A stretch of 36,494 nucleotides of DNA. Origin: Bacteroidales bacterium (GTDB lineage: Bacteria > Bacteroidota > Bacteroidia > Bacteroidales > FEN-979). Below the pieces are notes generated by a model. The model had not been told where the DNA came from and made no database searches. It saw nothing but the letters and a program-made list of their open reading frames with translations. The stretch spans positions 1 through 36,494 of the forward strand of contig JANXZO010000068.1 in assembly GCA_025355465.1 (NCBI GenBank), in the 5' to 3' direction. Shown here in pieces: positions 1-36,494 of the stretch (its first letter is position 1; each line of letters opens with the position of its first letter). The translations under genes were made by a program, and so were the position numbers.

Positions 1-47
1 AAAAACAAGAAGGGGCGACACAGTGTGTCGCCCCTTCTTGTTTTTTT
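1..47. terminator. Strong bidirectional terminator hairpin downstream of argS
   Basis: A perfect inverted repeat with roughly 20-base arms and a 3-base loop is flanked by an A-run on the left and a T-run on the right. It can act as an intrinsic terminator in both directions. It ends argS transcription on the minus strand and probably that of a convergent gene lying left of the window. Confidence 0.9.
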
Positions 48-67
48 TAATGCCGTGTCGCCTTTGC

Positions 68-1855
68 CTACATGCGGTCAGGAACTTCGATACCCAACAG
101 TGACATGGAGCTCTTGATTATATTTCCTGCCATTTCTGAGATGGCCAACCTGAGATATATTTTGGAGGTATCGGGTTCTTTAAGCACAGGAACCTCCTGA
201 TAAAACTGATTGTATTCCCTGGCGAGTTCGTAAACATAGTTGGCTATCAGCGCAGGGCTCATCTCCAACCCGGCTTGTTTCACCACCAGTGGAAACTGCG
301 CAATTACCCTCATCACCTCTTTCTCCCTGGCGTTTATCGTAAGGTTTTCATCTACAGCTGTTCCTGCAAGATGGTAACCAGCTTCGCCCGCCCTCGAACG
401 CAAAGAGCGGATTCTGGCATAAGTATATTGTATGAAAGGTCCTGTATTACCATTAAAATCGATAGATTCCACCGGATCAAACAGCATGTTTTTTTTGGGA
501 TCAACCTTAAGAATAAAATATTTCAAGGCACCCAGGCCGATGGTCCTGAAAAGGTCTGTGGCTTCTTCATCAGAAAAATCATTCACCTTCCCCAGCTCCC
601 GCGTGGTGGATTCTGCCGTAGTGATCATCTCCTCCATAAGATCATCAGCGTCGACAACTGTTCCTTCGCGTGATTTCATTTTCCCCTCCGGCAATTCAAC
701 CATCCCATAGGAAAGATGAAAAATATGAGAAGAATATGATTTCCTCAATTTAACAAGCACCCTTTTCAGTACATCGAAATGATAATTCTGTTCATTCCCT
801 ACCACATAAATCATGGAGGAGGGATGAAAATCATTGAACCGCAGCTGGGCGGTGCCAAGATCCTGGGTCATATAGACAGAAGTACCGTCGGAGCGTAAAA
901 GAAGCTTCTCGTCCAGTCCCTCATCCCGAAGGTCGGCCCAAATGCTGCCATCACTGCGCTTCGTGAAGATGCCATGCTCCAATCCTTCCGAAACAAGCTC
1001 TTTCCCGAGCAGATAGGTTTCGCTCTCATAGTAAATCCTGTCGAAATCGACGCCCAGATTTTTATATGTCTGTTCGAAACCCTCATACACCCAGCTGTTC
1101 ATTCGTCTCCAGAGTTCGATTGTTTCCGCGTCCCTTGATTCCCATTTACGAAGAATTTCCTGGGCTTCGAGCATGACAGGCGACTGTTTCTCCGCCTCTT
1201 CCGCTGTAAGTCCCTTAGCCTTCAGGTCTGCAACTTCCGCTTTTTGCAGATCATTGAAAAGGACATAATATTTACCAATAAGGTGGTCGCCTTTGAGTCC
1301 CGATGACACCGGAGTTTCATTGTTTCCCAGTTTCATGTAGGCAAGCATCGACTTGCAGATGTGTATACCCCTGTCGTTGACAAGGTTCACCTTAATTACA
1401 TGATGGCCGTTTGCCCTAAGAATCGCCGCAAGGGAAAACCCAAGCAGGTTGTTGCGGATATGCCCGAGGTGCAGCGGTTTGTTGGTATTGGGTGAAGAGT
1501 ATTCAAGCACCACCGGAAGTTCCTTGCGCAGCGGGGAGAAACCGAATTCCGGATTACGCCGGCTTTCGAGAAGCGACAACCAGCACCTGTCGGTCAGTGT
1601 CAGGTTAAGGAATCCTTTTATCACCTTGTACGATTTCACCTCCGAAAGGTTGATGGAAAGGTATTCACCGATTTCAGCAGCAGTGATCTCCGGAGCTTTC
1701 CTCGATATCTTGACAAAAGGAAACACGACGATGGTATAATCCCCCTCAATCTCCTTTTTTGTCTTCTCCAATCCAACCGAGTCGGGTAAAATTTCTTTCC
1801 CGTATAGCTTAAACACTGCTTCACATGTTTTAGCCGCCAATTTTTGTTCGAACAT
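68..1855 (-). CDS. argS: Arginyl-tRNA synthetase
   Basis: Class I aminoacyl-tRNA synthetase that charges tRNA-Arg with arginine in the cytoplasm. The 595-residue protein has the N-terminal additional domain (about residues 1-110), the HIGH-type motif HLGH at 129-132 and a KMSKS-type motif KMKSR at 392-396. A C-terminal DALR anticodon-binding domain contains the characteristic GPFIQYTYAR segment, and the protein ends in a short Arg-Met tail typical of the family. Length is normal. The start at 1855 fits the family N-terminus and lies about 20 bases below a TACCTTTG promoter box. It is monocistronic as far as the window shows and ends at the strong hairpin at 1-47. Confidence 0.97.
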   Translation of the reverse strand: MFEQKLAAKTCEAVFKLYGKEILPDSVGLEKTKKEIEGDYTIVVFPFVKISRKAPEITAAEIGEYLSINLSEVKSYKVIKGFLNLTLTDRCWLSLLESRRNPEFGFSPLRKELPVVLEYSSPNTNKPLHLGHIRNNLLGFSLAAILRANGHHVIKVNLVNDRGIHICKSMLAYMKLGNNETPVSSGLKGDHLIGKYYVLFNDLQKAEVADLKAKGLTAEEAEKQSPVMLEAQEILRKWESRDAETIELWRRMNSWVYEGFEQTYKNLGVDFDRIYYESETYLLGKELVSEGLEHGIFTKRSDGSIWADLRDEGLDEKLLLRSDGTSVYMTQDLGTAQLRFNDFHPSSMIYVVGNEQNYHFDVLKRVLVKLRKSYSSHIFHLSYGMVELPEGKMKSREGTVVDADDLMEEMITTAESTTRELGKVNDFSDEEATDLFRTIGLGALKYFILKVDPKKNMLFDPVESIDFNGNTGPFIQYTYARIRSLRSRAGEAGYHLAGTAVDENLTINAREKEVMRVIAQFPLVVKQAGLEMSPALIANYVYELAREYNQFYQEVPVLKEPDTSKIYLRLAISEMAGNIIKSSMSLLGIEVPDRM

Positions 1856-1875
1856 TCCTGAGTAAATTATCCGAA

Positions 1876-1883
1876 CAAAGGTA
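1876..1883 (-). promoter_or_regulatory. Promoter -7 box of argS
   Basis: Read on the minus strand the box is TACCTTTG, matching the Bacteroidota -7 consensus TAnnTTTG. It lies about 20 bases upstream of the argS start. I see no good TTTG -33 element at the expected distance. Confidence 0.6.
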
Positions 1884-1959
1884 CAATTTTATCCCGTAAC
1901 CCTTTGAACTTGTTGCTGCGCATGGGGCAACTTGGCTTCGCTAATATTTTCACAACAGC

Positions 1960-1990
1960 TTTGCCGATTCCTAAAAAATGAGTAGGTTTG
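1960..1990 (+). promoter_or_regulatory. Promoter of the COG2403-type GTPase gene
   Basis: TTTG at 1960-1963 and TAGGTTTG at 1983-1990 are separated by 19 bases, a near-perfect Bacteroidota promoter. Transcription would begin around 1996. This argues for the ATG at 2059 and against the in-frame ATG at 1978, which lies upstream of the -7 box. Confidence 0.7.
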
Positions 1991-2058
1991 CATCATGGTA
2001 TTCTAAGGGTTACATAGGTAGAATCTATATTTCACAAACTATAAAAAGCGAGGTTAGC

Positions 2059-3396
2059 ATGAAAAAAAATGTAATTATTATTGGTGCTGCCGGGAGAGAT
2101 TTTCACAATTTCAACACGTATTATCGCGATAACGCGAATTTTAACGTGGTAGCTTTCACAGCTGCGCAGATTCCGGACATAGATGGACGTAAATACCCTG
2201 CTGCTTTGGCAGGTAAACTTTATCCCAAAGGCATTCCCATTTACGCCGAATCAGAGTTGGTCAGCCTGATCAAGAAACACAACGTTGAAATCTGCAACTT
2301 CGCATACAGCGATGTACCCTATCAGCGTGTCATGAACATCAGTTCCATCGTGAATGCTGCAGGTGCCAACTTTTTGCTGATTGGTCCGAAAGACACGATG
2401 ATCAAGAGTAGCAAACCGGTGATTGCGGTTGGTGCAACCCGCACCGGTTGCGGCAAAAGCCAGACCTCACGCCGGATCATTGAGATCCTGATGAAAAAAG
2501 GGCTCAAGGTAGTTGCCGTTCGTCACCCGATGCCTTACGGCGACCTGGTTGCCCAGAAGGTACAGCGTTTTGCCACGGTTAAGGATCTTGCCAAGCACAA
2601 ATGCACCATCGAAGAGATGGAAGAGTATGAACCCCATGTTGACCGCGGCAATGTGATCTATGCCGGTGTTGATTATGAGGCCATCCTGCGTGCTGCAGAA
2701 AAGGATCCCGATGGATGCGACATTATTCTCTGGGATGGTGGAAACAATGACTTCCCGTTCTATAAACCAGACCTGATGGTTACCGTTGCAGATCCTCACC
2801 GCCCGGGAGCAGAAGTTGGTTATTATCCGGGGGAGGTGAATATCCGTATTGCAGATGTGGTGGTTCTCAACAAGATCGACTCTGCCTATCCTGAGCACAT
2901 CAAAACCGTGCGCGATAATATTCAGAAAATCAACCCCAATGCCATCGTGGTCGACGGTGCCTCCCCCATCCGGGTTGACGACGAATCGCTCATCCGTGGC
3001 AAGCGGGTACTGGTTATTGAAGATGGTCCCACCCTCACCCATGGTGAAATGAAGATCGGTGCCGGCGTTGTTGCTGCACAGAAGTATGGTGCAGCCGAAC
3101 TGGTTGACCCCAGGCCCTGGGTTGTCGGCAAGCTCGCTGAAACCTTCCGTATCTACCCGAATATCGGCCAACTGTTACCGGCTATGGGTTACGGCGCTCA
3201 GCAGGTGAAGGACCTTGAAGCCACCATTAATAAAGTTGAGTGCGATTCCGTGGTGATTGCCACTCCGATCGACCTCAACCGGCTGGTAAAGATCAAGAAA
3301 CCCAACACACGCGTATATTATGACCTTCAGGAGATCGGAAAACCGGATCTTACAGATATTCTCAACAAATTTTTGAAAAAACACAAAATCAAATAA
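2059..3396 (+). CDS. COG2403-type P-loop GTPase, related to cyclic 2,3-diphosphoglycerate synthetase
   Basis: Cytoplasmic protein of 445 residues. It has an N-terminal Rossmann-like segment (IIIGAAGRDFHNF at about 6-18) and a P-loop GATRTGCGKS at about 125-134, followed by an NTPase domain with NKID-like and D-rich motifs. This is the COG2403 family. Archaeal members include cyclic 2,3-diphosphoglycerate synthetase; the bacterial members have no settled role that I know of. The family is sometimes found near carbamoyl-phosphate, arginine or pyrimidine genes, and here it precedes pyrBI, though a terminator and a fresh promoter separate them. The open frame begins at 1978, but the promoter at 1960-1990 and the family N-terminus (MKKNVIIIGA) place the start at 2059. 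Confidence 0.8.
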   Translation: MKKNVIIIGAAGRDFHNFNTYYRDNANFNVVAFTAAQIPDIDGRKYPAALAGKLYPKGIPIYAESELVSLIKKHNVEICNFAYSDVPYQRVMNISSIVNAAGANFLLIGPKDTMIKSSKPVIAVGATRTGCGKSQTSRRIIEILMKKGLKVVAVRHPMPYGDLVAQKVQRFATVKDLAKHKCTIEEMEEYEPHVDRGNVIYAGVDYEAILRAAEKDPDGCDIILWDGGNNDFPFYKPDLMVTVADPHRPGAEVGYYPGEVNIRIADVVVLNKIDSAYPEHIKTVRDNIQKINPNAIVVDGASPIRVDDESLIRGKRVLVIEDGPTLTHGEMKIGAGVVAAQKYGAAELVDPRPWVVGKLAETFRIYPNIGQLLPAMGYGAQQVKDLEATINKVECDSVVIATPIDLNRLVKIKKPNTRVYYDLQEIGKPDLTDILNKFLKKHKIK

Positions 3397-3399
3397 TTT

Positions 3400-3431
3400 G
3401 AAAAATCCCGGTTTCACCGGGATTTTTTTTT
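3400..3431 (+). terminator. Intrinsic terminator after the GTPase gene
   Basis: A ten-base stem (AAATCCCGGT with ACCGGGATTT) has a three-base loop and is followed by a run of T. It separates the GTPase gene from pyrBI, whose -7 box begins at once at 3431. Confidence 0.88.
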
Positions 3432-3438
3432 ACTTTTG
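3431..3438 (+). promoter_or_regulatory. Promoter -7 box of pyrBI
   Basis: TACTTTTG matches TAnnTTTG and lies 33 bases before the pyrB ATG, directly after the T-run of the preceding terminator. The short leader leaves no room for a UTP-sensing attenuator of the enterobacterial kind. Confidence 0.6.
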
Positions 3439-3471
3439 TTTAGCTCCTTATCAACTGTTAACCCCTTATAA

Positions 3472-4383
3472 ATGAAAAATAAAAGTCTCGTTTCCATCAA
3501 CGACTTCACCAGGGAAGAGCACATCCGCATCCTTGAACTGGCCGGAGCGTTTGAAAAAAGGCCAAAACAAAAAATCCTGGAAGATTATGTGGTAGCCACC
3601 TTGTTCTTCGAACCTTCAACCCGCACCCGGCTCAGCTTCGAGAGTGCAGCCACACGACTGGGGGCCCGCGTAATCGGCTTTACCGATGCAGCCAGCTCCA
3701 GCGTTACAAAAGGCGAATCGCTGCGTGATACCATTCTTACGGTCAGCAACTACTGCGATATCATTGTCATGCGACACCCACGGGAAGGCAGTGCGAGGTT
3801 TGCCAGCGAAGTAGCATCTGTTCCTGTGATCAACGCCGGGGATGGCGCCAACCAGCATCCTACCCAAACCCTGCTCGACCTCTATTCGATCAGGAAGACC
3901 CAGGGAAAGCTTGACAATCTGAATGTTGCTTTTGTTGGCGACCTCAAGTACGGACGCACTGTTCATTCACTGGTGCAGGCACTTTGCAATTACAATACCA
4001 CCTTCCACCTGGTCTCGCCGCAAGAATTAAAACTCCCATCATCTGTCAAAATGAACATCAAAGACCGCAATCTTGCATACCATCAGCACACCGATCTCAT
4101 GGAGGTGATACCGAAGGTAGACATTCTATACATGACACGCATTCAGAAAGAGCGCTTTGCAGATCCGTTGGATTATGAGAAGGTGAAAAATTCCTACATC
4201 TTAAGAAACAACATGCTTTCCGGATCCAGGGAAAACCTGAAGATAATGCACCCGTTGCCACGAGTAAACGAGATCACCATTGATGTAGATGAAAACGCAA
4301 AAGCCTATTACTTCACCCAGGCGCTGAATGGTGTTTATGTTCGTCAGGCTTTGCTGGCAGCCATTCTCGGAGTTGTAGAATAA
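3472..4383 (+). CDS. pyrB: Aspartate carbamoyltransferase catalytic subunit
   Basis: Condenses carbamoyl phosphate with aspartate to carbamoyl aspartate, the committed step of de novo pyrimidine synthesis. At 303 residues it is of normal length. It carries the carbamoyl-phosphate motif FFEPSTRTRLSFE (about 45-57), the KGES loop, HPREG and HPTQTLLDLY. The C-terminal aspartate-binding part includes MHPLPRV. pyrI follows 21 bases after its stop, so the product should assemble into the class B c6r6 dodecamer known from E. coli and be under nucleotide control. Confidence 0.97.
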   Translation: MKNKSLVSINDFTREEHIRILELAGAFEKRPKQKILEDYVVATLFFEPSTRTRLSFESAATRLGARVIGFTDAASSSVTKGESLRDTILTVSNYCDIIVMRHPREGSARFASEVASVPVINAGDGANQHPTQTLLDLYSIRKTQGKLDNLNVAFVGDLKYGRTVHSLVQALCNYNTTFHLVSPQELKLPSSVKMNIKDRNLAYHQHTDLMEVIPKVDILYMTRIQKERFADPLDYEKVKNSYILRNNMLSGSRENLKIMHPLPRVNEITIDVDENAKAYYFTQALNGVYVRQALLAAILGVVE

Positions 4384-4404
4384 ACCTGTAACAAGCAATT
4401 AATC

Positions 4405-4872
4405 ATGGAAAAAGAGGAAGTAAGAAAAGAGCTCAAGGTATCGGCCATCGAAAATGGAACGGTAATCGACCATATTCCCAGCGAAAGTGTGTTCCAGGTT
4501 ATCAAAATCCTTAACCTCAGTGAATACAAGGAGCAGCTGCTTATTGCAACCAACCTCGACAGTCAGAAAATGGGCAAAAAGGGGATCATCAAAGTGAGCA
4601 ATAAGTTTTTCAAAAGCGACGACATCAATAAAATAGCGTTGGTCGCTCCGAGTGCTACCCTGATCATCATCAATAATTTCGCGGTCACCGAAAAGAAACA
4701 GGTCGAGGTACCGGGTCATGTTGAAAAAATCGTCAAGTGCTTCAACCCGAACTGTATCACCAACAACGAAGATATCAGCACACGGTTTACGGTGATCGAT
4801 AAAAAGGAGCTGAAATTAAGTTGTCATTATTGTGAAAAGATTACCGCCAGGGGCAATATGGCCTTCAGATAA
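4405..4872 (+). CDS. pyrI: Aspartate carbamoyltransferase regulatory subunit
   Basis: The regulatory chain of the class B aspartate carbamoyltransferase, with no activity of its own. The 155-residue protein has the N-terminal nucleotide-binding allosteric domain (start with KVSAIENGTVIDHI) and a C-terminal zinc domain. The four zinc-ligand cysteines are visible as CFNPNC and CHYC. It is translated from the pyrB transcript. In characterised homologues CTP inhibits and ATP activates; that these effectors act here is inferred. Confidence 0.96.
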   Translation: MEKEEVRKELKVSAIENGTVIDHIPSESVFQVIKILNLSEYKEQLLIATNLDSQKMGKKGIIKVSNKFFKSDDINKIALVAPSATLIIINNFAVTEKKQVEVPGHVEKIVKCFNPNCITNNEDISTRFTVIDKKELKLSCHYCEKITARGNMAFR

Positions 4873-4876
4873 TCAT

Positions 4877-4884
4877 TAATTTTG
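4877..4884 (+). promoter_or_regulatory. Promoter -7 box of the small barrel gene
   Basis: TAATTTTG lies 12 bases before the next ATG, so the transcript would be nearly leaderless. The following gene can therefore be expressed independently of pyrBI even though the gap is only 23 bases. Confidence 0.5.
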
Positions 4885-4895
4885 CAGGCAGAACC

Positions 4896-5531
4896 ATGAA
4901 ACGAAACCTTTTGTCTGCCATTTTCGTCTGTGTGACCATCTTTAGTATGGCGCAGGAAGCTCGTTTTGACTCAGCCAAAGCTATCAACTCCAACGGATTT
5001 CGGCCCGGCAAATGGGATTACAGCTTATCGGTGGGATCGCAGTTTACCTCAACATCCGGATATGGAAGCGGACTGAGCAGTTACGTTTCGCCATCGGTTT
5101 CATACAATGTCAGCAAAAGGTTCAGGCTCGGCGGTGGGATTACCTATATCAACACCAACCTGTTTGATGTTCGTTCATGGTATGCTTCCGAAAAAACTCC
5201 GGGTATCAGCGGTAATTTCAGCACCGGTATCGTGTACGTCAATGGCACCTACCTTGCCGGCGACAGGCTGACTATCAGCGGTTCGGCCTTCAAAGCATTC
5301 CCAATTTCGGACACCCCGCTCCCTTATAATCCATACAACCCGATTTCCGGCAACGGGGCCCATGGTATGAATTTAAACGTGGATTATAAAATCGGGGAGA
5401 ACTTCCACATCCAGGCCGGTTTTGGTTACTCAAGCGGCGTGAATCCGTATTATGGCAACTCTTTTTATCAGCAACCTTTTCAACAGGGGTTCGGACAAGG
5501 GTTTGGCTTTGGGAATCCCTATCACTGGTAA
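4896..5531 (+). CDS. Small outer-membrane beta-barrel protein of unknown function
   Basis: A 211-residue protein whose first 20 residues form a signal peptide (MKRNLLSAIFVCVTIFSMAQ). The rest alternates aromatic and glycine or serine residues in strand-sized stretches, as in small outer-membrane barrels, and it ends in an aromatic, Gly- and Gln-rich tail (GFGFGNPYHW). I do not recognise a characterised family. It follows pyrI by 23 bases with its own promoter box and converges on the AlbA_2 gene, whose stop is 7 bases away. Confidence 0.7.
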   Translation: MKRNLLSAIFVCVTIFSMAQEARFDSAKAINSNGFRPGKWDYSLSVGSQFTSTSGYGSGLSSYVSPSVSYNVSKRFRLGGGITYINTNLFDVRSWYASEKTPGISGNFSTGIVYVNGTYLAGDRLTISGSAFKAFPISDTPLPYNPYNPISGNGAHGMNLNVDYKIGENFHIQAGFGYSSGVNPYYGNSFYQQPFQQGFGQGFGFGNPYHW

Positions 5532-5538
5532 GCATTGG

Positions 5539-6771
5539 TTACCCCGTAAAATGGTCGGCAATATATTTCAGCGCTTCGCTGATGTCCATGGCAGCGCTTC
5601 CCGGACCAACGCGAATATAAAATTCTTCGTTAAAACCGGGTTGCCGCAGAAACACAGGCCTGTTGCTCCGTGCACATCGAACCACACAAATGGTTTTATC
5701 ACCGCCTTTCTCAAGCCGTGTAAGAATATGCGGACTCACATCACGCCCGAGGCAGGTACGAATGAGTGTCCATAGATGAAGTAAAAACTTATCCTCGTTG
5801 GGAAACCGATCGCTCTCGATCCCTTCAAAGGTACCATCGTCTCTCACCCCGATGAGCAGTACGCCACCATTTGTATTGAGGAACGCCGAGATGGTCTTCA
5901 GGCAGGCACGCTCGACAGCCTGGTTCGTTTTTCCAGCTCTGAGATCCCACCGTAAGGTGGATTTGAATTCCAGGAAGTCGCCCTCCCCGCTTTTAAGAAA
6001 ACTGTCTAGTCCATGCTCAGGTAATTGATTTTCGGCTATGGATGCAAGGAATTCCCTAACGGAATTGGCCTCCGCCAAGGTTGCATTGTATTGTTCATAC
6101 AACCGTAAGGCTGGCGACGTTCTGGATTTATGTGAAAGAATTCCTTTACAGTATTCGCCGGGGGTGATCCAACCCATTACCAGAAGCATGGGTAGTGTTA
6201 TCTGGGATCCATGAATCGAGGAAAGCATGCGGATGGAGGCTTTCACCTCGCGGCTTGCCTGGTTATACATGTCACCGATCAGTACCTCCAATGGATTCTG
6301 GATGTCGTCGTTTTCCTCCAGTTTGTGGATCTGTTCTCCGATGAAGGCATTCAGGGCCTGAAGAAGATTGGCATTGTTCCAGTAATGCAGGTTTACAAGG
6401 GTAGACAATGCTCCGGGATCAGGGATCTTCATTTCAGCAACTTCGCTCACAGGAGCCGTTTTCCGTTTTAATTGAATAAAAGCATCCTCTTCAAGGAGCA
6501 TGTTCAGTTTTTCAGCAAATGGATCAGTCGCATTATTAACCTCATCATGGAGGAATTCAAAAAGCGAATACAAATCAATGCCGGCCGGATGTATCTGCTC
6601 CCTAAGCTGAATCTCTGTGAGCAGATTCCTCAAAAATCGATCGTTTGTATGGCTTACCTCGTTTCCGCCTTTGGTAAGGAGCGGCTGTTCATTATAATAG
6701 ATAACAAAATCACGTTGCCGCATAACCATGTCGAGGCAGGAAGGATCAAATCCCGGGCTATAGATGTTCAT
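5539..6771 (-). CDS. AlbA_2 (Schlafen-type) domain protein with a long alpha-helical N-terminus
   Basis: A 410-residue, probably cytoplasmic protein. The C-terminal third (from about residue 270) is an AlbA_2 domain with the core FLEFKSTLRWDL and ISAFLNTNGGVLLIGVRDDG and the usual EGI segment. This domain occurs in nucleic-acid-binding and regulatory proteins. The helical N-terminal 260 residues resemble nothing I know. The open frame extends to 6906, but a TAGGTTTG box on the minus strand at 6796-6803 and the ATG at 6771 support the shorter protein. It lies between unrelated transcription units. It could be a regulator or a stress or defence protein; the sequence does not decide. Confidence 0.72.
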   Translation of the reverse strand: MNIYSPGFDPSCLDMVMRQRDFVIYYNEQPLLTKGGNEVSHTNDRFLRNLLTEIQLREQIHPAGIDLYSLFEFLHDEVNNATDPFAEKLNMLLEEDAFIQLKRKTAPVSEVAEMKIPDPGALSTLVNLHYWNNANLLQALNAFIGEQIHKLEENDDIQNPLEVLIGDMYNQASREVKASIRMLSSIHGSQITLPMLLVMGWITPGEYCKGILSHKSRTSPALRLYEQYNATLAEANSVREFLASIAENQLPEHGLDSFLKSGEGDFLEFKSTLRWDLRAGKTNQAVERACLKTISAFLNTNGGVLLIGVRDDGTFEGIESDRFPNEDKFLLHLWTLIRTCLGRDVSPHILTRLEKGGDKTICVVRCARSNRPVFLRQPGFNEEFYIRVGPGSAAMDISEALKYIADHFTG

Positions 6772-6795
6772 GGTAGAAAAATTGCAAAAGAAATT

Positions 6796-6803
6796 CAAAC
6801 CTA
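6796..6803 (-). promoter_or_regulatory. Promoter -7 box of the AlbA_2 gene
   Basis: Minus-strand TAGGTTTG about 25 bases upstream of the chosen ATG at 6771. It decides against the longer open frame that begins upstream of it. Confidence 0.5.
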
Positions 6804-6860
6804 CAACAATATTTGTAATTGCCCTATTTTTTACACCCCTGAAACATTGTGAATTTTGGC

Positions 6861-6868
6861 TACCTTTG
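6861..6868 (+). promoter_or_regulatory. Promoter -7 box of the cytochrome/YceI operon
   Basis: TACCTTTG lies 17 bases upstream of the ATG at 6885 and 5 bases before the ATG at 6873. Initiation would fall around 6874, so translation most likely starts at 6885 or 6891 rather than at the upstream GTG at 6849. Confidence 0.55.
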
Positions 6869-6884
6869 TTTGATGTCAAAAAAA

Positions 6885-7265
6885 ATGAAGATGAAAAATG
6901 TTGCAAGGATTTTCACTCCGGTCCTTTTGTTTTCGTTAATATACCTTACGGGTTGCTACAGTGACAACGAGGAAGACCTCTATCCCAATAAATCAACGTG
7001 CGACACCTCAAACGTCACCTACACGACCACCATTGCTCCCATCATGCAAACAAACTGCAATGTTTGCCACAGTACTGCAGTTGCTTCCGGAGGTGTTGTA
7101 ACCGATACTTATGAGGGTCTTAAAATCCCTGCACTAAATGGTAAATTATGGAGTGCTGTAAGCTGGACCGGACCCAAAAAAATGCCGAAGGATGCCAGCC
7201 AGCTATCGTCGTGCAATCTGGCTAAAATCAACATCTGGATCAGGGACGGGGCGCCAAATAATTAA
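6885..7265 (+). CDS. Mono-heme c-type cytochrome lipoprotein
   Basis: About 126 residues with a lipoprotein signal peptide ending in the lipobox LTGC, so it is probably anchored to a membrane by a lipidated cysteine. One heme-binding motif CNVCH lies in the context TTIAPIMQTNCNVCHS, as in the small Bacteroidota c-type cytochrome domains. A later MP motif (KKMPKDA) may supply the distal Met ligand. It is first in an operon with an OB-fold protein, a YceI protein and a DUF5777-like barrel. Role inferred: a small periplasmic electron carrier. The start is uncertain between 6873, 6885 and 6891. Confidence 0.82.
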   Translation: MKMKNVARIFTPVLLFSLIYLTGCYSDNEEDLYPNKSTCDTSNVTYTTTIAPIMQTNCNVCHSTAVASGGVVTDTYEGLKIPALNGKLWSAVSWTGPKKMPKDASQLSSCNLAKINIWIRDGAPNN

Positions 7266-7304
7266 CTTTAAAAACGGCAGTGTGAAGTATTAAACATACA
7301 TGAC

Positions 7305-7742
7305 ATGAAAAAATGGATAAAAATATTTGCTGGTCTTTTTGCCATAGGGATCATCGCCATTTTCGTGATCTTTTTCTTTTTTTACAACAAGCCTCATCCC
7401 GACTACGCTAACATGGATGCCGCTTACACTATGGCGGTTGGTGACCTATACAAGTCCTATAAGGCAAACAAAACCGAAGCCGGTCAAAAATACAATGGAC
7501 AGGTCATTGCCATATCCGGCAGATTATCGAAAGTTGAGTTGAGCGATTCGCTGACGACCTGCGTTTTTGTATTTAATCAGGGGATTTTTGGGGATGAAGG
7601 GGTACGGTGTACAATGTCCCCCTCATTCAGTGCGGAGGCAAAGAAGTTTCAACCCGACGGAGAGGTCAGACTGAAAGGCTACTGCACCGGATTTAACGAC
7701 ACCGATGTGATCCTTGACAAATGTTCGATTGAGAAACAATAA
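7305..7742 (+). CDS. Membrane-anchored OB-fold (tRNA_anti-like) protein
   Basis: A 145-residue protein with one N-terminal membrane segment (about residues 5-27) and an exported OB-fold-like domain. The segment YNGQVIAISGRLSKVE and the later VRLKGYCTGFNDTDVILDKC match the tRNA_anti-like family, which despite its name is exported in Bacteroidota and has no proven nucleic-acid ligand. Three cysteines lie in the exported part. It sits between the cytochrome lipoprotein and YceI genes with short gaps. Function unknown. Confidence 0.75.
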   Translation: MKKWIKIFAGLFAIGIIAIFVIFFFFYNKPHPDYANMDAAYTMAVGDLYKSYKANKTEAGQKYNGQVIAISGRLSKVELSDSLTTCVFVFNQGIFGDEGVRCTMSPSFSAEAKKFQPDGEVRLKGYCTGFNDTDVILDKCSIEKQ

Positions 7743-7756
7743 TTAAACCAAATGTG

Positions 7757-8308
7757 ATGAAAAAGCTCATTCTGATATTTTTATGTTGTTCGTTTATGGT
7801 GTTTACGGCGAATGCACAGCGGTATATTACCAAAACCGGACATATTAAATTCTATTCCGACAGCCCGCTGGAAAAGATTGAAGCTCATAACCGGCAGGTT
7901 AAAGCCATTATCGATGTAGCCACAGGTGATTTTATTTTCACTGTGCTGATGAAATCCTTCGAATTTCCAAAAGCCCTGATGCAAGAGCATTTTAATGAGA
8001 ATTACGTTGAATCTGACAAGTTTCCCAATGCAACGTTTCTTGGCAAAGTGACCAATATCAAGGATTTGAACGTGGCAAAGGAGGGCACCTACGAGGTGAC
8101 TGTTGAAGGAAAACTGACAATCCACGGAGTTACCCGCTTCGTAAAAGAACAGGGAACTTTTGAGGTACAAAGCAACAAATTGAACGGGAAGGCAAAGTTC
8201 AACCTGTTTCTGGCTGATTACGGCATTAAAGTTCCCGGTGCCGTAACAAACAATATATCCAAAACCATTGAAATAACTGTTGAAGTAGCCCTTGATAAAT
8301 TTAACTAG
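7757..8308 (+). CDS. YceI-family periplasmic lipid-binding protein
   Basis: Protein of 183 residues with a cleavable signal peptide (MKKLILIFLCCSFMVFTANA). It has the YceI lipocalin-like fold signature: an early GHIKFYSDSP strand, the FPNATFLGKV segment and the LTIHGVTR motif. Family members bind isoprenoid-like or amphiphilic molecules in the periplasm. I chose the ATG at 7757 over the GTG one codon earlier. It lies 14 bases after the OB-fold gene and 4 bases before the next ATG, clearly in one operon with cytochrome and barrel genes, which hints at a link with respiratory quinone or lipid handling. Confidence 0.88.
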   Translation: MKKLILIFLCCSFMVFTANAQRYITKTGHIKFYSDSPLEKIEAHNRQVKAIIDVATGDFIFTVLMKSFEFPKALMQEHFNENYVESDKFPNATFLGKVTNIKDLNVAKEGTYEVTVEGKLTIHGVTRFVKEQGTFEVQSNKLNGKAKFNLFLADYGIKVPGAVTNNISKTIEITVEVALDKFN

Positions 8309-8312
8309 AAAG

Positions 8313-9215
8313 ATGAAACTGAAATTTATTGTACTGCTCTCAATTTTCTGTCTTTCTGCTGTTTTTGAAGTCAGATCGCAGGACCTGATAGGCTTGCTTG
8401 AACAGGGCGAAAAACCTGTTACTGATTACACTTCGGCAACATTTAAAACGACCCGCATTGTAATTGGACAATCGATTGAGATCCCTCACCAGGGCGACCT
8501 GTTGTTTCTGATCACACACCATTTTGGCGCCTTAAATTCAGGATACGAAAATCTCTATGGGTTAAAGCAAGCCACCATCCGCCTCGGGCTGGAATACGGA
8601 CTGACCAAATGGTTTGGTTTCGGCGTCGGGCTAAATACTTATAAAAACACCTGGGATGGGTTTGTTAAAGCCAAAATACTTCGTCAGAGTACAGGCGCTA
8701 AAAAAATGCCTGTCACACTTGATCTTTTCGCAAATACGGCCATTTATACTACCAAATGGGAAAACCCCGATCGGCCGAACTACTTCACTTCAAGGATGAC
8801 TTACACCTTTGAGCTTATGGTTGCCCGAAAATTCGGGAACGCGCTTTCACTGCAGGTTACAGGATCGATGGTACATAAAAATCTGGTACCGACGGCAGCG
8901 GATAAAAATAATATATTCACAGTGGGAGGAGGCGGCCGCGTCAAGGTGAGTGAGCGGGTATCCATCAATGCCGAGTATTACCACCTTTTTGCCGACCAGG
9001 TCAAATCGACCAAAGCTTATGACTCTTTTTCACTTGGCGTAGACATCGAGACCGGAGGTCACATATTCCAGATTTTCCTCACTAACTCATCCGGCGAGAT
9101 CGAGCAATACTTCCTCACCGAAACTGCCGGCAAATGGAGCAATGGCGAAATTTTTCTCGGATTCAATATATCCAGGATATTCACCGTATACACCCCAAAA
9201 CACCGGTCGCAATAG
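8313..9215 (+). CDS. DUF5777-like outer-membrane beta-barrel protein
   Basis: Protein of 300 residues with a signal peptide (MKLKFIVLLSIFCLSAVFEVRS). It is followed by an N-terminal segment on a DLIGLLEQ start and a series of amphipathic strands, with HHFGALNSGYENLYGL near residue 70. This matches the DUF5777 family found downstream of YceI and cytochrome genes in Bacteroidota. The start at 8313 begins 4 bases after the yceI stop; the open frame's earlier ATG at 8292 would overlap yceI and spoil the signal peptide. Role unknown; an outer-membrane pore or assembly partner for the operon is possible. Confidence 0.8.
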   Translation: MKLKFIVLLSIFCLSAVFEVRSQDLIGLLEQGEKPVTDYTSATFKTTRIVIGQSIEIPHQGDLLFLITHHFGALNSGYENLYGLKQATIRLGLEYGLTKWFGFGVGLNTYKNTWDGFVKAKILRQSTGAKKMPVTLDLFANTAIYTTKWENPDRPNYFTSRMTYTFELMVARKFGNALSLQVTGSMVHKNLVPTAADKNNIFTVGGGGRVKVSERVSINAEYYHLFADQVKSTKAYDSFSLGVDIETGGHIFQIFLTNSSGEIEQYFLTETAGKWSNGEIFLGFNISRIFTVYTPKHRSQ

Positions 9216-9245
9216 TTGTGACCGGGTGAAAATTTGCGCAGGCAC

Positions 9246-9815
9246 TCACCTGCTTACATCTCTTCTGCTGCATTTCACCAGATGATCGTTCACCATGCCG
9301 GCGGCCTGCATAAAGGCATAACAAATTGTAGAACCAACGAACTTGAAACCCCGCTTTTTCAGGTTGGCACTCATGGCATCCGATTCTTTTGAGGATGCAG
9401 GGATCTGCTTCATACTTTCCCAGTTATTTTCCATCGTTTTACCCCCGGTAAACTGCCAGATGTAACGATCGAAGGTCCCGAATTCCTTCTGCACGTCGAG
9501 GAACAGCCTGGCATTGACCATCGTTCCCGAGATTTTCGCCCTGTTGCGTACAATTCCCGCATCGGCCATCAACCGGTCATAATCCTTGTCTGTATACCGG
9601 TCGATTTTTGCTGGTTCAAAGTTATCAAAGGCTTTACGGAAGTTCTCCCGCTTATGCAGGATAGTCCGCCAACTCAGTCCGGCCTGGAATGCATCGAGCA
9701 CCATGAACTCAAATATTTTCCGGTCATCGTGAACGGGAATGCCCCATTCTTCATCGTGGTATTTAATCATTAACGGATCGCCGGAGTGCCAGTCGCAGGA
9801 ATTTTCTGAATTCAT
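9246..9815 (-). CDS. tag: DNA-3-methyladenine glycosylase I
   Basis: Base-excision repair enzyme that releases 3-methyladenine from alkylated DNA. The 189-residue protein has the family's zinc ligands: Cys7, His20, and His178 with Cys182 in HLVKC. It also has the YHDEEWG motif and the QAGLSW helix-hairpin segment. Where E. coli Tag has the base-contacting Glu38 there is Asp41 here (VLDAFQAGLSW), a conservative change worth noting. A TAAATTTG box sits upstream, so it can be transcribed apart from the photolyase gene before it on the same strand. Together they form a small DNA-repair neighbourhood. Confidence 0.94.
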   Translation of the reverse strand: MNSENSCDWHSGDPLMIKYHDEEWGIPVHDDRKIFEFMVLDAFQAGLSWRTILHKRENFRKAFDNFEPAKIDRYTDKDYDRLMADAGIVRNRAKISGTMVNARLFLDVQKEFGTFDRYIWQFTGGKTMENNWESMKQIPASSKESDAMSANLKKRGFKFVGSTICYAFMQAAGMVNDHLVKCSRRDVSR

Positions 9816-9872
9816 AGGGTTTGGTTTGAAATTTTACTTTTTCTTTCTCGCAGATTATCGCTGATGCATATG

Positions 9873-9880
9873 CAAATTTA
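9873..9880 (-). promoter_or_regulatory. Promoter -7 box of tag
   Basis: Minus-strand TAAATTTG about 57 bases upstream of the tag ATG, in the 79-base gap after the photolyase stop. Confidence 0.4.
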
Positions 9881-9894
9881 CGCTAATTAAAAAT

Positions 9895-11274
9895 TCAATT
9901 GTTTTCCTGGTATTGTAGTTTTTTCATCATGACCCCAAAGTTTTGCCGGATATATTTTTCCACTTCGAATTTTCTTTTACACCCCGCGAAGTTCATATAC
10001 CGGATCTTCCCGAACACTGGCCGCTCTCCCCAGGCCCGGTCATGGACGCCGCCAATGGACCAGGCAATTCCGGCATACCCGTTCGGGTCGCGGCCGTCCA
10101 GCGAATAGGCATCATTCAAACCAATGGCCACCTCCATCGCCTCTTCCGGTGAGTTGGTCCATTCGAGTATCTTCTTAGCCCAGTACATCCGCATGAATCC
10201 ATGCATTTTTCCGTTCGAAACCAACTGCCGCTGAGCTGCATTCCACAGCAAGTCGTGGGTTTCTGAATCACGGAACTGCTCAAAGGTATACAGAAACGGC
10301 CGTGGATCCCCCCGGTGAACATTCAGCGTTTCCTTTGCCCACCGGTGAAATCCTTGTGTTGAATCATACTGTCTGTTGTAGTGGCAGAAGTTATCGGCCA
10401 GTTCTCTGCGCACAATAAGTTCTTCGAGAAGGGCCTGTCGCGAAACTGTTGCACCTTCCTGCCTGCTCACCTCCAGGGCAACACGCTGTGCGGCAATGTG
10501 ACCAAAGTGAAGGTATGGCGAGAGCCCCGACTGTCCGTCTTGGGTGGGATCATTCCGAAGGAGCGCATAGCCGTCCAATCTGCCGGTAATAAACCCGTTC
10601 ATCCAGGCAGTGGCTGCACGTGGACCTGGTTCATATCCATTAAAATCTGAAGGTCCCGAAGCTGCCTGCACTGATTGAATACCAGACCAATTCCAGGGAT
10701 GGGAAAAGTTACTTTCCGGCATTTCGCGCAGTGCCGGAAAGTCCACAAGGAACTCAGACAACCTTTTATTAATTCGACTCCGGAGATGCATGGCGCTAAA
10801 CTCCGCTTTCGGGGATATTTCGCGGCATGGAAGGACATTGTGGGCATCCACCTCATAAAAAGGGATTTGGATCCCGTTCCGTGTCGTTTCTTTCCATTCA
10901 ATAACAGGTTTCAACGGGTTAAAATCGGTCACCAGGCATCCGATATTGTTTAGCGAAATAATCCGTGGAAGAAGTTCTGAGGGATTACCCTTCACAAGAA
11001 AAAAGGGGATATTCAGCTTTTTCAGTGTTTCCGCAACCTCCGCAAGTCCGGACAACATAAACCTGTAATGAGACTCGGTAGCTCCCAGGAACTGAGCTGC
11101 AAGGCAGAACATTACCGCCAGTGGCTGGTTCCTCTCCTGTGCCTTCTCCCTGGCAAAAAGGAGCGCCCAATTATCTTCCGCCCGCTGATCGCGCTGCATC
11201 CAGTAAAGAACGGGACTATCTGTTGCTCCCCCGTCCCGATACACATGCACCCGCCGCGAATCCACCACCATCAT
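9895..11274 (-). CDS. phr: Class II deoxyribodipyrimidine (CPD) photolyase
   Basis: Light-driven repair of cyclobutane pyrimidine dimers using FAD. The 459-residue protein has the N-terminal alpha/beta antenna-binding domain (from VLYWMQRDQRAEDN) and a C-terminal helical FAD domain. The class II signature is clear: MYWAKKILEWT, then LDGRDPNGYAGIAWS, GGVHDRAW and ERPVFGKIRYM. Length is normal. Two consecutive ATG codons make the start 11274 or 11271. It implies at least occasional exposure to light, notable beside an otherwise anaerobic-looking respiratory locus. Confidence 0.95.
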   Translation of the reverse strand: MMVVDSRRVHVYRDGGATDSPVLYWMQRDQRAEDNWALLFAREKAQERNQPLAVMFCLAAQFLGATESHYRFMLSGLAEVAETLKKLNIPFFLVKGNPSELLPRIISLNNIGCLVTDFNPLKPVIEWKETTRNGIQIPFYEVDAHNVLPCREISPKAEFSAMHLRSRINKRLSEFLVDFPALREMPESNFSHPWNWSGIQSVQAASGPSDFNGYEPGPRAATAWMNGFITGRLDGYALLRNDPTQDGQSGLSPYLHFGHIAAQRVALEVSRQEGATVSRQALLEELIVRRELADNFCHYNRQYDSTQGFHRWAKETLNVHRGDPRPFLYTFEQFRDSETHDLLWNAAQRQLVSNGKMHGFMRMYWAKKILEWTNSPEEAMEVAIGLNDAYSLDGRDPNGYAGIAWSIGGVHDRAWGERPVFGKIRYMNFAGCKRKFEVEKYIRQNFGVMMKKLQYQENN

Positions 11275-11336
11275 ACAAGGATTAAATCAGCATAAAGATA
11301 CATCATTCCTGGGAACCATGGCCGTGGCAGGTACAT

Positions 11337-11370
11337 AAAAAACCCCTGAAACTTGGGAGTCTGCAGGGGC
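11337..11370 (-). terminator. Terminator downstream of tRNA-Ser(CGA)
   Basis: Arms CCCCTG (11343-11348) and CAGGGG (11364-11369) form a stem that is followed on the minus strand by six T. It lies 14 bases beyond the tRNA 3' end. Confidence 0.75.
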
Positions 11371-11383
11371 TTTTCTTGATTGT

Positions 11384-11475
11384 TGGCGGAGAGATAGGGA
11401 TTCGAACCCTAGGACCCCCTTACGAGGGTCAACGGTTTTCGAGACCGCCCCATTCGACCGCTCTGGCATCTCTCC
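11384..11475 (-). tRNA. tRNA-Ser (anticodon CGA)
   Basis: Cloverleaf with acceptor stem GGAGAGA paired to TCTCTCC, anticodon stem GCGGT/ACCGT around the loop CTCGAAA giving CGA, a long class II variable arm, and the T-loop GGTTCGAATCC. The 3' CCA is encoded (11384-11386). It reads UCG serine codons. Confidence 0.95.
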
Positions 11476-11498
11476 TGGTTGATTACGGTTTGGGTGGG

Positions 11499-11506
11499 CA
11501 AAAATA
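11499..11506 (-). promoter_or_regulatory. Promoter -7 box of tRNA-Ser(CGA)
   Basis: Minus-strand TATTTTTG, 23 bases upstream of the tRNA 5' end and just beyond the stop of the MFS gene. Confidence 0.4.
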
Positions 11507-11517
11507 GGAACAAATTT

Positions 11518-12702
11518 TCAATTCCCCTCATATGTTCTGTGCTTCAGGAAAAAAAAGAGGCTGGTTCCGGAAAGCAGCGCAAAGATTGCAGCGGCTGACA
11601 TGAGTGCTGCGGAAAGCCCCCATGCATCGGTGATCCAACCGTAAAAGGGTCCCAGTATGGCAAACAGCAGCCGGATCACAAAATTCCGCACAGACAAAAC
11701 CGTTGCCCGAATGTCGGAAGTGGTGATGCTGTTAATGTAATTACGGAGTGTTGGGGTTGCCAAACCACGGGCCAGGTAGAATCCCAGTAGAATAATAAGT
11801 CCGTGTAAGGTATTTACCAGCGCCAGGGCAAAAAAACCACCAACCAGAATTATGGTAAACAAGGTAACCGTAGCCGGTGGTTTCAGTCTCTTCTCGATTT
11901 TCCAGGCATAGATTGCCGTGATGCCGACACTGAGGTTTAGCAGCGCCCATGCCACACCAAACCAAGAAACCGCAAGTCCGGCCTGACTGAACCAGGGCTG
12001 GGCAAACCAGGCCATGGTGAGTGTTGAAACGCCGGTAACAGCAGAAAAGATGGTGTTCCAGAAAAGTTTGCGATCGCCATGCAGAACTTTCACCACAATA
12101 TTAGCCACATCGTGCAGAGAAGGCTTCCTTACCGGACCATGAACCGGCGGTTCGATCAACAAAAATGCCGCGGGGATAGCAATGAATGCAACTGCTGTCT
12201 GGAAAAAATAGGGAGTACGCAAAGAGATGGTAGCGAGCAAGCCCCCGACGATACCGGCAAAGGCTTCTCCAAAATTGCCTATCGAAGTGATCCGGCCTTC
12301 AAACCGTGTAAATTTCTCCTCCTGCCGGGCAGCCAGCAACGAGTCATAAAGCATGGCTGAATCAGCCCCCGACACGAGGCTCATACCAACTCCAAGAACC
12401 GTTTCTGCCAGCATAAACTCCCAGAATCCACCGGAAACCGCATAGATAAGGTATCCGACAAATCCCAGAACAGCACCCAGGAGGATGCTTGTGCGACGTC
12501 CTGCAATATCAGCAAAGTAACCGGTCGGGATCTCAAGGAGCATGAGCGTGACAGAGTACACCGCCTGCAGGGTAAAAATATCCTGCATTGTCATGCCGTT
12601 CGATCTGTAAAACAGAACGATGATTGGCATAACAAGGTTCATCCATTTGGCAACCTTGATGAAATATAGTGCAGAGAGGTTCCGCTGAAGTGAGAAAGGC
12701 AT
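11518..12702 (-). CDS. Major facilitator superfamily transporter
   Basis: Inner-membrane transporter of 394 residues with about 12 hydrophobic segments. The loop 2-3 signature appears as GYFADIAGRRTSILLGA (about residues 61-77). There is a charged central loop near residues 185-200 and no soluble domain. The substrate cannot be told; the sequence looks most like drug- or metabolite-efflux members. It begins 22 bases after the stop of the upstream lipoprotein gene on the same strand, so the two are probably co-transcribed. Confidence 0.88.
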   Translation of the reverse strand: MPFSLQRNLSALYFIKVAKWMNLVMPIIVLFYRSNGMTMQDIFTLQAVYSVTLMLLEIPTGYFADIAGRRTSILLGAVLGFVGYLIYAVSGGFWEFMLAETVLGVGMSLVSGADSAMLYDSLLAARQEEKFTRFEGRITSIGNFGEAFAGIVGGLLATISLRTPYFFQTAVAFIAIPAAFLLIEPPVHGPVRKPSLHDVANIVVKVLHGDRKLFWNTIFSAVTGVSTLTMAWFAQPWFSQAGLAVSWFGVAWALLNLSVGITAIYAWKIEKRLKPPATVTLFTIILVGGFFALALVNTLHGLIILLGFYLARGLATPTLRNYINSITTSDIRATVLSVRNFVIRLLFAILGPFYGWITDAWGLSAALMSAAAIFALLSGTSLFFFLKHRTYEGN

Positions 12703-12724
12703 TCGCGGGACTGGGTCGTATTAT

Positions 12725-13483
12725 TTATTTCTTGACCTGTTTTGCGTCTTCCATAATTACTTCATAGGAATAACCGGCGCCAAAATCCTTGTTCAGCGTA
12801 ATTACTCCCTGGAAAACCACAACATCACCAACCTTTACAGAATCGAGCGTGGTCACGGTAAGGTCAAAATTACCGCCATCCTTTGTGCCATCCTGGAGAT
12901 GTGCCCAGTTCTTACCCATGATACTACCGGCAAAACGCACAACTTCGCCACGGATATTTACCTGTTTACCAGCATATTTGTTGCGCTTGGCGAAAAGTTC
13001 ACCCAGGGTGATGCCACCTTCGGCACGCGGTACGGAAATTCCGGCTTTCTCCGCAGTAGGCTGTTTACCGGTCATCGCACCGGCAGGCACCTGTCCACCA
13101 GCCGGCGAAGCCATGGTGTTCTCCTGCGGTGCACCAGGTTGTTCCTCAAGGGTTATGGGCTTATCGGTAAAATCCTGAATAAAAAGGATCGTCCTGAAAT
13201 TCCTTTTAAGCTCCTTGCTCCAGAAATCTTTCATCGGACTGCCTATCGACCAGTAATAGGTGTCTCCTTGTTTAACCTCTGCCTTGCTTATGGCAATCCA
13301 GTAATCCCTTCCTTCAGAAGATACTCTTACGTAGGTGTAACTGCTGGTCTGGATCACCTCCTCTGCTGTTACCTGGTGTGCAAGCGGGGAGAGATTCTCA
13401 GCAACTTTACTTTTTGACTGACAAGCTGTAATCAGGGCAATAAGCCCAAAAACTGCAAATATTATTTTGATCTGTGATTTCAT
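12725..13483 (-). CDS. OB-fold lipoprotein of unknown function
   Basis: A 252-residue lipoprotein with an N-terminal signal and lipobox ITAC. The first half (about residues 35-115) has SYTYVRVSSEGRDYWIA and GDTYYW, as in small SH3- or GW-like exported domains. A Pro/Ala/Gly-rich linker (115-150) leads to a C-terminal OB-fold-like domain (from about 158, with GKQVNIRGEVVRF and NWAHLQDGT, typical of exported nucleotide-binding-like OB folds). It is divergent from the multiheme operon across a 193-base region with an inverted repeat, so it may share its control. Ligand unknown; a heme or assembly role is only a guess from position. Confidence 0.75.
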   Translation of the reverse strand: MKSQIKIIFAVFGLIALITACQSKSKVAENLSPLAHQVTAEEVIQTSSYTYVRVSSEGRDYWIAISKAEVKQGDTYYWSIGSPMKDFWSKELKRNFRTILFIQDFTDKPITLEEQPGAPQENTMASPAGGQVPAGAMTGKQPTAEKAGISVPRAEGGITLGELFAKRNKYAGKQVNIRGEVVRFAGSIMGKNWAHLQDGTKDGGNFDLTVTTLDSVKVGDVVVFQGVITLNKDFGAGYSYEVIMEDAKQVKK

Positions 13484-13505
13484 TTTTTCTGTTTTATTTT
13501 GCCTG

Positions 13506-13513
13506 CAAAGGTA
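13506..13513 (-). promoter_or_regulatory. Promoter -7 box of the OB-fold lipoprotein gene
   Basis: Minus-strand TACCTTTG, 22 bases upstream of the ATG. It faces away from the multiheme operon promoter. Confidence 0.55.
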
Positions 13514-13587
13514 AATGAAATCCCGCTAAGAATCCTATCCCGGCGTCATTTTGCCTAAAAGTTAAGGAATTAGCCCACTTCTGTCTT

Positions 13588-13628
13588 ATTTAGACTGCAT
13601 ACTAATAGATTGCCTACAAAGTCTAAAT
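13588..13628. promoter_or_regulatory. Inverted repeat, possible operator between divergent transcription units
   Basis: A perfect 9-base inverted repeat, ATTTAGACT (13588-13596) and AGTCTAAAT (13620-13628), has a 23-base spacer. The right arm abuts the -7 box at 13631 of the multiheme operon and the left arm lies just upstream of its -33 region. Centre-to-centre spacing of the half-sites is 32 bases, about three helical turns, as expected for two regulator units on one face of the helix. The regulator is unknown. Confidence 0.45.
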
Positions 13629-13638
13629 GGTAATTTTG
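13610..13638 (+). promoter_or_regulatory. Promoter of the multiheme electron-transfer operon
   Basis: TTG at 13610-13612 is followed after 18 bases by TAATTTTG at 13631-13638. A second TAATTTTG lies at 13642-13649. The first gene's ATG is at 13677. Confidence 0.55.
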
Positions 13639-13676
13639 GTATAATTTTGCGTTATTACCTATAAAATTGAATTTTC

Positions 13677-14543
13677 ATGTCTGTCACACATCGTATTTAT
13701 ATCGGTCTTCTGGCGTTGGTTGTTTTATTTTCGTTGTTTCTCCTCTGGCACTCGGGTTATTCCTACTACAATACGAGCATTGAGGGACGTTTTTTCCACC
13801 CCGATCATGCTACGTTGAAGCCAAGCGGAGGCTGGGGACATGGTTATGGAATCATCGGTTCGGTACTCATTTTGCTGGGTGTTGTCAGCTACATTGTGCG
13901 CAAAAGGGTACGGTCACTTTCACGCATGGGGGCATTGAAGTACTGGCTTGAATTCCACATTTTTTTATGTACCCTCGGTCCGATCCTGGTACTTTTTCAT
14001 ACCTCCTTCAAGTTCGGTGGACTAGTTGCCATCAGTTTCTGGAGTATGGTTGCTGTTTTTCTCAGCGGGGTGATAGGCAGGTTTATCTATATACAGATAC
14101 CCAGGACTATTGAAGGAAGAGAGTTAAGCTTAAGCGAAGTACAGGAGATGAAGTCCAATATCGGCGCCATCCTGAGTCAATCCTATCACCTCGATGAGGA
14201 GAGCTATAATATTATTGTAGATTCCATAAAAAAGCGGGTTGAATTATATACATCCAATAGTATTTTGCGTTATTTTAAGAAATATTTCAACGACAGGGCA
14301 ACCATACGTAAGGTAAAAAGAGTCCTTAAGCACAATAAACTCTCAAAACGCGAATACAGGCAGGTAGTTACGCTCGTTAAAAATGACATTTCGTTAAACC
14401 GGCGAATTGAACGGCTCACCACCATGCAGAACCTATTTAAGTATTGGCATGTTGCCCATCTGCCATTTGCTTTCGTTATGCTTATCATCATGATCATTCA
14501 CGTTATTGTTACGATCACGTTTGGTTATCGCTGGATATTCTAA
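13677..14543 (+). CDS. Integral-membrane di-heme cytochrome b-like protein
   Basis: A 288-residue membrane protein with about five hydrophobic segments: near residues 7-26, 56-75, 90-108, 115-138 and 257-285. A charged soluble region fills about 140-255. Two helices each hold a pair of histidines 14 residues apart: His94/His108, and His261/His275. This is the spacing that holds two stacked b hemes in four-helix cytochrome b proteins. I infer a transmembrane electron carrier linking the flavoprotein that follows to the periplasmic multiheme cytochromes. No named family is assigned with certainty. It is first in the operon, 2 bases before the next ATG. Confidence 0.8.
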   Translation: MSVTHRIYIGLLALVVLFSLFLLWHSGYSYYNTSIEGRFFHPDHATLKPSGGWGHGYGIIGSVLILLGVVSYIVRKRVRSLSRMGALKYWLEFHIFLCTLGPILVLFHTSFKFGGLVAISFWSMVAVFLSGVIGRFIYIQIPRTIEGRELSLSEVQEMKSNIGAILSQSYHLDEESYNIIVDSIKKRVELYTSNSILRYFKKYFNDRATIRKVKRVLKHNKLSKREYRQVVTLVKNDISLNRRIERLTTMQNLFKYWHVAHLPFAFVMLIIMIIHVIVTITFGYRWIF

Positions 14544-14545
14544 TT

Positions 14546-15886
14546 ATGGAATCACTTATTGAAAGCATCCTTGTTTACTCACTGGCGCTTCTGCTTTGCC
14601 TGGGTGTGATTATATTTTATCTGCGCGGACAGCGGAAGAAGTCAAAATTGGTGGAGCAAAAGATCCTCAAAGCGAAGGAAGAGGGTATGTATGAGCCCGT
14701 GTCACTTCACCCGGTGGTGAATGAAGGCAGTTGCATACAAACAGGAGCCTGCATTGTTGCCTGCCCCGAAAAAGACATCCTCGGAATCAGAAACGGAAAA
14801 GCTACCACCATCAACGCCTCGCATTGTGTTGGCCATGGCGCCTGCTTTCATGCATGTCCTACCCAGGCCATTACCTTATGCATTGGAACTGAAAAACGGG
14901 GAGTAGAACTCCCTCATATCAGCCAGGAATTCGAGACCAGTGTTCCGGGAATTTATATTGCCGGTGAGTTGGGAGGCATGGGACTGATTAAAAATGCAGT
15001 CGAACAGGGTCGCCAGGCTGTGGAAAACATTGTCAAGAACAGCTCCAGACAACATTCTGCAGATTACGACCTGATCATTGTCGGAGCAGGTCCCGCCGGA
15101 ATTTCAGGATCGCTGACAGCGAAAAAGAACAACCTGAAATGTATTACCCTTGAACAGGATACCCTCGGTGGAACAGTATTTACATTTCCCCGTTCGAAGA
15201 TCGTCATGACCTCCGCCATGCTTCTTCCCCTTCACGGAAAAGTCAAACTCTTCGAGACAAGCAAATCGGAGCTTCTCGAATTGTGGCAAACTGTTATTGC
15301 CAAACACAATATCCCGATCAAGGAGAATACCAAGGTAGAGGCCATCGTTGCCGAGAATGGCATTTTCAGGCTTGATACACTTACAGGAGAACATTTTACC
15401 GCACGAAACGTTTTGCTGGCCATCGGACGCAGGGGAACGCCGAGAAAGCTGGGAGTTCCCGGCGAAACCCTGGAAAAGGTAGCTTATCGTCTGCTTGAAC
15501 CTGAAATTATCAGCGGGAAGAATATCATTGTTGTTGGCGGTGGCGATTCTGCCATTGAATCAGCCCTTCTGCTCGCGGAACAAAACAAGGTGATCCTTTC
15601 CTACCGAAGCGAAGCGTTCAGCCGTATTAAGCCAAAGAACAACGTAAAGATCAAGGAAGCTGCTGAAAACGGACTTGTTGACCTGCGATTCAACAGCAAC
15701 CTTGTTTTAATTGAAAAGGATGAGATAACCATGACGTACAACGGGAAGGAAGGAGTATCAGAAAAGATACCCAACGACCTGGTATTCATATTTGCCGGCG
15801 GTGAATTACCCACGCAGTTCCTGATGAAAGCAGGACTGCAGATCACCAAAAAATTCGGAGATGCAATATTGAAGCATAAAAAATGA
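14546..15886 (+). CDS. Membrane-anchored Fe-S/FAD/NAD(P) oxidoreductase, apparently circularly permuted
   Basis: A 446-residue protein. An N-terminal membrane helix (about 5-26) precedes a two-cluster ferredoxin-like segment: Cys63, Cys69, Cys73-Pro and Cys94, Cys100, Cys104-Pro, with Thr66 and His97 where the second cysteines normally sit. Then comes TSVPGIYIAGE (131-141), like the C-terminal FAD-binding part of thioredoxin reductases. Only after it come the N-terminal-type dinucleotide motif IIVGAGPAGISGS (177-189) and a second, NAD(P)-type GGGDSAIES. There is no redox CxxC. Expected role: passing electrons between NAD(P)H, FAD, Fe-S centres and the b-type protein. The longer frame from 14444 is rejected because it overlaps the previous gene. 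Confidence 0.88.
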   Translation: MESLIESILVYSLALLLCLGVIIFYLRGQRKKSKLVEQKILKAKEEGMYEPVSLHPVVNEGSCIQTGACIVACPEKDILGIRNGKATTINASHCVGHGACFHACPTQAITLCIGTEKRGVELPHISQEFETSVPGIYIAGELGGMGLIKNAVEQGRQAVENIVKNSSRQHSADYDLIIVGAGPAGISGSLTAKKNNLKCITLEQDTLGGTVFTFPRSKIVMTSAMLLPLHGKVKLFETSKSELLELWQTVIAKHNIPIKENTKVEAIVAENGIFRLDTLTGEHFTARNVLLAIGRRGTPRKLGVPGETLEKVAYRLLEPEIISGKNIIVVGGGDSAIESALLLAEQNKVILSYRSEAFSRIKPKNNVKIKEAAENGLVDLRFNSNLVLIEKDEITMTYNGKEGVSEKIPNDLVFIFAGGELPTQFLMKAGLQITKKFGDAILKHKK

Positions 15887-17472
15887 GTCTAAAAAACACT
15901 GGCTTACTAATCGGACTGTGCCTGATCATCCTCTCTCCTGCTGTTGCACAGATTTCTCCGGGCGAACTGTCTGCTGCCCATGCACACCTTGAAGGCATGT
16001 CGAACTGCACCAAGTGCCATTCACTCGGTGCAAAGATCGCCAACGAAAAGTGCCTTGCGTGCCACACCGAAATAAAGGCACATGTGGATCAAAAAACGGG
16101 CTACCATGCCTCGCCCGAAGTCAGGGGGAAAAGTTGCATTACGTGTCACAGCGACCACCATGGCCGGAATTTCCAGCTTGTTCGTTTTGCCAAAGAGAAA
16201 TTCGATCATGGCATTACCGGATTTAAACTATCCGGCGAACATGCAAAAAAACAATGTGCTGAATGCCACAAGCCGGCATTTATCAGCAATCCCGCCATCA
16301 AGAAAAAGAAGTTCACCTACCTGGGTCTCAATCCTGAATGTTTAAAATGCCATGAAGATTATCACCAGAAAACACTTGCCCAAAAATGTTCAAACTGCCA
16401 CGACTTTGATGCATTTAAGCCTGCTACACTATTTAAACATGAGACCACAAAATTCCAGCTTACCGGCAAACATGCTACAGTTCCCTGTCTTTCCTGCCAC
16501 AAAGTTTCCCTGTTAAACGGTAAAAAATTCCAGGAGTTTGCCGGAATAAAATTCCAAAGCTGTTCCAACTGCCATGCCGACCCGCACCACAATCAATTCG
16601 GACCCAATTGCAGCAGTTGTCACACAGGAGAGTCTTTTCATGCGGTAAAAGGCATTGCCAACTTCGACCATTCAAAAACCAAATTCCTGTTGGAGGATAA
16701 ACATAAGACGCTGGCCTGTGTTCAATGCCACAAGGCAAACCTTACCGATCCTGTAAAGCACGACAAATGTACCGACTGTCACAAAGATTATCATGACGGA
16801 CAGTTTATGAAAGATGGTGTGGTAGAAAACTGCAATGCTTGTCACAGCACAAAAGGATTTAAAGAGACTTCGTACACAATTGAAAAGCACAACAGCGGAA
16901 AATTTCCGCTGTTGGGATCGCATCTAGCCACTCCATGTATCACCTGTCACAAGAAACAGGAAAAATGGAAATTCAGGGAGATCGGCATCCGTTGTATAGA
17001 TTGTCACGAGAACATTCACAAGCAATTCATCAACGAGAAATATTATCCGGATTACAGTTGCCAGAGCTGTCATAACAACGAAACCTGGAAATCCGTCAGT
17101 TTCGACCATTCGAAAACAGCCTTTATCCTCACGGGTCCGCATGAGAAACAGACCTGCCGTACCTGTCACTTCAGGAAAGATGCATCCGGGCAGGAGATTC
17201 AGAAATTTACCGATATGGCGGCCAATTGTACCAGCTGCCACACAGACATTCATGCCAAGCAGTTTGAAGTTACAGGAGTAACCAACTGCCTGCGTTGTCA
17301 TGCTTCGAACACATGGAAAATTGTAACGTTTGATCACAATAAAACTGCCTTCAAACTTGATGGCAAACATGAGAAAGTTGCCTGTATCAAGTGCCACAAA
17401 CCGGTTATCAAAGATCAAAAAACATTTGTACTGTATAAAACAAACAAATTGAGATGCGAAAACTGTCATTGA
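15883..17472 (+). CDS. 20-heme c-type cytochrome
   Basis: Exported protein of 529 residues with a signal peptide (cleavage near AVAQ, residue 22). I count 20 CxxCH motifs, the last at the very C-terminus (CENCH then stop). The sequence repeats FDHSKTxFxLTGKH-type segments followed by CxxCHK and CxxCHxDxH, a pattern of large periplasmic multiheme cytochromes. Extra histidines in each unit can be distal ligands, so most hemes are probably bis-His. It starts in an ATGA overlap with the flavoprotein stop. Probable role: a periplasmic relay between the inner-membrane complex and the outer-membrane proteins encoded next. Confidence 0.93.
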   Translation: MSLKNTGLLIGLCLIILSPAVAQISPGELSAAHAHLEGMSNCTKCHSLGAKIANEKCLACHTEIKAHVDQKTGYHASPEVRGKSCITCHSDHHGRNFQLVRFAKEKFDHGITGFKLSGEHAKKQCAECHKPAFISNPAIKKKKFTYLGLNPECLKCHEDYHQKTLAQKCSNCHDFDAFKPATLFKHETTKFQLTGKHATVPCLSCHKVSLLNGKKFQEFAGIKFQSCSNCHADPHHNQFGPNCSSCHTGESFHAVKGIANFDHSKTKFLLEDKHKTLACVQCHKANLTDPVKHDKCTDCHKDYHDGQFMKDGVVENCNACHSTKGFKETSYTIEKHNSGKFPLLGSHLATPCITCHKKQEKWKFREIGIRCIDCHENIHKQFINEKYYPDYSCQSCHNNETWKSVSFDHSKTAFILTGPHEKQTCRTCHFRKDASGQEIQKFTDMAANCTSCHTDIHAKQFEVTGVTNCLRCHASNTWKIVTFDHNKTAFKLDGKHEKVACIKCHKPVIKDQKTFVLYKTNKLRCENCH

Positions 17473-19841
17473 TCATCGTGCTAGCATTTGTTTTCATGTC
17501 GGTTGCAATGGTCTCCCCGACCCCGTCGCCCCATGGTGACGATTTCAAAATCAGCTGCGACGTTTGCCACAGTTCAAAAGGGTGGAAACTTGACAAGGAG
17601 ATATACTCCTTCGACCACAATACAACAGCTTTGCCCCTGACCGGGCAACATAAGCAGGTCGATTGCAAAAGCTGCCATCCCACCCTGGTATTCAAGGATG
17701 CAAAGACGAGTTGTGTAGATTGTCATACCGATATGCATAACCAGACTGTAGGCCCGGATTGTTCGCGTTGCCACACCACCAATTCGTGGATCGTAGAGAA
17801 CACTACGGAAATGCATCAGCGAAGCAGATTTCCGCTCACAGGTCCACACTATGCAACCGATTGCGGAAATTGCCACAAATCGGCCTCTCTGCTGCGTTTT
17901 GAGCCCCTCGGAGTGGAATGTTACGATTGTCATTCTGCCAATTACAACTCGACGACACAACCTAACCACGTTCAGGGTAACTACTCCAAGAACTGCATCG
18001 AATGTCATTCCCTGACCAGCATGACCTGGAGCAGTTCGAACATTGACCATTCTTTCTTCCCGTTAACCGGAGGACATGCCATCGGTGACTGTTATAAATG
18101 TCATACCAACGGAACCTTCAATGGTCTTTCGAAGGAATGCGTTACATGCCATCTTACCACGTATAACAATACCAACAACCCTAACCACGCCAATGCCGGT
18201 TTCTCAACAAACTGCGCGCAGTGCCATACCACGGCCGCCGGTTGGTCGCCTGCCACATTTGACCACTCCAAATTCCCACTAACGCTTGGTCATGCCGTGA
18301 GTCCGTGCACAAAATGTCACATAAACGGCACATATCCCAACACCCCGACCGCCTGTGTTGCCTGTCATCAGACAACCTACAACGCCACTACCAATCCGAA
18401 CCATACCACTGCACAGTTCTCAACAGATTGCCAGCAATGCCACACCACCAATCCGGGGTGGACACCAGCCAACTATGATCACAACATTTTCCCGCTCACC
18501 AGCGGACATGCCGTGAGCCCCTGCACCAAATGCCATCCAAACAATATCTACACCAATACTCCCAACCAATGCGTGGGATGCCACCTGACAAATTATAACG
18601 CCACTACCAACCCAAATCATATTACCATCAACCTGCCAACAACCTGCGCAGATTGCCATACAACAAACCCCGGATGGAAACCCGCCCAGTTCGCAATTCA
18701 CGATGCACAGTTCTTCCCGATCTATTCAGGAAAACACAACAACACCTGGACCCAGTGCACTGAGTGTCATCCCAATACCAGCAACTACGCACAATTCACG
18801 TGCATCGACTGTCACGACCACAATAAAACTGACATGGACAACAAGCATAACGGTGTTGGCGGTTATGCCTATAACAGTCCGGCCTGCTACAGTTGTCACC
18901 CGACTGGCAGCGGCCAGGGTGGGTTTAACCACAACAACGGGTTCCCGCTCACGGGGGCACACCTGACCACCCCATGCAGCAGTTGTCATATAAATGGATA
19001 TGCAGGGACCTCCACCGTTTGTTCAGATTGCCATATCAGCAACTACAACCAAACGACCAATCCGAACCATACGGCCATCGGCATTGCCAACACCTGCAAC
19101 ACCTGCCATACGACAAACCCGGGATGGAAACCGGCAACGTTCCCGACACATGGTAACTATTACCAGCTCACCGGGGCCCATGCCACCATCGCAAACAACT
19201 GTGTTGCCTGTCACAACGGGAACTACAGTCAAACACCGAACACCTGCGTGGGATGTCATCAGACCAACTACAACCAGACTACAAACCCGGTTCACACGGC
19301 TGCAGGTATTGCCACCACTTGTGCCAACTGTCATACAACCAACCCGGGCTGGTCACCTGCTACATATCCGGTTCACAATAACCTTATCGGTTACCACCTT
19401 ACCCTTGCCAGCAATTGCAATGCTTGTCACAGTTCGGGTTATACCAACACACCCACGCTGTGTATTGGCTGTCATCAAAACGATTATAACAACACCAATA
19501 ATCCGCCGCACGCTTCTGCACAATTTCCTACAACCTGCGCTGATTGTCACACGCAGAGTGTATGGGTACCTTCTACCTTTAATCACGACGGACAATATTT
19601 CCCGATTTATTCAGGAAAACATAATGGAAAATGGACATTATGTTCCGATTGTCATACGAATTCATCCAATTACTCCGTTTTCAGTTGCATCGACTGTCAT
19701 ACGCATAGTCAGGCAACAACAAACAACCAACACAGCGGCGTTCCGGGATATTCCTACAACAGTCTTGCCTGCTACCAATGTCACCCGACAGGAAATGCCG
19801 GAAAAATGATAAAGATCATCGACCCTCAAAGAAAGGAATAA
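17454..19841 (+). CDS. 31-heme c-type cytochrome built from three-heme modules
   Basis: An exported 795-residue protein with a signal peptide (MRKLSLIIVLAFVFMSVAMVS). I count 31 CxxCH motifs. Residues 35-185 form a seven-heme head also present in the 13-heme protein at 21503. After it come three modules of about 72 residues with three hemes each, a distinct three-heme unit (417-492), three more modules, and the distinct unit again (712-782), followed by a basic tail. Module consensus: FPLTxGHAVxPCTKCH, then CVxCHxTxYN, then CxxCHTTNPGW. It is rich in Asn, Thr, Gly and Pro, as in surface proteins. Its start overlaps the 20-heme gene by 19 bases. Likely a long-range outer-surface electron conductor; localisation is inferred. 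Confidence 0.93.
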   Translation: MRKLSLIIVLAFVFMSVAMVSPTPSPHGDDFKISCDVCHSSKGWKLDKEIYSFDHNTTALPLTGQHKQVDCKSCHPTLVFKDAKTSCVDCHTDMHNQTVGPDCSRCHTTNSWIVENTTEMHQRSRFPLTGPHYATDCGNCHKSASLLRFEPLGVECYDCHSANYNSTTQPNHVQGNYSKNCIECHSLTSMTWSSSNIDHSFFPLTGGHAIGDCYKCHTNGTFNGLSKECVTCHLTTYNNTNNPNHANAGFSTNCAQCHTTAAGWSPATFDHSKFPLTLGHAVSPCTKCHINGTYPNTPTACVACHQTTYNATTNPNHTTAQFSTDCQQCHTTNPGWTPANYDHNIFPLTSGHAVSPCTKCHPNNIYTNTPNQCVGCHLTNYNATTNPNHITINLPTTCADCHTTNPGWKPAQFAIHDAQFFPIYSGKHNNTWTQCTECHPNTSNYAQFTCIDCHDHNKTDMDNKHNGVGGYAYNSPACYSCHPTGSGQGGFNHNNGFPLTGAHLTTPCSSCHINGYAGTSTVCSDCHISNYNQTTNPNHTAIGIANTCNTCHTTNPGWKPATFPTHGNYYQLTGAHATIANNCVACHNGNYSQTPNTCVGCHQTNYNQTTNPVHTAAGIATTCANCHTTNPGWSPATYPVHNNLIGYHLTLASNCNACHSSGYTNTPTLCIGCHQNDYNNTNNPPHASAQFPTTCADCHTQSVWVPSTFNHDGQYFPIYSGKHNGKWTLCSDCHTNSSNYSVFSCIDCHTHSQATTNNQHSGVPGYSYNSLACYQCHPTGNAGKMIKIIDPQRKE
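18048..19799 (+). repeat. Tandem three-heme coding modules
   Basis: Modules of about 215 bases lie at roughly 18048-18263, 18264-18479, 18480-18701, 18930-19148, 19149-19373 and 19374-19586. Variant terminal units lie at about 18702-18929 and 19587-19799. The order (three modules plus terminal unit, twice) points to duplication of a 12-heme block. Boundaries are mine and are set on the FPLTxGH segment. Confidence 0.8.
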
Positions 19842-19852
19842 ACAGAAAAATA

Positions 19853-21481
19853 ATGAGATATGTAATTCTGATCACCTTGCTTGTTTGTTCCAGTTTTCAA
19901 CTAACTGGTCAAACACCCGGAAAACCTGTTGAAGGAGCTGTCTCTTATATCTCTTCCCAGAGTATATACGTGAAATTCCCTTCAACAGCGGGCATCGCTA
20001 TCGGAGACACACTTTATACTTCGCGTAACAACAGAAGAACGCCTGTGCTGAAGGTGCGCGAACTCTCTTCGACCTCCTGTGTTTGCGATCCTATTGGCCA
20101 GCACGATATAAAAATCGCTGACAAACTCCTCGCTTTTCCAAAACAAACGCCGGAAGCAGTGAAGTCAGAGAGCGTACCGGTGGTGCCAATTTCTCCACCT
20201 GTGGTGATTCCCACCGACACGGCGGCAACTTCTGCCATTAAGCCTGCGATAAAATCGAGACAACAAATCACCGGGTATATCTCCGCTTCTTCTTATTCCG
20301 GCTTTTCCAACACACCTGCGGCGAACACTCAACGCATGCAGTACACCCTATCCTTTATCGGAAACAACTTCGGAAACTCTGGCGCCTCTGCAGAGGCTTA
20401 CATCTCTTTTTACCACAATCCTTCCGAATGGGGAGAGGTTCAGAAAGATGTGTTCAACGCCCTCAAAATTTACAGTCTTAATGTAAGCTACGAGTTCAGC
20501 AAGAACTTTAAACTTCTTCTCGGGCGGAAGATCAACCCGCTGATTTCCAATGCAGGGGCGATCGACGGACTTCAATTCGAAATGAAATTCAAACCCATAA
20601 CAATTGGTATTATCGGGGGATCGAGGCCAGATTACCGCGACTACAGTTTTAATTTCAACCTGCTGCAATATGGGGCATACATAGCGCATGAGTTAAAGAA
20701 TAAGAACGGTCCGATGCAAACAACGCTTGCATTCATCCAGCAAAATAATTCCGGCAAGACCGACCGGCGATTTGCCTACCTGCAGCACTCCAACTCTCTG
20801 ATCCCGAATCTTAACTTCTTTGGGTCGGTGGAAGTAGACCTTTACCAAAATGTAATGGACAAGACAGACAGCACTTACAAATCGAGCAGTTTGCCCAAAC
20901 TCTCAAACCTTTACCTGTCGCTGCGGTGGAGGATCATCAGGCAACTCTCTGTTTCGCTTTCTTACAGTGCAAGAACGAACGTGATCTACTACGAGTCGTA
21001 CAAAACATACATCGACCAGCTCATCCAGATGGAGACCACCCAGGGTTACCTTTTCTCTGTGAATTTACGTCCTGTAAACAATCTCACAATCGGTACCACC
21101 ATCGGATACCGTTTCCAGCCCAGTGATCCCAAGCCTTCGAAAAACCTGAATGCTTATGTAACCTACAGCCAGATTCCGGTGCTGGACATATCCGCAACAC
21201 TTACCGCAACGCTTCTCGAAACAAGTTACGTGAGTGGCCAGGTCTACGGATTCGGCATATCGCGCGACCTGTTCAAAGGAAAACTATACGGAGCGCTGAA
21301 CTACCGCTATACAAACTACAAATTTGCAGGCTCGGCCGGATCGCAGGTACAGAACGTGGGTGAAATCAACCTATCCTGGCGGATCATGCGAAAACTCTCA
21401 TGTACCGTTTATTTTGAAGGCACTTTTGAAAAACAGTTCCAGTATCAGCGGATCTATGTGCAGATCACACAACGGTTTTAG
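19853..21481 (+). CDS. Outer-membrane beta-barrel protein of the multiheme locus
   Basis: A 542-residue exported protein with signal peptide MRYVILITLLVCSSFQLTGQ. A small N-terminal domain (about 23-90, VSYISSQSIYVKF to VCDPIG) and a Pro/Val-rich linker (about 110-135) lead to a barrel of some 380 residues with regular amphipathic strands. The barrel ends in an aromatic residue (YVQITQRF), the usual barrel-assembly signal. No heme motifs. It lies between two multiheme cytochrome genes, the arrangement of porin-cytochrome conduits such as MtrAB, but I see no direct similarity to MtrB or PioB. The start at 19853 is chosen for the signal peptide; an earlier in-frame ATG overlaps the upstream gene. 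Confidence 0.85.
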   Translation: MRYVILITLLVCSSFQLTGQTPGKPVEGAVSYISSQSIYVKFPSTAGIAIGDTLYTSRNNRRTPVLKVRELSSTSCVCDPIGQHDIKIADKLLAFPKQTPEAVKSESVPVVPISPPVVIPTDTAATSAIKPAIKSRQQITGYISASSYSGFSNTPAANTQRMQYTLSFIGNNFGNSGASAEAYISFYHNPSEWGEVQKDVFNALKIYSLNVSYEFSKNFKLLLGRKINPLISNAGAIDGLQFEMKFKPITIGIIGGSRPDYRDYSFNFNLLQYGAYIAHELKNKNGPMQTTLAFIQQNNSGKTDRRFAYLQHSNSLIPNLNFFGSVEVDLYQNVMDKTDSTYKSSSLPKLSNLYLSLRWRIIRQLSVSLSYSARTNVIYYESYKTYIDQLIQMETTQGYLFSVNLRPVNNLTIGTTIGYRFQPSDPKPSKNLNAYVTYSQIPVLDISATLTATLLETSYVSGQVYGFGISRDLFKGKLYGALNYRYTNYKFAGSAGSQVQNVGEINLSWRIMRKLSCTVYFEGTFEKQFQYQRIYVQITQRF

Positions 21482-21502
21482 TTAATCCCTGATTCATTCC
21501 GT

Positions 21503-22573
21503 ATGCAGAAAATTTTGTTAGCGGTTATGCTTGCGGTACTGTTCACGTCGGTCATTTCAACCACTCCCACACCCTCGCCCCACGGGGAGAATTTTAAGAT
21601 CAGCTGCGGAGTTTGCCATAGTGCCACAAGCTGGAAACTGGACCCGAAGGTCTATTCATTTGACCACGATAAAACCATCCTTCCATTAACCGGCCAGCAC
21701 AAGCAACTTGGTTGCAGGGCATGCCATCCTTCCCTGGTTTTCAGCGATGCCGGGAACACTTGTATCGACTGCCACACCGACATACACGAGCAGACCACCG
21801 GGGCGGATTGCGGTCGATGCCACACCACCAATTCATGGATCGTTGAAAACACAACGAAGCTACACCAGCAAAGCAGATTTCCGCTTGTCGGAGCGCACTA
21901 TACCGCCGATTGCGGCAGTTGCCATAAGTCGGCCAACAAGCTTCGTTTTGAACCACTGGGAATTGAGTGCTACGACTGCCATCAGCAAAATTACCTTTCG
22001 GCAATAAAGCCCAACCATGTGCTTGGAAAATATTCGAAAAACTGCATTGAATGCCATTACTTCTCTTCATTCTCGTGGATTGGCGCCGGATTCAATCACT
22101 CCTTCTTCCCCCTTACCGGCGGGCACGATCTCCCCGACTGCAGCCGTTGTCATACGAATGGTACTTTCCAGGGACTCTCTCCCGAGTGTGTATCCTGCCA
22201 CTTGAACAACTACAATTCCACTACCAATCCAAACCACGTTACGTCGGGTTTCCCCACTAATTGTTCGCTTTGTCACACCCTTGCTCCCGGATGGAAGCCA
22301 GCCTCCTACACCTCACATGATGCACAGTACTTCCCAATTTATTCAGGCAAGCACCAGGGTACATGGAGCAGTTGCAGTGTTTGCCATACCAACCCTGCCA
22401 ATTTTGCCCAGTTTACCTGCATCGACTGCCATGAACACAACAAGTCGAGCATGGATGGAAAACATGGTGATGTGGGTGGTTATGTGTATTCCAGCCAAGC
22501 GTGCTATCAATGTCATCCCACCGGACAAGGAGGAGGAAAAATGTTTAAAAACATCCGCAGCGGGTATCGTTAA
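21503..22573 (+). CDS. 13-heme c-type cytochrome, short paralogue of the 31-heme protein
   Basis: An exported 356-residue protein with a signal peptide (MQKILLAVMLAVLFTSVIS). I count 13 CxxCH motifs. The seven-heme head (TPSPHGENFKISC onward) aligns residue by residue with that of the 31-heme protein. One three-heme module (FPLTGGHDLPDCSRCH and following) and one terminal unit (YSGKH to CYQCHPTG) complete it. It ends with the same kind of basic tail (GKMFKNI) as the large protein. It begins 21 bases after the barrel gene. It may be the barrel-associated or capping form of the conduit. No clear terminator follows. Confidence 0.93.
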   Translation: MQKILLAVMLAVLFTSVISTTPTPSPHGENFKISCGVCHSATSWKLDPKVYSFDHDKTILPLTGQHKQLGCRACHPSLVFSDAGNTCIDCHTDIHEQTTGADCGRCHTTNSWIVENTTKLHQQSRFPLVGAHYTADCGSCHKSANKLRFEPLGIECYDCHQQNYLSAIKPNHVLGKYSKNCIECHYFSSFSWIGAGFNHSFFPLTGGHDLPDCSRCHTNGTFQGLSPECVSCHLNNYNSTTNPNHVTSGFPTNCSLCHTLAPGWKPASYTSHDAQYFPIYSGKHQGTWSSCSVCHTNPANFAQFTCIDCHEHNKSSMDGKHGDVGGYVYSSQACYQCHPTGQGGGKMFKNIRSGYR

Positions 22574-22620
22574 CAAGTGAGCAACAGGACAATAAAAAAC
22601 CGCCGGACAAACTAAACAAG

Positions 22621-22642
22621 AAATTGTATCTTTGACATAGTT
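22621..22642 (+). CRISPR. Possible partial CRISPR repeat at the cas9 deletion junction
   Basis: The sequence ATTGTATCTTTGACATAG resembles the 3' half of long (46-47 base) type II-C repeats of Bacteroidota as I remember them, which contain a TATCTTTG box. Its first six bases also match the 3' end of the repeat half predicted by the tracrRNA anti-repeat (ending in ATTGTA). It sits where the cas9 homology ends. No second copy is present, so this is only a candidate relic. Confidence 0.35.
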
Positions 22643-22982
22643 TAGGCTCGCAATCATCTTTGAATTGTCCAAAATGAGAATCGAAGTCAATATATTGAGA
22701 ATAGTGTTCGGGTAGAAACCCAATCGTATTGAGGACTAAATGCAGTCTTGAGCGCCTTAATAAATGCCGTTCGCGGAGTCTCCTGACATTTCGGAATTCT
22801 GTCCGCTCCTTAGTTTTTGACACTGAAATTCCCTTTTCAAAGTCACTCAGTGTTCCTTGGTCCATAGGAATGATCCTGGATCCTAGTCCAATGATTTTAC
22901 CCTGTTTTTCGGCGAAGTTTTGATCTAGTAATGCCCATCCGATTGAGTTTGTGCCAAGGTCCAGTCCAAGTATTTTTTTCAT
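22638..22982 (-). pseudogene. cas9: N-terminal fragment of type II-C cas9
   Basis: About 115 residues match the start of Bacteroidota Cas9: the RuvC-I motif ILGLDLGTNSIGWALL with catalytic Asp8, SRIIPMDQ, LSDFEKG, and the Arg-rich bridge helix (FRNVRRLRERHLLRRSRL, about 63-80). After that come GFLPEHYSQ and FGQFKDDCEPKL. Homology then stops; the frame runs on through unrelated bases to 22545, inside the 13-heme gene. REC, HNH, RuvC-II/III and the PAM-interacting domain (over 1,000 residues) are missing, so it cannot be an active nuclease. It is divergent from the tracrRNA. I see no frame break inside the fragment, suggesting a fairly recent deletion or retention for another reason. Confidence 0.9.
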
Positions 22983-23010
22983 ATAGAGAAGGGTTTTAGC
23001 GATTTCATGT

Positions 23011-23018
23011 TATCTTTG
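23011..23018 (+). promoter_or_regulatory. Promoter -7 box of the tracrRNA
   Basis: TATCTTTG precedes the anti-repeat by a few bases, placing the transcript start at about 23023-23026. Confidence 0.6.
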
Positions 23019-23022
23019 CAGT

Positions 23023-23098
23023 ACAATCTAAAGCAATTCACAATAAGGATTATTCCGTTGTGAAAACATTTAAGGCGGCTATCAAGTCGCCTTTTTTT
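23023..23098 (+). ncRNA. tracrRNA of a type II-C CRISPR-Cas system
   Basis: An anti-repeat (ATCTAAAGCAATTCACAA) is followed by a TTCACAA/TTGTGAA stem closing on a loop with TAAGG. Then come a short AAAAC linker and a terminal AAGGCG/CGCCTT hairpin with a T-run that serves as terminator. The order and sequence match type II-C tracrRNAs, including the CACAATAAGG core. It would pair with repeats beginning like TTGTGAATTGCTTTAGAT. It lies about 40 bases from the cas9 fragment, divergently, and looks intact, although no array is present in the window. Confidence 0.83.
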
Positions 23099-23430
23099 TA
23101 TTTATAAAATTGTAAATGATTCAATTTTAGATGATTATGATGACGGATAGCACGCCGTCATTGCTGTCTATCTATTCTTATTTCGAATGCAAGTTACAAA
23201 ACATGTATTTGCAATCAATATATGACAACATTATTTTTCCATATCATTGGAAAAATCTTAAGGCATTGACTTTGCCATACTATATTAATCGGTTTATTCA
23301 CCTTGTTAATTATCAATACCAATTGGGGTTACTTATATTTATCAGAGAAGGTGAAACCAGAAGGTGGGTTCGAATGATTTCTGATAGGACCAAGAATATC
23401 TCGTCCCCTAAAACGTCCCCTGAAAAATCA
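23099..23430. other. AT-rich geneless stretch between tracrRNA and tRNA-Ser
   Basis: About 330 bases, more AT-rich than the flanks. The open frame that crosses it has no recognisable protein features and ends inside the antisense of the tRNA, so I do not call a gene. Near its right end a short imperfect direct repeat (CGTCCCCTAAAA then CGTCCCCTGAAAA, 23402-23426) lies by the tRNA terminator. It may be residue of a deleted CRISPR or mobile segment. Confidence 0.4.
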
Positions 23431-23465
23431 AAAATCCCCGAAACAATAGTGTTTACGGGGATTTT
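23431..23465 (-). terminator. Terminator downstream of tRNA-Ser(UGA)
   Basis: AAAATCCCCG pairs with CGGGGATTTT, with an inner AAACA/TGTTT pairing. On the minus strand the stem is followed by a short T-run. It lies 14 bases past the tRNA 3' end. Confidence 0.75.
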
Positions 23466-23478
23466 CATTGATGGTCAG

Positions 23479-23563
23479 CGGAGAGGGAGGGATTCGAACC
23501 CCCGGAGGCTTGCACCTCAACGGTTTTCAAGACCGCCGCAATCGACCACTCTGCCACCTCTCC
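23479..23563 (-). tRNA. tRNA-Ser (anticodon UGA)
   Basis: Acceptor stem GGAGAGG paired with CCTCTCC, anticodon stem GCGGT/ACCGT around CTTGAAA giving TGA, a long variable arm, and GGTTCGAATCC. The bases after the discriminator are CTG, so CCA is not encoded, unlike in the tRNA-Ser at 11384. Confidence 0.95.
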
Positions 23564-23601
23564 ATGAATGATTCCGATGCGTATTTTTCTTCAACAGCGT
23601 G

Positions 23602-23632
23602 CAAAAGTACATAAAAAAGGAAACCCAACAAA
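23602..23632 (-). promoter_or_regulatory. Promoter of tRNA-Ser(UGA)
   Basis: On the minus strand TTTG (23632-23629) is followed after 19 bases by TACTTTTG (23609-23602), a full match to the Bacteroidota consensus. Confidence 0.65.
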
Positions 23633-23694
23633 ACAAACACAACCCGGCATGTAAAATCGTTTACCTGATAAATGGCGGCGATCGCCGATTTAAC

Positions 23695-23725
23695 TTGCAA
23701 TTAACGGCCATCTCTGTTACCTTTG
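23695..23725 (+). promoter_or_regulatory. Promoter of the GWxTD gene
   Basis: TTG at 23695-23697 and TACCTTTG at 23718-23725 are 20 bases apart. The ATG at 23764 lies 38 bases downstream, whereas the longer open frame starts upstream of the promoter. Confidence 0.65.
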
Positions 23726-23763
23726 TATTATTCAATATTGGAATTTACGACAATCTAATAATT

Positions 23764-25239
23764 ATGAAAAAGTTTGTTTTCATCCTGATATTCACGATCT
23801 TGTGTAGTGGCTCCGGGCTTAACGCCAGAAATCTATGGGCGTTTCTCACCTACGCTACCTTCAATTCACCGGAAGGTCCTTATGTGGAGACATACCTCTC
23901 TGTTGCAGCAAACTCAGTAAAGTTTGTTAAAAAGGAGAATGGAAAATTTCAGGCCTCCGTTAACATTATCATGACGTTTACAAAAGACGGAGAAATCAAA
24001 GCCTTTAAAAAGTATGATTTTTTCAGCCCGGAAATTGAAGATACCACCAAGTTGAATTTTAACTATATCGACCAGCAGCGTTTTTCTGTTCCAAACGGCA
24101 CTTATGATTTTGAAATCAAGCTGGCCGATAACAACAAAAGTGTCGCTGCTGTTCCCTATTCTCAGCAGATAGCTGTTGATTTTCCGACGGAAAAACCCTC
24201 CATTTCAGGAATTGAACTGGTGAAGTCCTATACCAAAACCGCCACACCCGGCGATCTGACAAAAAGTGGCAATGACCTTGTTCCCAATGTTTTTTCATTC
24301 TACCCTGCAACCGATCCAAAGCTTGTCTTTTACTGCGAAATATACAATGCCGAAAAATTTTTTGGGAAAGACCAGAAATACATTCTCAGTTACGGCATCG
24401 AGGCCTTTGAAAACAATATGAAACTGGCGGAGTACACTAAAATCAAGAAAGAGACCGCCAAAGCGATCACTGTGGTATTGTCGGAGCTGAGCGTCGAAAA
24501 ACTGGCCACAGGAAATTACAACCTCTTTGTTGAGATGAGGAACCAGCAAAACGAAGTGGTAGCGGGAAAAAAGTTGTTCTTTCAACGTGCGAACCCTGCC
24601 GCTCAGATGGCCATTGCCGACGTGCAAACTGCAGAGATCGGGAATACTTTCGTTGAAAAAATTACCAGCATCGACAGTTTGAAGGAGTATATCAACAGCA
24701 CCTATCCAATTGCCGCCGGACTTGAGAAATCGTTTATCCGCGGGTCAGTCAAAAAATCGGACCTGAAAACGCTGCAACAATTTTTCTTCACTTTCTGGCA
24801 GGAACGTGATCCCAATAACCCCGAAAAGAAATGGCTTGCTTATCACCAGGAGGTAATGAAGGTGCAGGCTAACTTCGGAACTCCGGTCAAACGCGGCTAC
24901 CAGACCGATCGCGGGCGGGTTTTCCTCCTCTATGGTCCGCCAAACTCTCGGGAGGGTCATTACAACGAACCCAGCTCTTACCCCTATGAGATCTGGCAAT
25001 ATTATACCCTCAACAACACCCAGCGAAATAAGAAATTCGTCTTTTATTCACAGGACATGGTCACGAGCGATTTCACCCTGCTGCATTCAGACGCCATCGG
25101 GGAGGTGTACGAACCTCGCTGGCAGGGAATCCTGAGAAGCAGAAGTTATGCGCCGCTGGATCTTGGCGACACCCAGATCATCAATGCCTGGGGAGAAGTT
25201 GACAGCGACGCATGGACACTACCGACAAGTAACCTTTAG
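23764..25239 (+). CDS. GWxTD domain protein
   Basis: An exported protein of 491 residues with a signal peptide (MKKFVFILIFTILCSGSGLNA). The first 340 residues are beta-rich and have the usual ATFNSPEGPYVETYLSV start of Bacteroidota members. The C-terminal GWxTD domain (about 350-480) shows FWQERDPNNPEKKW, QANFG and TDRGRVFLLYGPP. The signature itself reads GYQTD, with Tyr for Trp. Function unknown; the family is common in Bacteroidota and Acidobacteriota, and a role in envelope protein interactions is only suspected. The start is set by the promoter and signal peptide. Confidence 0.87.
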   Translation: MKKFVFILIFTILCSGSGLNARNLWAFLTYATFNSPEGPYVETYLSVAANSVKFVKKENGKFQASVNIIMTFTKDGEIKAFKKYDFFSPEIEDTTKLNFNYIDQQRFSVPNGTYDFEIKLADNNKSVAAVPYSQQIAVDFPTEKPSISGIELVKSYTKTATPGDLTKSGNDLVPNVFSFYPATDPKLVFYCEIYNAEKFFGKDQKYILSYGIEAFENNMKLAEYTKIKKETAKAITVVLSELSVEKLATGNYNLFVEMRNQQNEVVAGKKLFFQRANPAAQMAIADVQTAEIGNTFVEKITSIDSLKEYINSTYPIAAGLEKSFIRGSVKKSDLKTLQQFFFTFWQERDPNNPEKKWLAYHQEVMKVQANFGTPVKRGYQTDRGRVFLLYGPPNSREGHYNEPSSYPYEIWQYYTLNNTQRNKKFVFYSQDMVTSDFTLLHSDAIGEVYEPRWQGILRSRSYAPLDLGDTQIINAWGEVDSDAWTLPTSNL

Positions 25240-25344
25240 CAGTCTGGCTCCTGCCACAGAATCCGGATGGTGTCATTTATATTTTTACCTTTACACAACT
25301 GTTGTGTCCTGTTTCGAGTTAAGTATTCAGCCCCGTCATAAATA

Positions 25345-26376
25345 ATGAAAAGCGTTAAGGTTGCAGTTGTCATTCTGAACTGGAACGGAAGAAAATACCT
25401 TGAAAAGTTTCTTCCTGTTTTGATACAGTTCAGCAGCCCGGATGCTGAAATCATTGTGGCTGACAATGCTTCAACCGACGATTCGGTAACTTTTCTGGAA
25501 TCAAATTTTCCTTCCATCCGGGTCATACGGAACAGTGAGAATGGCGGATTTGCCCGCGGCTATAACCTGGCCCTCAACCAGGTAGAATCAAAATATTACC
25601 TCCTCCTGAATTCTGACATCGAGGTAACAGAAAACTGGATCAGCCCTTTGATCGAACTGATGGACAGCGACCCTCAGGTCGGAGCCTGCCAGCCGAAGAT
25701 ACGTTCCTACTTTGAGCCTAAGAAGTTTGAATATGCCGGTGCTGCCGGGGGATACATCGACAAATATGGTTATCCTTTCTGTCGTGGCAGGATGTTTCTT
25801 TCCATTGAGGAGGACCATGGACAGTATGATGATTATGCCGAAATTTTCTGGGCTACCGGAGCCTGCCTGATGGTGAGGGCTGACCTCTTTCATCAGCTCG
25901 GCGGACTGGATGAGGATTTTTTCGCCCACATGGAGGAGATCGATTTTTGCTGGAGATTAAAGAATCACGGATATAAGGTCATGTATTGCCCGGCATCCAC
26001 AGTATTCCATATCGGCGGCGGTACCCTGCCGAAAATTTCATGGCGTAAGACTTACCTGAACTTCAGAAACAATTTCATCCTTCTTTATAAAAACCTCCCC
26101 GAGGAGAGGTTATACAAAGTTTTTGCGGTACGCTTCGTACTGGATGCAGTGGCAGCTTTCAAATTTCTGTTTCAGGCAGGCTTTCAGGATTTCTGGGCAG
26201 TAACAAGAGCACACATGAGTTTCTATCGCTCATTCCCAAAAACCAGGGAAAAGCGAAAAAATCTCAAACCCGGAACCATGAAGGATATCTATGGAAGAAA
26301 TATCGTGGTAGAATACTACCTGAAAGGCAGAACCAGGTTTTCTGATTTAAACCTTAAGAAATTCTACAAATCATAA
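25345..26376 (+). CDS. Family 2 glycosyltransferase
   Basis: A 343-residue GT2-type enzyme. The GT-A fold is shown by VVILNWNGRKYLEKFLP (about 8-24), VADNASTDDS (nucleotide-binding strand), GFARGYNLALNQ and the DxD-like LLLNSDIEV. ATGACLMVRADLF, GGLDEDFFAHMEEIDFCWRL and the HIGGGTL segment follow. It resembles rhamnosyltransferase-type GT2 proteins that build cell-surface polysaccharides. Sugar donor and acceptor cannot be told. It stands alone, without other polysaccharide genes beside it. Confidence 0.92.
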   Translation: MKSVKVAVVILNWNGRKYLEKFLPVLIQFSSPDAEIIVADNASTDDSVTFLESNFPSIRVIRNSENGGFARGYNLALNQVESKYYLLLNSDIEVTENWISPLIELMDSDPQVGACQPKIRSYFEPKKFEYAGAAGGYIDKYGYPFCRGRMFLSIEEDHGQYDDYAEIFWATGACLMVRADLFHQLGGLDEDFFAHMEEIDFCWRLKNHGYKVMYCPASTVFHIGGGTLPKISWRKTYLNFRNNFILLYKNLPEERLYKVFAVRFVLDAVAAFKFLFQAGFQDFWAVTRAHMSFYRSFPKTREKRKNLKPGTMKDIYGRNIVVEYYLKGRTRFSDLNLKKFYKS

Positions 26377-26432
26377 CCTTTTCTCACCAAATTCATCGCT
26401 GAACGCAGGCCCAGGCAGAAAGCGCGTCATTT

Positions 26433-26858
26433 TCACAACCCCTTATTCACAAAGCTTTCAATGGCAAGCCGATACGACTCCATGCCGAATCCGATAATGA
26501 TCCCTTTAACATTTGCAGCCATGTAGGAGGAGTGGCGGAAAGGTTCACGCGCGTAGGTATTGGAAATATGAACCTCAACCACCGCGGTGGTTATGGCCTT
26601 AACCGCATCGGCAATGGCCACTGAAGTATGTGTATACCCACCGGCATTAAGAATTATCCCGTCATAAAGGAATCCTGCGTTGTGCAAGGCATTGATGATC
26701 TCTCCTTCCACGTTACTCTGAAAATATTCGAGGGTAGCATTATGAAAATGTTTACGAAGCTTTTTCAGGTAACCCTCAAAGGTTTGATCACCGTACACAC
26801 CCGGCTCGCGTGAACCCAGCAGGTTCAGGTTGGGGCCATTAATGATGAGAATTTTCAT
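26433..26858 (-). CDS. aroQ: Type II 3-dehydroquinate dehydratase
   Basis: Third step of the shikimate pathway: dehydration of 3-dehydroquinate to 3-dehydroshikimate. The 141-residue protein starts ILIINGPNLNLLGSREPGVYG, with the catalytic loop Arg and Tyr. It continues with NAGGYTHTSVAIADA and HISNTYAREPFRHSSY, which holds the catalytic His. Length is typical of the dodecameric type II enzyme. The ATG at 26858 is chosen over the one five codons earlier because it matches the family start. It is divergent from the TPP-riboswitch unit. Confidence 0.95.
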   Translation of the reverse strand: MKILIINGPNLNLLGSREPGVYGDQTFEGYLKKLRKHFHNATLEYFQSNVEGEIINALHNAGFLYDGIILNAGGYTHTSVAIADAVKAITTAVVEVHISNTYAREPFRHSSYMAANVKGIIIGFGMESYRLAIESFVNKGL

Positions 26859-26864
26859 AGGCAA

Positions 26865-26888
26865 CAAGGTCACAAGGTCACAAAGATA
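26865..26888. repeat. 8-base tandem repeat CAAGGTCA
   Basis: CAAGGTCA occurs twice in tandem (26865-26872, 26873-26880) and is followed by the related CAAAGATA. It lies in the short aroQ leader; the third unit is the minus-strand TATCTTTG promoter box. Confidence 0.6.
26881..26888 (-). promoter_or_regulatory. Promoter -7 box of aroQ
   Basis: Minus-strand TATCTTTG, 22 bases upstream of the aroQ ATG. Confidence 0.5.
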
Positions 26889-26893
26889 ATTGT

Positions 26894-26925
26894 TTCGCCA
26901 TTTCGCTATCTCGCCATTTCGCTAT
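26894..26925. repeat. 8-base tandem repeat NTCGCYAT, four units
   Basis: TTCGCCAT, TTCGCTAT, CTCGCCAT and TTCGCTAT follow one another, so that TCGCCATTTCGCTAT is repeated with a 16-base period. The array lies between the divergent -7 boxes of aroQ and the riboswitch transcript, in the region where -33 elements and regulators would bind. Confidence 0.65.
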
Positions 26926-26932
26926 TTATTTT

Positions 26933-26940
26933 TATCTTTG
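26933..26940 (+). promoter_or_regulatory. Promoter -7 box of the TPP-riboswitch transcript
   Basis: TATCTTTG ends about ten bases before the riboswitch, so the RNA would begin almost directly with the aptamer. Confidence 0.6.
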
Positions 26941-26949
26941 CATTGATAC

Positions 26950-27032
26950 TTCTCCAAAGGGGGTGCCTTAAAATAAGGGCTGAGAATATACCCCATGAAC
27001 CTGATCCGGGTAATGCCGGCGTAGGAAAAAGA
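26950..27032 (+). promoter_or_regulatory. TPP riboswitch (THI box)
   Basis: All conserved parts of the thiamine pyrophosphate aptamer are present in order: GGGGGTGCC, GGGCTGAGAATATACCCC, GAACCTGATCCGGGTAATG and CCGGCGTAGGAA. The receptor ATG follows within about 8 bases and no terminator hairpin intervenes. Control is therefore probably of translation start: TPP would close the aptamer and reduce receptor synthesis. Confidence 0.96.
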
Positions 27033-27039
27033 AAATACC

Positions 27040-29490
27040 ATGAAGAGACAGAATATGAGTCGCGTAATGCGGGGAATGGTTGTCTGCGTGCTGACCGCCA
27101 TAGCAACCATTGGCCTGCAAAACCTGAACGCCCAGGTAACCCTTAGCGGCACGATAACCGATAAACAATCCGTGATGTCATTAAGCGGGGCCAATATCGT
27201 GATTGAAAAAACCACAAAGTCGGCGGTTAGCGGAAGTTCCGGAGAATACAGCCTGAAGCATGTGAACCGTGGATTAATCAGGCTTAAAGTCTCCTATATC
27301 GGATATAAAACCGCGGAGATCAGCCTGGTCTTACAGCATGATTCAATTGTGAATGTAGCGCTTGAACCGGCTCCGGTGCTCGGAGAAGAGGTTAACATCC
27401 AGGCAACCAGGGCCCAGCGAAATTATCCGACCACCTATGCAAGCATCAGCAGTAAGGAGATAAAGGAGGTGAATCTCGGAAAAGACATGCCTTATATTCT
27501 CCAGTCAAGTCCCTCGGTAGTGGTTACCTCCGATGCCGGTAACGGGATAGGATACACAGGTATCAGCATACGCGGAACCGATCTGACACGGATCAATGTT
27601 ACGATCAACGGGGTGCCGCTCAATGATGCCGAATCGCAGGGCGTATGGTTCGTGGATTTGCCCGACCTCGCCTCATCCACCGAAAACATTCAGATTCAGC
27701 GCGGTGTCGGCACCTCCACCAACGGTTCGGGAGCTTTTGGAGCTTCCATCAACCTGTTAACTTCCACACTCAACCAGGATCCCTACGGAGAGCTCGATAT
27801 TTCTGGCGGCTCCTACAATACCCTGAAAACCACCCTGAGATTTGGCACTGGTCTGATGGCAAACCGGTTTTGTGTTGATGGGCGCCTCTCCTACCTCCAT
27901 AGCGACGGATATATCGACCGTGCCTTTTCAAACCTCAAATCCTATTTTCTCTCGGCAGGGTACTTCGGAAAGAGTACAACGGTGAAACTGATCAACTTTT
28001 CCGGATTTGAGCGAACATACCAGTCGTGGTATGGGGTTCCCGGAGATTCACTGGCAACAAACCGCACCTATAATCCGGCGGGTCAGTACACCGACAAGTC
28101 AGGAAAGGTGGTCTACTATGATAACCAGACTGACAACTATGAGCAGGATCATTACCAGCTCATCTTTTCGCAGCGACTGATGGCGAACTGGAACCTGAGC
28201 GCTGCACTTCACTACACCAAAGGGAAGGGATATTATGAAAACTATGAGCAGAATCAACTATTTTCAGCATATGGGCTCAGCAATGTAATCCTGGGCACCG
28301 ATACCATAACTTCCACCAACCTGGTGAACCGTAAAATGATGGACAACGATTTTTACGGAGTCACATTTTCCACGAATCTCTCTGTGCAAGAGAAGCTGAA
28401 GATAACAGCAGGCGGAGCATGGAGCAGTTACAACGGACATCATTTCGGCAAGGTGATCTGGGCCGAATTTGCCTCCGATGGCGACAATAACAGAAATTAT
28501 TATTACAACCAGGGAGTCAAGAAAGACTTCAATATTTACACAAAGATCTCTTACCAGTTATTGAAGCAACTCTCACTTTTTGCCGACCTCCAGTACCGGT
28601 TTGTCAGTTACAAAATGGACGGCAAACTGGATGATCAGCGTGCACTCGATCAGAATCACAGGTTTAACTTTTTCAATCCAAAGGCCGGCCTGTACTTCAC
28701 CTTTTCCGGCCACCACAGTCTGTACTACTCGTTCGGTGTGGCCAACCGCGAACCCAGCCGTAATAATTACAAAGATGCCGACCCGCAGCATACACCTACA
28801 TTTGAGACACTTTACGACAATGAATTGGGGTACAACTTCACACTGCCGAATTTTACGCTGAATGCAAACTTTTACTACATGCGGTACCGCGATCAGCTGG
28901 TGTTAACCGGCAAAATCAACAATGTGGGAGAAGCCATCATGGTGAATGTGCCGCATAGTTATCGGCTCGGACTGGAAATTTCTGCCGGGATCAAGCTGTT
29001 TCGGAAATTAAAATGGGACGTGAATGCAACGTTCAGCCGCAACAGTATCTTAAATTTTACCGAATACGTTGACAAATACGATTCGGTCTGGAATATCGAG
29101 GGACAGCTTGCCACCTCTTTAGGCGAGACGAACATTGCTTTTTCGCCGCAATTAATTGTCGGCAGCATGCTGACCTGCAAACCGGTTGAGAACCTCAGCA
29201 TATCCCTTAACACCAGATATATAGGCAGGCAATACATGGATAATACCAACAGCCGCGAAAGATCACTTTCCGGATATTTCGTCAATGGAATTTCGGTCGG
29301 ATATGCGATTAAAACCGGCCTGTTCAATGAGGTCTGCCTGAGTGTTGCAGTCAACAACCTGTTCAATGTAAAATATTCGTCGAACGGATGGGTGTATCAA
29401 TATTATTTCGATAACAGGCATTATGAATCGAACGGTTTTTACCCACAGGCGCTGTTGAATTTTCTGGTTGGATTGACCGTGAAAATCTGA
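27040..29490 (+). CDS. TonB-dependent receptor, probably for thiamine or a precursor
   Basis: Outer-membrane active transporter of 816 residues with a signal peptide (to about residue 30, NLNAQ). It then has a carboxypeptidase-like domain (about 32-115, VTLSGTITDKQ onward) and a plug domain (about 125-255, with NVTINGVPLNDAESQGVW, IQIQRGVGTSTNGSGAFG). A 22-strand-type barrel ends in LLNFLVGLTVKI. The TPP riboswitch directly upstream is the reason for assigning thiamine-type substrates; such riboswitch-linked receptors are known in Bacteroidota. No inner-membrane thiamine transporter follows in the window. Confidence 0.93.
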   Translation: MKRQNMSRVMRGMVVCVLTAIATIGLQNLNAQVTLSGTITDKQSVMSLSGANIVIEKTTKSAVSGSSGEYSLKHVNRGLIRLKVSYIGYKTAEISLVLQHDSIVNVALEPAPVLGEEVNIQATRAQRNYPTTYASISSKEIKEVNLGKDMPYILQSSPSVVVTSDAGNGIGYTGISIRGTDLTRINVTINGVPLNDAESQGVWFVDLPDLASSTENIQIQRGVGTSTNGSGAFGASINLLTSTLNQDPYGELDISGGSYNTLKTTLRFGTGLMANRFCVDGRLSYLHSDGYIDRAFSNLKSYFLSAGYFGKSTTVKLINFSGFERTYQSWYGVPGDSLATNRTYNPAGQYTDKSGKVVYYDNQTDNYEQDHYQLIFSQRLMANWNLSAALHYTKGKGYYENYEQNQLFSAYGLSNVILGTDTITSTNLVNRKMMDNDFYGVTFSTNLSVQEKLKITAGGAWSSYNGHHFGKVIWAEFASDGDNNRNYYYNQGVKKDFNIYTKISYQLLKQLSLFADLQYRFVSYKMDGKLDDQRALDQNHRFNFFNPKAGLYFTFSGHHSLYYSFGVANREPSRNNYKDADPQHTPTFETLYDNELGYNFTLPNFTLNANFYYMRYRDQLVLTGKINNVGEAIMVNVPHSYRLGLEISAGIKLFRKLKWDVNATFSRNSILNFTEYVDKYDSVWNIEGQLATSLGETNIAFSPQLIVGSMLTCKPVENLSISLNTRYIGRQYMDNTNSRERSLSGYFVNGISVGYAIKTGLFNEVCLSVAVNNLFNVKYSSNGWVYQYYFDNRHYESNGFYPQALLNFLVGLTVKI

Positions 29491-29570
29491 GTCCTTCGCT
29501 TCCGGTTTGCGGACTTTAAAAAAGTGAGTACCTTGCAGACAAATTCAGGTATCCGCTAAAATTCAGAAAA

Positions 29571-32393
29571 ATGGCAAAGCACTTACTACGCCTGGCACTC
29601 CTGGCAAATCTCGTATTTTTCATCTCTGTGGCATCAGCCCAGCAAAGTGTTATCGATCTCAGCACCAGGATCGCTGTTGATCCTTCCGTTAAAATGGGTA
29701 AGCTTGACAATGGACTTGTTTACTACATTAAGCAGAACAAGAAACCGGAGAAACGGGTGGAACTCCGGCTTGTGGTAAATGCCGGCTCCATCCTCGAAAA
29801 TGATGACCAGCTTGGCCTTGCGCATTTTATGGAACATATGAATTTTAACGGCACCAAGACCTTTCCAAAGAATGAGCTGATCGATTTCCTACAGAAAACA
29901 GGGGTGAAATTCGGGGCTGACATCAATGCCTATACATCATTTGATGAAACTGTGTATATGCTGCAACTGCCTACCGACGACAGCAGTCTGGTGGAAACCG
30001 GATTCCAGGTGCTGGAAGACTGGGCACATAATTCGCTCCTCGATGGCAAAGAGATTGACAATGAGCGCGGTATAATCGTTGAGGAGTGGCGTCTTGGGCT
30101 TGGTGCGCAGGACCGGATGATGAAGAAATTCCTCCCGGTGATCTTCAAAGATTCACGCTATGCAACCCGACTTCCTATCGGAAAAGTGGAAGTACTCGAA
30201 AATTTCAAACATGAAACCCTTCGCAATTTTTACCATGATTGGTATCGTCCTGATTTACAGGCGATCGTTATTACCGGGGATATTGATCCTGCAAAAGTTG
30301 AGGCACGCATAAAGGCGCACTTTTCTGCTTTGAAGAATCCTTCCCAACCGAGGGAACGGGTGGTATATGACCTGCCTGATAACAAAGACCCGCTGATTGC
30401 CATAACCACCGACAAAGAGGCCACCGAGAACATGATCCTGATGTTCTACAAACACCCGGGCAAGGTAGTTAAGACCCTGGGCGACCTGAAAGAGCAGCTG
30501 ATGGCAGAACTCTTTACCGGAATGCTAAATCAACGGTTTAATGAAATATCGCAGAATCCTGAAGCGCCATTCATCTTTGCAGGTACCAGCTATGGCAAAT
30601 TTCTTGCCCGTACCAAAGATTCCTATGTTGTGAATGCCATGCCAAAGGAAAACCAGATTGACAAAGCACTGGAGACACTTCTTGCAGAAAATGAACGCGT
30701 CAAACGTTTTGGCTTTACATCCACCGAATTTGAACGTCAGAAAGAGGAGCTGTTCAGCCAGTATGAGAAAGCCTCCCGCGAGGCTGACAAGACCGAATCG
30801 GCCCAGTTTGCATCGGAGTATGTAAGCAACTACCTTTCAGAAGATCCGATACCGGGAGCTGTCAAGAAATTCAAATATGTTAAGAACCTGATGCCGGAAA
30901 TCAAGCTGGAAGAGATCAACAACCTTGTAAAATCCTGGGTTACTGACGAAAACATGGCCATGGTAATCATGGCTCCGGAAAAAGAGGGAGTAAAAGTGCC
31001 AACAATCGACCAGGTCCTGGGAATTGTAAGTCAGTCGAAATCCACCGACCTTAAACCCTATGTGGATAAATTCAAAGAGGAACCACTGGTTAACAAGGAA
31101 TTGCAACCCGGTAAAATCACGAAGGTTGACGTAAACAAAGCCATCGGTTTTGCTGAGGTTACCCTCTCCAACGGTGTGACTGTGGTTTTAAAGTCAACCA
31201 ATTTTAAAAATGACGAAATTCTGGTTTCGGCCTATAGCCTGGGAGGATCTTCCCTCTATCCCGATCAGGATTTTATGTCGGCCAATTACGCCACCCAGGT
31301 GGTTGACATGAGCGGTGCAGGAAATTTCGACAATATCGAACTTGAGAAAAAGCTGAAAGGCAAGAATCTTCAGATAACCCCGTATATCGACGATGTTCGG
31401 GAAGGATTCCGCGGCAACAGTACGCCCAAGGATTTCGAAACAATGCTCCAACTGATCTATCTCTATTTCGATAGTCCGCGTAAGGATACCACGGCATTCA
31501 AGGCCTTCATGTCGCAGATGGAAAACCAGATGAAATTCATGAAAAGCAACCCGATGATGGCCTTTTACGACACCCTTTTCAAGACAGTTTACCCCGGGTA
31601 CAAAAGGATGATAATCTTTCCCGGTGAAAACCAGCTGAAAGAGGTGAGCCTGGATAAAATTGACCGGATTTACCGCGACCGCTTTTCAGATGCCAGCGAT
31701 TTCAAATTTTTTATCGTCGGTAATTTTAACATGGACTCGATCACCCCGTTAATTGAGAAATATTTAGGAAGTCTTCCATCATCGCATCGAAACGAAACAT
31801 GGAAAGATGTTTCTCCGACTTTTGCCCCCGGAGTAACCAACCTTACACTCTACAAAGGGAGCGATCCGCAAAGCATGGTGGGGTTAGTATTGTCAGAAAA
31901 AATTGAATGGAACAGCAACAATCTGCTGGCACTCAACATGCTGAAGGAGATCCTTTCCATCAAGCTGATTGAAGTGATCCGCGAAAAGTTAAGCGGTGTC
32001 TACTCTCCACAGGTGATGCTGAGCCCCGATCATTATCCGCAATCAACCTACCAGCTCGTTGTTATGTTTGGGTGCTCGCCTCAGACTGCCGATAAACTGA
32101 CCAAGGCTGTTTTTCAGGAGATTAAGAAGATCCGCAAGAAAGGGCCTACCGAAGTCGATCTGAATAAGGCAAAGGAGGCGTTGATCCGTGCCAGAGAGAC
32201 CGATTTTGAGAAGAATGAATTCTGGCTGGGAAAGATTGAATCGATCTATTACGACAAAACAGACCCTGCGCTGATCCTCAATTTGAAGGAGCGGGTTAAC
32301 CGTGTAACAGTTACTGACCTGAAAAAAACTGCCGGGGAGTTGATCAACCCTGAACATTATGTTCGGGTTGTACTTATGCCTGAAAAAAAATAA
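29571..32393 (+). CDS. M16-family zinc metallopeptidase
   Basis: An exported 940-residue protease with a signal peptide ([23 protein letters not shown]). The inverted zinc motif HFMEH lies at residues 85-89 and the third ligand lies in the [10 protein letters not shown] segment about 75 residues later. A second, catalytically silent M16 half follows from about residue 515 ([20 protein letters not shown]), as in pitrilysin-like single-chain enzymes with two halves. It probably degrades peptides in the periplasm. smpB begins at the last base of its stop codon (TAATG), so the two are translationally coupled. Confidence 0.93.
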
Positions 32394-32836
32394 TGGAGAA
32401 AAGCGTCAATATACGAAACAAAAAGGCTTCGCATGAGTACTTTCTCGTGCAGGAATTTACGGCAGGGATCCAGCTGACGGGTACTGAGATAAAATCAATC
32501 CGCGACGGCAAAGCGTCTATTGTGGACGGGTACTGCACATTTACAGGTGAAGAGCTTTTTGCGAGAAATTTACATATTGCCGAATACACCTATGGAACCC
32601 ATTATAATCATGAGGCAAAACGCGACCGCAAAATGCTGCTTACAAAGAGGGAATTAAAAAAACTCGCAGTAAAGGTCAAAGAGCGTGGTTTCACGATCAT
32701 CCCGGTACTTTTGTTCATCAACGAGCGGGGGTTGGCGAAACTAACCATTGCACTGGCGCGTGGTAAACATTCCTATGACAAGCGCGAAACGTTAAAACAA
32801 AAGGACATTCAGCGTGAGATCGAACGCCATTCCTAG
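32393..32836 (+). CDS. smpB: SsrA-binding protein
   Basis: Binds tmRNA and brings it to stalled ribosomes for trans-translation. The 147-residue protein shows the OB-fold core and motifs of the family: [36 protein letters not shown], and the basic C-terminus [20 protein letters not shown]. It overlaps the stop of the M16 peptidase gene by one base, an odd partner for a ribosome-rescue factor. The ssrA gene is not in the window. Confidence 0.97.
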
Positions 32837-32851
32837 CAGTGCTAATCTTTT

Positions 32852-32859
32852 TATCTTTG
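32852..32859 (+). promoter_or_regulatory. Promoter -7 box of the thioredoxin-like gene
   Basis: TATCTTTG lies 14 bases before the ATG at 32874, giving a near-leaderless transcript. It excludes the longer frame that starts inside smpB. Confidence 0.6.
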
Positions 32860-32873
32860 CGAAAAAAAAACAG

Positions 32874-33440
32874 ATGCAAAAATTACCGTTAACCCTCCTG
32901 ATACTAGCTGTCCAGCTTTTTGCAGTGTCAGCTGCTTCTGCTCAGAAAAAGGATCAAAAGACACCGACTGAAACGATCATAAAATGGTATTCATTTGAAG
33001 AGGCCTATCAGCTGAATAAAAAAAAGCCTAAAAAAGTATTTGTTGATGTTTATACAGATTGGTGTGGCTGGTGTAAGAAGATGGATGCGGAGACCTTTGC
33101 GAATCCTGTAATTGCGAAGTATATGCAAAAGCATTTTTATTGTGTAAAGCTGAATGCCGAGCTGAAAGACACCATTGTACTGGATGGTGTAAAGTTCATT
33201 AATCCGAACCCTTCAAGCCGCCGGAGTACCCATCAATTGGCCAATGAGTTACTACGGGATAAAATGTCTTATCCTTCCTATGTATTTCTGAATGATAAAG
33301 GCAACTATCTCACCATGGTTGCGGGATACCAGGCAGCGGAGAACTTTGAAATGATCATTCACTATTTCGGTGATGATGCCTATTTAAAGCAAACCTTCGA
33401 TGTTTACAAAACAAGTTTCGTGGGGGAAATCAAAAAGTAG
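32874..33440 (+). CDS. Exported thioredoxin-like protein
   Basis: A 188-residue periplasmic protein with a signal peptide (to about residue 23, SAASA). Its thioredoxin fold has the active site DWCGWCKKM, the redox cysteines being Cys64 and Cys67. The following DAETFANPVIAKYMQKHFYCVKLNAE matches the thioredoxin_7/DUF255-like group rather than classical thioredoxin. It could serve disulfide handling in the envelope, relevant to an organism making many c-type cytochromes, whose CxxCH cysteines must be reduced; that link is inference. The start follows the promoter box at 32852. Confidence 0.9.
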   Translation: MQKLPLTLLILAVQLFAVSAASAQKKDQKTPTETIIKWYSFEEAYQLNKKKPKKVFVDVYTDWCGWCKKMDAETFANPVIAKYMQKHFYCVKLNAELKDTIVLDGVKFINPNPSSRRSTHQLANELLRDKMSYPSYVFLNDKGNYLTMVAGYQAAENFEMIIHYFGDDAYLKQTFDVYKTSFVGEIKK

Positions 33441-33466
33441 CTTCAGCGATGCAGCGGAATAATGGC

Positions 33467-33510
33467 AAAAAAACCGGAGGGGCAGCATGAAATGTTGCCC
33501 CTCCGGTTTT
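33467..33510. terminator. Bidirectional terminator between the thioredoxin-like gene and tRNA-His
   Basis: AAAACCGGAGGGGCA and TGCCCCTCCGGTTTT form a 15-base stem with an A-run on one side and a T-run on the other. It serves both the plus-strand gene and the minus-strand tRNA. Confidence 0.9.
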
Positions 33511-33513
33511 CAG

Positions 33514-33588
33514 GGTGGAAGATGGGGCTCGAACCCACGACCTACGGAACCACAATCCGTCGCTCTAACCTGCTGAGCTACATCCACC
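33514..33588 (-). tRNA. tRNA-His (anticodon GUG)
   Basis: Starts with GG (the extra G-1 of tRNA-His paired with C73), D-arm TAGCTCAG, anticodon loop TTGTGGT giving GTG, and T-arm GGGTTCGAGCCC. The acceptor stem has one T-T mismatch at the sixth pair. CCA is not encoded (CTG follows). Confidence 0.95.
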
Positions 33589-33601
33589 ATTTTTGAGGCT
33601 G

Positions 33602-33632
33602 CAAAGTTACAAATAGTTTTAATTTTGCCAAA
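33602..33632 (-). promoter_or_regulatory. Promoter of tRNA-His
   Basis: On the minus strand TTTG (33632-33629) and TAACTTTG (33609-33602) are 19 bases apart. It overlaps the plus-strand promoter box at 33620-33627. Confidence 0.65.
33620..33627 (+). promoter_or_regulatory. Promoter -7 box of the permease gene
   Basis: TAATTTTG lies 26 bases before the GTG start at 33654 and overlaps the divergent tRNA-His promoter, so the two may compete. Confidence 0.45.
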
Positions 33633-33653
33633 TTTCACATCATCATAATTACA

Positions 33654-34763
33654 GTGTTTCTTAACAAACCAAAACACATTCCATCCGGATCGCTCACAGC
33701 GCTGGCCTGGAGGCGATTCCAAAAAAACAAACTGGGCTTTGGCTCGCTGCTTTTTCTTTGTGCGGTTTCTATGGTTGCCCTGCTGGGTTACCTGATCACG
33801 CCAGATTCCTCGCCTTATGCCAATGACCAGCACCTCGAATTGGGTCTTAAGAAGCCCGGCTTTTCAGCTAACTTCCTTCCCGTAAAGCGAGAATCAGCAG
33901 AAATTCATTCCGGCTTTTTCAGCACAATGATTAGCGGAACCCGAAGCGAATATCAGCTGATCCCTGTCAGCACCTACGCTGTTCGTGGCGACAGCGTCTT
34001 CTTTACGACCTACACTGAGCCGGCAACTCAGGCGATGCCCATGCAGGTGTTGCCTAAGTCAAAATGTCTGAATCCGGTTAAGAAAACCTTCTGGCTGGGA
34101 ACCGACAGGTTCGGTCGTGACTACCTGAGTCAGCTGATGATCGGCACCAGGGTAAGCCTCTCCGTCGGGTTCATCTCGGTTTTCATCTCCCTGGTTGTAG
34201 GCATATTTATCGGTGCGGTAGGAGGCTATTTCCGGGGCCGGATCGACGCACTCATCATGTGGTTCATCAACGTGGTTTGGTCCATCCCTACCCTGCTGAT
34301 GGTGATCGCCATCACGTTCGCACTGGGGAAAGGATTCTGGCAGGTGTTTGTTGCTGTTGGACTTACCATGTGGGTGGAGGTAGCCCGTGTGGTTCGCGGA
34401 CAGATACTCGGCATCCGTGAAAAGGAGTACGTGGAGGCCGGAAGAGCGCTTGGATACTCGAACTTCCGCATCATTTTCCGGCATATCCTTCCCAATGTGA
34501 TGGCGGCTGTCATTGTGATCTCCGCCGCCAATTTCGCCTCCGCCATTCTCATGGAAGCCGGGCTGAGTTTCCTTGGCATTGGGGTTCAGCCACCGGTTCC
34601 CTCCTGGGGATCTATGATCAAGGAAAATTATGGATATATCGTTCTCGACTATGCTTTTCTTGCCATCCTTCCCGGTGTGGCAATCATGCTTATGGTGCTT
34701 GCCTTCATGTTTATCGGAAATGCATTCAGGGATGCGCTGGATGTAAAGATGTCAGAGTTTTAA
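33654..34763 (+). CDS. OppC/DppC-type ABC transporter permease
   Basis: Inner-membrane permease of 369 residues for an oligopeptide- or nickel-type ABC importer. An N-terminal membrane helix (about 28-48) is followed by a periplasmic insert of some 90 residues and a BPD_transp_1 domain with five helices. The EAA loop reads EYVEAGRALGYSNFRIIFRHILPN. GxSFLGIGVQPPVPSWG is typical of OppC/DppC. The start is a GTG; no ATG fits as well. Its partner permease, ATPases and binding protein are not next to it. Its last 12 bases overlap the convergent gene. Confidence 0.9.
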   Translation: MFLNKPKHIPSGSLTALAWRRFQKNKLGFGSLLFLCAVSMVALLGYLITPDSSPYANDQHLELGLKKPGFSANFLPVKRESAEIHSGFFSTMISGTRSEYQLIPVSTYAVRGDSVFFTTYTEPATQAMPMQVLPKSKCLNPVKKTFWLGTDRFGRDYLSQLMIGTRVSLSVGFISVFISLVVGIFIGAVGGYFRGRIDALIMWFINVVWSIPTLLMVIAITFALGKGFWQVFVAVGLTMWVEVARVVRGQILGIREKEYVEAGRALGYSNFRIIFRHILPNVMAAVIVISAANFASAILMEAGLSFLGIGVQPPVPSWGSMIKENYGYIVLDYAFLAILPGVAIMLMVLAFMFIGNAFRDALDVKMSEF

Positions 34764-36248
34764 CTTGTGTGGCTGAAACTCCTGATTACCGCATCCTTTA
34801 GGACCTTTCGACCGGCACGATCCTTTGTCAAAAGCAAACTTTAAGGAAAAATAAAAGTCCAGACCCGTGAAGTTGGCAAGGTTAAAAAAGCCGCCGATTT
34901 TGTCAGTTCCGATGGTCAGCCAGTAAAATCGAAGGGAAAGTCCGATCCGTGCAAGCGACCAGTCGTACAACGATACCGGAAAATTTGCCTCAAACCATTT
35001 GGTTTCATAGCGTGGCGTCACCGAAAGTTCTGCCGGGCGGGAAAGGGAGGCACTTCCGATGTTAAAGCCATAAATCAGACTTGTATTGATGTAGATGTTT
35101 TTCCTGAGGTGATAATCGAACTGTATGCTTAACGCAGAGGGAAGCCACAGCGTAAATCTGTCACCGACGTAGGCTGAAGTGGTATCTCCATAAAACTTAT
35201 AACTTATCGTATCAAGCAGTTGATTGATGTTGTTAAATTTCATGCTCGTCAGGTTCTCCCAATAAGAGGACCGGTTATCGATCTGCATCTTTACCGCATT
35301 GCTTTTGAACTGAACAGCACCAATGTCGATCAGGGCTACTCCGATCCGGTAAAGATAATCCTCGTAAGGTTGAGCGCAGAGTGTCGAAAAATAGGATTTC
35401 TGGTGGTATCGCGATAACCGCTGATACGTAACTCCAACATCAAATCCGAAGCCGCCTCCTTTGAACAATGGGTTTAGATCGGCCTCGTTCACATTATAAT
35501 TTAATGGCAGCGCAACACCCAGGTCTGCGTCCAGGTTTTTTACGCTTACGGTGGAATCATCAATCACTACATAGTCTATCTGCCTTACTTTTGAGCTAAT
35601 GCCTGTCAAACCAAACAACCTTTTCACAGTAATACCCGCCGAAATCCTATCGTAAGCCCTGGAATAAAAGGTATAAGCATAACTCAGTCCGAGTTCAGCC
35701 CACGACATGGCTGCACCGCTGAAGGGACGATTGTCGATGTAATTGATATTCTGCTGTGGCCGGTAGTTCAACCCGAGGTAGAAAAAATTGGCCATTTCGT
35801 AAGGGATGTTATGTAACGATGAAACTGTCCGTACTCCTGACGTAATGGCAAAAGCATGATTACCCCAAATAAGCATAGCTCCCGGCCCGTTCACCCGCAC
35901 ATCAAGAAAAACATTTTTCCTTCTGTTGTCCTCATAATGGTAAAAGGTACGCTCTTCAACCCCATAACCCTCGGCATGAACAGGCCATTCATAACCGGAT
36001 TTGAAGAAATTGGAGAACTTGTATTCATTCTTTGTGATGAAAAGAAAATTATTCTCCAGGAAAATGCCGGCTCCGGTGAGTTGAATGTCGAGATAGGGTT
36101 TGGAATTATGCATTGCACTCGGGTTAAGCTGGATACTATTAACTCCGGCATAATTTCCAAGCACAGTCCCAAGCATCTCCTGGCCGAAGAGACTACCGCC
36201 CAGAAAAAAGTGAAGAAGGAAGATGTTTATAAAACAGGTTTGTTTCAC
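34752..36248 (-). CDS. DUF5723-like outer-membrane beta-barrel protein
   Basis: An exported 498-residue protein with a signal peptide (MKQTCFINIFLLHFFLGGSLFG). The start EMLGTVLGNYAGVNSIQLNPSA is characteristic of Bacteroidota barrel proteins related to the type IX secretion and DUF5723 group (compare the NPA motif of PorV/FadL-like proteins). Strand-like repeats follow to the end, with a Lys/Gly-rich C-terminal tail that is unusual for a barrel. Function unknown. Its 3' end overlaps the permease gene by 12 bases on the opposite strand. Confidence 0.82.
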   Translation of the reverse strand: MKQTCFINIFLLHFFLGGSLFGQEMLGTVLGNYAGVNSIQLNPSAMHNSKPYLDIQLTGAGIFLENNFLFITKNEYKFSNFFKSGYEWPVHAEGYGVEERTFYHYEDNRRKNVFLDVRVNGPGAMLIWGNHAFAITSGVRTVSSLHNIPYEMANFFYLGLNYRPQQNINYIDNRPFSGAAMSWAELGLSYAYTFYSRAYDRISAGITVKRLFGLTGISSKVRQIDYVVIDDSTVSVKNLDADLGVALPLNYNVNEADLNPLFKGGGFGFDVGVTYQRLSRYHQKSYFSTLCAQPYEDYLYRIGVALIDIGAVQFKSNAVKMQIDNRSSYWENLTSMKFNNINQLLDTISYKFYGDTTSAYVGDRFTLWLPSALSIQFDYHLRKNIYINTSLIYGFNIGSASLSRPAELSVTPRYETKWFEANFPVSLYDWSLARIGLSLRFYWLTIGTDKIGGFFNLANFTGLDFYFSLKFAFDKGSCRSKGPKGCGNQEFQPHKLKL

Positions 36249-36448
36249 GATATTCTATAAAGAGAGACAAACTGGAAACTGCAGGGTTGCCCGCAATGCG
36301 AATAAAAAATGAAGATTAAGTTTAAACGATCATCCTGTTTAATTATTTCAATTTAGTACTGATGCGTTAACTTTTTGTTTTTTGTTGTAAGCTATTGAAA
36401 ATAAATATAATATAAGCGTTCTTTGATTTTTTGATTTGAATTGACCTG

Positions 36449-36456
36449 TAGTTTTG
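36449..36456 (+). promoter_or_regulatory. Promoter -7 box of the gene at the right edge
   Basis: TAGTTTTG lies 19 bases before the ATG at 36476. The 36249-36448 stretch is AT-rich and otherwise shows nothing I can name. Confidence 0.4.
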
Positions 36457-36475
36457 CAGCACTAACTGCGGAACT

Positions 36476-36494
36476 ATGAATTCAGGAAAGTATG
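36476..36494 (+). CDS. Start of a gene cut by the window edge
   Basis: An ATG preceded by a good -7 box opens a frame (MNSGKY) that runs off the window. Only six codons are visible, so nothing can be said of the product. Confidence 0.35.

Follow-up and report, generated by a model that had tools for sequence, protein, structure and literature searches.

A PCC3-like multiheme cytochrome operon with an additional flavoprotein gene, patchily spread in Bacteroidota: a putative electron conduit across the cell envelope

What purpose could be served by an operon that joins multiheme cytochromes to an inner-membrane protein, a flavoprotein and an outer-membrane barrel in a Bacteroidales bacterium (FEN-979)? 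The window, the 36,494-nucleotide stretch of contig JANXZO010000068.1 that was analysed, carries at positions 13677-22573 the six plus-strand genes listed below. They are separated, in gene order, by a gap of 2 bases, overlaps of 4 and 19, and gaps of 11 and 21, in agreement with the close one-strand arrangement noted in the initial annotation. A divergent gene, W, precedes them.

W, 12725..13483, minus strand: GW-domain lipoprotein, recurrent neighbour, with a lipobox-like ...ALITAC recognised by eye
B, 13677..14543, plus strand, 288 aa: di-heme b-type inner-membrane protein, similar to the inner-membrane protein of PCC3
F, 14546..15886, plus strand, 446 aa: N-terminally anchored Fe-S/FAD/NAD(P) oxidoreductase
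P, 15883..17472, plus strand, 529 aa, 20 CxxCH: Lys-rich 20-heme cytochrome, presumed periplasmic wire
X1, 17454..19841, plus strand, 795 aa, 31 CxxCH: Thr/Asn/Ser-rich 31-heme cytochrome, presumed extracellular
O, 19853..21481, plus strand, 542 aa: predicted outer-membrane beta-barrel with a terminal Phe
X2, 21503..22573, plus strand, 356 aa, 13 CxxCH: 13-heme paralogue of X1

The mechanical ORFs of F and O begin upstream, at 14444 and 19778. The F gene is taken from 14546, and ATG 19853 is preferred for O because a signal-peptide-like stretch begins there and the starts of its relatives align. Signal peptides were called by eye, without a predictor. W lies within the fetched stretch of 27 of the 85 loci that carry B, and is found at the 3' end of the operon in other carriers.

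The same gene order was sought in other Bacteroidota, as the initial annotation had proposed. From 113 loci, 8 without B and 20 with a B already counted were removed, and the complete order B-F-P-X-O is present in 59 of the 85 non-redundant loci that remain. Among the 26 incomplete ones, 25 stop less than 600 bases from the end of the fetched sequence and one has two genes fused. F directly follows B in 84 of the 85 loci (fused to P in one); the other locus ends 198 bases past B. The order B-F-P-X-O recurs in 8 of 20 distant loci, F lies at the far end in 11, and a barrel is called in 17. The conserved unit is thus made of five genes, the sixth being a paralogue of the fourth: the six genes first described are all present, and it is their standing as a six-gene unit that does not hold.

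The spread of the operon through Bacteroidota is patchy. Strong matches to B are found in 40 of 395 genomes of the phylum and O is present in 34 of 100 related genomes, the FEN-979 genome being included in both counts. A cultured carrier, Emticicia oligotrophica (DSM 17448), has the operon on plasmid pEMTOL02. In a tblastn search of plasmids B matches 15 records, Emticicia with 52.6% identity over 99% and 14 others weakly, at 22-31%; P and O match Emticicia only. In the four weak loci examined (Alteromonas, Methylophaga, Sphingobium, Acetobacter) the B match adjoins a 2Fe-2S or cyclic-nucleotide-domain protein and three have an annotated cytochrome nearby, but none has a PCC3-like barrel and two cytochromes annotated directly beside it. 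Emticicia oligotrophica is an aerobe, and its carriage of the operon, like the patchy occurrence in the phylum, is a point against the conduit proposed below.

B has two HX13H pairs (94/108 and 261/275) in a layout W90xxxH94-X13-H108, S130G131xxG134, W257xxxH261-X13-H275 within its 288 residues. Both WX3HX13H motifs and SGxxG are kept in 117 of 123 homologous ORFs, a set that includes repeats between searches and a count in which SGxxG was not required to lie between the motifs; in the other 6 SGxxG is accompanied by only a single WX3HX13H in its strict form. The Kyte-Doolittle profile of B has maxima at 7-25, 56-74, about 93-111, 115-133 and 262-280; they would fit five helices as judged from hydropathy, but the third and fourth merge.

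F has a single hydrophobic helix (residues 8-26) that could anchor its N-terminus, two ferredoxin motifs that each lack the second Cys (C63-T66-C69-C73P and C94-H97-C100-C104P) and a TrxR/FNR-like domain at 174-435. The nearest solved structures are TrxR-like, including ferredoxin-NADP reductases and YpdA/Bdr. When the segment VPGIYIAGELGGMG...AVEN is put at the C-terminus, the match to PF07992 grows from 1-253 to 1-291 of 291 positions and that to PF13738 from 1-282 to 1-305 of 305. The gain in score is small (1.6 and 2.4 bits, respectively, without a shuffled control) and the segment searched alone gives no match; a circular permutation of F is only hinted at.

The 20, 31 and 13 CxxCH motifs initially reported in P, X1 and X2 were recounted identically and lie far above chance: 2000 shuffles of each protein give means of 0.28, 0.37 and 0.14 and maxima of 3, 4 and 2, respectively. 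A single Cys out of 129 in the three proteins falls outside CxxCH, CxxCK is absent from all three, and the non-motif His residues (26, 33 and 14) would suffice for bis-His ligation of all hemes. Heme binding is deduced from these motifs, whose spacing is dense, with 26.5 residues per heme in P, 25.6 in X1 and 27.4 in X2. Searches of P and X1 against the PDB with phmmer give no match at E 0.001.

P, which by eye has a signal peptide, is nearly constant in heme number: among 79 ORFs of its relatives, 62 have 20 hemes and 12 have 23 (74 together). The five other ORFs have 15 (locus L063), 6 and 10 (L080), 17 (L103) and 19 (L067); those of L063 and L080 look like pieces of split genes, and that of L103 stops 5 bases short of the contig end. 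The AlphaFold model of P is of low confidence (mean pLDDT 55.4, pTM 0.26) and gives no length or barrel fit, which also counts against a conduit.

X1 is built of a 7-heme head and eight repeats, each with three hemes in about 72 residues, and two of the eight are 'YSGKH' caps; X2 has a 7-heme head and two three-heme units, one being a cap, and its first 261 residues are 66% identical to X1. Heme number in 73 ORFs of X relatives spans 12-61, largely in three-heme steps: modulo 3 it is 1 in 46, 0 in 21 and 2 in 6, an excess at 1 with a binomial p of 2e-7 if related sequences are taken as independent. X1 is rich in Thr (13.5%), Asn (11.2%), Ser (7.4%), Gly (6.6%) and Ala (6.4%), and Lys makes up 3.2% of X against 12.6% of P. 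We presume that P is periplasmic and X1 and X2 extracellular. The route of X to the surface is unexplained, since neither a lipobox nor an obvious or long C-terminal sorting extension is seen in it by eye.

The outer-membrane barrel of the initial annotation is upheld as a prediction: the AlphaFold model of O (mean pLDDT 76.6) has 22 long strands, counted by hand from the DSSP line, at residues 138-541, preceded by a small N-terminal beta domain (26-94). Foldseek and VIA-align match it to barrels in general (TonB-dependent receptors, ushers, Occ porins), the first VIA-align rows being TonB-receptor barrels such as 6bpn (Z 18.6, rmsd 5.4, 346 residues aligned). No MtrB chain is among the 50 matches listed by each program, which says nothing for or against an MtrB-type barrel. 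The MtrB barrel has 26 strands and would be wider than O, a point against a conduit.

We consider it reasonably probable that these genes specify an electron conduit of the PCC3 type through the cell envelope, fitted with a cytoplasmic entry module and leading from NAD(P)H or ferredoxin to an extracellular acceptor. NAD(P)H or reduced ferredoxin would reduce the FAD and Fe-S centres of F at the cytoplasmic face, and F would pass electrons to di-heme B, which would carry them across the inner membrane. B would hand them to P, whose fixed length of 20 hemes could span the periplasm and dock in the 22-strand O. Outside the cell X1 or X2, of variable length, would deliver them to an acceptor, for which Fe(III)/Mn(IV) minerals, humics or a partner cell are candidates. 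Conservation of the gene set, the PCC3 motifs of B and the predicted 22-strand barrel strengthen the conduit first suggested; that the path is complete is something we still infer. A further multiheme cluster in the host genome includes a barrel-sized protein, which we count in favour of a conduit. The genome also encodes NrfA and three heme-copper oxidase-family genes, so the host need not rely on extracellular acceptors.

The same conduit could run in reverse: X would take up electrons from Fe(II), a mineral or a partner cell, O and P would lead them to B, and from there they would go on to quinones or via F to NAD(P)H. Electrons in the quinone pool would then serve reduction of O2 or nitrite, and the branch through F would be driven by the proton-motive force. 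The oxidase-family genes and NrfA would provide the sinks, and the aerobic life of Emticicia fits this direction, but reductases of the type of F usually draw electrons from NAD(P)H. In the model proposed for PCC3 of Fe(II) oxidisers an extracellular donor does supply the quinone pool (PMC5566968), yet with Fe(II) both PCC3 clusters of Sideroxydans ES-1 are lower than with thiosulfate (PMC8788666). This last observation, like the want of functional tests of PCC3 (PMC12442390), counts against the outward conduit too. We regard the reversed flow as unlikely.

It is rather unlikely that the cytochromes never leave the periplasm and serve there to store electrons (a 'capacitor') or to carry them to periplasmic reductases such as NrfA, with the barrel an unrelated or only structural porin. 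The lack of a visible surface-sorting signal in X and the presence of NrfA would agree with this, and many-heme proteins of Saprospiraceae have been discussed, speculatively, as capacitors (PMC11495043). Against it, the O gene comes after X in the 59 complete loci, a barrel accompanies most of the distant ones, and the compositions of X and P differ as sharply as expected of different compartments. A dedicated respiratory reductase (of nitrite, tetrathionate, selenite or similar) in place of a general wire is very improbable: P does match the TIGR04315 octaheme tetrathionate reductase family weakly and in part (E 0.0015) and ExtN/ExtO (E about 3e-6, far below the cut-offs), but all NCBIfam matches of P, X1 and X2 are under cut-off, no open heme site is obvious because CxxCK is absent and His is enough for both sides of each heme, and a heme number as variable as that of X would be odd in an enzyme; we rejected a nitrite or tetrathionate reductase on these grounds.

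Returning to the outward conduit, a broader proposal is that many Bacteroidota have a self-contained cytosol-to-surface wire in which F bypasses the quinone pool, P with its fixed heme count sets the distance from one membrane to the other like a ruler, and X is tuned by three-heme steps, its changes in length adjusting reach or charge storage. Taken jointly these claims are tentative, and we would sooner doubt than accept the whole. In anoxic lakes, sediments and sludge Bacteroidota are major degraders of polymers, and they are mostly seen as fermenters or aerobes. If a conserved conduit exists in many of their families, part of this degradation could be coupled directly to minerals, humics, electrodes or partner cells. 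The operon opens such exchange of electrons, with minerals or with other cells, to testing as a trait of this large and mostly uncultured group. B, F, P and O can serve as marker genes, and Emticicia offers a plasmid-borne copy in culture. The presumed surface cytochrome occurs naturally in a series of lengths, on which the question of wire length or capacitor can be tested. The operon may also help to settle the function of PCC3, a complex that dates as a proposal from 2017 and that a 2025 paper still describes as functionally untested (PMC12442390).

MtrCAB and OmbB-OmaB-OmcB share with the operon the principle of a barrel combined with periplasmic and surface cytochromes. MtrCAB has 10 and 10 hemes and OmbB-OmaB-OmcB 8 and 12, unlike the 20 and 31 or 13 found here. 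Heme number rules out identity with the latter; identity with MtrCAB is rejected as P is not a decaheme protein and scores 45.7 bits with TIGR03508 (DmsE-family decaheme), below the cut-off of 192.2. PCC4 has an inner-membrane protein with the motif layout of B, adjoined in Subgroup II by an Fe-S protein gene, but it lacks an extracellular cytochrome and its Fe-S protein is of pfam13247, unlike F, a ferredoxin/TrxR-like flavoprotein (as far as PCC4 is described in PMC5566968). Within Bacteroidota, the secreted cytochromes of Saprospiraceae likewise have very high CxxCH counts; what is accessible of that study is a protein-level survey in which operon, flavoprotein and barrel are not discussed (PMC11495043). 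Novel porin-cytochrome clusters were reported in Bacteroidetes MAGs of the humic lake Trout Bog (He et al. 2019, PMC6344600), whose text, in its accessible part, gives no gene-by-gene description; they are possibly the same operon. The literature searched, supplements excluded, yielded no report of the five-part operon in Bacteroidota, and no paper among the matches listed pairs 'PCC3' with 'flavoprotein'.

The closest likeness is to porin-cytochrome c complex 3 (PCC3), described in Sideroxydans lithotrophicus ES-1 (Slit_0867-0870) and Leptothrix (He et al. 2017, PMC5566968). According to the accessible description, its inner-membrane protein of about 300 aa has two WX3HX13H motifs on either side of SGxxG and five transmembrane helices, and its periplasmic and extracellular cytochromes have medians of 21 and 34 hemes with 22-39 residues per heme. 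B, with the same motifs in 288 aa, the 20-heme P and the 31-heme X1 come close to these values. A presumed outer cytochrome of variable heme number (31 and 13 CxxCH here), few residues per heme, repeats, an X rich in Thr, Ser, Ala and Gly, and a barrel gene within the cluster are further PCC3-like features. There are differences of detail: P has 20 or 23 hemes against 21, 24 or 27 in PCC3 of Gallionellaceae (PMC10734462), and the barrel has about 22 strands, where up to 42 segments are predicted for the PCC3 porin. The initial view that no described conduit is recognisable thus holds for MtrCAB and OmbB-OmaB-OmcB and gives way for PCC3, whose description fits in those features for which a test gave a clear outcome. 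Judged by that published description, B-F-P-X-O appears to be a PCC3-like operon. It goes beyond PCC3 as described in a fifth subunit, F, not named there as a part of the complex (PMC5566968), and in its patchy occurrence in Bacteroidota rather than in Alpha-, Beta- and Gammaproteobacteria.

The forward strand at 13677-22573 carries a run of six genes in the same orientation:

13677-14543, +, B, di-heme b protein
14546-15886, +, F, Fe-S/FAD/NAD(P) protein
15883-17472, +, P, cytochrome with 20 hemes
17454-19841, +, X1, cytochrome with 31 hemes
19853-21481, +, O, barrel
21503-22573, +, X2, cytochrome with 13 hemes

Junctions of +2 (B/F), -4 (F/P), -19 (P/X1), +11 (X1/O) and +21 bases (O/X2) agree with the initial annotation of same-strand genes overlapping or spaced by about 20 bases or less. 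Its 64 c-type heme motifs are also recovered: P, X1 and X2 carry 20, 31 and 13 CxxCH, against means below 0.4 (0.28, 0.37 and 0.14) when the residues of each cytochrome are shuffled. Two other features of the window are:

22545-22982, -, cas9 remnant, a 145-aa ORF (TIGR01865, E 9e-15) tail to tail with X2
26949-27044, +, TPP riboswitch (68 bits) directly 5' of an 816-aa ORF at 27040

In the remnant, similarity is confined to the start of Cas9 (residues 4-93; bridge helix PF16593); no further TIGR01865 match was found in the genome, nor direct repeats of at least 20 bases at 22400-24200. The 816-aa ORF perhaps encodes a thiamine-related outer-membrane receptor.

B has two motifs, W90-X3-H94-X13-H108 and W257-X3-H261-X13-H275, which flank an SGVIG at 130-134; the four histidines are invariant among 13 aligned sequences. 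The bulk of F should be cytoplasmic, since a single N-terminal hydrophobic helix is followed by basic residues. F has two ferredoxin motifs in which the second cysteine is replaced (T66, H97), the remaining ones being invariant in an alignment of 13 sequences. It also has an FAD/NAD(P) domain that resembles thioredoxin reductase. By sequence, the solved structures closest to F are 7a76, labelled thioredoxin reductase (E 6e-24), 7a7b, YpdA/Bdr (E 4e-23), and 3ab1, ferredoxin-NADP reductase (E 7e-15). Because no CxxC pair was found in this domain, electron transfer between NAD(P)H and the Fe-S centres appears more likely than disulfide chemistry. The C-terminal FAD motif of the TrxR fold seems to precede the Rossmann domain.

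P is rich in lysine and X1 in threonine, asparagine and serine. X1 consists of a 7-heme head and eight three-heme repeats, two of which, near 425 and 720, form a separate type, the 'YSGKH' cap; X2 combines the same type of head with one repeat and one cap. Structure prediction yielded no usable model for P. For O, the prediction is a 22-strand barrel preceded by a small beta domain and a linker of low confidence, a model that supports the barrel initially proposed; VIA-align places TonB-receptor barrels on top (6bpn, Z 18.6, rmsd 5.4, 346 aligned).

In relatives, P has 20 hemes in 62 of 79 ORFs and 23 in 12; in 20 loci of distant phylum members the numbers are 18 and 2. The counterpart of X1, here called X, has 12 to 61 hemes (73 ORFs), with 64 in one distant locus and 10 in several. 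A head with three-heme repeats (7+3n) leads to counts of 1 modulo 3, found in 46 of the 73 and not in 27. This fixed number in P and variable number in X would suit a fixed-length periplasm-spanning part and an outer part whose length can change. X showed no sorting signal.

O occurs in 34 of 100 related genomes, host counted. B matches at E 0.001 in 48 of 395 phylum genomes including the host (40 below 1e-60), by which the operon is judged widespread but patchy. Scanning GTDB genome contigs with B gave 437 relatives; the titles of the best 80 loci are almost all of metagenome-assembled or uncultured origin (Bacteroidales, Bacteroidetes, Marinilabiliales, Saprospiraceae, Lentimicrobium, Labilibaculum and a few others). 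From 113 loci gathered, 8 without B and 20 with repeated B were left out. The gene order, which the initial annotation proposed to seek in other Bacteroidota, is there: B-F-P-X-O is complete in 59 of the 85 loci counted, and in 25 the gene set breaks off less than 600 bases from the end of the fetched sequence (24 contig ends; L137, flank limit). F follows B in 84, one fused; the other stops 198 bases past B. The fused locus (L062:10523-13405, -), the last of the 85, has F and P as one 960-aa ORF in which a hydrophobic stretch takes the place of the signal peptide; this could be a genuine fusion or the result of misassembly. The 20 distant loci show B-F-P-X-O in 8 and F at the far end in 11, mostly B-P-X-O-F (barrel not called in 3, X also absent in one of these); one stops short of the expected F position. 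Emticicia oligotrophica DSM 17448 carries CcsA-B-F-P(23)-X(40)-O-GW on plasmid pEMTOL02, where GW is a GW-domain lipoprotein and CcsA (1028 aa) lies directly 5' of B. A TPR protein of about 200 aa, recognised by eye and perhaps a cytochrome c maturation helper, adjoins B in 9 of the 20 distant loci (L181, L183-L186, L190, L191, L196, L197).

Genes, motifs, order and conservation are shown; that hemes are bound, which parts touch one another and which way electrons run are inferred. Most likely, NAD(P)H would reduce the FAD/Fe-S centres of F, which would pass electrons to the two b hemes of B, then to P, through O, and by X1/X2 to the cell exterior. Electrons may also enter at B from quinol, or flow inward through the conduit, as modelled for iron oxidisers. 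Besides this operon, the host has a further cluster:

G000:C6:55189-65590, second multiheme cluster (L215, L216)

It encodes 14-heme, 5-heme lipoprotein-like, 4-heme and 11-heme cytochromes, an NHL propeller, a response regulator and, in the barrel position, a 655-aa protein with no Pfam match at E 0.01; it is perhaps a second outer-membrane conduit. This cluster, NrfA and oxidase-family genes would be in keeping with a host of flexible respiration that has several outlets for electrons.

He et al. 2017 (PMC5566968) list four components of porin-cytochrome c complex 3 (PCC3): a barrel, cytochromes outside the cell (median 34 hemes) and in the periplasm (median 21), and an inner-membrane protein. 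The last has about 300 residues and five helices, of which helix 4 carries SGxxG and helices 3 and 5 carry WX3HX13H. Excerpts of PMC8788666, PMC10734462 and PMC12442390 give the same four components, a flavoprotein not among them; the last calls PCC3 function untested. Novel PCCs of humic-bog Bacteroidetes (PMC6344600, in part) and Saprospiraceae proteins with many heme motifs (PMC11495043, in part) are also published, so neither the conduit principle nor such genes in the phylum are new. In the literature searched, supplements aside, we found no description of an operon of five parts that includes F, of how widely it occurs or of the modular X. The initial view that this is not a described conduit is only partly right: the operon matches the published PCC3 description wherever the result is clear, as for the length and motifs of B, the heme number of P and the barrel. 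The operon is real and, by comparison with the published descriptions, a Bacteroidota variant of PCC3-type conduits whose function is predicted, with F as a fifth part beside the four in those accounts.
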